The position numbers and the translations under genes are program-made. DNA of 44,256 nt from Candidatus Martarchaeota archaeon (GTDB lineage Archaea > Micrarchaeota > Micrarchaeia > Micrarchaeales > Micrarchaeaceae), in the NCBI GenBank assembly GCA_023473425.1, contig JAMCYG010000013.1, positions 1 to 44,256 of the forward strand, read 5' to 3'. The notes under the pieces are model-generated. The model did not search any database. It was not told the origin of the DNA and saw only the letters and a program-made list of their open reading frames with translations. This document shows positions 1 through 44,256 of the stretch, in pieces. Position 1 is the stretch's first letter. Every line of letters begins with the position of its first letter.

Positions 1-3
1 GCC

Positions 4-930
4 TTACTGTATTTTACCTAGATATTCCCTTACGCGCAAGGCTGCCTTTACCCCTCCAGATGCCGCGGTAGCAGCTTGCCTGTAGAACGGATCCATAACA
101 TCCCCTGCTACGAATACGCCTTCAATGGCGGTTTCGACTTCATCCTTTGTCACTATATAGCCCTTTGAGTCTAGCGTTAGCTTGCCCTTTAAGAAGTCGG
201 TATTGGGCTTGTGCCCTATGGCAACGAATACACCATCAGTCTTTATCTCGCTCGTTTTGCCGCTTTCCACATCTTTAATCCTAATGCCGTTGACCTTTAT
301 ATCTCCTAAGATCTCGTCTACTGCCGAATTCCACACAACCTTTATCTTTGGGTTGCTGAGCACTTTGTCCTGCATTGCTTTGCTGGCCCTAAATTCATTC
401 CTACGGTGTATTATAGTCACGCTATTGACAAACTTCGTCAGGAAGTTGGAATCTTCCATAGCTGTATCGCCGCCGCCGACTACTATTACGTCCTTGTTCT
501 TGAAAAACGGTGCATCGCATGTTGCGCAGCTACTTACACCTTTGCCTGTCAGCCTTTTCTCAGATTCCAGACCTAACCACATGGCTGAAGCACCAGTCGC
601 TATTATTACAGCCTTGGCGTAGTATTCCTGCGATTGTGTCTTAACCTTTAGTGGCTTGCTAGTAAAGTCAACATCCACTACATTATCCCTTACAAATCTA
701 GTGCCAAATCGCTCCGCTTGCTTTCTCATCATTTCCATAAGGTCGGGACCATTGATGCCTTCCGGGAATCCAGGATAATTCTCAACAGTTGTAGTAAGCT
801 CCAACTGCCCGCCTGCCTCCACTCCTGTTATCATAAGGGGCTTAAAGTCCTCCCTCGCCGTATATATGGCAGCGGAATATCCAGCAGGTCCTGACCCAAC
901 TATTATCACATTTTCTATGTTTTCTTCCAT
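4..930 (-). CDS. trxB: Thioredoxin reductase (FAD/NAD-dependent)
   Basis: ORF 4..984; start refined to the MEENIENV methionine. GSGPAGYSAAIYTAR FAD motif, CATCDAPFF redox CxxC, VVGGGDTAMED, GVFVAGDV. Confidence 0.95.
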   Translation of the reverse strand: MEENIENVIIVGSGPAGYSAAIYTAREDFKPLMITGVEAGGQLELTTTVENYPGFPEGINGPDLMEMMRKQAERFGTRFVRDNVVDVDFTSKPLKVKTQSQEYYAKAVIIATGASAMWLGLESEKRLTGKGVSSCATCDAPFFKNKDVIVVGGGDTAMEDSNFLTKFVNSVTIIHRRNEFRASKAMQDKVLSNPKIKVVWNSAVDEILGDIKVNGIRIKDVESGKTSEIKTDGVFVAIGHKPNTDFLKGKLTLDSKGYIVTKDEVETAIEGVFVAGDVMDPFYRQAATAASGGVKAALRVREYLGKIQ

Positions 931-1077
931 TTGTTTGCACCTACCCAATAAGCAGCACTTTTTAATTAAAATAGCTGCATTCAAATATAAAATGTTTTAG
1001 TGCAGGAAAGCAGACAAAGATAAACTAATTATGGGGAATATTATATACTTTTCCAGACAAAGTGCAGTGGCGACTTG

Positions 1078-2064
1078 ATGCTTTATGCTAATGGGCTTGG
1101 GATATCGCTCGATAAGCGTGAGAAGGGGTCGGATATAGACTTTGTATCCCATGCGCATACAGATCACATGGCCGCGGTAAGGTCCACTAAACATATATTA
1201 GCCAGTGACGAGACTATCGACCTAATAAGCAGCATACATGGCATAGATTTGTCCGATAGGAAAGCAGTTACGGATGGAAAAGTAAAGATGCTAGATTCCG
1301 GTCACATTCTTGGTTCGAAGCAACTGGTAGTAGACGATGAGGTGAGTGGAAAAAGGATAACATATAGTGGAGACTTTCAGATGCTGCCTCAGAGGGCTTC
1401 AAACCTGATAGAAATAGATAATACTGACATCCTAATAATAGATTCTACATATCCAGATCCAGCGCGAAGGTTCCCGGATAAAGCAGAAGTAGAGTCTCTA
1501 ATACAGAAATGGACCGAGAGTATGCTCAAGAAAGGAATAGTCCTGTTTGGAGCATTTGCAACTGGGAAGGCCCAGGAGCTGATAAAGATATTAAACGAGA
1601 TAAATGTGCTGCCCGTTGTCAGCAAGAAAATAAGCCAAGTAAACAAGGCATACGGGCGCGCAGGATACGATTTAGACTATTGCTCTGCGTATGATAATAA
1701 CCCAGAGTATGAGACTGTTATAAGAGGCAATTTTGTTGGGATAACAGAAAAACATCCATTATATGATCTGAAAGAGCTGATGCACTCTGCTCATAGCAAA
1801 GACGTGTTCACTGCGGTAGCAACCGGCATGGTAAATCGGACGCCTTTTGATGCAGAGGCAAGGTTCGTGCTAAGTGACCATGCAGACTTCTATCAGAGCA
1901 CGGAATACATTGATGCAACAGAAGCTAAGAAAGTTCTGACTTATGGGCCAAATGCAAAGCTGTTTGCCTCAAATCTCAGCAAGCATGGATATGATGCTGA
2001 ACCGTTCTCCGAATATTTATGGATAAAGCAGCCCCTGCTTGAAGCAAATGAAGCCGAGCTATGA
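1078..2064 (+). CDS. Metallo-beta-lactamase fold exonuclease / mRNA 3'-end processing-like protein (COG1236-like)
   Basis: HAHTDH metal-binding motif, DSTYPDP, C-terminal LSDHAD; ATG at 1078. Confidence 0.8.
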   Translation: MLYANGLGISLDKREKGSDIDFVSHAHTDHMAAVRSTKHILASDETIDLISSIHGIDLSDRKAVTDGKVKMLDSGHILGSKQLVVDDEVSGKRITYSGDFQMLPQRASNLIEIDNTDILIIDSTYPDPARRFPDKAEVESLIQKWTESMLKKGIVLFGAFATGKAQELIKILNEINVLPVVSKKISQVNKAYGRAGYDLDYCSAYDNNPEYETVIRGNFVGITEKHPLYDLKELMHSAHSKDVFTAVATGMVNRTPFDAEARFVLSDHADFYQSTEYIDATEAKKVLTYGPNAKLFASNLSKHGYDAEPFSEYLWIKQPLLEANEAEL

Positions 2065-2090
2065 GACTAGAGTGCACCATGTGCGCGCGC

Positions 2091-2606
2091 TCATCTGTTG
2101 TTGTAGTAGATTGAATCTAAGAAGTTCTCTAACTTCTTTTTTGTCTTGAGCTTGCTGTTGTAAAGCATGGTAAAAAGCTCCTTCGTTCCCCCATCGTATT
2201 CCTCCCTTATCAAGTCGAAAATGCTCACCAACCCACTTATTTCCTTGAGCGAATACCTGACTACAGCCAAGACACTGTTGGTGTCTACAGCATCTATACT
2301 GTTTACGTCTTCGCTGAGTTGGTGGTCAAACATCTGCAGGTCCGTTGCTTTGTCTTCCCTAAGGAGGTGTGCTACCGACCCGCCCTTTCTTATTATAGAC
2401 TGCATCGCCCTCTTGTCCTTTCGCTCTCGCTCGGCCAGGCCTATAAGTATGTCTTTTATATTGTTAAGGCTCGCCCTATTAATCAGCTCATCGTAATTGT
2501 TTATCAACTTATCCTCTAACTTTACTGCATTAATTAATAGCCTCTTGTTGACTTCCTTTTCGCCTGAGTTAGATACTGTGTTAGCTGTGTCCATTTGAAG
2601 CACCAA
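2091..2606 (-). CDS. Hypothetical helical protein, possibly a degenerate rubrerythrin/ferritin-like fold
   Basis: Uninterrupted 171-aa ORF; heptad-like helical pattern with no ExxH metal ligands. Confidence 0.6.
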   Translation of the reverse strand: MVLQMDTANTVSNSGEKEVNKRLLINAVKLEDKLINNYDELINRASLNNIKDILIGLAERERKDKRAMQSIIRKGGSVAHLLREDKATDLQMFDHQLSEDVNSIDAVDTNSVLAVVRYSLKEISGLVSIFDLIREEYDGGTKELFTMLYNSKLKTKKKLENFLDSIYYNNR

Positions 2607-2703
2607 AGGGATTGGTATACCAACTAATATTTATGTTTTATGTACTATCGTCGACATAGAAAGGCAAGAATCGCAGATGTCGTGTGCAGGCAGCAGAAAA
2701 AGT

Positions 2704-2777
2704 GGGCCCGGAGAGATTTGAACTCTCGGCCTTCCGATTATCAGTCGGACGCTCCAACCAGACTAAGCTACGGGCCC
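2704..2777 (-). tRNA. tRNA-Ile (anticodon GAU)
   Basis: Reverse complement GGGCCCGTAGCTTAGTCTGGTTGGAGCGTCCGACTGATAATCGGAAGGCCGAGAGTTCAAATCTCTCCGGGCCC folds as a full cloverleaf; anticodon loop CTGATAA. Confidence 0.95.
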
Positions 2778-2778
2778 G

Positions 2779-3384
2779 TTATTTTAGTTCAACCACGTTT
2801 CCGCTCGGCGTTTCTTCGGTAAATACCTGCGTCTCAAATTTATATAACTTTACATTAGGTTGCTTCCAATAGCCTGTCGGTAGCCCTGCTTTCTCACAGG
2901 CGCCATCAAGTAGTTGCTCCCTGTCCCATTTCTGCTCCACAGCCACTTCAGGCAGTAAAAGGCCGCTATAAAGGCCGTATTCTATTATCACTCCATCTCT
3001 GCCTATTTTCAGCCTCCTTAGCCCTGCAGGACTTCTACTCTTCACAGCTATGGGCTCAGACAATATGCTTACTTCGACTATCAGCTCGTCCAGCTCCTTG
3101 TGCGAAACTGGCACAAATCTAGGGTCCTCAAATGCGGCTGCAAATGCAGCATCCACTAGCTCCATCCTGACGCTTTCCACCGGCTTTGGAAAGCCTATGC
3201 ACCCCCTTAGTGTTTCTGTCGGATAATGCTTTAGTGTCACAAATACGCCATACTTCTCATCGAAACTTTTCAGCGATGAGCGGACCAGCTCCCTCTTGAA
3301 TCTTGGGCTGCGCGCAGCCAGTTCTATTGTGCTTCTCGCCGCCTTAACAAGCTCTTTACCTTGTTCCAGAGTGTATATTTTCAT
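2779..3384 (-). CDS. AMMECR1-domain protein
   Basis: LRGCIGFPKPVESV and surrounding sequence typical of AMMECR1; start refined to MKIYTLEQG. Confidence 0.9.
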   Translation of the reverse strand: MKIYTLEQGKELVKAARSTIELAARSPRFKRELVRSSLKSFDEKYGVFVTLKHYPTETLRGCIGFPKPVESVRMELVDAAFAAAFEDPRFVPVSHKELDELIVEVSILSEPIAVKSRSPAGLRRLKIGRDGVIIEYGLYSGLLLPEVAVEQKWDREQLLDGACEKAGLPTGYWKQPNVKLYKFETQVFTEETPSGNVVELK

Positions 3385-3434
3385 GAGCGCACCTTCGCGC
3401 ACTTTATTAAAACCTAACAGCCACTAAATTATGA

Positions 3435-3917
3435 TTGCGTAATAAATGCTTTAATGGTGCTGGTTTGAGAAGGGAAATAACTATTTATACGGATGGTGCC
3501 TCGAGAGGTAATCCGGGGCCGAGCGCTTCTGGATTCGCAGTATATGAGGGAAGCAGGCTGCTGAAGAGGATGTCAAAGTACAACGGTATAAAAACAAACA
3601 ATTTCGCTGAGTATACTGCAATAATGCTCGCCCTTAGATGGTGTGCTAATAACACGAAAAATCCCAAAGAACTTAACATAACTCTGTATTCAGACAGCGA
3701 GCTTGTAGTAAGGCAGATCAACGGTGAATACAAGGTACGCTCAGCTGAAATGAAGAAGCTGAACGAGGCAGTTCACAGACTGAAAGTATTGTTCGGGAGT
3801 GCTGCATTCTTCAATAGACTGAGGTCTGACCCTGGCGTGAGCGCGGTTGACAAGGGGCTCAATGAGTTGCTCGATAGGATGGAATCCGAAGCAAAAAACG
3901 ACACTAATAAATATTGA
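3435..3917 (+). CDS. rnhA: Ribonuclease HI-like protein
   Basis: YTDGASRGNPGPSASG, NNFAEYTAIMLAL, LYSDSELVVRQINGEYKV (D-E-D catalytic residues). Exact start uncertain. Confidence 0.85.
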   Translation: MRNKCFNGAGLRREITIYTDGASRGNPGPSASGFAVYEGSRLLKRMSKYNGIKTNNFAEYTAIMLALRWCANNTKNPKELNITLYSDSELVVRQINGEYKVRSAEMKKLNEAVHRLKVLFGSAAFFNRLRSDPGVSAVDKGLNELLDRMESEAKNDTNKY

Positions 3918-3952
3918 GATGAAATTATCTATTAGATAGTCAGTGATAATGA

Positions 3953-5530
3953 ATGGCGGATAGCAGCAATCCATCAAAGGGCGGCAAGCAGGATAAGCCA
4001 GATCAGCCAGAACAGAGTTCACCCTCTGCCAAGCATGAGGTTAATCCCGAGGCAAAGGACCATTGGAGAAAAGGCAATAGCTTCTTCGAGGAGAGCAAGT
4101 TTGACGATGCACTGAAAGAATTCTCCGAAGCTATAGAAATAGATAGCAAGTATGCAGATGCGTACTTCAACAGGGCACTCACCAACAGGATGCTGAAAAA
4201 CTTTGACAGCGCTAAAAGAGATCTGGATATTGTAATGGAATTACAGCCCGAAAGCGCCGACGCTCCACTGCTTGTTGGCGATATGGCAGAAGTGAATGAT
4301 GACTACATAGGAGCTAGGTACTGGTATGAGAAATCGCTTAAGATAAACCCGGACTATGCGGAAGCCAAGGCCAGACTGGAGAAGATAGACTCATTGATGC
4401 ATGTTAATTCTAATCCGAAGATGTCAGAGGCGCAGGTCGCTACCCAGAAATACAGTCAGCCTCAAAAACTGTCCGAGCAGCAGAGTGGGGATGTGATAGA
4501 GGATGGGCAGATAAAGAGCCTTGCACTGTATAAATCTGAGATAAAATTTGATTCCGTAATTGGCCTAGATAAAGTTAAGAAATATTTGGCAGAGAATGTA
4601 GTCCTTGCCATGAAGCAGCCGCAGCTCTTCAGGAAATACGGAAAGAAGATGGGCCTGGGCCTTATATTATATGGCCCGCCAGGAGTTGGAAAGACACATA
4701 TAGTAAACGCCGTAGCAGGCGAGGCCAATGCCAACGTGTATATCGCTAGAATAAATCAAATCGTTGATATGTACACGGGCAACACGGAGAAGAACATACA
4801 CATGATGTTCAAACTCGCAAGAGAGCACACTCCTATAATAATGGTATTTGACGAACTAGATGCTCTCACGCCAAAGAGGGGAGCGGGCGGTGGTGCGTCA
4901 GACAATTCGGCGCTCAGGCTTGCAGTTAACGCGTTCCTGACAGAAATGAGCGGCCTTGAAAAGAACCCCGAAGGTATATTTGTTATTGGAACGACCAACA
5001 CCCCATGGGACATAGACCCTGCAATGAAAAGGAGCGGTAGGTTCGGAGACAGGATATATCTCACTGTGCCTACCTACAAAGACAGGAAGAAGCTGTTCGA
5101 GTTTTACACGAGAAAGACTCCGAAGAACAGGCTGAGCTACGGGAGGCTGGCTAGGGCAACAATGGGATACTCGCCGGCAGACATAGAGAGTATTTGCGAC
5201 AAAGCCACAATGAAGCCACTGCTGCACGAATATGCAAAGCAGCGCGGCAGGAACCTTAATATGTCAGACATAATGTCGATCCTGAAGGACAAAGAAGCTT
5301 CTGGTAGCTCACTTGATGAATGGTACGAGATGGTGAAGAAAGACGTTATAACGAAGACTGAAACCCAGACTGTCGATGGCAAGAAGCAGGAAATTGTCAA
5401 AGAGGGAAAGCTCGATGCGCAGGAGAAGGTTGCGTATAAAGCAATGGTAAATGATATAAAGAAGAACACTAGCCCCAGGAGGATACGTCTTAAGAAATTC
5501 ATGAGATGGTGGGCGATACACCTTTTCTAG
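3953..5530 (+). CDS. TPR-repeat / AAA+ ATPase fusion protein
   Basis: N-terminal TPR units (AKDHWRKGNSFFEESKFDDALKEFSEAIEID..), then GPPGVGKT Walker A, IIMVFDELDAL Walker B, GRFGDRIYL. Confidence 0.9.
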   Translation: MADSSNPSKGGKQDKPDQPEQSSPSAKHEVNPEAKDHWRKGNSFFEESKFDDALKEFSEAIEIDSKYADAYFNRALTNRMLKNFDSAKRDLDIVMELQPESADAPLLVGDMAEVNDDYIGARYWYEKSLKINPDYAEAKARLEKIDSLMHVNSNPKMSEAQVATQKYSQPQKLSEQQSGDVIEDGQIKSLALYKSEIKFDSVIGLDKVKKYLAENVVLAMKQPQLFRKYGKKMGLGLILYGPPGVGKTHIVNAVAGEANANVYIARINQIVDMYTGNTEKNIHMMFKLAREHTPIIMVFDELDALTPKRGAGGGASDNSALRLAVNAFLTEMSGLEKNPEGIFVIGTTNTPWDIDPAMKRSGRFGDRIYLTVPTYKDRKKLFEFYTRKTPKNRLSYGRLARATMGYSPADIESICDKATMKPLLHEYAKQRGRNLNMSDIMSILKDKEASGSSLDEWYEMVKKDVITKTETQTVDGKKQEIVKEGKLDAQEKVAYKAMVNDIKKNTSPRRIRLKKFMRWWAIHLF

Positions 5531-5608
5531 CAAAAGCAGGCATTTTGAAGAGCTCTGTAAACGACGCTACGCATCTTATTTTATAACCTTTTGCGCAGAG
5601 TGATTATC

Positions 5609-5902
5609 ATGGTAACAGTCAAGGATGTCGTGAGCGCTTTGTCCCAGTGCAATGACCCAGAACTCGGCACAGACATAGTCAGCATAGGGCTCATACAAGG
5701 AATAAACATCGATAACGTGGGCAATGTGAAGGTGAAGCTCACAATGACTTCGCCCATGTGCCCTGTTACGAGCATAATAATGGCCGATGCACAGCTCCGC
5801 CTTCAAGCTATACCGGGAGTTAAGAACGTTGAACTTGACCTGAGCTGGGACCCATTATGGGACCCAGAAATGATGAGCGACGAGATAAAGTACAGAACGT
5901 GA
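5609..5902 (+). CDS. MIP18/DUF59 family (iron-sulfur assembly-associated) protein
   Basis: VSALSQCNDPELGTDIVSIGLI...LTMTSPMCP typical of the DUF59 family. Confidence 0.9.
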   Translation: MVTVKDVVSALSQCNDPELGTDIVSIGLIQGINIDNVGNVKVKLTMTSPMCPVTSIIMADAQLRLQAIPGVKNVELDLSWDPLWDPEMMSDEIKYRT

Positions 5903-5916
5903 AGCTCCGAATGGCC

Positions 5917-6486
5917 TCATGTTCCATATTGGATTTTCTCGTCGGCTCGCTTGTAATCTACAAGTTCTGCTTCACTAAACCAGACCTTTATCTCACGTTT
6001 TGCGATTACAGGATCTTCTGACATATGAAGTATATTTTTAACCGCGCGCTTTCCTTCATCAGCCATCTGGTACGAATCGCTTGAGTACATGCCTCTTATG
6101 CTTGAGGGGTCTGCCTTTTGCGGCGAGGTTGATCCGCCTATCTTCCTAACAATCGATACAGCATCGTTCCCCTCAATCACCAGCGCAGCGATGGGGCCGC
6201 TAGTTATGTAGTCCAGGAGATAATTTCGCACCTTATTGCCTATTTCGAGCTCGCTCTCCTTGACATCCATACCTTTCTCTATATAAGACTTCTTCGCATT
6301 CGTTCCTACGTTTAGCAGCCATTTCTCATCTGCGACATAGTGCTCCGACGCCATATCCTTGCTGGGCCAGACCATCTTCATTCCAACGACTTTTAGTCCA
6401 GCATCCTCAAAGCGCTGTATGACTTTGCCTATCAGAGCCCTGTAAACGCCATCAGGCTTTATCAATACCAGTGTTCTTTCTATCAT
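5917..6486 (-). CDS. ndk: Nucleoside diphosphate kinase (long form)
   Basis: MIERTLVLIKPDGV, YITSGPIAALVIEG, NILHMSEDP active-site His; start refined. Confidence 0.95.
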   Translation of the reverse strand: MIERTLVLIKPDGVYRALIGKVIQRFEDAGLKVVGMKMVWPSKDMASEHYVADEKWLLNVGTNAKKSYIEKGMDVKESELEIGNKVRNYLLDYITSGPIAALVIEGNDAVSIVRKIGGSTSPQKADPSSIRGMYSSDSYQMADEGKRAVKNILHMSEDPVIAKREIKVWFSEAELVDYKRADEKIQYGT

Positions 6487-6585
6487 ATTGACATCCTCGT
6501 ATACAATCATAGTATTAGTCCATATACACATAAAAGCCTTTAACCTCAATAGGATTAAGCAAAGCAGCTACTTTTGGTGACCTGA

Positions 6586-8340
6586 ATGATAAGGCAGCCA
6601 ATCATATGTGTTATGGGGCATGTGGACCATGGAAAGACCACACTCCTAGACAGAATAAGGAACACGACTGTTGCAGTCAGGGAAGCCGGAGGCATAACGC
6701 AGCATATAGGCGCCAGCGAGGTCCCTATAGATGTCATAAACAAGATATGTGCAGACCTAAGCAACGCGTTCAGCGTGAAGATAACACTGCCGGGTCTCCT
6801 GTTTATAGATACACCAGGGCATGAGGCGTTCACAAACTTGCGAAGAAGGGGCGGAAGCGTAGCTGATATGGCAATACTCGTGGTTGACATAAATCAGGGC
6901 TTTGAGCCGCAGACTGTAGAGGCTGTCGAAATACTCAAGGAATATAAGACGCCGTTCGTTATAGCAGCCAACAAAGTCGATGCAATGTCTGGTTGGCAGG
7001 TCCAGAACACAAACAGCATGGCAGAGTCGATGAAGCACCAGAGAAAGGACGTGCTGGAAAGAATGGAAAATGGCATGTATGGAATAATGGGGAAGATAGG
7101 CGAGCTTGGCTTTGCTAGCAACATCTTCGATCAGGTTAAGAACTTCCAGAAGGAAGTCGCAATAGTGCCTATAAGCGCCAAAACTGGGGAGGGAATAGCT
7201 GAGCTGCTGATGGTCGTTACAGGGCTTGCACAGAGATACCTTGAAATGAGGCTTAAAATAGAAGTAAGCGGTCCTGGCCGCGGCTCGATACTCGAAAGGA
7301 AGGAGGTAAGAGGCCTTGGCACTACAATAGATGTGATACTTTATGACGGATCGCTGCACGTGAACGATACAATCGCGTTCGCAACTGTTGATGGGGTAGC
7401 AAAGACCAAAATAAAGGCTCTGCTCAAGCCAAAACCCCTTGTTGAGATAAGAGAGTCTTCCAGCAAGTTCTTTAATGTGGACGAAGTCAGCGCTGCTGCA
7501 GGTATAAAGATAAGTGCGAATGACCTGGACGGCGCGCTGCCAGGGTCGCCTGTCATTCAAGTAATAGGTGAAGAGTATGCAAATCAGATAAACTCTGAGC
7601 TTGGCAGCGTATTTAAGACCGATCGTACTGGTGCTGTGCTAAAGGCGGACTCGATAGGCAGTATAGAGGCGCTGTCCAAGCTTCTCGAGGCGGAAGGCCT
7701 TAAGATCAGCAAGAAAGGAATAGGGAACGTAACTAAGAGGGACGTTATGGATGCTTTTTCTATGAAAGCCTTGGATCAGCTGGGCTCGGTAATAATAAGT
7801 TTCGGCGTAAAAACCGAGGCTGATGCTCATGAGGAAGCTGCAGCTTCCGGAGTTACCATAATAGAGGGTAGCATAATATACAAGCTTATCGACGACTACA
7901 AAGAGTACATTACAAAGAAAAAGGGGGATGCCGCCAAGGCTGTCGAAGACATGGTAGTCTTCCCAGGCGAAATATACCTAATACCAAATTCCTGTTTCAG
8001 GGTTTCAGGCCCTGCAATATTTGGTGTTCAGGTGAAGGAGGGTAGGATAAGACCCGGCTATGTACTAATAAATGAAGCAGGCGTCGTGATAGGCAGAATA
8101 AAAGGCATACAGTCAGACAAGAACGCGCTGCCAGAGGCGAGGAAGGGAGAATCAGTTGCAGTGTCAGTCGAAGGCCCTACATATGGCCGCCAGATCAAAG
8201 AAAATCAGACCCTCTATACAAGACCGACCGATAGTGATGAAGGGACACTTCTTGGGGCACAGAGGGGCCTCATAGATGATGATGAAGCCGTATTGCTCAG
8301 AAGAATAATCGAGATAAAGAGAAAAGCAAAGGAAAGGTAG
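6586..8340 (+). CDS. infB: Translation initiation factor aIF5B
   Basis: GHVDHGKTTLLD, DTPGHEAF, ANKVD; full archaeal IF5B length (584 aa). Confidence 0.95.
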   Translation: MIRQPIICVMGHVDHGKTTLLDRIRNTTVAVREAGGITQHIGASEVPIDVINKICADLSNAFSVKITLPGLLFIDTPGHEAFTNLRRRGGSVADMAILVVDINQGFEPQTVEAVEILKEYKTPFVIAANKVDAMSGWQVQNTNSMAESMKHQRKDVLERMENGMYGIMGKIGELGFASNIFDQVKNFQKEVAIVPISAKTGEGIAELLMVVTGLAQRYLEMRLKIEVSGPGRGSILERKEVRGLGTTIDVILYDGSLHVNDTIAFATVDGVAKTKIKALLKPKPLVEIRESSSKFFNVDEVSAAAGIKISANDLDGALPGSPVIQVIGEEYANQINSELGSVFKTDRTGAVLKADSIGSIEALSKLLEAEGLKISKKGIGNVTKRDVMDAFSMKALDQLGSVIISFGVKTEADAHEEAAASGVTIIEGSIIYKLIDDYKEYITKKKGDAAKAVEDMVVFPGEIYLIPNSCFRVSGPAIFGVQVKEGRIRPGYVLINEAGVVIGRIKGIQSDKNALPEARKGESVAVSVEGPTYGRQIKENQTLYTRPTDSDEGTLLGAQRGLIDDDEAVLLRRIIEIKRKAKER

Positions 8341-8349
8341 TACCTGCCG

Positions 8350-8375
8350 AATATTATTCATAAATGAATAATATT
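8350..8375. repeat. 26-bp perfect inverted repeat (12-bp arms, 2-nt spacer)
   Basis: AATATTATTCAT-AA-ATGAATAATATT, between the infB stop and the MAT start. Confidence 0.9.
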
Positions 8376-8422
8376 TTCACCAACTGTTTTATACTGCCTC
8401 AGAGTACCCTATTTTTGATAGT

Positions 8423-9628
8423 ATGGGAATCAAAGTAAACGCAATAGAGGCAACTCCAGTTGGGGAGCAGGAAGTAGAATTTGTGGAGAGGAAAGGGCAA
8501 GGACACCCGGACACACTTATAGACGGCATAGTAGAGAATGTCAGCAACTCGCTCTACAAAAGCTACATCGAAGAGTTCGGAAAGCCTCTGCACTATAACG
8601 TAGACAAGGGACTCATAGTTGGTGGCGCTTCTGAAGTTGGATTCGGAAGCGGCAGGGTCACCAAGCCTATCGAAGTCATAGTTGCTGGAAGAGCTTCCGG
8701 TGGCACTTCGGGAAGAGCAATCGATGTCAATAAGATTGTTACAGGGGCGACACGCAAGTATCTCGCGGAAAATACTCGATTTCTTGACCTTGAGTCTGAA
8801 GTAGTTATAATTCCAAAAGTATCTGTTGGTTCATCAGATCTTGTGGGTATTTTCGACAGGAGCAATGGCGTGCCTTATGCGAATGACACCTCATTTGGGG
8901 TCGGTTTTGCCCCTTTGACCGAGTTAGAAAATCTGGTGCTGGAAACTGAAAAGCGGCTAAATAGCAAAGAGTACAAGTCGAGGAGGCCTGCTGTTGGCGA
9001 AGATGTAAAAGTTATGGGCGTCCGTGAAGGGAGTAATATAACTCTAACCATCGCTATCGCTTTTGTCTCAAACCTGGTGCACAATATTGACGAATATGAC
9101 GAGCTTGTCCAGAGCGTTGCTGAAGATGTGCGCCGCGCCTCAAAGAGTGTGACAGGCAAGGAGGTAGAAATAGTAATAAACAATGGCGATGACCGTTCCT
9201 CAAAGAGCGTATATATAACGAAAACAGGGCTGAGCGCGGAGTCCGGAGATGACGGCCAGGTAGGAAGGGGCAATAGGGTAAACGGGCTGATAACACCTTT
9301 TAGGCAGATGAGCCTTGAAGCGGCTGCAGGCAAGAATCCAGTCAGTCACATAGGGAAAATATACAACGTGCTTGCCAATACTATAGCAAAAAAGGTAAGC
9401 GAAGAGTTGCCTGACATAAAAGAGTGTAATGTTTCAATAGTCTCACAGATAGGCAGGAAAATAGATGACCCTAAGAGCCTCAATATCAACTTATTACACA
9501 GCACCAGAGCAGATGCCGCTGAAATGAAAACTGCAGCAGAACGTGCAAGGTACGTAGCGGAATCTGAGCTAAGCAGCATAAGCGATCTGACCGAAGAGAT
9601 ATATGAAGGCAAGCATACGATGTTCTAG
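8423..9628 (+). CDS. mat: Archaeal-type S-adenosylmethionine synthetase (methionine adenosyltransferase)
   Basis: VERKGQGHPDTLIDGIVE, GGASEVGFGSGRV, IDDP; archaeal MAT family. Confidence 0.95.
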   Translation: MGIKVNAIEATPVGEQEVEFVERKGQGHPDTLIDGIVENVSNSLYKSYIEEFGKPLHYNVDKGLIVGGASEVGFGSGRVTKPIEVIVAGRASGGTSGRAIDVNKIVTGATRKYLAENTRFLDLESEVVIIPKVSVGSSDLVGIFDRSNGVPYANDTSFGVGFAPLTELENLVLETEKRLNSKEYKSRRPAVGEDVKVMGVREGSNITLTIAIAFVSNLVHNIDEYDELVQSVAEDVRRASKSVTGKEVEIVINNGDDRSSKSVYITKTGLSAESGDDGQVGRGNRVNGLITPFRQMSLEAAAGKNPVSHIGKIYNVLANTIAKKVSEELPDIKECNVSIVSQIGRKIDDPKSLNINLLHSTRADAAEMKTAAERARYVAESELSSISDLTEEIYEGKHTMF

Positions 9629-9688
9629 CGATTGTGCAAAGCGATAATAATAGCGCAGTGCAATATTCCTATCAGAATAGGTGCATAA

Positions 9689-10213
9689 ATGCTCAGCTTT
9701 CCGAGACTGGATTCAATTGGGAGGCGAAGGAAGCTCCTCGGCGTGACCCAGCAGCGCTTGGCCAAAATGTGCGGCATCAGCCAATCGCTCTTAGCGAAGA
9801 TAGAGAGTGGCAACGTAAATCCCAGCTATACTGTGGCTGTCAGCCTCTTCGAGATGTTAGACGCGCTCGAGCAGAACGGTGCTGCAGTAGCAAAGGATAT
9901 AATGAAGAAAGAGATCGTGGTGCTGAATCCAAAGCAGCGCATAGGAGACGTCGCGAAAATATCTAAGCTTCATGTAATATCCCAGTTTCCTGTGGCGTTT
10001 GGCGGCAGGCTGGTGGGCAGCATAACGACAAAAGATATGCTTGACGCCCCAAAAGACGCGACGGTAGGTGCCTTTCTGAGCGACCAGCTGCCGACCGTCA
10101 GTGAAAGCACCCCGATTGAAGCTGTAAAGCAGCTGCTGAAGAGCAGCCAGGCTGTGATAGTGCTTAACAAGGACAGGATAGTCGGGATAATTACTGCGGA
10201 GGACCTACTGTGA
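9689..10213 (+). CDS. HTH (XRE-type) transcriptional regulator with C-terminal CBS domain pair
   Basis: RRKLLGVTQQRLAKMCGISQSLLAKIESGNVNPSY HTH, followed by two CBS motifs (GRLVGSITTKDML; DRIVGIITAEDLL). Confidence 0.9.
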   Translation: MLSFPRLDSIGRRRKLLGVTQQRLAKMCGISQSLLAKIESGNVNPSYTVAVSLFEMLDALEQNGAAVAKDIMKKEIVVLNPKQRIGDVAKISKLHVISQFPVAFGGRLVGSITTKDMLDAPKDATVGAFLSDQLPTVSESTPIEAVKQLLKSSQAVIVLNKDRIVGIITAEDLL

Positions 10214-10256
10214 GCCAAGCCGTATCTGGTGGTGCATAAAAGAGTAAGAGGTAGCT

Positions 10257-10700
10257 TCAGCTGTTCCTTTTATACGCCACGTATGATAGTGCTGCAAGTA
10301 CTATCAGTGAACTAAACATCAATGTGAATGCAAACGATACGTTGAAGGCGGAGCCTGTACCTGGAGCTCCAAAGCCGAAAAGATAGTTCCATCCAAGATT
10401 GGGCACGCCTGGAACATGCGCCTTGCTGAGTGGCAGGCCGAGCGCGGCGTCGCCGAGCATTGCGAGCACCATCAAGGTAGATATTATACTTAAGCCAAGA
10501 TATGCTTTGCCTATCTTTCTAATCCTAGCCAGAGCGTAAAGCACTAGAGCTAATATAATAAAGAGCAGCAGTATGACCCAGTGCAGCAGTGCCATAGCGC
10601 GTAGCACACTGTCAAACGCAAGAAGGTAAAGAGATGAAAGTATGCCTACAGCGAAGAATTCCATGAGCAAGTAATCCAGTGTACTGTTGTGCTGTTCCAT
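10257..10700 (-). CDS. Hypothetical multi-pass membrane protein
   Basis: 147-aa ORF with about four hydrophobic segments. Confidence 0.7.
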   Translation of the reverse strand: MEQHNSTLDYLLMEFFAVGILSSLYLLAFDSVLRAMALLHWVILLLFIILALVLYALARIRKIGKAYLGLSIISTLMVLAMLGDAALGLPLSKAHVPGVPNLGWNYLFGFGAPGTGSAFNVSFAFTLMFSSLIVLAALSYVAYKRNS

Positions 10701-10738
10701 GCTTATACCATTCGCAATAATATAATAATATAATTTTG

Positions 10739-11341
10739 CTAGCGCCTCCTTGCAGCGAAGAGGATGATAATAGCTATAACTATGATTGCAGCTACAATGC
10801 CTATGGCCGCATACTCTTCAGTGCTACTAGATCCTGAACCATAACTGTAGTTCACAGTTGAGGTGCTTTTGATTGGGACTATAGTCGAAGTAGGAGTTGT
10901 AGTCTGCGCTGTAGAGGTTGCATTCGTGTGAGGCGGTGCAAGTATAGTTATGCTCAACACTGCTGTATTTACTGATGGATCATCTCCTGTGACGTTGAAA
11001 GCAGCTGTATAAGTGCCTGGCGCTGCACTAGAGCTTGCTGATATCGTAGCTCTACCAGAAAATGGGGGTTCTCCGCTGCTCGTGCTCAGGAGCACGCTCA
11101 CCCCTTCCGAAGACAGTTTAGACGAATTTGCAACGTTTATGTTGGAGCCCCATACCCCGCCACTGTAAAGGCTTACATTGTATGTTATAGTGTTCGCGCT
11201 TCCCTGCACAACCGTCACTGAGTATGAACTCAGTACTATCTTGGAAGTGCCGTAGCCCGCCGCAAAAGTAAGCGTAGTGATAATGGCCAGCGACAGGACC
11301 GCGGCAATACCATACTTTTCTATTCTCATCCACTCACACAC
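10739..11341 (-). CDS. Secreted/surface protein with N-terminal signal, Ser/Thr-rich region and C-terminal TM anchor
   Basis: Hydrophobic N-terminus AAVLSLAIITTLTFAAG; beta-rich body; C-terminal EEYAAIGIVAAIIVIAIIILFAARRR. Confidence 0.75.
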   Translation of the reverse strand: MCEWMRIEKYGIAAVLSLAIITTLTFAAGYGTSKIVLSSYSVTVVQGSANTITYNVSLYSGGVWGSNINVANSSKLSSEGVSVLLSTSSGEPPFSGRATISASSSAAPGTYTAAFNVTGDDPSVNTAVLSITILAPPHTNATSTAQTTTPTSTIVPIKSTSTVNYSYGSGSSSTEEYAAIGIVAAIIVIAIIILFAARRR

Positions 11342-11461
11342 GAATGCACAGATAAACTATATTAAAGTATAGTTAAACGCTTTATATTTATATACAACGT
11401 GCTAGCGCATTATTGCTGTTTAGATGAAGCATTAGCTGGCAGGTAAACTGTAAACAATCCC

Positions 11462-12511
11462 TCATCTATCAAACTCTAGGATTCTGTTGTTGTATGCTTC
11501 CTCATCGCGGCAGAGAAGTGCGACCTTACTGTGCTCATGATAGTCCTTGAGCACGTAGCCTGATGCATCTGCTATTCTCTTTGCGAAATCAAGTATCTCC
11601 GCCTTCAGCGGCATGCTGCTATAAGCAAGGCCCCTAGATTCGCCGCGGGCTCCTCCGATAAATGAGAAACCCTTGACCTCCACGTAATGTGGATTGCCCT
11701 TCTTTATCAATGCCGCATATCCTTCGGGGTTAATCATGTTGAGATCCTTGACCAGCGTAAGCCTGAATACACGGCGAGTGTTAAGTGTTGAGAATATTTC
11801 TATAAATCTATTGAAGTTGTCCCATGAGGCATTCAGGCTCTTCGGCCTGACGGTCTTAGCATAAACATTCTCGTCTGGCGCCTGGACCGAAACATAGAGC
11901 TGCGTGGGCATGGATGTCAGAGCTTTCAAAGCGTTTACCATTGTGCCATTGGTTACCAGAAATGTGCTTATGCCTCTTCTGTGGAATGCATCGAGCAGCT
12001 TGCTCATCATGGGATAGAATAGCGGCTCGCCAGTTAGGCTAAGCGCTACATGTGCCGGATCCCGTGATTCCAACCATCGCTTCATATCGACATTCTCATC
12101 TCCCTTGAATCCGCTTACTAATTTCCTGTGCTCTGCAATCAGTCCTTCCACTATGCTATCTGGATCATCCCACTTACTGCTGCCAAGCGCGTTGAGTTCA
12201 TTCCAGTCTATACCTATCTCATCCGGTATAATGCGCCAGCAGAATGCACACGAGAGGTTGCATCCTATGGCAGGTGTTGACTGCATGCATCTCCAGCTCC
12301 TTATACCATAGAACTGATGCTTGTAGCACGTCTTGCCACCATTCTTCATGCTACTGATCGTGTATCCACAGCTCTTTATCGCGCTGTGTTTCCCTACGAA
12401 ATGGTATCCCTGCTTCTCCATAATGCCTCTCAGCTCTTTAGGCATATGAGGATCCGCTACAGCTGTTCCTTTCCCAGTGTACACCATTTCCTCAGTTTCA
12501 ATTGTCATCAT
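11462..12511 (-). CDS. taw1: tRNA 4-demethylwyosine synthase (Taw1/TYW1), radical SAM
   Basis: TPAIGCNLSCAFCWRIIP radical SAM CxxxCxxC, LSLTGEPLFYP, VKGFSFIGGARGESRGL. Confidence 0.95.
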   Translation of the reverse strand: MMTIETEEMVYTGKGTAVADPHMPKELRGIMEKQGYHFVGKHSAIKSCGYTISSMKNGGKTCYKHQFYGIRSWRCMQSTPAIGCNLSCAFCWRIIPDEIGIDWNELNALGSSKWDDPDSIVEGLIAEHRKLVSGFKGDENVDMKRWLESRDPAHVALSLTGEPLFYPMMSKLLDAFHRRGISTFLVTNGTMVNALKALTSMPTQLYVSVQAPDENVYAKTVRPKSLNASWDNFNRFIEIFSTLNTRRVFRLTLVKDLNMINPEGYAALIKKGNPHYVEVKGFSFIGGARGESRGLAYSSMPLKAEILDFAKRIADASGYVLKDYHEHSKVALLCRDEEAYNNRILEFDR

Positions 12512-12593
12512 ATCACAGCATGCATAATTTGCTTAATACACATGTATAAAAAGATGAATCGTATTGCCCCATGGGCAAGGTTTCGGCATTCGC

Positions 12594-12728
12594 CTACTTC
12601 CTCTGTAGGTACCTTTCATATCTCATGAAGTTCCCTACATCATTTGGACCATTTCTCAGGAGGCGCTGAACCTCCAGCATGTCCACTACTTCTTTTTCTC
12701 TTATTTCCGTTGTCATCTTCTCACTCAT
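12594..12728 (-). CDS. Possible small protein (44 aa)
   Basis: Translates as MSEKMTTEIREKEVVDMLEVQRLLRNGPNDVGNFMRYERYLQRK; preceded by an AT-rich TATA-like tract (~12780-12795 on the minus strand). Not in the ORF track because of size. Confidence 0.45.
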   Translation of the reverse strand: MSEKMTTEIREKEVVDMLEVQRLLRNGPNDVGNFMRYERYLQRK

Positions 12729-13007
12729 ATTCAAATGAAGCGTGAGATTATGGCACGGGCGCAGTATGCTTATGGTGGAAAAATATTAAAGGTTTATTGA
12801 AAACCGCGCTGAGGTTATCGGCGTGTCCGTTCGCTGCATTCCTTATCAAATATGACCTGGCGCATGAAATTCTCAGCGACAGGTAGCTGCTAACACGCTC
12901 AACATCAAGCATTATATAGCCTTACTTGTTTTCCACAGCAAGGTATAATACTTTTCGAAAACGCATATAATCCTGTGCACTGCACGGGCACTGCGCAAGG
13001 CGATACT

Positions 13008-14018
13008 GTGGAAAGTTCTCTCTCACTAAGGCTGAAGATGTATCTGACTCTGGCTCTGATATTTGCCGTTGGTTCGGCGGTGATATATGCAGTCATGTTT
13101 TACCTTGGATTTGGCTTTATCTTTGTCATACCCATCACTATTCTGTTCTTTCTGCTGCAGTGGTATGCTTCGCCAGCGTTGCTGAAATACGGCCTTCACC
13201 TGCAGTATCTTAAAGAGGGCGAGATGCCAGAGCTGCAACAATATGTTGGAGAAGCTTCAAGGCAAGCGCATATTAAGGCGCCCAAGATTGCCATAGCCCA
13301 GCTCGATCAGCCCAACGCCTTCGTTTTTGGGCGTACACCCTCCAGTGCTACTCTTGTCATACACAAAGGTCTTCTATCAAGGATAAATGATAGAGAACTA
13401 AGGGCAGTCATATCTCATGAGCTCGGCCATGTGAAGCATTCGGACATGGTCGTGATGGCGGTGGTGTCATTTATACCAATGCTGGCTTGGTTCGTGGCGC
13501 AGGACATGTTTTGGGGCTCAATGTTTGGTGGGAACAGGAATGGAGAGCTTCCAATCATAGCCATTGGTATGATAGCATTCCTCGTCTACATAATCTCGCA
13601 GTTACTTATACTTGCCTTGTCAAGGGCAAGAGAGAGCTTCGCAGACAGGTATTCCGCGGAGTCAACTGGGGATCCTGCGAGCCTTGCTAGGGCCCTGATA
13701 AAGATAACATCCGGTCAAGCTGCTGCACCGGCTACGCAGCGTAGTACCGGTGCCGGGTCTTCTATTTCCCGTTCGCTTTATATAGTAGACCCATTCAGTG
13801 CTAGGCGCGATCTGGAGATGATGAAAAAATACAGGGAGGAAATAAGAGAGCTCCTTCCGGAATTTGATATAGATTCGGAAATAAACAGGGCAGCCGGCAA
13901 AAGAAATATTGCAGGTTCGGCAGTCCTGGGCCTGTTCGGGACCCATCCTTCTACCTATAAGAGAATAACCAGCCTGGCACTTATAAACAGGAACATTCAG
14001 AGCGGCAAGCGCCAATGA
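13008..14018 (+). CDS. htpX: M48-family membrane metalloprotease (HtpX-like)
   Basis: VISHELGHVKHSD (HExxH), N-terminal TM pair, SRARESFADRYSAE; probable GTG start at 13008. Confidence 0.9.
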   Translation: MESSLSLRLKMYLTLALIFAVGSAVIYAVMFYLGFGFIFVIPITILFFLLQWYASPALLKYGLHLQYLKEGEMPELQQYVGEASRQAHIKAPKIAIAQLDQPNAFVFGRTPSSATLVIHKGLLSRINDRELRAVISHELGHVKHSDMVVMAVVSFIPMLAWFVAQDMFWGSMFGGNRNGELPIIAIGMIAFLVYIISQLLILALSRARESFADRYSAESTGDPASLARALIKITSGQAAAPATQRSTGAGSSISRSLYIVDPFSARRDLEMMKKYREEIRELLPEFDIDSEINRAAGKRNIAGSAVLGLFGTHPSTYKRITSLALINRNIQSGKRQ

Positions 14019-14022
14019 CTAT

Positions 14023-14928
14023 TCAATTGGAGAGATCCGAATATATCTCATTGAAATGCTCGGAATAGTGCCCCCCTATGAAGTTCTTCTTCTCCAGCCT
14101 CAGAAGCCTCTTAAGCATGTGGGGGAACTTGTCCATTATGTCTGCATAAAGGTATTCGCCTATTTCTCCCCCGCTCTTCTCTAGCCGTTCCTCAATCACC
14201 TGGCCGCTTGGCGATATAATATCTTCAACGAGCATCTGCCTATGTATCTTTGCGGCCTCCCTGCGGATTAGTCCCCCCACTATATGGCTATCTATGCTGG
14301 CCATACAGGAGAGATCGCTGGCGAACCGCTTAAGAGACTCATAGTCGGAATTCAGAACATTTATATTTACGCCGTTGATGCCCGCCTTAGGGTTCCCATT
14401 GAAAATCTTTTCATCTAGAAGGAAGAATCTCGATACAAGCAGCACACATTCGCCTTCAATATCGGCGCCTTCATGCTGAGCTTGTGCTTTCGAAAGAGAT
14501 TCGATCGTCTTTTCCAGCCAGTCAATTGATGCGTATCTGCATGTAGTGCCATACAGCATCTCCCATATAGTGCCTTCGAGATATTCTTCCACACCTTCAT
14601 GGTTGATAGGGTAAAGATTCTCTATCTTGTTAAATAATAATTTCAGCACCCCTTCCCTGCTATGGATGGGAATCGCCTCTCCCTCATGATAGCCTTTGGC
14701 TATCTCTTCCTTTATCGACGTCACATACCCACCGCCATCCATATAGACATCGGTTTCGCTGACTATCTTTCTGCGTGGCATGTGGTTTGTATGCGATTTT
14801 AGAAGAGGCTTTAGTTCAGATGCGGGGTTTTCATCGACTGCTCCCTCATGCCTCATCATTACGAATGCATCAAATTTTATCTTACGATCTTGTTGCTGTA
14901 TAACCTTATTACGAATCATAGCGTCCAT
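14023..14928 (-). CDS. Hypothetical protein
   Basis: ORF 14023..14967, overlaps the end of the upstream ORF; start uncertain (MDAMIRNKV). Confidence 0.6.
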   Translation of the reverse strand: MDAMIRNKVIQQQDRKIKFDAFVMMRHEGAVDENPASELKPLLKSHTNHMPRRKIVSETDVYMDGGGYVTSIKEEIAKGYHEGEAIPIHSREGVLKLLFNKIENLYPINHEGVEEYLEGTIWEMLYGTTCRYASIDWLEKTIESLSKAQAQHEGADIEGECVLLVSRFFLLDEKIFNGNPKAGINGVNINVLNSDYESLKRFASDLSCMASIDSHIVGGLIRREAAKIHRQMLVEDIISPSGQVIEERLEKSGGEIGEYLYADIMDKFPHMLKRLLRLEKKNFIGGHYSEHFNEIYSDLSN

Positions 14929-15748
14929 GCGTCCTACCCTGCGTCTTTCTTCCTGTTTCAATGGCATCTATCTTGTCCATAGTGCTTCGTATAAGATCCG
15001 GTGTCGCATCCTTTTTGTGCTCCACCATAAGCTTTCGTAGTGTCTTAATTGCTGCCACGGTATCGCGGTCTCCATCGTGTGCAGCTTCATCCGAGGTTCT
15101 GCGCAGCAGGTTATTTCCCATCCAATTCCATAAACCATTGCATGCCTTTTGCGCATCAATTTCGATTGTAGTTGTGCTTGCACCGACTATCCATACATCA
15201 TTGAAAGTCTCAAGCTTGCCATACGATGCGCCGATTCCTGAGAGCGCTATTCTAACCCCAAGGCTTCCTCTATCCCATAAGAGCCTGGTCACGCGTATTT
15301 CGCCACCGTGGGTCTTCAGCCTTCGCAGCGAATCAGCATCTGCAGTTTCAACCAGTTTGATCATTGACTCATCGTCGCACTTTACAGCGATCAGCTCTGC
15401 CATGCTGTAGCCTTCAGAATTCCTCAAAGTGAGGTCTTCAGCTGGCATCTTTGTCAGCATGCGCTTTATGTCCCGCGGCTCGTTGCCCCATCTGGCTATA
15501 TTTACTGCGACAAGGTTGTCATTAAGCCGCTGTCCGAATATATTGTAGTCTGTAGATGCGATGGATCTGGCGATTCTTGAGAATCTCGTCACCCTGAAAA
15601 GCATTCTTCTAAGGTCATCTTCCTTCAAGCTGCTTATGTCATACTGCTTGAGCAGGGTTTCGGATTTTTCATCGACTTTCATGCAGTAATTAAGGAACTG
15701 CGCCAATACCGCTGAATTTTCCAAGGTTCTCGTTTTGTTTCCTTCCAT
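14909..15748 (-). CDS. Hypothetical helical-repeat-like protein
   Basis: Start refined to MEGNKTRTLENS; upstream ORF extension overlaps a tRNA gene, so it is unlikely to be coding. Confidence 0.6.
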   Translation of the reverse strand: MEGNKTRTLENSAVLAQFLNYCMKVDEKSETLLKQYDISSLKEDDLRRMLFRVTRFSRIARSIASTDYNIFGQRLNDNLVAVNIARWGNEPRDIKRMLTKMPAEDLTLRNSEGYSMAELIAVKCDDESMIKLVETADADSLRRLKTHGGEIRVTRLLWDRGSLGVRIALSGIGASYGKLETFNDVWIVGASTTTIEIDAQKACNGLWNWMGNNLLRRTSDEAAHDGDRDTVAAIKTLRKLMVEHKKDATPDLIRSTMDKIDAIETGRKTQGRTHGRYDS

Positions 15749-15847
15749 CGAAACCACGAAATGGCTAAAAGAAGGATTAAGAAGAAGGTCCAAATATAAA
15801 TATTTTTTGTACAGTGACGTCGAACCATTTATTTCGCATAAGAATGG

Positions 15848-15938
15848 GGCCTCGGCCGGGGTTCCCGTTGCACATGCAATATCGGACCCGGTCTTGGGGA
15901 TCCACAGTCCCCCGTGCAAGCCATTACACCACCGAGGC
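15848..15938 (-). tRNA. tRNA-His (anticodon GUG), interrupted by a T-loop intron (15862..15880)
   Basis: Minus strand GCCTCGG-TG-GTGT..GCAC-G-GGGGA-CTGTGGA-TCCCC-AAGA-CCGGG-TCCGAT[intron]C-CCCGG-CCGAGGC-C; C73 followed by encoded CCA (15847-15845). Confidence 0.9.
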
Positions 15939-16065
15939 GCATGATAAAATCGGCATTTGTTAGTATGCCTTCCACATATTAATAGCTTAGCATTCTTATG
16001 GCTTTGTGCATGTGCGGGTAGCAGCAACACAACAGACAAAAAGCATAAAGTGAGATACCGGATTG

Positions 16066-16689
16066 TCAGCGCCTGTCGAGTCTTAGATTGCTGTTGAGAT
16101 CCATCCTCGAGTATTTCGACTTCTCAAAATCCTTCTCTAGCATCGACATGATAACCTCGTCAGAGTACTTTCCATCCGCGGATTTCGCACTCTCACGAAG
16201 CACGCCTTCGCGCTTAAATCCTATCTTTTCCAGTATGCGTATTGACGGCTTGTTATCCTTGAACGATATTGCGGACACCTTATGTACCTTAAGCTCCTTG
16301 AATGCGAATGAGACTATGAGCGAAACAGCGTACCTTCCATAGCCCTTTCCATGATAGTCCTTGCCAAGCCAGTACCCTATCTCGCAGCTATTGTTATTCT
16401 GGTCGATCTTCGTAATTGCTACAACTCCTATAAGATCGCCTTTCTCATTCTGTACCCCAAAATGAAATGCCGTGCCCGAAGTCGCGGCGGCGATTGTATA
16501 CTCTATAAGGCCTATAGCATGTTCAACAGTATACGGGTATGGGAATGAGCCAACAGGTGCAATGTTGTGCGCCAGCTCCTTATAATTAGCGAGATGTGCC
16601 AGCCTCTCCGCGTCATTTATTTCTAAGCCTCGTAGCGATGCGACACCGCCGTTGCGCTCCGTGCCCATAAACCCTGCCAATTCATCCAC
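16066..16689 (-). CDS. GNAT-family N-acetyltransferase (RimJ/RimL-like)
   Basis: IGVVAITKIDQNNNSCEIGYWLGKDYHGKGYGRYAVSLIVSFAF, ISFKDNKPSIRILEKIGFKREGVLRE. Confidence 0.92.
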   Translation of the reverse strand: MDELAGFMGTERNGGVASLRGLEINDAERLAHLANYKELAHNIAPVGSFPYPYTVEHAIGLIEYTIAAATSGTAFHFGVQNEKGDLIGVVAITKIDQNNNSCEIGYWLGKDYHGKGYGRYAVSLIVSFAFKELKVHKVSAISFKDNKPSIRILEKIGFKREGVLRESAKSADGKYSDEVIMSMLEKDFEKSKYSRMDLNSNLRLDRR

Positions 16690-16715
16690 CCGCTTGAATG
16701 TTCAAGCATTGCTGC

Positions 16716-17429
16716 CTATCGGCGCATGCCAAAGTTTGTTGCTATCTCCTTTTCAGCTAGCTTCTGAAGCGTACTGTTTGCAGACTTCCTTACACTCTCG
16801 TCCTCGTCGCTGCGCAATTTCTGCAGCGTCTTTTCAGGGGCGCGGAGGCAGTTGGCCACAGCCCACCTTACATTCGAGTCCGCATGATTTCCAAGCCTCT
16901 TCAATGTGTCCAGTTTTGTATGTTCGTTATCCGCAACACACTCCAAGACCAGATAATCACGGTCGTGCGATAGCTTCTCAAGCACGCGCGCATAGCTAGT
17001 GACTGCTGCTACTAGCATACGTATCCCTGGTCGTTTATCCTTAGAGAAGGCGTCATGAATTCTGAATGTGGCATGTACATTCTTTATGAGATTCTCAGAA
17101 ATAGCATCATCTTTGTCGTGAACATTGCCGGTTATGACTCTTTCCATTACGCCATCAAGAACTTCAGGATCATCATCATTCTTAGCAAGGAATGCCAGTA
17201 CTTCAAGGTTCTGCGACAGGCTTGCAAGGCGACGCCTTGCTTCTGCATTGCCATGCTCTGCGTAAAACCTCTGTTCCTCTTCCGGCTCATAACTGGTTAT
17301 ATACGGATTAGTTTCGGTGCGAAGGATTTGGATAGGGCTAGGGCCGATGGTTTGCCTGTCCTCATTCCATAGACCATCAAGTTGCAACTGTTTTCCCTGC
17401 ATATGCGCATTTTTCAAACGAGTGCTCAT
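16716..17429 (-). CDS. HEAT/LRV-like repeat protein
   Basis: Repeats such as LKRLGNHADSNVRWAVANCLRAPEKTLQKLRSDEDESVRKSANSTLQKLA. Confidence 0.7.
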   Translation of the reverse strand: MSTRLKNAHMQGKQLQLDGLWNEDRQTIGPSPIQILRTETNPYITSYEPEEEQRFYAEHGNAEARRRLASLSQNLEVLAFLAKNDDDPEVLDGVMERVITGNVHDKDDAISENLIKNVHATFRIHDAFSKDKRPGIRMLVAAVTSYARVLEKLSHDRDYLVLECVADNEHTKLDTLKRLGNHADSNVRWAVANCLRAPEKTLQKLRSDEDESVRKSANSTLQKLAEKEIATNFGMRR

Positions 17430-17511
17430 ACAGTTTTAAAACGTGGTTTACCTATTATTTATAGATTTGCATGCCATGGAAGTGCATACTGCCTATCGAA
17501 GTAACAAATAA

Positions 17512-17625
17512 ATGGCAGCCGTGCTGGATTTCGTGGGAACCTGCGATGAAGAGACCTTCTACAGAATAGAGAAAATACAGAGCAAATATGAGAAACTAGG
17601 AGAACATAAAACAGATTATGATTAG
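17512..17625 (+). CDS. Possible small protein (37 aa)
   Basis: MAAVLDFVGTCDEETFYRIEKIQSKYEKLGEHKTDYD; charged, soluble composition; no clear Shine-Dalgarno. Confidence 0.3.
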   Translation: MAAVLDFVGTCDEETFYRIEKIQSKYEKLGEHKTDYD

Positions 17626-17827
17626 ACCGAACAATAACAATTACATGCAACTAAATGCAGTAATTAGTTACTTGCATTATGCCCCTCCATTTCCGCTTCC
17701 CGTTGATCCTCCTGATGGATCTGTCTTCATACGCTATACACCCAGAGTGTATTGTCTGGAAAGCTTTTTAAAGATTGCAATGCAGAACGCTTTGCTGACA
17801 TCACATCCACGCCATAGGGAAAAATCA

Positions 17828-17846
17828 GGTATGTTTTTTATACCTA
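17828..17846. promoter_or_regulatory. Candidate operator/promoter of the phosphate transporter gene: AGGTAT-N7-ATACCT inverted repeat spanning a TATA-like element
   Basis: aggtatgttttttatacct, ~56 bp upstream of the ATG at 17903; strong ggggggag SD near 17893. Confidence 0.45.
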
Positions 17847-17902
17847 TTCAGACAAGGCGTAGTGCAGATTCAAGTTTGTGCGCCTTCATTTAGGGGGGAG
17901 AA

Positions 17903-19897
17903 ATGAAGCAGGCAAAATACATTACCGATGATATAGAGGGGGCGAAGCTGAGCAGGTCCCACATAAAAGTAATGCTGATCGCAGGGATGAGCTTCTTCAC
18001 GGATGCGTACGATCTTTTCGTGATAGGGGTCGTCCTCTTGATGCTGCGTTCAACGTTCACCCTCGGCACTTTCCAGCTAGGCATTCTGGCGAGTGCCGCA
18101 CTATTCGGGGCTGTGATTGGACCTGTCCTATTCGGAAGGGTTGCTGACAGGTTCGGCAGGAAGAGCACTTTCTGGATTACCGTAACTATACTAATAATAG
18201 GGGCTCTTGGCTCTGCGACATCATTAGGGTGGCTTCAGCTTGTTATTTGGAGATTCGTTCTGGGCATAGGTATAGGCGGTGACTATCCTATAAGCTCGAC
18301 AATAGTCGCCGAATACGCGAACAGGAATGACCGCGGCAAGCTGGTGGCTTCCACGTTTTCAATGCAGGGATTTGGTATAGCTGCAGGCGTGGCTGCTGCA
18401 TTCCTGCTGCTCCATTTCGGTATTCCGTCCGGCTATAGCTGGAGGCTTCTTCTGGCATTTGGCGCAATACCTTCAGTAGCCATACTATATTACAGGCTCA
18501 AGTTCAAGGAAACACCTACCTACAATCTTATGAACGGGAATGTTACGGAGGCTATGAAGACCATGGGCCTCGGTACCAAGACCATATCTGGCGGCAGGCT
18601 GCGCCTGCCCAAGATAAAGCTTCGCGACTTCATGCGCCAGCATTGGAAGATTGTCATCGGGACTGCCCTTGCATGGTTCCTGATGGACATATCGTACTAC
18701 GGCACTGGAATATTTACTCCATATCTTGCGTCGCTATTTGGCTTCTCGGGCGTCTATGCGGCTACAAAAGTATCTGCTCTCGTTCTGGTACTTTTTGCAG
18801 TGCCTGGCTACTGGATAGCTGTAGCGCTTATAGATAGGGAGGGAAGAAAGCCCATGCAGGCAATAGGCTTCCTTGTGATGGGGGTGGCATTCTTAATTCT
18901 TTCCATTTACGGCAGCGCATTATTGGCCTTCTCTTCCGCTGCATTCTTCGCGCTGTACGGGATTACTTTTCTATTCACTAATTATGGGCCGAACACTACC
19001 ACTTACGTATATCCGGTTGAAACGTATCCGACAAGCATACGTGCCACTGGCCACGGCATAGCTGCGACGTCTGGCAAGCTCGGTGCCGCCATATCTGCTA
19101 TGCTCTTTCCAATAGTGATAGAGGCGATAGGCAAATTCAGCCTGCTCGCGGTGCTCGGAGGTATAGCTTTCGTCGGTTTCTTAATAACAATATTCCTGCT
19201 TCCGGAAACGAAGAGGAGGTCGCTTGTCGAGACATCTGGTGAGGCAGAGCTAATGATGGTCACGGCAACATTGAACAACGAGTTCTCATCCCACATCGGT
19301 AGCATAAACGATGCGACTAAACTGCTACATCGCATGCTCACTTCTAACGGAAAAGACAGCGGCAATGTAATGTACAGAAGGATCAAAGACAAGGAAAGGG
19401 CCGCTGACAGGAATGTGCACAACATTTACGATTACATATCGTCTATGCGCACTGGTCTGGTCTCGTACATAGACGTATCGCATCTGGCATCGAAACTTGA
19501 TGACATAATAGACATGGAGGAGGCCGCCGCCGCCAGACTCGCGATGTACGGTGTAACAAGACCTGACAAGCCGATGAGGGAGTTCGCAGAGCTGATAGAT
19601 AAATGCGTATTTAAGACATTGGAGAGCGTAGGCCTTATGAGCGATTTGATGGCCGGCAACACCAGTGTCCAGAAGCTGCTGAAGGAAAACTACATAGCCG
19701 CTTCGGATTATGAAGGCAAAGCAGATGAGCTGCTCAGAAGGTCGCTCGGTGCACTAATGAGGCTGCAGAACGCGAAGGAAGTCATCGTGAAGAAGGATAT
19801 TTACGAGATGCTCGAGGATATAACTGATAGGTGCATCGACGTATTCGACGTACTGAATGACATTACGATGAGGTACCTGAAGGGCAATGGAGGGTAA
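17903..19897 (+). CDS. MFS phosphate:H+ symporter (PHS/Pho84-like) fused to C-terminal DUF47/PhoU-like domain
   Basis: FFTDAYDLFVIG, FGRVADRFGRK, GIGIGGDYPISSTIVAEYANRNDRGKLVASTF; C-terminal ~205 aa with DVSHLASKLDDIIDMEEAAAARLAMYGV and VKKDIYEMLEDITDRCIDVFDVLNDI as in DUF47. Confidence 0.92.
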   Translation: MKQAKYITDDIEGAKLSRSHIKVMLIAGMSFFTDAYDLFVIGVVLLMLRSTFTLGTFQLGILASAALFGAVIGPVLFGRVADRFGRKSTFWITVTILIIGALGSATSLGWLQLVIWRFVLGIGIGGDYPISSTIVAEYANRNDRGKLVASTFSMQGFGIAAGVAAAFLLLHFGIPSGYSWRLLLAFGAIPSVAILYYRLKFKETPTYNLMNGNVTEAMKTMGLGTKTISGGRLRLPKIKLRDFMRQHWKIVIGTALAWFLMDISYYGTGIFTPYLASLFGFSGVYAATKVSALVLVLFAVPGYWIAVALIDREGRKPMQAIGFLVMGVAFLILSIYGSALLAFSSAAFFALYGITFLFTNYGPNTTTYVYPVETYPTSIRATGHGIAATSGKLGAAISAMLFPIVIEAIGKFSLLAVLGGIAFVGFLITIFLLPETKRRSLVETSGEAELMMVTATLNNEFSSHIGSINDATKLLHRMLTSNGKDSGNVMYRRIKDKERAADRNVHNIYDYISSMRTGLVSYIDVSHLASKLDDIIDMEEAAAARLAMYGVTRPDKPMREFAELIDKCVFKTLESVGLMSDLMAGNTSVQKLLKENYIAASDYEGKADELLRRSLGALMRLQNAKEVIVKKDIYEMLEDITDRCIDVFDVLNDITMRYLKGNGG

Positions 19898-19963
19898 CCA
19901 TACTGGGCATGGAAATGGTTAAATTAGTTTCCAGATATTCTATCCGCAAAAGGGTGTGATGGG

Positions 19964-20437
19964 ATGGGACAGATGGAAATGAGCAGACGCAAGTCTGCAG
20001 GGCAGCGCATGGAGGTGCGGCCTCTTGTTCCGGAGGGGCTCGCTGTGGTGGTGGCCAACATAGGACTCATAGCCCATGCATGGAAGGAAGACTTCGATTT
20101 GTCTGACATATACGAAGCGCTTCTAATGGAGCATCCGAAAGTAGCAGAATGGCTCAAAGAACATGAAAACATGGCTGCTGAGAGAGAATTCTGCGCTCCA
20201 GATCCTAGTTATGTGCGGCAACAAGCATATCACGCTGGCAATACAATGGTGCTCAGTCTGCCCATAAAACTGGTCGACGCAATAATAGACATAGGGATGT
20301 CTGGCGGTTCTATAGCCGGGGACGTTCCTTTCTCCAGCATGTTCGTTGAGCTGCTGGTTGAAAATCCAAGAGTGCAGGCTGCGATCAGCGAGAGAAACAG
20401 CGCTGTCGCTAAACTGCGAACCATACCAACAGACTGA
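19964..20437 (+). CDS. Hypothetical protein (157 aa)
   Basis: Uninterrupted ORF following the transporter on the same strand. Confidence 0.6.
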   Translation: MGQMEMSRRKSAGQRMEVRPLVPEGLAVVVANIGLIAHAWKEDFDLSDIYEALLMEHPKVAEWLKEHENMAAEREFCAPDPSYVRQQAYHAGNTMVLSLPIKLVDAIIDIGMSGGSIAGDVPFSSMFVELLVENPRVQAAISERNSAVAKLRTIPTD

Positions 20438-20543
20438 TAAAATACATGATGCAAATCAAAAGGTATATATTTGTTTTTGTATATTAAATACTTACAATCA
20501 GCCAGACATCGTCTATTTAGAGATATCTCTGTTTGGTGAGCCG

Positions 20544-20768
20544 TTGCTTCCCGTCCCAGAACTAATTCCAGAACATAAGCTGCTGAGCGAGAGCGAGGCT
20601 AAGAAGGTAGCAGCAAAATTCAATGCACGACTAGAGGACTTCCCTAAGATACTGAGCAGTGACCCGCAAGCGGTTAAGCTCGGAGCTGAGCCAGGGCAGC
20701 TGATAGAGATAAAGAGAAACGACGACGGCAACAAGTACCTGTACTACAGGTATGTAGTCAAGGGTTGA
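20544..20768 (+). CDS. rpoH: DNA-directed RNA polymerase subunit H (Rpo5)
   Basis: LPVPELIPEHKLLSESEAKKV...FPKILSSDPQAVKLGAEPGQLIEIKR; probable TTG start at 20544 behind GGTGAG, giving a normal 74-aa Rpo5. Confidence 0.9.
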   Translation: MLPVPELIPEHKLLSESEAKKVAAKFNARLEDFPKILSSDPQAVKLGAEPGQLIEIKRNDDGNKYLYYRYVVKG

Positions 20769-20795
20769 CCCTTGAACTTTCGGCAGCGTGATACA

Positions 20796-22406
20796 ATGGA
20801 TGCAGATGTCATACACGACTCCCACGAGGTCCTGGAATCATATCTGAAGAACAGCTCGATAGTCCAGCAGCAGATAGACAGCTACAACAGGTTTCTTCAT
20901 ATAGGGCTTCCGAAGCTTATAGAGAGCCAGAGCATAATAGAGCCGGACGTACCGAACTTCTCGGTAAAGCTTCTCGGCATAAGGATCGGGAACCCGGTGG
21001 TAATAGAATCCGACAGCTCCACAAAACCGATAATGCCAAATGAGGCGCTGGCAAGGAATCTTACATATGCGTCGCCATTATACATAACTTACGTGCCGGT
21101 TATTCAGGGAATCGAGAAAAGGGACTCGTACGACGAGATATTTGTTGGCGAGCTGCCTGTAATGGTAAAGAGCGATCTGTGCTATACCAAGAGCATGACT
21201 AGAGAGCAGATGATAAGCGAAGGCGAGGATCCTGATGATCCTGGCGGATATTTCATAATCAAGGGCACGGAACGCGTGCTCATAGGAGTGGAGGACCTCG
21301 CGCCCAACAGAATAATATGCACCAAAGAGAAGGGTAAAGGCACGGTCAGCAAAGTGTTCTCTACAAGGTACGGCTTTAGGACGAAGTGCAGCGTCACTAG
21401 AGATAGCTATGGGGTATACACTCTTTTGTTCCCGACGCTGACGAAAAGCATCGACCTTGTGCTAGTGCTCAAGGCTCTGGGTCTCACCAACGAGGACATC
21501 ATGGGGAACATAACCAGCAAGGCCGTAAAGAACGACATGCTGCTCAATATGGACCTCAGCCAGGCGAAGGAGCTGGACCAGAAGGGGGCAATACTGGAAA
21601 TAGGGAAGATAGCAGTGCCCAACCAGGCGAAGGAATACCAGATAAAGAGGGCGCAGCAGCAGCTCGACACCTTCATACTTCCGCACGTGGGATCCGACTC
21701 GAAGATGAGAGAGGAGAAAGGCAGGTACCTGATACGCATGGCTGAGCGCGCATCGCTCGTTGCGTACGGCAGGATAAAGGGCGATGATAAGGACCACTAC
21801 AAGAACAAGAGAATCAAGCTTGCCGGCGATCTCATGGAGGAGCTGTTCAACCATGCGCTCAAGTTCTTCGTAAGGGACGTCAAGTACCACATAGAGAGGA
21901 CCGTGGCAAGGGGAAGGAAGCTTACGTTTAGGACTGCGATAAACCCTGACACCATAACAGACAAGATATTATCAGCAATGGGCACAGGATCATGGCCTGC
22001 TGGGCAAAGCGGAGTCTCGCAGGTGCTCGACAGGGTTAACTACATATCTGCTCTTGCACACCTCAGGCGCGTCAAGTCGCCTCTGGCAAAGAAGAGGCAG
22101 CACTTTAAGGCGCGTGATGTTCATGGGACTCACTTCGGCAAGCTATGCCCAAGCGAGACTCCAGAAGGCGTTGAGGTCGGGCTTACTAGGTACCTTGCCA
22201 CGATGGCAAGAGTGACGGTCGGTGCTGACGAGCAGATGTTCAAGGACAAGCTCAAAGAGCTGCAGATTCTCGACACGTGGATCGAGGCAGCTGATGAGAA
22301 AGAGGCCGACAAAGTAAAGAAGAAGATAGAGAAGGAAGAGGAGAAAGTGGCAAAGGAAGAGGCAAAAGCGGAGAGAGCAGTGCAGCACGCCGGCCCAGCC
22401 AATTGA
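20796..22406 (+). CDS. rpoB2: DNA-directed RNA polymerase subunit B'' (Rpo2N)
   Basis: GGYFIIKGTERVLIGVEDLAPNRI, SPLAKKRQHFKARDVHGTHFGKLCPSETPEG. Confidence 0.97.
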   Translation: MDADVIHDSHEVLESYLKNSSIVQQQIDSYNRFLHIGLPKLIESQSIIEPDVPNFSVKLLGIRIGNPVVIESDSSTKPIMPNEALARNLTYASPLYITYVPVIQGIEKRDSYDEIFVGELPVMVKSDLCYTKSMTREQMISEGEDPDDPGGYFIIKGTERVLIGVEDLAPNRIICTKEKGKGTVSKVFSTRYGFRTKCSVTRDSYGVYTLLFPTLTKSIDLVLVLKALGLTNEDIMGNITSKAVKNDMLLNMDLSQAKELDQKGAILEIGKIAVPNQAKEYQIKRAQQQLDTFILPHVGSDSKMREEKGRYLIRMAERASLVAYGRIKGDDKDHYKNKRIKLAGDLMEELFNHALKFFVRDVKYHIERTVARGRKLTFRTAINPDTITDKILSAMGTGSWPAGQSGVSQVLDRVNYISALAHLRRVKSPLAKKRQHFKARDVHGTHFGKLCPSETPEGVEVGLTRYLATMARVTVGADEQMFKDKLKELQILDTWIEAADEKEADKVKKKIEKEEEKVAKEEAKAERAVQHAGPAN

Positions 22407-22412
22407 GGTGTT

Positions 22413-24272
22413 ATGATGAGCGATCACAGCGAATCCAAGAAAGAGACCGGGAAGCATGGCAAGTGCTATGTATACCTGGATGGAAAAGCGATAGGTTATG
22501 TCAGGGACGGGCGTGCATTCGCCGAAGAGGTCAGAAGGAACAGGAGGAACGGAATAGTTTCTGGAGAGATAAACGTCACCTACGTCGGCAAGATCAATGA
22601 GGTGCACATAAACGCAGACCACGGGAGAGCCAGGAAGCCGTACATTATTGTAGAGAACGGCGTAAGCAAGCTCACGCCAGAGCTTAAAGAGAGGCTCAAG
22701 AACAATGAGATTAACTTCAATTACCTGATAAGGCGCGGAGTCATAGAGTTCCTTGACGCCGAAGAGGAAGAAAACGCGTTCGTGGCTGTAAGAGAAGAGG
22801 ACATAAAACCGGAAACCACGCACTTGGATCCAGACCCTGCATCCATGTTCAGCCTTACTGTTAACAACATAGTGTTCCCGGAATACAACACAGTAGGAAA
22901 GCATTCACTGGCATCAGGCTCTGTGAAGCAGGGGCAGGGGCTCTATGCGATCAACTTCAACAACAGGTACGACTCGAGAGCTTTCCTTATGTACTATCCG
23001 CAGAAGCCAGTGGTCAACACCACGATCTACAGGACGCTCAATCTAGAGAGGCATGCCTCAGGGCAAAATTTCGTCGTTGCCCTGTCAACGTACTATGGCT
23101 ATAGCATGGACGACGCAACGATACTTAACAAGGCAGCCGTCGACAGAGGCCTGGGTCGTGCAGCATACTTCAAGTCGTTCGTCGACGAAGAACGCAGATA
23201 TCCCGGAGGCCAGCAGGACACGTTTAAGATACCGCCTGCTACCGCAGAAGGCTATCTGGGCGAACATGCATACTCAAAGCTCTCCGAGGATGGTATAATA
23301 GAGAAGGAGCAGAGTGTGGGCGAAGGCGACGTCATAATAGGTAAGGTGTCGCCTCCGAGGTTCATAGAGGAGCAGACAGGCATAGGTATGACTGAAGAGC
23401 GAGGAAGGGACAATTCCACATCGCTTAGGGCTAGCGAAGAGGGAGTTATAGATGACGTGGTCATAACCGAGACCACTGGCGCTACGAAGCTCGTAAAGGT
23501 TAGGATGAGGAGCCAGAAGATCCCTGAGATTGGAGACAAGTTTGAGTCAAGGCATGGGCAGAAAGGAATAGTGGCGCTTCTCGTGCCACAGGAGGACATG
23601 CCGTTCACGAAGGAAGGGGTCATACCGGATATGCTGCTCAATCCTACGAGCATACCAAGCAGAATGACATTCGGGCACATGCTCGAGACGATGGCCGGCA
23701 AGGTCGGGGCGCTGGAGGGCAAGATAATAGATGGCACGCCGTTTTCAGGCAAGAAAGGCAAGGCGAGGATAGACGATTACGGGTCAATTCTCGAGAGTTT
23801 CGGCTTTGACAAGTTTGGGGATGAGGTGCTTTACGATGGCAGGACAGGCAGGCAGTTCCCTGCGAAAATATTCCAGGGTGTTGTGTTCTACAACCGCCTT
23901 CTTCATATGGTAAGCCTTAAGCAGCAGGTCAGATCCAGAGGCCCGGTGCAGATACTAACTAGGCAGCCAACAGAGGGCAAGCCAAGGCGCGGAGGCCTTA
24001 GGTTCGGGGAGATGGAGCGCGACGCTTTGGTAGGCCACGGAGCATCTCTGCTCCTGAAGGAGCGCATGCTAGAGCAGAGCGACAAATGGGAAGTCTGGGT
24101 ATGCAAGAAGTGCGGAGACATAGGCTACTATGACTATGTGAGGAACATGCCAGTCTGCCAGGTCGACGGCCCTGGTTCGCTCGTAAGCGTCGAGATAAGC
24201 TATGCGTTCAAGCTGCTGCTCGATGAGATAAAGGCAATGCATATACTGCCGAAGATAACGGTGAACGATTGA
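22413..24272 (+). CDS. rpoB1: DNA-directed RNA polymerase subunit B' (Rpo2C)
   Basis: GDKFESRHGQKGIVALLVPQEDMPF, RPRRGGLRFGEMERDALVGHGA-type motif. Confidence 0.97.
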   Translation: MMSDHSESKKETGKHGKCYVYLDGKAIGYVRDGRAFAEEVRRNRRNGIVSGEINVTYVGKINEVHINADHGRARKPYIIVENGVSKLTPELKERLKNNEINFNYLIRRGVIEFLDAEEEENAFVAVREEDIKPETTHLDPDPASMFSLTVNNIVFPEYNTVGKHSLASGSVKQGQGLYAINFNNRYDSRAFLMYYPQKPVVNTTIYRTLNLERHASGQNFVVALSTYYGYSMDDATILNKAAVDRGLGRAAYFKSFVDEERRYPGGQQDTFKIPPATAEGYLGEHAYSKLSEDGIIEKEQSVGEGDVIIGKVSPPRFIEEQTGIGMTEERGRDNSTSLRASEEGVIDDVVITETTGATKLVKVRMRSQKIPEIGDKFESRHGQKGIVALLVPQEDMPFTKEGVIPDMLLNPTSIPSRMTFGHMLETMAGKVGALEGKIIDGTPFSGKKGKARIDDYGSILESFGFDKFGDEVLYDGRTGRQFPAKIFQGVVFYNRLLHMVSLKQQVRSRGPVQILTRQPTEGKPRRGGLRFGEMERDALVGHGASLLLKERMLEQSDKWEVWVCKKCGDIGYYDYVRNMPVCQVDGPGSLVSVEISYAFKLLLDEIKAMHILPKITVND

Positions 24273-24302
24273 GTTTTACTGAACGAATAATGGTGCGTGC
24301 TC

Positions 24303-26945
24303 ATGAAGGCTGAAGCTATCAACGACATAAGATTCACGGTGTTATCACCGGAAAGGATAAGGAAGATGAGCGTCGCAAAGCTCATCGTACCTGATGCGTA
24401 CAATGAAGACGGCTATCCTATCGATGGCGGTCTGATAGACCAGAGGCTGGGAGTCATAGAGCCGGGGCTCAGGTGTAAGACCTGCGGAGGCAGGGCCAAG
24501 TCTTGCCCTGGCCACTTCGGTCACATAGAGCTAGTCAGACCTGTGGTGCACCCTGCATATGCAAAGACAATATACATGCTACTTCAGTCTACATGCAACA
24601 GCTGCCACAGGGCGCTGATGAGCGAGAGCGCGATAAAGGAGCTTAGGCCAGTAATAGAGACCATGACAATAGACGAGAGCGATGAGGTACTTAAGGCCGT
24701 AGAGGGACAGGCCCAGAAGGCCGACAAGGGCGCAGAGTCAGCAGCCCATGCCGGATTGCAGCAGAACGGCAACGGGGTATCAATGAACCAGTCGATGGTC
24801 ATCTCTGCCAGCATGCCAGCAATAAAAAGGCTCAAGTCTGTGAAGATCTGCCCGCACTGTAAAGCACAGCAGGCCAAGATAAAGTTCGAGAAGCCTACTA
24901 GGTTCATGGTAGGCAATGAGACGCTCAGGCCCGACGACGTTCGCGACTGGCTCTCAAAGATACCTGACGACGACCTCATGCTGTTTGGCATAGACCCGAA
25001 GGCGACCAGGCCTGAGTGGTTCATTATAACTGCGCTCCTCGTGCCGCCGGTGAACGTCAGGCCCTCGATAACGCTCGAATCTGGTGAGCGAAGCGAGGAC
25101 GATCTGACCCACAAGCTCGTCGACATAATGAGGGTGAACAGGAAGCTGGAGCAGGACATAGACGCCGGGGCCCCGCAGATAATAATAGATGACCAGTGGG
25201 AACTCCTTCAGTACCACGTCACATCGTATTTCGACAATGAGACTGCAGGCATACCTGTCAGCAGGCACAGGTCTGGCAGGCCGCTAAAGACTCTTGCGCA
25301 GAGGCTCAAGGGCAAGGAAGGCAGGCTCAGATACAACCTTTCTGGCAAGAGGGTTAACTTTTCAGCAAGAAGCGTGATAACTCCCGATCCGAGGCTCTCG
25401 GTGAACAGTGTAGGCATACCTATAGACATAGCGAAAGGCATGTCAGTGCCTATGTATGTCACAAAGTGGAACATCGACGAGCTGAAGGAATGGATGCAGC
25501 GTACAGAGTATCCGATGATAGTCAACGTAATCTCAAAGGAGGGCGTAAGAAAGAGGATAACCGAGACCAACAGGGCTGAACTGCTCGCTTCAGTAGAGCC
25601 AGGTGTGATACTGGAGCGCCAGCTCATAGACGGCGACATAGCGCTGTTCAACAGGCAGCCAACGCTGCACAGAGTCTCTATAATGGCGCACATAGTCAAA
25701 GTCGTGCCTGATAAGACCATAAGAATCAATCCTTCGATAGCGCACCCGTACGGTGCCGACTTCGACGGAGACGAAATGAACATACATATTCCACAGAGCC
25801 TTGAGGCACAGGCGGAGGCCAGATACCTGATGCAGCCCAAGCTTCTGTTCATGTCTGCAAAGGACAGCTCCCCTATATCGAGCCTGTCAGAGGAGCAGGT
25901 CATGGGAGTTTACCTGCTCACGCTCGACAGCACAGAGCTTAGCAGGGAAGAGACGATGGAGCTGCTTTCTTATGTGGGGATAACTGACATGCCAGAGCCG
26001 CTTAAGAACGGAAAGTACAGCGGAAAATCCATATTCTCCATGCTGCTCCCTGTAGACTATAGCACAGAGCAGAAGGCAGGAAGAGACAACATTGTTGTGA
26101 TAAAGAACGGCAAGCTGAAATCAGGTGTGGTAAATCACAGTGCTGTCGGAGGCCATGGCTTTATGATAATGGAGATATTCGACAGGTATGGCCCTGACTA
26201 CACGGAAGCATTCCTGACTAGGTCGATAAACCTCGCACTCAAGTACACGTACATGCGCGGCATAACGATAAGTGTGCGCGACTTCTACATAACAGATGAG
26301 ATGAGGAAAGAGCGCGAAAAGCTCATCGAGACTGTGAAGAGCAACGCTGAGGTAGTAATGAAAAATTACAAGGATGGCAAGCTCGAGGCGCAGCCGGGCT
26401 ACACTGTCAAGGAGACATACAAGATGCTGCTGCTTGCGGAGCTTGACTCTGCCAGGGACCTCGCGGTATCGATAGTCAATAAGCATTTCAACTATACAAA
26501 CAACCTTTTCCTCATGTCTGAAGTGCATGTGAGGGGAGATATAAGGACGATAGTCCAGACCAGCCTGTTGCTCGGGCAGCAGAACGTCAGAGCGGACAGG
26601 CCTACGCGTGGCTACTCTGGCAGGGCTATACCATACATAGCGAAGAATGATGATGCTCCGGAATCCAAGGGATTCATAAAGGACAGCTTCTTCGATGGGT
26701 TGGAGCCTACTGAGCTCTACCTGCACGCTATGGGGGCGAGAGCTTCTATGCAATCCAAGTCCCTTATAACAGCAGTGAGCGGATACTTGATGAGAAGGCT
26801 GATAAATGCCATGCAGGACTTCTATGTGGAAAAGGACATGAGCGTCAGGGGCGCAGGGGGCGCTCTGCTGCAGACCATATACGGCGGCGACGGGATCGAT
26901 CCGATGATGGCAGGGGCTGCAGCTGCAGCGAAGAAGAGGAAGTGA
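24303..26945 (+). CDS. rpoA1: DNA-directed RNA polymerase subunit A' (Rpo1N)
   Basis: YGADFDGDEMNIHIPQ catalytic motif, CKTCGGRAKSCPGHFGHI Zn motif. Confidence 0.97.
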   Translation: MKAEAINDIRFTVLSPERIRKMSVAKLIVPDAYNEDGYPIDGGLIDQRLGVIEPGLRCKTCGGRAKSCPGHFGHIELVRPVVHPAYAKTIYMLLQSTCNSCHRALMSESAIKELRPVIETMTIDESDEVLKAVEGQAQKADKGAESAAHAGLQQNGNGVSMNQSMVISASMPAIKRLKSVKICPHCKAQQAKIKFEKPTRFMVGNETLRPDDVRDWLSKIPDDDLMLFGIDPKATRPEWFIITALLVPPVNVRPSITLESGERSEDDLTHKLVDIMRVNRKLEQDIDAGAPQIIIDDQWELLQYHVTSYFDNETAGIPVSRHRSGRPLKTLAQRLKGKEGRLRYNLSGKRVNFSARSVITPDPRLSVNSVGIPIDIAKGMSVPMYVTKWNIDELKEWMQRTEYPMIVNVISKEGVRKRITETNRAELLASVEPGVILERQLIDGDIALFNRQPTLHRVSIMAHIVKVVPDKTIRINPSIAHPYGADFDGDEMNIHIPQSLEAQAEARYLMQPKLLFMSAKDSSPISSLSEEQVMGVYLLTLDSTELSREETMELLSYVGITDMPEPLKNGKYSGKSIFSMLLPVDYSTEQKAGRDNIVVIKNGKLKSGVVNHSAVGGHGFMIMEIFDRYGPDYTEAFLTRSINLALKYTYMRGITISVRDFYITDEMRKEREKLIETVKSNAEVVMKNYKDGKLEAQPGYTVKETYKMLLLAELDSARDLAVSIVNKHFNYTNNLFLMSEVHVRGDIRTIVQTSLLLGQQNVRADRPTRGYSGRAIPYIAKNDDAPESKGFIKDSFFDGLEPTELYLHAMGARASMQSKSLITAVSGYLMRRLINAMQDFYVEKDMSVRGAGGALLQTIYGGDGIDPMMAGAAAAAKKRK

Positions 26946-26949
26946 TATC

Positions 26950-28050
26950 ATGGAAAAGAACGAGAAGAGCGCTAACAAGTACGGCATAGCTTATGGCGAA
27001 GCCGTCGGCACAGTCGCAGCGCAGTCACTGGGGGAGCCGACAACGCAGATGGTCCTCGGATCGCTTCACCAAGCTGGCATAAAGACCATAGTCACAACTA
27101 CTGGCCTGCCAAGGATGATGGAGATAGCCGATGCAAGAAAGAAGCCGAAGAGCCCCATGATGATCATACATTTCGATCCGAAGATAAGCAAGGACTATGA
27201 GAAGATAAGGGCGATAAGGTATAAGCTGGAAGAGGTGCGCCTATCGCAGCTCATAGAGGGCTACGAGGAGGACTTCAGGACAGGCAGCATGGTCATCAAG
27301 CTGGACAAGGCTAAACTAGCCGTATACGAGATAACGCCGAAGAGGATCATGAATGCGCTTGAATTGAAGGGCACAGTGGAAACCGCGCTGGTGGATAACG
27401 CCACAATAAAGGTGAAGGCGAAGAGGGCCAAGTCCGAATCCCAGGCTGCGGCATCTGAGAGCAAGATAAAGCATTATAGGATTACGTTCATAAGTGTGCT
27501 TTCTACAGTCGTATCGGGCATACCTGGCATAATAAAGGCAGTCATAGACATGTACGAGGACAACGCCTTCTATATAAAGACCGCGGGAAGCAACATGGAG
27601 GAAGCGATGAAGATAGAGGGCGTGGACAAATGGAACATAAGGTCCAATGACCCGTTCGAGGTAATGAAAGTGTATGGGATAGAGGCTGCAAGGAACACGA
27701 TAGCCAATGAGATGTACGAAGCCATAACCACGAACGGAGCTAACGTCAACTTTAGGCACATGTCACTGCTTGCAGATACCATGACCTATGCAGGTCACAT
27801 AAGCAGTGTAGGAAGGCACGGTGTGGCAGGGGAGAAAAGGTCTGTCTTTGCAAGAGCGGCGTTCGAAGAGACTGTCAAGCACTTTGTCAATGCAAGCGTC
27901 TTCGGCGAACATGACCTGTTGACTGGCGTGAGCGAAAACATACTGATAGGCAAGCAGATCGGAGTTGGAACCGGCCGCGTGCGCCTCAGCGTAAAGAAGG
28001 ACGACCTCCAGAAGCTGAAGAGGGCGGCAGAGAAGGCCGAGAAGAAGTAA
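26950..28050 (+). CDS. rpoA2: DNA-directed RNA polymerase subunit A'' (Rpo1C)
   Basis: YGEAVGTVAAQSLGEPTTQMVLGSLHQAG; HMSLLADTMTYAGHISSVGRHG. Confidence 0.97.
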   Translation: MEKNEKSANKYGIAYGEAVGTVAAQSLGEPTTQMVLGSLHQAGIKTIVTTTGLPRMMEIADARKKPKSPMMIIHFDPKISKDYEKIRAIRYKLEEVRLSQLIEGYEEDFRTGSMVIKLDKAKLAVYEITPKRIMNALELKGTVETALVDNATIKVKAKRAKSESQAAASESKIKHYRITFISVLSTVVSGIPGIIKAVIDMYEDNAFYIKTAGSNMEEAMKIEGVDKWNIRSNDPFEVMKVYGIEAARNTIANEMYEAITTNGANVNFRHMSLLADTMTYAGHISSVGRHGVAGEKRSVFARAAFEETVKHFVNASVFGEHDLLTGVSENILIGKQIGVGTGRVRLSVKKDDLQKLKRAAEKAEKK

Positions 28051-28178
28051 GCCGTTGCGCATTGAAATGTAAATGTTTAAAATATGTTACATCTCTTATT
28101 ATAACGTCATTAAACCAACGAAATACATGCGTTGCGGAACATTGCGTTATGCGTTATTTGTTGTCTTAGGTGCTAAAA

Positions 28179-28403
28179 ATGCAACAGGAAAGACCGTTCG
28201 ATCTTCTGAACAAGTCAATAGGCAAGCAGGTTCTTGTGCAGCTCAAGAGCAGCACGAGCATACGGGGAAAGATAACCTCTTTCGATGCCCACATGAACAT
28301 TGTCATGGAGGACGCTGAAGAGCTCAGCAATGGCGAGCTCAAGGCAAAGCTCGGGACTATACTGCTCAGGGGCGGCAACATAATCTTCATATCGCCAGTA
28401 TGA
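28179..28403 (+). CDS. Sm-like (LSm) RNA-binding protein
   Basis: PFDLLNKSIGKQVLVQLKSSTSIRGKITSFDAHMNIVMEDAEEL...LLRGGNIIFISPV: Sm1 and Sm2 motifs. Confidence 0.95.
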   Translation: MQQERPFDLLNKSIGKQVLVQLKSSTSIRGKITSFDAHMNIVMEDAEELSNGELKAKLGTILLRGGNIIFISPV

Positions 28404-28437
28404 TGCGGCGCACAGCACCGCATCTAGCCTATTACTC

Positions 28438-28509
28438 GGGCTCTTAGCGCAACGGTAGCGCGCTTGCCTGGCAGGCAGGAGGTTGCGGGTTCAAATCCCG
28501 CAGAGTCCA
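28438..28509 (+). tRNA. tRNA-Ala (anticodon GGC)
   Basis: GGGCTCT..AGAGTCC acceptor with G3:U70 identity pair, loop CTGGCAG, T-arm GCGGGTTCAAATCCCGC. Confidence 0.95.
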
Positions 28510-28512
28510 CAT

Positions 28513-29391
28513 TCACATGAACCTTGAAAGGAATCTCCACTTTTCTACTACGCTCTTCTCTATCTCGGTTGCTTCCCTCTCGTCCACATTTGCAAACCTG
28601 CCCTGGAGCGATAGATAATCCTTCAGCGGCCTCCTCTTTTTCGCATCTAAATACGGCCTGCTTATCGGAGATATGCTAACCTTGCCATTTTCGTATTCAT
28701 AAAGGATCCATACTCCTGCCTGCACAGCGAGCTTTCCCACTTCTATGCTTTTGCTGTAGTCAATGCGCCAGCCTGGTGGGCACGGGGAGAAAAGCTGTAT
28801 GAATTTTGTGCCCTTGTGCGCCTCTGCCTTTCTGAGCTTCTCTATAAAATCAGTAGGAAACGCCACGCTCGCAGTCGCCATATACTCTAGGTTGTGCGCC
28901 ATCATTATATGGGCGACCTCCTTCTTGAACTCTCTCTTGCCTTCAGGAGTCGTGGTAGTCCATGCGCCGTGCGGAGTCGAAGATGATCTCTGTATGCCTG
29001 TGTTCATGTACGCCTCATTATCATACATGACGAATATTATGTTCTCTCCGCGCTCTGCTGCGCCGCTCAGCGCCTGCAGCCCTATATCCGCTGTGCCGCC
29101 GTCTCCTGCCCACGCCACTACTGTGCCCTTCTTGCCAAGTGCCTCAAGCGCTTCGGACACTCCGCTGGCTGCAGACCCAGCTGCGGCCATGGCGATGTTG
29201 AGCAGCGGGAATGATGCCGAGCTTTTCGGCCAGCCGCCCTGCACCACGCTACCGCAGCTGGCTGGCATAACTACGACAGGGTGCTCTATCGCCTTTGCCA
29301 TAAGTCTGAGACCCAGCGAGAGCCCGCAGCCCGGGCAAGCAGCGTTGCCCGGAAGCCACTTTTCCTCTTTTGGTATGTCCTTTATTATCAT
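28513..29391 (-). CDS. porB: Pyruvate:ferredoxin oxidoreductase beta subunit
   Basis: GNAACPGCGLSLGLRL, WAGDGGTADIGLQALSGAAERGEN TPP-binding region, FIQLFSPCPPGW; start refined. Confidence 0.93.
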   Translation of the reverse strand: MIIKDIPKEEKWLPGNAACPGCGLSLGLRLMAKAIEHPVVVMPASCGSVVQGGWPKSSASFPLLNIAMAAAGSAASGVSEALEALGKKGTVVAWAGDGGTADIGLQALSGAAERGENIIFVMYDNEAYMNTGIQRSSSTPHGAWTTTTPEGKREFKKEVAHIMMAHNLEYMATASVAFPTDFIEKLRKAEAHKGTKFIQLFSPCPPGWRIDYSKSIEVGKLAVQAGVWILYEYENGKVSISPISRPYLDAKKRRPLKDYLSLQGRFANVDEREATEIEKSVVEKWRFLSRFM

Positions 29392-29395
29392 GTGC

Positions 29396-30565
29396 TCATC
29401 CGCCTGTGAGGCCGAACCACTCGTCCCCAGTTGGCCTCTCTCTGGTGATTCCAACCATATTAATATAATCATTCGGCGTAATGTCCTTCCCTCCAAGCCC
29501 GGTTATGAAACCTTTCACGAACGGCGCCTCTTCAGGCCCATGCGCGCTGTACAGGGCAGACCTTATCTCATGCGCTAGTATATTGCCTCCTCCAACTGAA
29601 AGGGAGCGCTCTACAACTGTAACCGTTTCCGCACCACCGAGTGCTTTGGCGATTTCTTCGCTGGGGAACGGCCTGATGACCCTGATTCTTACAGCTCCTG
29701 CCTTCACTCCTTCCTTCCTGAGCCTGTCGCTCGCTTCTCTTGCATCGCCGCTGGATGCTCCTATCGATACTATTATGTGTTCGGCATCGTCGCAGTTGTA
29801 ACACTCCAGCATGCTGTATTCCCTGCCTGCCAGGCGTTTGTACTCGTTTGACACACTGCCTATTACCTCTTTTGCTGCCTGCATTGATTCAAACATTTTG
29901 TGCCTCATGTCTATGTAGTACCGTTCATCGATCACATTTCCGAAAGTAAAAGGTCTTTCCACATCTATCTCAAACTCTGGCTTCCTCTCCCCTAGAAAAC
30001 TGTCAATGTCTGCCTGCTCTGGAATCTCTACCGGCATGCTCGTATGCGTAAGTATGAAGCCGTCGAGCCCGACCATGACTGGCAGAGTCACCCTTGGATC
30101 CTCTCCTATCTTATATGCCTGAAGCATGGAGTCGAGCGCGTCCTGGTTGTTCTCTGCCATGATCTGAATCCAGCCACTTGTCAGCTGAGTCATGAAATCT
30201 GTATGCTCATTGAGTATGCTCCAGGGCGCGGCCAGTGCCCTAGTTGCTACAGCCATGACTATTGGCAGCCTGGCATGCGCCGCCCAATGAACTACTTCGT
30301 CCATATAGAGTAACCCCTGGCTCGATGTGGCCGTGAAGGTCCTTGCGCCTGCAGAGCTAGCCCCTATGCAAGCGCCCATGGCACTATGCTCGGAGTCGAC
30401 CTTTATGAACCTAGAGCCGAGCCTTTTCTCTTCTATGAAAGTTGCTATATCTTCAACAATTTCAGTCTGCGGAGTTACTGGATAAGCTGCGATGACCTCG
30501 GGTTTCGCCAGCATGACTGCTGTCGCGACGCTCCTGCTGCCAGTTATCACTTTAGTCTGCATCAT
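29396..30565 (-). CDS. porA: Pyruvate:ferredoxin oxidoreductase alpha subunit
   Basis: AYPVTPQTEIVEDIA, VDSEHSAMGACIGASSAGARTFTATSSQGLLYM. Confidence 0.95.
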   Translation of the reverse strand: MMQTKVITGSRSVATAVMLAKPEVIAAYPVTPQTEIVEDIATFIEEKRLGSRFIKVDSEHSAMGACIGASSAGARTFTATSSQGLLYMDEVVHWAAHARLPIVMAVATRALAAPWSILNEHTDFMTQLTSGWIQIMAENNQDALDSMLQAYKIGEDPRVTLPVMVGLDGFILTHTSMPVEIPEQADIDSFLGERKPEFEIDVERPFTFGNVIDERYYIDMRHKMFESMQAAKEVIGSVSNEYKRLAGREYSMLECYNCDDAEHIIVSIGASSGDAREASDRLRKEGVKAGAVRIRVIRPFPSEEIAKALGGAETVTVVERSLSVGGGNILAHEIRSALYSAHGPEEAPFVKGFITGLGGKDITPNDYINMVGITRERPTGDEWFGLTGG

Positions 30566-30573
30566 CGCACCTA

Positions 30574-30888
30574 CTACTCATCAACCATCCTTATCGCTTT
30601 TGTAGGGCATTCATTGGCACAAATGCCGCACCCTTTGCAGTAATCGTAGTTTATTTCTACACTGTCATCGCTCTTTCTGTGTATGGTGGCTTCCGGGCAA
30701 TCAGCCCAGCATATTATACATTTTATGCACTTATCTTGGTCTATGACTGGCATCTGGAGGCGCCACTGATTAGTCTTTCCTCCAGAGCCGAAATCTGGCA
30801 ACGAGATAGGATATCTCAACAGTAGCGCCTTGCTTTTGGAATCGGCTGCAGGCACAATATAATTGCTGCTCTCGTCCTTGTCGGCCAT
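30574..30888 (-). CDS. porD: Pyruvate:ferredoxin oxidoreductase delta subunit (2x[4Fe-4S] ferredoxin)
   Basis: CIKCIICWADCPEA and CKGCGICANECP. Confidence 0.93.
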   Translation of the reverse strand: MADKDESSNYIVPAADSKSKALLLRYPISLPDFGSGGKTNQWRLQMPVIDQDKCIKCIICWADCPEATIHRKSDDSVEINYDYCKGCGICANECPTKAIRMVDE

Positions 30889-31493
30889 CAAAAACCACCT
30901 TCCGCGCCTGATCGCTGGAGTGCAGTGCACATTTCATATCCCTTCCTCGCTGCTTCTATGTTCTTGTCTGCGAGGGGCTTCGGCCAGTACTCTTCTATTG
31001 CGTTAGCCATATTTTCAAGCCCTATTACTCCCGTAGCCTTTGCCATCGCCCCAAGCATGGCTGTGTTTATCACTGGCCATCCTGCTACAACGAGACCCAG
31101 CTCACGTGCTATAGAAGTAGCGTCCACGAATGCAAGTCCTCCTATGTTGGCATTCAGGCCCGCAGCATACTTTTCTGCAGCGTCCCTGCCTGGAAGGTTA
31201 ATCACAATGCTGCCTCCCGCTTTAAGTGCTATAGACGACACGCTCTCCCTTGCCACTTTCAGGAGCTCTGCATCCAATATCACTATTATGTCGGGTTCAT
31301 ATATCTGGCTATGCACTCTTATTGGCTGCGTATCGATGCGCGCGAACGCCTTGACCGGGGCACCCCTTCTCTCACCGCCAAAGAATGGGAATGCCTGGGA
31401 CTGCATGCCTGCTTTGTATGCGGCTATGGCAGTGAGCTCTGAAGCCATGACTGCTCCATGACCGCCCCTACCATAAAACACAATCTCCTTCAT
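30888..31493 (-). CDS. porG: Pyruvate:ferredoxin oxidoreductase gamma subunit
   Basis: VFYGRGGHGAVMASELTAIAAYKAG, PFFGGERRGAPVKAF; start refined to MKEIVFYG. Confidence 0.94.
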   Translation of the reverse strand: MKEIVFYGRGGHGAVMASELTAIAAYKAGMQSQAFPFFGGERRGAPVKAFARIDTQPIRVHSQIYEPDIIVILDAELLKVARESVSSIALKAGGSIVINLPGRDAAEKYAAGLNANIGGLAFVDATSIARELGLVVAGWPVINTAMLGAMAKATGVIGLENMANAIEEYWPKPLADKNIEAARKGYEMCTALQRSGAEGGF

Positions 31494-31592
31494 GATGCCT
31501 TCTTCTGAGTTCAAATATTTAAACAGTTAAACTATACAAGAGTAAAGTGCCTGTGCCACTGCCCATCAATTCATCTACTTACATACGCAAGA

Positions 31593-31982
31593 TTAGAATC
31601 TATTCTTCCTCTGTGGCTGATCCTGGGCATGCTGCTCCGGCTGCCTTTTGGCACTAGCTCCCTTTCCAAGCCCTAGCATCGACAGACCTATCTTAGCAAA
31701 CTTGTATCCTATGTTCGCAAAGAGCAGAAGTGCTAGCAGAGCAAGGACATAATAGAAAAACTTACCTGCAGGTATGGATGCCACAACTCCATTTATGACG
31801 GAGTTGACTATGCCTGAAGTGGTAGAAGTGTTCCCTGCTGGCAGAGGGGCACTTTGCTGTGTTGGCGCGGACGCAAGCATTAGGAACGTACCGTACAAGC
31901 CATACGCCAAGTACAATGCCGCGCCTATAATTATGAGGCCTAACGCTAACACGATAAAGCCGTACACTCCATTGTTAGCCAT
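31593..31982 (-). CDS. Small membrane protein (two TM segments)
   Basis: 129-aa ORF; hydrophobic segments GFIVLALGLIIIGAALYLAY and FYYVLALLALLLFANIGY. Confidence 0.65.
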   Translation of the reverse strand: MANNGVYGFIVLALGLIIIGAALYLAYGLYGTFLMLASAPTQQSAPLPAGNTSTTSGIVNSVINGVVASIPAGKFFYYVLALLALLLFANIGYKFAKIGLSMLGLGKGASAKRQPEQHAQDQPQRKNRF

Positions 31983-32072
31983 GTAATCACCTTATGTGCT
32001 ACTAAATGTGCTTAATCTACTGATATGTAGTGTTCCGAAAGGTATTTATATTAGGAGAAATAGATGTTTGGC

Positions 32073-32162
32073 TGCAACTTTTGTTGCAATGGAAGGAAAG
32101 CACATACACTTTTTCTACCACCACAAAATCCACCCACCATTGGCGTAGGAAACCCCTACGCC
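32073..32162 (+). ncRNA. Candidate small structured RNA (two perfect hairpins downstream of a TATA-like element)
   Basis: TGCAAC-TTTT-GTTGCA (32073-32088) and GGCGTAGG-AAACC-CCTACGCC (32142-32162); tatttatatta at ~32043; no supportable ORF. Confidence 0.35.
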
Positions 32163-32294
32163 GTATATATTAATGCTCAGCGAAGCATGCACGCCGAATC
32201 AGGTTGTTCTGTTATACAAATCTGTGCATTTTCAGGCCATGCTTGCGCCTAAATGGTTAAATAAATTCCTGCCGTGCTTGTACTGGTGAAAGGA

Positions 32295-32528
32295 ATGAAG
32301 AAATTCGCATGCAGAGACACAGGCATGGATTGCCCATTCGAAACATCAGCTGAGTCAGAAGAAGAGCTGATGCAGAAGATAAGCGCCCACGCAAAGGAGG
32401 CACATGGCCTGGATGTCATAGACGACGCCATGATGCATAAAGTAAAGGAAGCAATCCAGGATGAACCATCGGAAGAACAAGAAGCTGAAGAGGATTCTGA
32501 GGATTCAGAAGCTAAAGCGGAGCAGTGA
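32295..32528 (+). CDS. DUF1059-family small protein
   Basis: KKFACRDTGMDCPFETSAESEEELMQKISAHAKEAHGLD. Confidence 0.8.
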   Translation: MKKFACRDTGMDCPFETSAESEEELMQKISAHAKEAHGLDVIDDAMMHKVKEAIQDEPSEEQEAEEDSEDSEAKAEQ

Positions 32529-32640
32529 TAGATATCAGAATATCCTATCCTGCGGCTTTGCCGCTCACTTTTACTGCTGCGCGAAATCCAAGCGCAGCCT
32601 TTTTCATATTTTCAGCATTCCAGTACAACTTTTGCGGGCA

Positions 32641-33744
32641 CTAGAGCACTTTAGCCGGACCGCTGCCAGTTATCAATATGTCATCCTCGAGGCGTATGCC
32701 GCCGAAGCCTGGTATGTATATACCTGGCTCATCGCTGAACACCATGTTCCTTTTGAGTTTGAAATTCATCTTCGGCGCCAGGGCGAACTTCATGCTATCG
32801 TGTACGTCCAAGCCTATCGAGTGCCCAAGTGAGTGTATAAATGTTCCCTTGTATATGCCATTGCTTGCTCGGTCTATGAATCTTGCAGCTGCATCATGCA
32901 CAGCGCTACCAAGAGCACCCTCCACAGCTGCATTTCTTGCTGCCTCCTGTGCGCCTTCCACTGTTTTGTACATGTCCATTATTCTCTTATATTTCGATGA
33001 AGACTTATCCGGTTTGAACATGAAGGAGCGCGTCACATCAGAGCAGTAGTTGGCATACTTTGCCCCAACATCCAGAAGCACTATGCTATTCCCACGCAAC
33101 TTGGTCTCGTCAGGCATGTGATGTGGTAGTGCCGCATTCTTATCAAACGAAACTATACTCTCGAAGGATGGTTCATCAGCCCCAGCTTCTGCCATCAGGT
33201 AGTCAAACTGCATCGCCAACTGCTTCTCTGTCATACCTTCTTTAAAGTACTCTTCTATCTGAGAGAGCGCCTTTTTGACTATATTACTTGCCTTCCTAAT
33301 CGCGTTTATCTCATCAGCATCCTTCACGACCCTTGCATTCTCAAACGATTCCGTAGAATCAGAGAATTTGCTGCCTGGTGAATGCTTCTTCATAGCCATG
33401 TAGTATGCATAAGGTAAAAATCCTGCATTAAAGCCTACTCTCTTGTTCTTCAGAATTCCATGGAAGTCATTCCATACTTCCCTTGCACGTTCTACTTCTA
33501 TAAGATCCATACCTTTTGGCTTCTGACTCTTTGCTATACCATACTCGAGCTTCGAGACTAGCAGCTTGGTCCTCTTTCTCTCTGCGATTAGTATGCACTG
33601 CTCGAACAGCCCACCACTGAAACCTGTCAGATACTTAAAGTTGCTGTCCATGTTTCCGGTGTTCATGATGACTATTGCGTCATTCTTCGAATTCTCAAAA
33701 ACTTTGTCGAGCCTTTTTGTTACGTCTTTCATACTCCACACCAT
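32641..33744 (-). CDS. M24-family metallopeptidase (Xaa-Pro aminopeptidase/dipeptidase)
   Basis: LLDVGAKYANYCSDVTRSF, HSLGHSIGLDVHD, FSDEPGIYIPGFGGIRLEDD metal ligands. Confidence 0.93.
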   Translation of the reverse strand: MVWSMKDVTKRLDKVFENSKNDAIVIMNTGNMDSNFKYLTGFSGGLFEQCILIAERKRTKLLVSKLEYGIAKSQKPKGMDLIEVERAREVWNDFHGILKNKRVGFNAGFLPYAYYMAMKKHSPGSKFSDSTESFENARVVKDADEINAIRKASNIVKKALSQIEEYFKEGMTEKQLAMQFDYLMAEAGADEPSFESIVSFDKNAALPHHMPDETKLRGNSIVLLDVGAKYANYCSDVTRSFMFKPDKSSSKYKRIMDMYKTVEGAQEAARNAAVEGALGSAVHDAAARFIDRASNGIYKGTFIHSLGHSIGLDVHDSMKFALAPKMNFKLKRNMVFSDEPGIYIPGFGGIRLEDDILITGSGPAKVL

Positions 33745-33874
33745 TAATCCTAAACAGGACTTTGTAGAGAATGATTATAAACCCGATAGAAATATCAAAA
33801 GGAAAGCAAGAAGGCATTAGCAGGATACCGCTTTTTACACAAGAATATAATATCTTCGTTGTTAAGAGGGTTTA

Positions 33875-36421
33875 GTGATGCGCATGGTTAGCAAGGAGAG
33901 GCATGCAGGTCTTGGTGACAATGTTGTCCCTGAAAATTATGAGATAAGAATAGAACCGAATCTGAAGACATTTGTATTCGAGGGCAGCGAGACCATAGAG
34001 GTAATGGTGAAGAGGTCGTCGAAGGACATAACGCTCAATGTGAAGGACTTGAAGGTAAAAAGCGCATTGGTTTCTTCGGCAGGCAAGAAGCAAACTGCAA
34101 GAATTGCCTACTCAAAAAGAAAGGAGGAGGTGCTGCTATTGCTTGACAAACCTGTTGCCGGGCGTGCCGTGATTTCAATTGTATTCGAGGGAGTGCACAA
34201 TGATAAAATGTACGGATTTTACAGGAGCAAGTATAATTACAATGGCAAAGACGATTATATAGTGTCTACCCAGTTCGAGGCTCCAGATGCAAGAGCTGCA
34301 TTTCCATGCTTTGATGAGCCATCGTTCAAGGCGACCTTCGACCTGACTCTAGTTGTAGACGAAGGCCTTGAAGCGATCTCAAACATGCCTGTGAAATCCA
34401 AGCGCCGCAGTGGGAGAAAGTACGAGGTGGAATTCATGCGAACCCCAAAGATGTCCACTTACCTTCTTTTCATGGCCGTAGGAAGATTTGAATATCTATC
34501 AACAAAGAGGAATAACCTACTCATGAGGGCAGTAACAACTTCTGGCAAGAAGGATAATGCCAGGCTAGCCCTGCAGTACACTGTAAAGTTTGTTGACTTT
34601 TACGAGAAATATTTCGGCATAAAATATCCACTACCCAAACTTGACATAATTGCGATACCAGATTTCGCTGCAGGAGCCATGGAGAACTGGGGGGCGATAA
34701 CATTCAGGGAAATAGCAATGCTTGGGAACTCTAAGAGTGCTGCTGCAGTAAAGAGGAATATAGCTGTAACCGTGGCGCATGAGCTTGCACATCAGTGGTT
34801 CGGAGACCTTGTCACAATGTGGTGGTGGGACGACCTATGGCTCAACGAAAGCTTCGCCACGTTTATGAGCTATAAGGCAATATCTGCAGTATTCCCGAGC
34901 TGGAAGATGGATATCGAGTATATAACTGACGTTGTCACCAGCGCTCTAGCTGCTGATGCGCTTAAATCTACGCATCCAGTCAGCGTCAAGGTAGATTCTC
35001 CGCAGAAGATAGACGAGATCTTCGACGCAATAAGCTATGATAAGGGGGGCACTATACTGATGATGCTTGAAGATTACGTCGGAGTAGAGGTATTCAGAAA
35101 GGGCCTGCACGACTACCTGAAGAAGTACAGCTATTCCAACGCTACCAAGTATGATCTCTGGGGGGAGATAGACTTCGCAGCAAGAAAGGCCCACGCGGCG
35201 CAGAACGTCAGCAGGATTGCGAGCCAGTGGCTCAATGAGAAGGGCTATCCGATAATCAGGGTAGAAAAAAACGGAGAGCATATAACACTCTCCCAGAAGC
35301 GCTTCACTTTAGAAAAAGATATGAACATGCTGCAGCCGCGTCTAATACCTGTACATTACATGGACAGTGCCGGAAAGGAGAGGAAGGTTCTCGTGTCCAA
35401 GAGCCTGGCAAGCATAGAAACTCCAATGGTAAGCTGGGTGAAGCTTAATCTCGGCCAGAGGGCGCTGTACAGAGTTGCATATCCTGAAAGTATGCTATCC
35501 GAGATAGGCATGCAGATAAAGGCAGGTGGGATAAAGGGGCTTGATGCATGGGGCATACTCAACGATTTGTTTGCACTGACAAGATCAAGTAGGATCGGAG
35601 CCATAGAGTTCCTGGAATTCATAGAGAAATACTGCGATAATGCTGCATATCCTCTTAATAAAGATATATTTGGATGGCTGGGCTGGCTACATACCATGAC
35701 CCGCGGCTCGGAGCTGCAGCGCAGAGTGGAGTTGCACATGCTGTTTCATGGTAAGAGGGCGATGGCAAAGATTGCGCTAACACCAAAGGAAAACGAAGAT
35801 ATATCAGTTACTGAATTGAGAAATGCATCCTTGTCAGCTCTCGGAATGGTTGGAGACCGCAGTACAGTTGCCATAGCAAGGAAACTGCTGTCTGCCCAAT
35901 TTAAATCCGGAAAGGAGATGGCCAGTAACATCCGCTCTACAGTGTACACAATAGTCGCAAGGAATGGAGGGTCTGTAGACTATGACAGGTTCGTAAAGAT
36001 GAGAAAGGCGGATACGCCGCCTGATGAGGATCACTACTTACTAGCAGCCATATCCTCATTTAGCGAGAAAGGAATTGTCAAACAGGCGTTGGAGTACTCG
36101 CTAAGCGAAAAGGTGAGGCTGCAGGACGCTTACATAATACCTACGATCGCCTCTTCGACGGATGCCGGTGCCGACCTCGCCTGGCCTTGGATAAAAGAAA
36201 ACTGGAGCATTATTATGAAAAAGATACCACCGTCTACGCACCTCCTTGAGAGGTTCGTATCACCTCTGAGCGTGGTGCGCGACAGGACGACTCTGAAAGA
36301 GATAAAGGAATTCTTCTCGAAAAGGGGCAATAAACGGGGCGACATAACCAAAGAATACGCGGAAACAGTGGAGCGCATAGAGGCAAATATACGCTTCATG
36401 GAGCGCAATCACCTTTCTTGA
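33875..36421 (+). CDS. M1-family aminopeptidase (tricorn-interacting factor-like)
   Basis: AGAMENWGAITFRE and VAHELAHQWFGDLVTMWWWDDLWLNESFATFM. Confidence 0.96.
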   Translation: MMRMVSKERHAGLGDNVVPENYEIRIEPNLKTFVFEGSETIEVMVKRSSKDITLNVKDLKVKSALVSSAGKKQTARIAYSKRKEEVLLLLDKPVAGRAVISIVFEGVHNDKMYGFYRSKYNYNGKDDYIVSTQFEAPDARAAFPCFDEPSFKATFDLTLVVDEGLEAISNMPVKSKRRSGRKYEVEFMRTPKMSTYLLFMAVGRFEYLSTKRNNLLMRAVTTSGKKDNARLALQYTVKFVDFYEKYFGIKYPLPKLDIIAIPDFAAGAMENWGAITFREIAMLGNSKSAAAVKRNIAVTVAHELAHQWFGDLVTMWWWDDLWLNESFATFMSYKAISAVFPSWKMDIEYITDVVTSALAADALKSTHPVSVKVDSPQKIDEIFDAISYDKGGTILMMLEDYVGVEVFRKGLHDYLKKYSYSNATKYDLWGEIDFAARKAHAAQNVSRIASQWLNEKGYPIIRVEKNGEHITLSQKRFTLEKDMNMLQPRLIPVHYMDSAGKERKVLVSKSLASIETPMVSWVKLNLGQRALYRVAYPESMLSEIGMQIKAGGIKGLDAWGILNDLFALTRSSRIGAIEFLEFIEKYCDNAAYPLNKDIFGWLGWLHTMTRGSELQRRVELHMLFHGKRAMAKIALTPKENEDISVTELRNASLSALGMVGDRSTVAIARKLLSAQFKSGKEMASNIRSTVYTIVARNGGSVDYDRFVKMRKADTPPDEDHYLLAAISSFSEKGIVKQALEYSLSEKVRLQDAYIIPTIASSTDAGADLAWPWIKENWSIIMKKIPPSTHLLERFVSPLSVVRDRTTLKEIKEFFSKRGNKRGDITKEYAETVERIEANIRFMERNHLS

Positions 36422-36548
36422 GTACATGGGCGGCGCTTACAGCGCTGCTCCATAGTGCTATATTATATATCTTGGCGTTCCATATTTTACTGTCAAACAG
36501 TCATATTAAGCAAAGGTTGAGAAGGTCGTTTAGCATGTTGACATTCAA

Positions 36549-36687
36549 GCGCGTAAGACTGCAAGCCCGTACGAGGGCGCGCAGACGCGAAATGGCTCTC
36601 TCGGTTGCACCGCAGGCGTAGCCTGCGCAGGCTCTTCCTTTGAAATAGGACTGTCTGGCGTCAGCGCAAGCCAAAACCGGCTTTGCG
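36549..36687 (+). ncRNA. Candidate structured RNA or long structured leader of dnaG
   Basis: GC-rich hairpins GCGCG..CCC-gtacga-GGG-CGCGC (36549-36582), CGCAGGC-gta-GCCTGCG (36611-36627), CGCAAGCC-aaaacc-GGCTTTGCG (36665-36687) in an otherwise AT-rich gap. Confidence 0.4.
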
Positions 36688-36706
36688 AAGTAAATAAAGT
36701 GATAAG

Positions 36707-38242
36707 ATGGCGAAGACATACATAGATATAGTAAAGTACATGGTTACTGCAAATTTTGAGATAAAGGGAATGGTCGAAAAGCCCGATATAATAGGCGCTG
36801 TTTTTGGCCAGACGGAAGGTCTTCTGGGAACTGACCTTGATCTAAGGGAGCTACAGAAGAATGGCAAGATAGGCAGGATAGAGATCGAGTCGAGTGCTAG
36901 CAGTGGTCGCACACACGGGAAGCTCTATCTTCCATCATCGCTCAGTAGGGTCGAGACGTGCATACTTGGCGCTGCCATAGAGACTGTAGATAGGGTCGGC
37001 CCGTTTGAGACGTCATTCAAGGTTCTGTCAATAAGCGACACTAGGAACGATAAGCGCAAGAACATAGTCAATAGGGCCAAGGAGCTGCTGAAGACAATGT
37101 CATCCACTGACACTCCAGGCAGCAAGGAGATAGCCGACTTAGTAGAAAGTGAATTTAAGTCAAGCGTGATAGGGACATACGGCCCTGATGCCTTGCCTGC
37201 CGGTCCAGAAATATCTTCCAGCGACGAGGTCATAATAGTAGAAGGCAGAGCCGACGTCATAAACCTGCTCAAATGCGATATAGCCAATGCAATAGCGGTC
37301 GGGGGCGCCGCAGGGAAGATACCGAAGACTATACTTGACCTTTGCGCCAAGAAGACAGTAACACTGTTTGTCGATGGCGACAGGGGAGGCGACATGATAA
37401 TAAGGAACATGATCAGCGCTGCTGATATAGACTTCGTTGCAAAGGCGCCTGATGGTAAGGAGGTTGAGGAGCTTGCAAGGAAGGAAGTAATAAAATCCCT
37501 GAGAAGCAGGATGCCTATGGACCAGTACATGGCTATAAACAAGATAGGGAGCCAGCACAATGGCAGGAACCACAACGGCGAGCGTGACTTCAGGAATCAT
37601 GCTTCGGAGATTGAGCAGGATAGAGTGCCAGAGAGGCAACCTGACAGGCAAGAGGAAGGGTACGAACCTATAGAATCACATCAGGCACAGACCCAGAACC
37701 AGAGGCCACAGGAGCAGCAAACCCGTGACGAGTTCCTAAGCCCGGATGAGATAGGCAACAGGGTGAGGAGCATCTCGAAAAGCGGATATTCCGGAGAACG
37801 CAGCAGAAGCGAAGAGGCACACGATTCTACCGGCAGTGAAGAAAGTACAGTCGATCTCGGAATAAGAAGCATGGATGAACCGCGCAATGGTGGAGGCATT
37901 TCTTCGATACCAGACATAAGCGCTCCGGAGCAACGCACCGCAAGTATAGATGAGAAGCTCTCGGCGAGCTTTATTGCGGCGCTCGATGACCTAAAGAATA
38001 CACTGAGGGGCAGGCTCTATGACTCGAATGGCGGAGTGATAAAGGAAGTGCCAATAAGAGAGATAATACCCACGTTGCAGGACTCCAACGGCACTTTCGC
38101 GGTCGTGTTCGATGGCATAATAACGCAGAGGCTGTTGGACTTGGCGTACAAAACCGGAATAAAGGCGCTGTACGGCATAAGGTCTAGCCAGATAACAAGG
38201 AAGTATGGCAACGTCCTTGTCTACACAGCGGAGCACCAGTAA
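36707..38242 (+). CDS. dnaG: Archaeal DnaG-like primase (Toprim)
   Basis: VEKPDIIGAVFGQTEGLLG, VIIVEGRADVINLLKC Toprim E, LFVDGDRGGDMI; long Q/R/E-rich linker. Confidence 0.95.
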   Translation: MAKTYIDIVKYMVTANFEIKGMVEKPDIIGAVFGQTEGLLGTDLDLRELQKNGKIGRIEIESSASSGRTHGKLYLPSSLSRVETCILGAAIETVDRVGPFETSFKVLSISDTRNDKRKNIVNRAKELLKTMSSTDTPGSKEIADLVESEFKSSVIGTYGPDALPAGPEISSSDEVIIVEGRADVINLLKCDIANAIAVGGAAGKIPKTILDLCAKKTVTLFVDGDRGGDMIIRNMISAADIDFVAKAPDGKEVEELARKEVIKSLRSRMPMDQYMAINKIGSQHNGRNHNGERDFRNHASEIEQDRVPERQPDRQEEGYEPIESHQAQTQNQRPQEQQTRDEFLSPDEIGNRVRSISKSGYSGERSRSEEAHDSTGSEESTVDLGIRSMDEPRNGGGISSIPDISAPEQRTASIDEKLSASFIAALDDLKNTLRGRLYDSNGGVIKEVPIREIIPTLQDSNGTFAVVFDGIITQRLLDLAYKTGIKALYGIRSSQITRKYGNVLVYTAEHQ

Positions 38243-38271
38243 TGGGTGCACCGCCTTTCTTCTCCTACAAG

Positions 38272-38300
38272 CCCCGCATGTGCGGGGTTTATATTCTTTT
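38272..38300 (+). terminator. Hairpin plus U-tract terminator-like element after dnaG
   Basis: CCCCGC-atgt-GCGGGG followed by TTTATATTCTTTT. Confidence 0.65.
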
Positions 38301-38302
38301 AT

Positions 38303-38334
38303 GGTTTAAACTTAAACTGGTTTAAATTTAAACT
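38303..38334. promoter_or_regulatory. Tandem 16-bp operator-like repeat overlapping a TATA-like element
   Basis: GGTTTAAACTTAAACT directly followed by GGTTTAAATTTAAACT (one mismatch), ~18 bp before ATG 38352. Confidence 0.7.
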
Positions 38335-38351
38335 AATAAACTAATGATCTG

Positions 38352-38789
38352 ATGAAAATCAAAGCAGCGGCAGCATCGGCAAACCAGATACCTAACTTCC
38401 ATAAAGCAGTCGGAAAGGATATACGAAGGGTAGCCCTGAGAATACTCATACTGTACAAGCTGGCGCACTGCAGGACTAACTACTATTCGCTTGTTAAGGA
38501 CATACAGAAGATGCAATTGGAGAGGGCAAAGGCGCATATGTCAGCAGGAAGTACGTCAGCATGGACGGACAGGATTACCGCTGCAAGTCCGTCCGCTATC
38601 AAGAGTGAAATATACAACATCGTGTCGGCCCTTGAGAAGTCAGAGTATATAACGGCAGTCAAGCGGAAGTCAGGAGACCGTACGATGAAGTATTACAGAA
38701 TAACTCCTAGTGGAGTAAAAATTCTCAAGGAAACACAGGACGTACTAACGAGAACTGTGAAAGACATATCGAAGATAGTCGGAGAATGA
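38352..38789 (+). CDS. PadR-like winged-helix transcriptional regulator
   Basis: RRVALRILILYKLAHCRTNYYSLVKDI...IYNIVSALEKSEYITAVKRKSGDRTMKYYRITPSGVKIL. Confidence 0.8.
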   Translation: MKIKAAAASANQIPNFHKAVGKDIRRVALRILILYKLAHCRTNYYSLVKDIQKMQLERAKAHMSAGSTSAWTDRITAASPSAIKSEIYNIVSALEKSEYITAVKRKSGDRTMKYYRITPSGVKILKETQDVLTRTVKDISKIVGE

Positions 38790-38798
38790 GGTGAAGGC

Positions 38799-39803
38799 AT
38801 GGCAGCACAGTCTAATAACGTTATAGAAGTCAAAAATGTAGTAAAGAAATTTGGCGACTTTACTGCACTGAACAATGTGAGCTTCACGATAAAAGAAGGA
38901 GAGTTGTTTGGGCTGCTAGGCCCCAATGGAGCCGGCAAGACGACAATGATAAATCTTATACTCGGTCTCCTTAAAGTGACCTCAGGAACGATAATAATAG
39001 ACAGGGAAGACATTTCCCGCAATCCAGAGCGTATAAAAAAGATAATAGGGATGATGACGCAGGAAACAGTGGTAGAGCCAGACCTTACTGCAAAGCAGAA
39101 CCTAGAGCTATTCGCAAGACTCTACGGTCTCAGCGAGGCAGAGATGTCGAAGAGAGTGTCCGAGGCGCTGAAAGATGCCAACCTTGAGGACAAGGCGAAC
39201 GTCCGTGCAGGCACGTTCTCTGGAGGCATGCAGAGAAGGTTGGAACTCGTGAAGTCCATGGTTAATGTCCCGAAAATACTCATACTTGATGAACCGACCA
39301 CCGGGCTGGATGTCCAGAACAGGGTTGATATGTGGAAGCGCATAAGGGAGCTCAGCAAGAGGGGAGTGACAATAATCATGACTACACAATACTTAGAGGA
39401 AGCAGACTCGCTGTGTGAGAGGGTGGCTGTGATAGACCACGGGGAGGTGAAGGCCATAGGCACACCTTTAGAGCTGAAGAAGCAGGTTGCAACAAAGCCC
39501 ATACTCGAAATATTTGCGAAAGCCGATGTGCTGGACAGCATCGCCGAAATAATCAGAGTGAAGTACAAGCTGAAACCCGAGATATTGGGCGAGAAGCTTC
39601 TGGCTGAAATATCTGGCGACACAGCCAGCGTAGTCAGCGGAATCATGAAAGAGACTTCCAAGAGGAAGATAGAGATATATTCTATAAGCAGCAGGTTGCC
39701 GACCATGGATGACGTCTTCATAAAGCTCACAGGAAGCAGCCTCAGGGACACTACATCAGGCACGTATGAGTCTACGCGCTCGAAGATGATGACCAGGAGA
39801 TGA
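38799..39803 (+). CDS. ABC transporter ATP-binding protein (DrrA-like)
   Basis: GLLGPNGAGKTTMINLILG, TFSGGMQRRLELVKSM, ILILDEPTTGLD. Confidence 0.95.
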   Translation: MAAQSNNVIEVKNVVKKFGDFTALNNVSFTIKEGELFGLLGPNGAGKTTMINLILGLLKVTSGTIIIDREDISRNPERIKKIIGMMTQETVVEPDLTAKQNLELFARLYGLSEAEMSKRVSEALKDANLEDKANVRAGTFSGGMQRRLELVKSMVNVPKILILDEPTTGLDVQNRVDMWKRIRELSKRGVTIIMTTQYLEEADSLCERVAVIDHGEVKAIGTPLELKKQVATKPILEIFAKADVLDSIAEIIRVKYKLKPEILGEKLLAEISGDTASVVSGIMKETSKRKIEIYSISSRLPTMDDVFIKLTGSSLRDTTSGTYESTRSKMMTRR

Positions 39804-39821
39804 GAGTCAAGCAGTAAGCAA

Positions 39822-40988
39822 ATGAGAATAAATGAATGGAAGAGAGAGGATGATGATTTGTCAATAGGAAGGGATACGTTATCGCTGCTCCGCAGAGAGA
39901 TGATAATCTACGTCGCACACATTAAGACGAATGTGATAAGGGCACTCATATTTCCATTCATACTCATAATTATATTCAGCAACCTTGGCAGCAACAGTGC
40001 GGTTGGCATAACCACAGCAGTCGTCAACTATGCGAACAACCCCGCTTCAGCATCATTCTTGAGCTCGCTTCAATCGCAGAATACCCTTCAGATAACATCA
40101 GTAACAGATCTGTCGCAGGCAATGTCAATGCTGAAGAGCGGCAGCGCAGACTTGGTAGTTGTCATATTACCCACATTTCCTAGGACTGACGGCAGTAATC
40201 CTTCGGTGCAGATATACCACAGCAACAGCAATCTTGCAGGGACAGCTGGGGGTATATCTATAATAGAGCAGGCAGCGGCAAAATACGGGGCTGATCCTTC
40301 ATCCGCTACCGGCGACCCGCAGGCTGCATCGCATGTAGCCCAGCTTGTTGGAAGCAATCTGGCATATGGTTTCCAGATAAGCTATAAGACCTTCCTGATA
40401 GGCGGACTCATAGCGATGGTAGCAGCATTCGGAGCGATTTTTGGCGGTGGAGCCACGCTTATATCAGACAGGCAGCTAGGCAACCTGAAGGCGTTCCTCA
40501 TAACGCCGGTCAGCAAAAACGCTATAATATTGAGCAAGATACTCTACGGTACAATAGTATCGGTGATAGGCGGCATGCTTGCGCTAGGGCTTGGCATAGC
40601 AATGGGCGGTACGATGGCCATGGGCATCGCGGGGCTCCCGTACATCTTGGTGCTTGTCACCCTGATATCTATAGGCTTCAGTTCATTCACCGTTGTTCTG
40701 GCTTCAAGGGTAAAAAACATAGAGGCGTACCAAATATTCGCGCAGGTGATAGTGATGCCCCTATGGTTCCTGTCCGGAGCATTTTTCCCTGTAAGCAGCA
40801 TGCCGGCATGGATGCAGCCCATAAGTGTAGTCGATCCTATGACATATGCAACTACTGGGATAAGGTATGTCATGCTCTCCGGCTACTACCCGCTCCAGGC
40901 TTTCGGGACCGATATACTGGCGCTATTGTTGTTCTTCGCCCTAGGCTTTGGCTTGAGCTTCATACTTTTCAAGATGAGAATAGATTGA
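39822..40988 (+). CDS. ABC-2 type transporter permease
   Basis: N-terminal TM, large extracytoplasmic loop, five C-terminal TMs, LSGAFFPVSSMPAWMQPISVVDPMTY. Confidence 0.92.
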   Translation: MRINEWKREDDDLSIGRDTLSLLRREMIIYVAHIKTNVIRALIFPFILIIIFSNLGSNSAVGITTAVVNYANNPASASFLSSLQSQNTLQITSVTDLSQAMSMLKSGSADLVVVILPTFPRTDGSNPSVQIYHSNSNLAGTAGGISIIEQAAAKYGADPSSATGDPQAASHVAQLVGSNLAYGFQISYKTFLIGGLIAMVAAFGAIFGGGATLISDRQLGNLKAFLITPVSKNAIILSKILYGTIVSVIGGMLALGLGIAMGGTMAMGIAGLPYILVLVTLISIGFSSFTVVLASRVKNIEAYQIFAQVIVMPLWFLSGAFFPVSSMPAWMQPISVVDPMTYATTGIRYVMLSGYYPLQAFGTDILALLLFFALGFGLSFILFKMRID

Positions 40989-41013
40989 AAATGAAACGTG
41001 TTATGGTGAGAGA

Positions 41014-42354
41014 ATGAAAATGCAAAAAAATGCGAAAACCCTCGCGGCAGTGATGCTGCTGATAATTGGCGTACTGGCGGCTGCACCTGGAGTGCATGCG
41101 ACTACGGTAACCGTCGCCTCGTCGGCCGACGGAGCCCTGACAATGCAGAACCTAGCGGTCAGTCCCCAACCGATAGTAGCTGGAAGCAACGTAACAATAT
41201 CATTTAATCTATTCAATTCGTACGACAACTCACTATACGATCTTAGTCTACAGCTTACCGGAGATAGCCGTATACTGAATGTCTCGCCAATGAGCAATCT
41301 TATAATAAACTCGATAGGGTCGGGCAACTACGGAGGAGTAGGTTTCAACACGGTATCGTACAAGCTGCACATACCTTCTACCCTTCCGGGCGGTGTATAC
41401 ACGTTTGACGTAGTAGCTACATACAGGACCGATCTGCCTAACAATCAGGGCAGCATAATAGGCATGTCGGATATGCCTGTGAGCATATATGTCTACGGGA
41501 AGCCGAACGTAGTGGCCAGCGTGGTCTCCGCGACGCCTTCACAGCTTTTCCCTGGAGGAAATCAAACAATAGAAGTAGAGCTACAGAACACCGGAACAGG
41601 CACGGCAAAGAACGTTACAGCAACATTCATTAACGGAAATGGTGTAATCACCGGTGGTATAAACCGTTTCTTCATAGGTGCCATACCTCCAGGATCTTCT
41701 GTAGTAGAATCTCTCTTCATACAAGCCCCCAACGCCAGCAGTGCAGTAGGAAGTTCGGTAGCAATGCCAGTCAGCATCAGCTACTCGTCTAACTATACGC
41801 AGAACATTACGAGCAACCAGTCAATCAGCATTAATGTGCAGCGCGGGCCTATCTTTAGCATACAAGGTGCTGTGTCAAATCTCAAGAAGGGCGATGCATA
41901 TGATCCTGTCACGTATATCGTGAAGAATATTGGCAACATAGCGGCGAACAACGTGTCATTCAGCCTAGTTACAAACTACCCGATATCACCGGTAGATCCG
42001 AATGCATTTGTAAGCTCACTCGCACCAGGGCAGTCGGCCAACGTCACATTCTATGTGAGCATAGACTCGCATGCCGGCTCTGGCAGCTATCCGGTGACAA
42101 TATACGAGCAGTGGAGGCAGTCTAATGCAGGAGCTAACCAGCAGTTCTCCGGCTCCAGCAACTATTACGCGTTGGTAGGAGGAGCCCTAAGCAGTGCAGG
42201 TGCGCCAGGAATAAATGAGCCAACTAGCACAGGCACGACAGAGTATGAAGCCATAATAGTAATACTCGTGGTAGTGCTGATCATGGCGTACGTGGCTAGG
42301 AGGATGAGAGCGACGTCGAAGTCGCAAGGTGAAGCCCGCCAGAAGAAAAAGTGA
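41014..42354 (+). CDS. Secreted S-layer-like/CARDB-like protein (COG1361-like) with C-terminal TM anchor
   Basis: Signal peptide LAAVMLLIIGVLAAAPGVHA, repeats such as VEVELQNTGTGTAKNVTATF, C-terminal TTEYEAIIVILVVVLIMAYVARRMR. Confidence 0.85.
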   Translation: MKMQKNAKTLAAVMLLIIGVLAAAPGVHATTVTVASSADGALTMQNLAVSPQPIVAGSNVTISFNLFNSYDNSLYDLSLQLTGDSRILNVSPMSNLIINSIGSGNYGGVGFNTVSYKLHIPSTLPGGVYTFDVVATYRTDLPNNQGSIIGMSDMPVSIYVYGKPNVVASVVSATPSQLFPGGNQTIEVELQNTGTGTAKNVTATFINGNGVITGGINRFFIGAIPPGSSVVESLFIQAPNASSAVGSSVAMPVSISYSSNYTQNITSNQSISINVQRGPIFSIQGAVSNLKKGDAYDPVTYIVKNIGNIAANNVSFSLVTNYPISPVDPNAFVSSLAPGQSANVTFYVSIDSHAGSGSYPVTIYEQWRQSNAGANQQFSGSSNYYALVGGALSSAGAPGINEPTSTGTTEYEAIIVILVVVLIMAYVARRMRATSKSQGEARQKKK

Positions 42355-42404
42355 GAGGGTCGTTTGGAGCTAAACGCTCTGGTACCCTCTCCTTTTTATT
42401 TTTT
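42353..42404 (+). terminator. Hairpin plus T-tract terminator-like element
   Basis: GAGAGGGT..ACCCTCTC outer stem, CGTTT/AAACG inner stem, then CCTTTTTATTTTTT; overlaps the stop codon of the preceding CDS. Confidence 0.6.
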
Positions 42405-42526
42405 GCCAGATATAAGAGCATAAGATACTGCGTCATATAGTTATGTATAGTAGTGTATAGTTGCTATGACGGATATACAATATTAGGCGTGTAAGATTCC
42501 AGGGTGGAGTTGATTAGGGTGGAAAA

Positions 42527-43411
42527 ATGAGGAAACCTTATGATATAATGGTAGACAGCGCGCTCAAGAAGTATGACATACCTCTTTGGGTCAGGCCATA
42601 TGTATATGACTATGTGAAGTCTGATCCTGCAAATGCGGTAAAGAAGGCTCTCAGTTTCGTAGAGATAAAGAGGAAGAAAGGCATGCTCACTGCTAAGGAC
42701 GTAAAGCTGCCAAACGGCATAACTTTCGACATAAAGAAGGTCAAAATGCTGCTCAACACCTTCTTTTACGCCGAGGAGGAGGTGGCAAGGATGTGCACGT
42801 CATGGGTTGAGAGGCCGGCAGTGTACAATGCCGAATACATAAATCATTTCACGCAGACTGCAGAGTCAAGCACCGCCAGGGCAAGGGCAATAAAAAGCGT
42901 TATAGAAGGCATAGCCGGCAACACCAAGGACACTCTAAAGGACATAGACAGCGTGTTCCATTACGTCGCAACCCTTACTGAATGGCCGGAGAGGATTGTG
43001 GCTTTGGACTTCATATTGAGGTACGCGTATGCAAAGACCCTCGGCCTGGTGTTCTACAAGGTCTTTTACCCTGTAGCCCCAGAGTTCATGAGGAACATAA
43101 GCAAGGTCTTCGCAAAGGACGAGCCATGCGCAATTTGGGGTGAGAATGAGGCGACCAGAATGCTAGAGGAGGGCATAGTGCCAAAGGAGCGCGTGCTAGC
43201 CATGTGCGGCGAAATACTTTCAAGGGTGTACGCTTCTATAGAAAGCAACATATCGATAGCGAAGCAGTCGGGAGTCGAGCGTGAGATAGGACTACTCATG
43301 GACGTGTCCGTGGCATACCCGTTGGAAAGGCTGGCAGAACTAGGCGTAATAAGCGATGCGAGAAAGGAGTTCAAGTCTATCATAGGTTCTGTGCAGAAGA
43401 AAAAAGGTTAA
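42527..43411 (+). CDS. Hypothetical mostly alpha-helical protein
   Basis: 294-aa ORF; helical composition, WVERPAVYNAEYINHF and TEWPERIVALDFILRYAYAKTLG blocks. Confidence 0.7.
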   Translation: MRKPYDIMVDSALKKYDIPLWVRPYVYDYVKSDPANAVKKALSFVEIKRKKGMLTAKDVKLPNGITFDIKKVKMLLNTFFYAEEEVARMCTSWVERPAVYNAEYINHFTQTAESSTARARAIKSVIEGIAGNTKDTLKDIDSVFHYVATLTEWPERIVALDFILRYAYAKTLGLVFYKVFYPVAPEFMRNISKVFAKDEPCAIWGENEATRMLEEGIVPKERVLAMCGEILSRVYASIESNISIAKQSGVEREIGLLMDVSVAYPLERLAELGVISDARKEFKSIIGSVQKKKG

Positions 43412-43474
43412 AAGGCTGAACGGGAAATATTATTTGGTAGCTAAAAGCGGCCAAAACGACAACAGTGATGACAG

Positions 43475-43849
43475 ATGGACATAAACGATGGCATGAATAT
43501 GAAAGAAGGCGCGGATGAAATCAGGGAGCAGCATGTGAATTCGGAGCATGCCGAACGTGAGAGAGACGAGGCGATTCCTGACGCAAGGAACGTAGTATTC
43601 ATAGGCAAGAAATCGACTATGAACTATGTGCTGGCTGTAGTCACGCAGTTCAACTCCGGGCTACCGGAAGTCATGATCAAGGCCAGGGGTAGGGCCATAT
43701 CGAAAGCTGTCGACGTGCAGCAGATAGTGGCGAACAAGTTCATATCAACGCTCAGGAACAAGGAGATAAAGCTTTCTACCGAGAGCATGCTGAATGAAGA
43801 TGGAACGAGATCAAGAGTAAGTGCAATACAGATAACTGTAACGAAATGA
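43475..43849 (+). CDS. alba: Alba-family DNA/RNA-binding protein with N-terminal acidic extension
   Basis: [51 protein letters not shown]. Confidence 0.95.
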
Positions 43850-44008
43850 CCACGCAAAGACGAGCCTTGCAAGCAGGATGAATCCAAAAGTATTTTATAT
43901 ATATTACGCAGGGAAGAGTATTAGCCAGAGTGCACAATACACAAAGGCTCGTCATGGAAGTTGGGAAGACTGAGTGGAGATGGGGTTGGCAATCCGGCTT
44001 GTCACTTA

Positions 44009-44254
44009 ATGTTGAACAAGCTATACACCCAAAAGGGTTGTCAACCCTTTCACGATACGAAACCTGCCGTAGGAGAATATTACTTAATAGATGCATTAAA
44101 GAAAAATGATAAGGTAGTGTTTCTGGGCAGTACTGGCCATGCTATGGTTGAGGTAATAGACGCAGTATCTGCCGGCAGGCATGCACCTGCGGACAGTCGT
44201 TGCTGCAGCAAACTGCGGCGAGTTTGAATATATAGGTATATGGCAATTGTGTTA
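44009..44254 (+). pseudogene. Possible second Alba-like gene with a frameshift
   Basis: Frame starting at 44009 gives KPAVGEYYLIDALKKNDKVVFLGSTGHAMVEVIDAV; a different frame ending at 44254 gives LPAGMHLRTVVAANCGEFEYIGIWQLC*. Together they resemble an Alba fold. Confidence 0.35.
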
Positions 44255-44256
44255 AA

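Follow-up and report, generated by a model that had tools for sequence, protein, structure and literature searches.

A putative phosphate:proton symporter of the MFS fused to a DUF47/PhoU-like domain in Micrarchaeota and Thermoplasmata: a candidate for control in cis

Introduction

By what means PhoU-family proteins hold phosphate transporters in check has long been an open question, since regulator and transporter are as a rule separate molecules whose contact is difficult to capture. The principle of joining an MFS phosphate transporter to a phosphate-status domain is known from the plant SPX-MFS proteins (PHT5/VPT), in which SPX, a sensor unrelated to PhoU, is placed at the N-terminus. For PhoU-like proteins, a survey of 926 bacterial genomes tied the clades to Pst, Pit and NptA transporters only (PMC13170248), and neither 'major facilitator' nor 'archaea' occurs in its text. 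There, PitR is defined as a regulator encoded by a separate gene beside pitA/PiT, and NptA is a sodium-phosphate cotransporter that carries a C-terminal PhoU-fold domain, with a clade of its own, on the same polypeptide. Staphylococcus aureus NptA without the fused domain kept import and showed changed regulation; the domain is not needed for import, affects growth when phosphate is in excess, and acts as a repressor of PhoPR (PMC13170248). Given this precedent, fusing a PhoU-type domain to a phosphate transporter is not new in principle.

Here we describe a gene from a stretch of archaeal DNA of 44,256 nucleotides (the window), the product of which combines an MFS transporter with a DUF47/PhoU_div domain. 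As judged from sequence, the new element would be this combination, as the PhoU-fold fusion (NptA) and the phosphate-status domain on an MFS transporter (SPX-MFS) are both known already. The first-pass annotation had known of no description of the architecture; this stands for the combination, no description of which was found in the literature searched (a collection that lacked most subscription papers), and does not extend to the principle of a PhoU-type fusion, which is known from NptA.

Results and discussion

The fused gene and its surroundings

The gene and its parts lie in the window as follows.

17903..19897, + strand: whole fused gene, 664 aa, MFS (PHS/Pht1-type) plus DUF47/PhoU_div (single frame, Pfam, AlphaFold2 mean pLDDT 90.5)
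17893..17900, + strand: SD-like GGGGGGAG just 5' of the ATG (direct sequence reading)
17903..19237, + strand: putative MFS phosphate:H+ symporter half, aa 1-445, 12 predicted membrane helices (Pfam, NCBIfam, PDB search, AlphaFold2, Foldseek, PiPT mapping)
19199..19240, + strand: join, short stretch aa 433-446 between TM12 and DUF47 helix 1 (alignment, AlphaFold2 model)
19241..19885, + strand: DUF47/PhoU_div domain, aa 447-661, six-helix PhoU bundle (Pfam, PDB search, model, Foldseek)

The frame runs from the ATG at 17903 to the stop at 19897 on the + strand with no internal stop, in agreement with the single 664-aa ORF of the first-pass annotation. Its proposed division into an MFS head (~445 aa) and a DUF47 tail (~205 aa) was borne out for both halves by Pfam, PDB sequence search and AlphaFold2/Foldseek concordantly, and the motifs quoted for each half are found exactly in the translation. 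A full-length AlphaFold2 model built from 33 aligned fused proteins (mean pLDDT 90.5, pTM 0.79) ends TM12 at aa 432 and starts the first DUF47 helix (aa 447-480) after a domain boundary at about aa 446. S445 and E447 at the join are invariant in an alignment of 18 fused Micrarchaeota sequences. A free DUF47 protein made from an internal start was considered and rejected, as the alignment holds no conserved start codon at the join.

Across related loci no conserved co-directional partner or operon gene was found around the fused gene. A divergent gene for a GNAT (RimJ-like) acetyltransferase (window 16066-16689, - strand) recurs near the fusion in 11 other loci with 34-63% identity, and in the window it is separated from the fused gene by a HEAT-repeat ORF (16716-17429). 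Close 3' of the fused gene (window 20772-24272, + strand), two genes (544 + 619 aa) encode a split RNA polymerase subunit B; an Rpb5-type (rpoH) gene stands before them and an rpoA1-like gene after them.

The DUF47 tail

In the full-length protein the PhoU_div/DUF47 model (PF01865) matches aa 458-650 with 3.1e-07 and 30.4 bits, above its gathering cut-off of 24.4, and the tail searched alone gives 1.1e-08 and 35.2 bits; TIGR00153, a hypothetical equivalog in DUF47, reaches 21.6 bits against a cut-off of 104.3. A sequence search of the PDB with the tail led to the PhoU-like 3l39 (1.5e-10). Modelled alone, the tail is a six-helix bundle (pLDDT 92.2), for which Foldseek lists 3l39 (TM 0.84/0.88), 2iiu and 2olt (DUF47), followed by PhoU 1t72 (Aquifex) and 4q25 (Pseudomonas). 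As all top matches have the PhoU/DUF47 fold, a placement of the tail outside this clan, which the first-pass annotation had named as a possible objection, fails. The acidic motifs of the bundle are located as follows.

19394..19408, + strand: E498xxxD502, first PhoU-type E(D)xxxD motif (invariant in 33 fused proteins)
19499..19513, + strand: D533 D534 xx D537, acidic cluster (invariant in 33 fused proteins)
19712..19726, + strand: E604xxxD608, second E(D)xxxD motif (invariant in 33 fused proteins)
19814..19828, + strand: E638xxxD642, third E(D)xxxD motif (invariant in 33 fused proteins)

PhoU proteins are recognised by E(D)xxxD as their signature motif (PMC5686610). The 33 fused proteins behind the invariance come from three groups; when stand-alone DUF47s are included in the alignment (window numbering), E498, D537, E604 and D608 remain invariant, with D502, D533 and D642 close to invariance, and the first two E(D)xxxD motifs are also retained in the stand-alone proteins. 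The 12 helices of the protein and its RxGRK motif between TM2 and TM3 would, by the established topology of MFS transporters, place the tail in the cytoplasm.

The six-helix PhoU bundle and the E/D-xxx-D motifs are shared with the DUF47/PhoU_div/PitR regulators of PiT (PF01865; 3l39, 2iiu, 2olt), and the nearest relatives of the tail are stand-alone DUF47 genes, mostly adjoining PiT. Here, by contrast, the domain is covalently joined to an MFS transporter, which confirms the earlier proposal of a DUF47 domain attached to an unrelated transporter superfamily, and the window's genome lacks PiT. Compared with PitR as a separate gene beside pitA/PiT (PMC13170248), the tail differs in being fused to an MFS protein in a genome without PF01384. 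With NptA it shares the layout only, a phosphate transporter and a C-terminal PhoU-fold domain on one polypeptide (PMC13170248): there a sodium-phosphate cotransporter with a PhoU domain of its own clade, here an MFS protein with a tail of the DUF47/PitR family.

Candidate control in cis

We were interested whether other phosphate transport genes accompany the fusion. In nine genomes of the f1 family with the fusion, the window's own included, there was no match to PiT (PF01384), no PstB-level ABC ATPase (best ~141 against a 343-bit cut-off) and no separate PhoU (PF01895), the sole weak match (in G267) being the fused tail itself. The window's genome, which is 89% complete, holds a single DUF47. 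With regard to recognised families and to this completeness, the fused gene is the sole recognised phosphate transporter, and its tail the sole recognised PhoU-family domain, in the f1 genomes checked. Two relatives of the f2 family (G161, G112) carry the fusion plus a PiT with an adjoining DUF47 gene.

It is plausible, and on balance favoured, that the DUF47 tail regulates the putative MFS phosphate importer in cis, in line with the PhoU-like brake or phosphate sensor proposed by the first-pass annotation. Placed in the cytoplasm, as the 12 TM helices predict, the six-helix tail would bind metal and/or phosphate (or a phosphate-signalling ligand) via its E/D-xxx-D clusters when cytoplasmic phosphate is sufficient; the ligand-bound tail would then pin or uncouple the MFS half from inside, and uptake of the presumed substrate, phosphate, would be throttled without a separate regulator gene. 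This is supported by both domains scoring above Pfam cut-offs, by PiPT and 3l39 as the best structural matches, by the conservation of site residues and acidic motifs, by the recurrence of the fusion, by the origin of the tail among PiT-partnered DUF47s and its occurrence on at least two MFS backbones, by f1 genomes without PiT, PstB-level ABC transporter or separate PhoU, by the single DUF47 of the window's genome and by the lack of a conserved co-directional partner gene; the nearest experimental precedent is S. aureus NptA. Furthermore, the genome G554 carries a fusion (of the group II described below) and gave no match to the receiver domain (PF00072), so no two-component target would be needed there. 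Control in cis is weakened by unfused relatives that have the same ten site residues and manage without the domain, by the possibility of an old fusion that was lost repeatedly, which would mean a dispensable tail, and by the fused PhoU domain of S. aureus acting also in trans on PhoPR.

Action in trans, with the tail reporting the transport status to a signalling protein, is a rather unlikely alternative to control in cis. It would parallel the action of PhoU, PitR and the NptA PhoU domain with PhoR; in S. aureus the NptA domain represses PhoPR (PMC13170248). A possible receiver would be the single PAS-HisKA-HATPase kinase/REC pair of these genomes, in which the kinase gene is directly followed by a receiver-domain gene in the window's genome (L248, contig C22, 1-1875 and 1872-3200) and in f1 relatives; essentially one such pair was found per searched Micrarchaeota genome. 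Nevertheless, the pair is not close to the fused gene (contig C22 versus C12), nothing ties it to phosphate, and G554 has the fusion without any PF00072 match.

More doubtful still is a structural or storage module, for dimer formation, transporter stability or metal-phosphate buffering, that leaves the flux unregulated. PhoU-fold proteins bind metal clusters and self-associate, dimerisation of S. aureus PhoU reportedly being the subject of one study, and many unfused relatives share the transport site; the invariance of the acidic ligand motifs and the origin of the domain in a regulator family tied to phosphate transporters argue against such a module and are consistent with control in cis.

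The MFS half and its substrate

Pfam assigned the head to Sugar_tr (1.9e-50, aa 25-443) and MFS_1 (7.4e-34), both above the curated cut-offs; at E<=10 only MFS families were matched, and Na_Pi_cotrans was not among them. The fused protein has no Pfam match to an SPX domain, and the head opens with TM1 at aa 18. Among NCBIfam models the phosphate:H+ symporter TIGR00887 is best with 297.6 bits, more than 140 bits ahead of the next. The best PDB matches by sequence were rice PHT1-11 (9.5e-68) and PiPT (9.5e-54), and Foldseek with the full-length model, which has all 12 membrane helices, returned PiPT or OsPHT1-11 structures on ranks 1-12, PiPT being the best match (TM 0.81 on target).

Mapping onto PiPT showed ten of ten site residues to be identical: D34, D37, D127, Y128, Q155, W258, D262, Y266, N364 and K392 correspond to PiPT D45, D48, D149, Y150, Q177, W320, D324, Y328, N431 and K459. 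Y150, D324, Y328 and K459 have been mutated by others, according to PDB entry titles; the other PiPT positions serve phosphate and proton handling. Many close unfused MFS relatives keep the same ten residues without a DUF47 domain.

The head therefore shares with the PHS symporters (TIGR00887; Pho84, PiPT, plant PHT1) the 12-helix MFS fold, the best sequence and structure match and the complete PiPT site; it differs in scoring below the TIGR00887 cut-off and in its 215-aa DUF47 tail, which is absent from the matched solved PHS/PHT1 chains. As the equivalog cut-off of 610.3 bits is not reached, phosphate as the substrate is inferred from these likenesses, which point to a PHS-type (Pht1/Pho84/PiPT) importer in the cytoplasmic membrane that would take up inorganic phosphate together with protons. 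A different substrate, e.g. another oxyanion or an organic acid, with the PhoU tail then reading a different signal, would fit the missed cut-off and the known fallibility of homology-based substrate calls for MFS proteins; it is quite improbable in view of the ten site residues, the distance of TIGR00887 to the next model, the phosphate transporters as top PDB relatives and the f1 genomes checked, which hold no other recognised phosphate importer.

Distribution of the fusion

A search of 301 Micrarchaeota genomes detected the fusion in at least 20, i.e. about 20 besides the window's own (48-66% identity; one cut at its 5' end), including the closed single-contig genome of Ca. Micrarchaeum sp. 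A_DKE; in one further relative (85% identity) the contig ends before the tail. Within the Thermoplasmata at least 44 of 400 sampled genomes carry it: 38 belong to group I (38-53% identity, with two Micrarchaeota-like copies in the MAGs G611 and G430) and at least six of the 400 to the more distant group II, which was also found in 18 of the 117 genomes of one order. The fusion is rare in the Thermoproteota (TACK; the phylum of L070), where it occurs in 2 of 398 genomes and unfused relatives are common; unfused MFS relatives are present in bacteria too.

The MFS-DUF47 fusion is thus confirmed as a real single gene that is widely conserved, and the architecture, common in two archaeal groups, is no one-off or local accident. 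The first-pass annotation had pointed to a stop or frameshift near nt 19240 as a possible source of error; none is present at the join, and the same join recurs in about 20 other Micrarchaeota genomes. An artefact would be a DUF47 match by chance, or two genes run together through a faulty assembly or frame, as the halves in different frames of the relative L081 might suggest; it is ruled out by this conservation (one closed genome and dozens of Thermoplasmata included) and by the strong fold match of the tail, so that we give it practically no weight.

The split in L081 is probably a frame error in that MAG, and the sequence was left out. Apparent tails in L088, L106, L107, L085, L104 and L083, seen by tblastn past aa 450, turned out to be downstream ORFs without DUF47, and L236, a 683-aa frame that looked like an extra fused kind, holds a 234-aa stand-alone DUF47 gene inside a long open frame. 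The fused genes of G611 and G430 (L144, L145), obtained in the Thermoplasmata search, are 52-53% identical to the window's and nested in the Micrarchaeota clade, which may reflect either a transfer between symbiont and host lineage or symbiont contigs binned into host MAGs.

Evolution of the two halves

A tree of 77 DUF47 domains unites all 35 fused tails in one clade (100/99), nested among stand-alone DUF47s, with a single change of the fused/solo state. For the nearest archaeal relatives, the gene directly 3' of the stand-alone DUF47 is PHO4/PiT in eight of eight tested cases, and likewise in L129, a Thermoplasmata MAG locus, with gaps of 0-42 bases and one exception of 168; the statement of the first-pass annotation that DUF47 proteins are usually separate polypeptides encoded beside PiT holds for all of these. 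The domain descends from the PiT-partnered family, and we read this as an MFS transporter having taken over a PitR-type partner from PiT.

The tree of 78 MFS halves, on the other hand, needs five changes of the fused state, and group II groups with unfused relatives, apart from the window's group. A single fused clade is rejected on this tree (p-AU 6e-67), much of which is probably due to group II being far from the rest. Pairwise distances of the MFS and DUF47 halves are correlated (r 0.75; 0 of 2000 permutations), as co-inheritance predicts. The DUF47 halves forming one clade and the MFS halves not, one regulator module is found on at least two MFS backbones. This could be due to an old fusion from which the tail, being dispensable, was lost several times, or to the DUF47 tail having moved between MFS paralogues. 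The group-II fused proteins L167 and L164 keep the asparagine that corresponds to PiPT N431, whereas their unfused neighbours L202-L213 have glycine, which gives no more than a hint of a link between the tail and phosphate transport or specificity.

Taken further, and held with somewhat less than even confidence, the fusion may represent a fourth transporter partner of the PhoU superfamily: a PitR-type regulator that left PiT to become a covalent cis controller of archaeal PHS-type MFS symporters, came to sit on at least two MFS backbones by transfer or by differential retention, and works without PhoR/PhoB-like signalling. The fusion suggests that PhoU-like partners extend beyond the Pst, Pit and NptA families. 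As a covalent pair of 664 aa, with no other recognised importer or PhoU protein in the genomes checked, the protein offers a self-contained object for structural work and transport assays, and a fuller annotation is obtained for this transporter of acidophilic Micrarchaeota and Thermoplasmata.

In L129 (2109-5437) three genes follow one another, for DUF47, a PiT-like protein and an unfused PHS-type MFS protein, and this order may illustrate how regulator and MFS gene came together.
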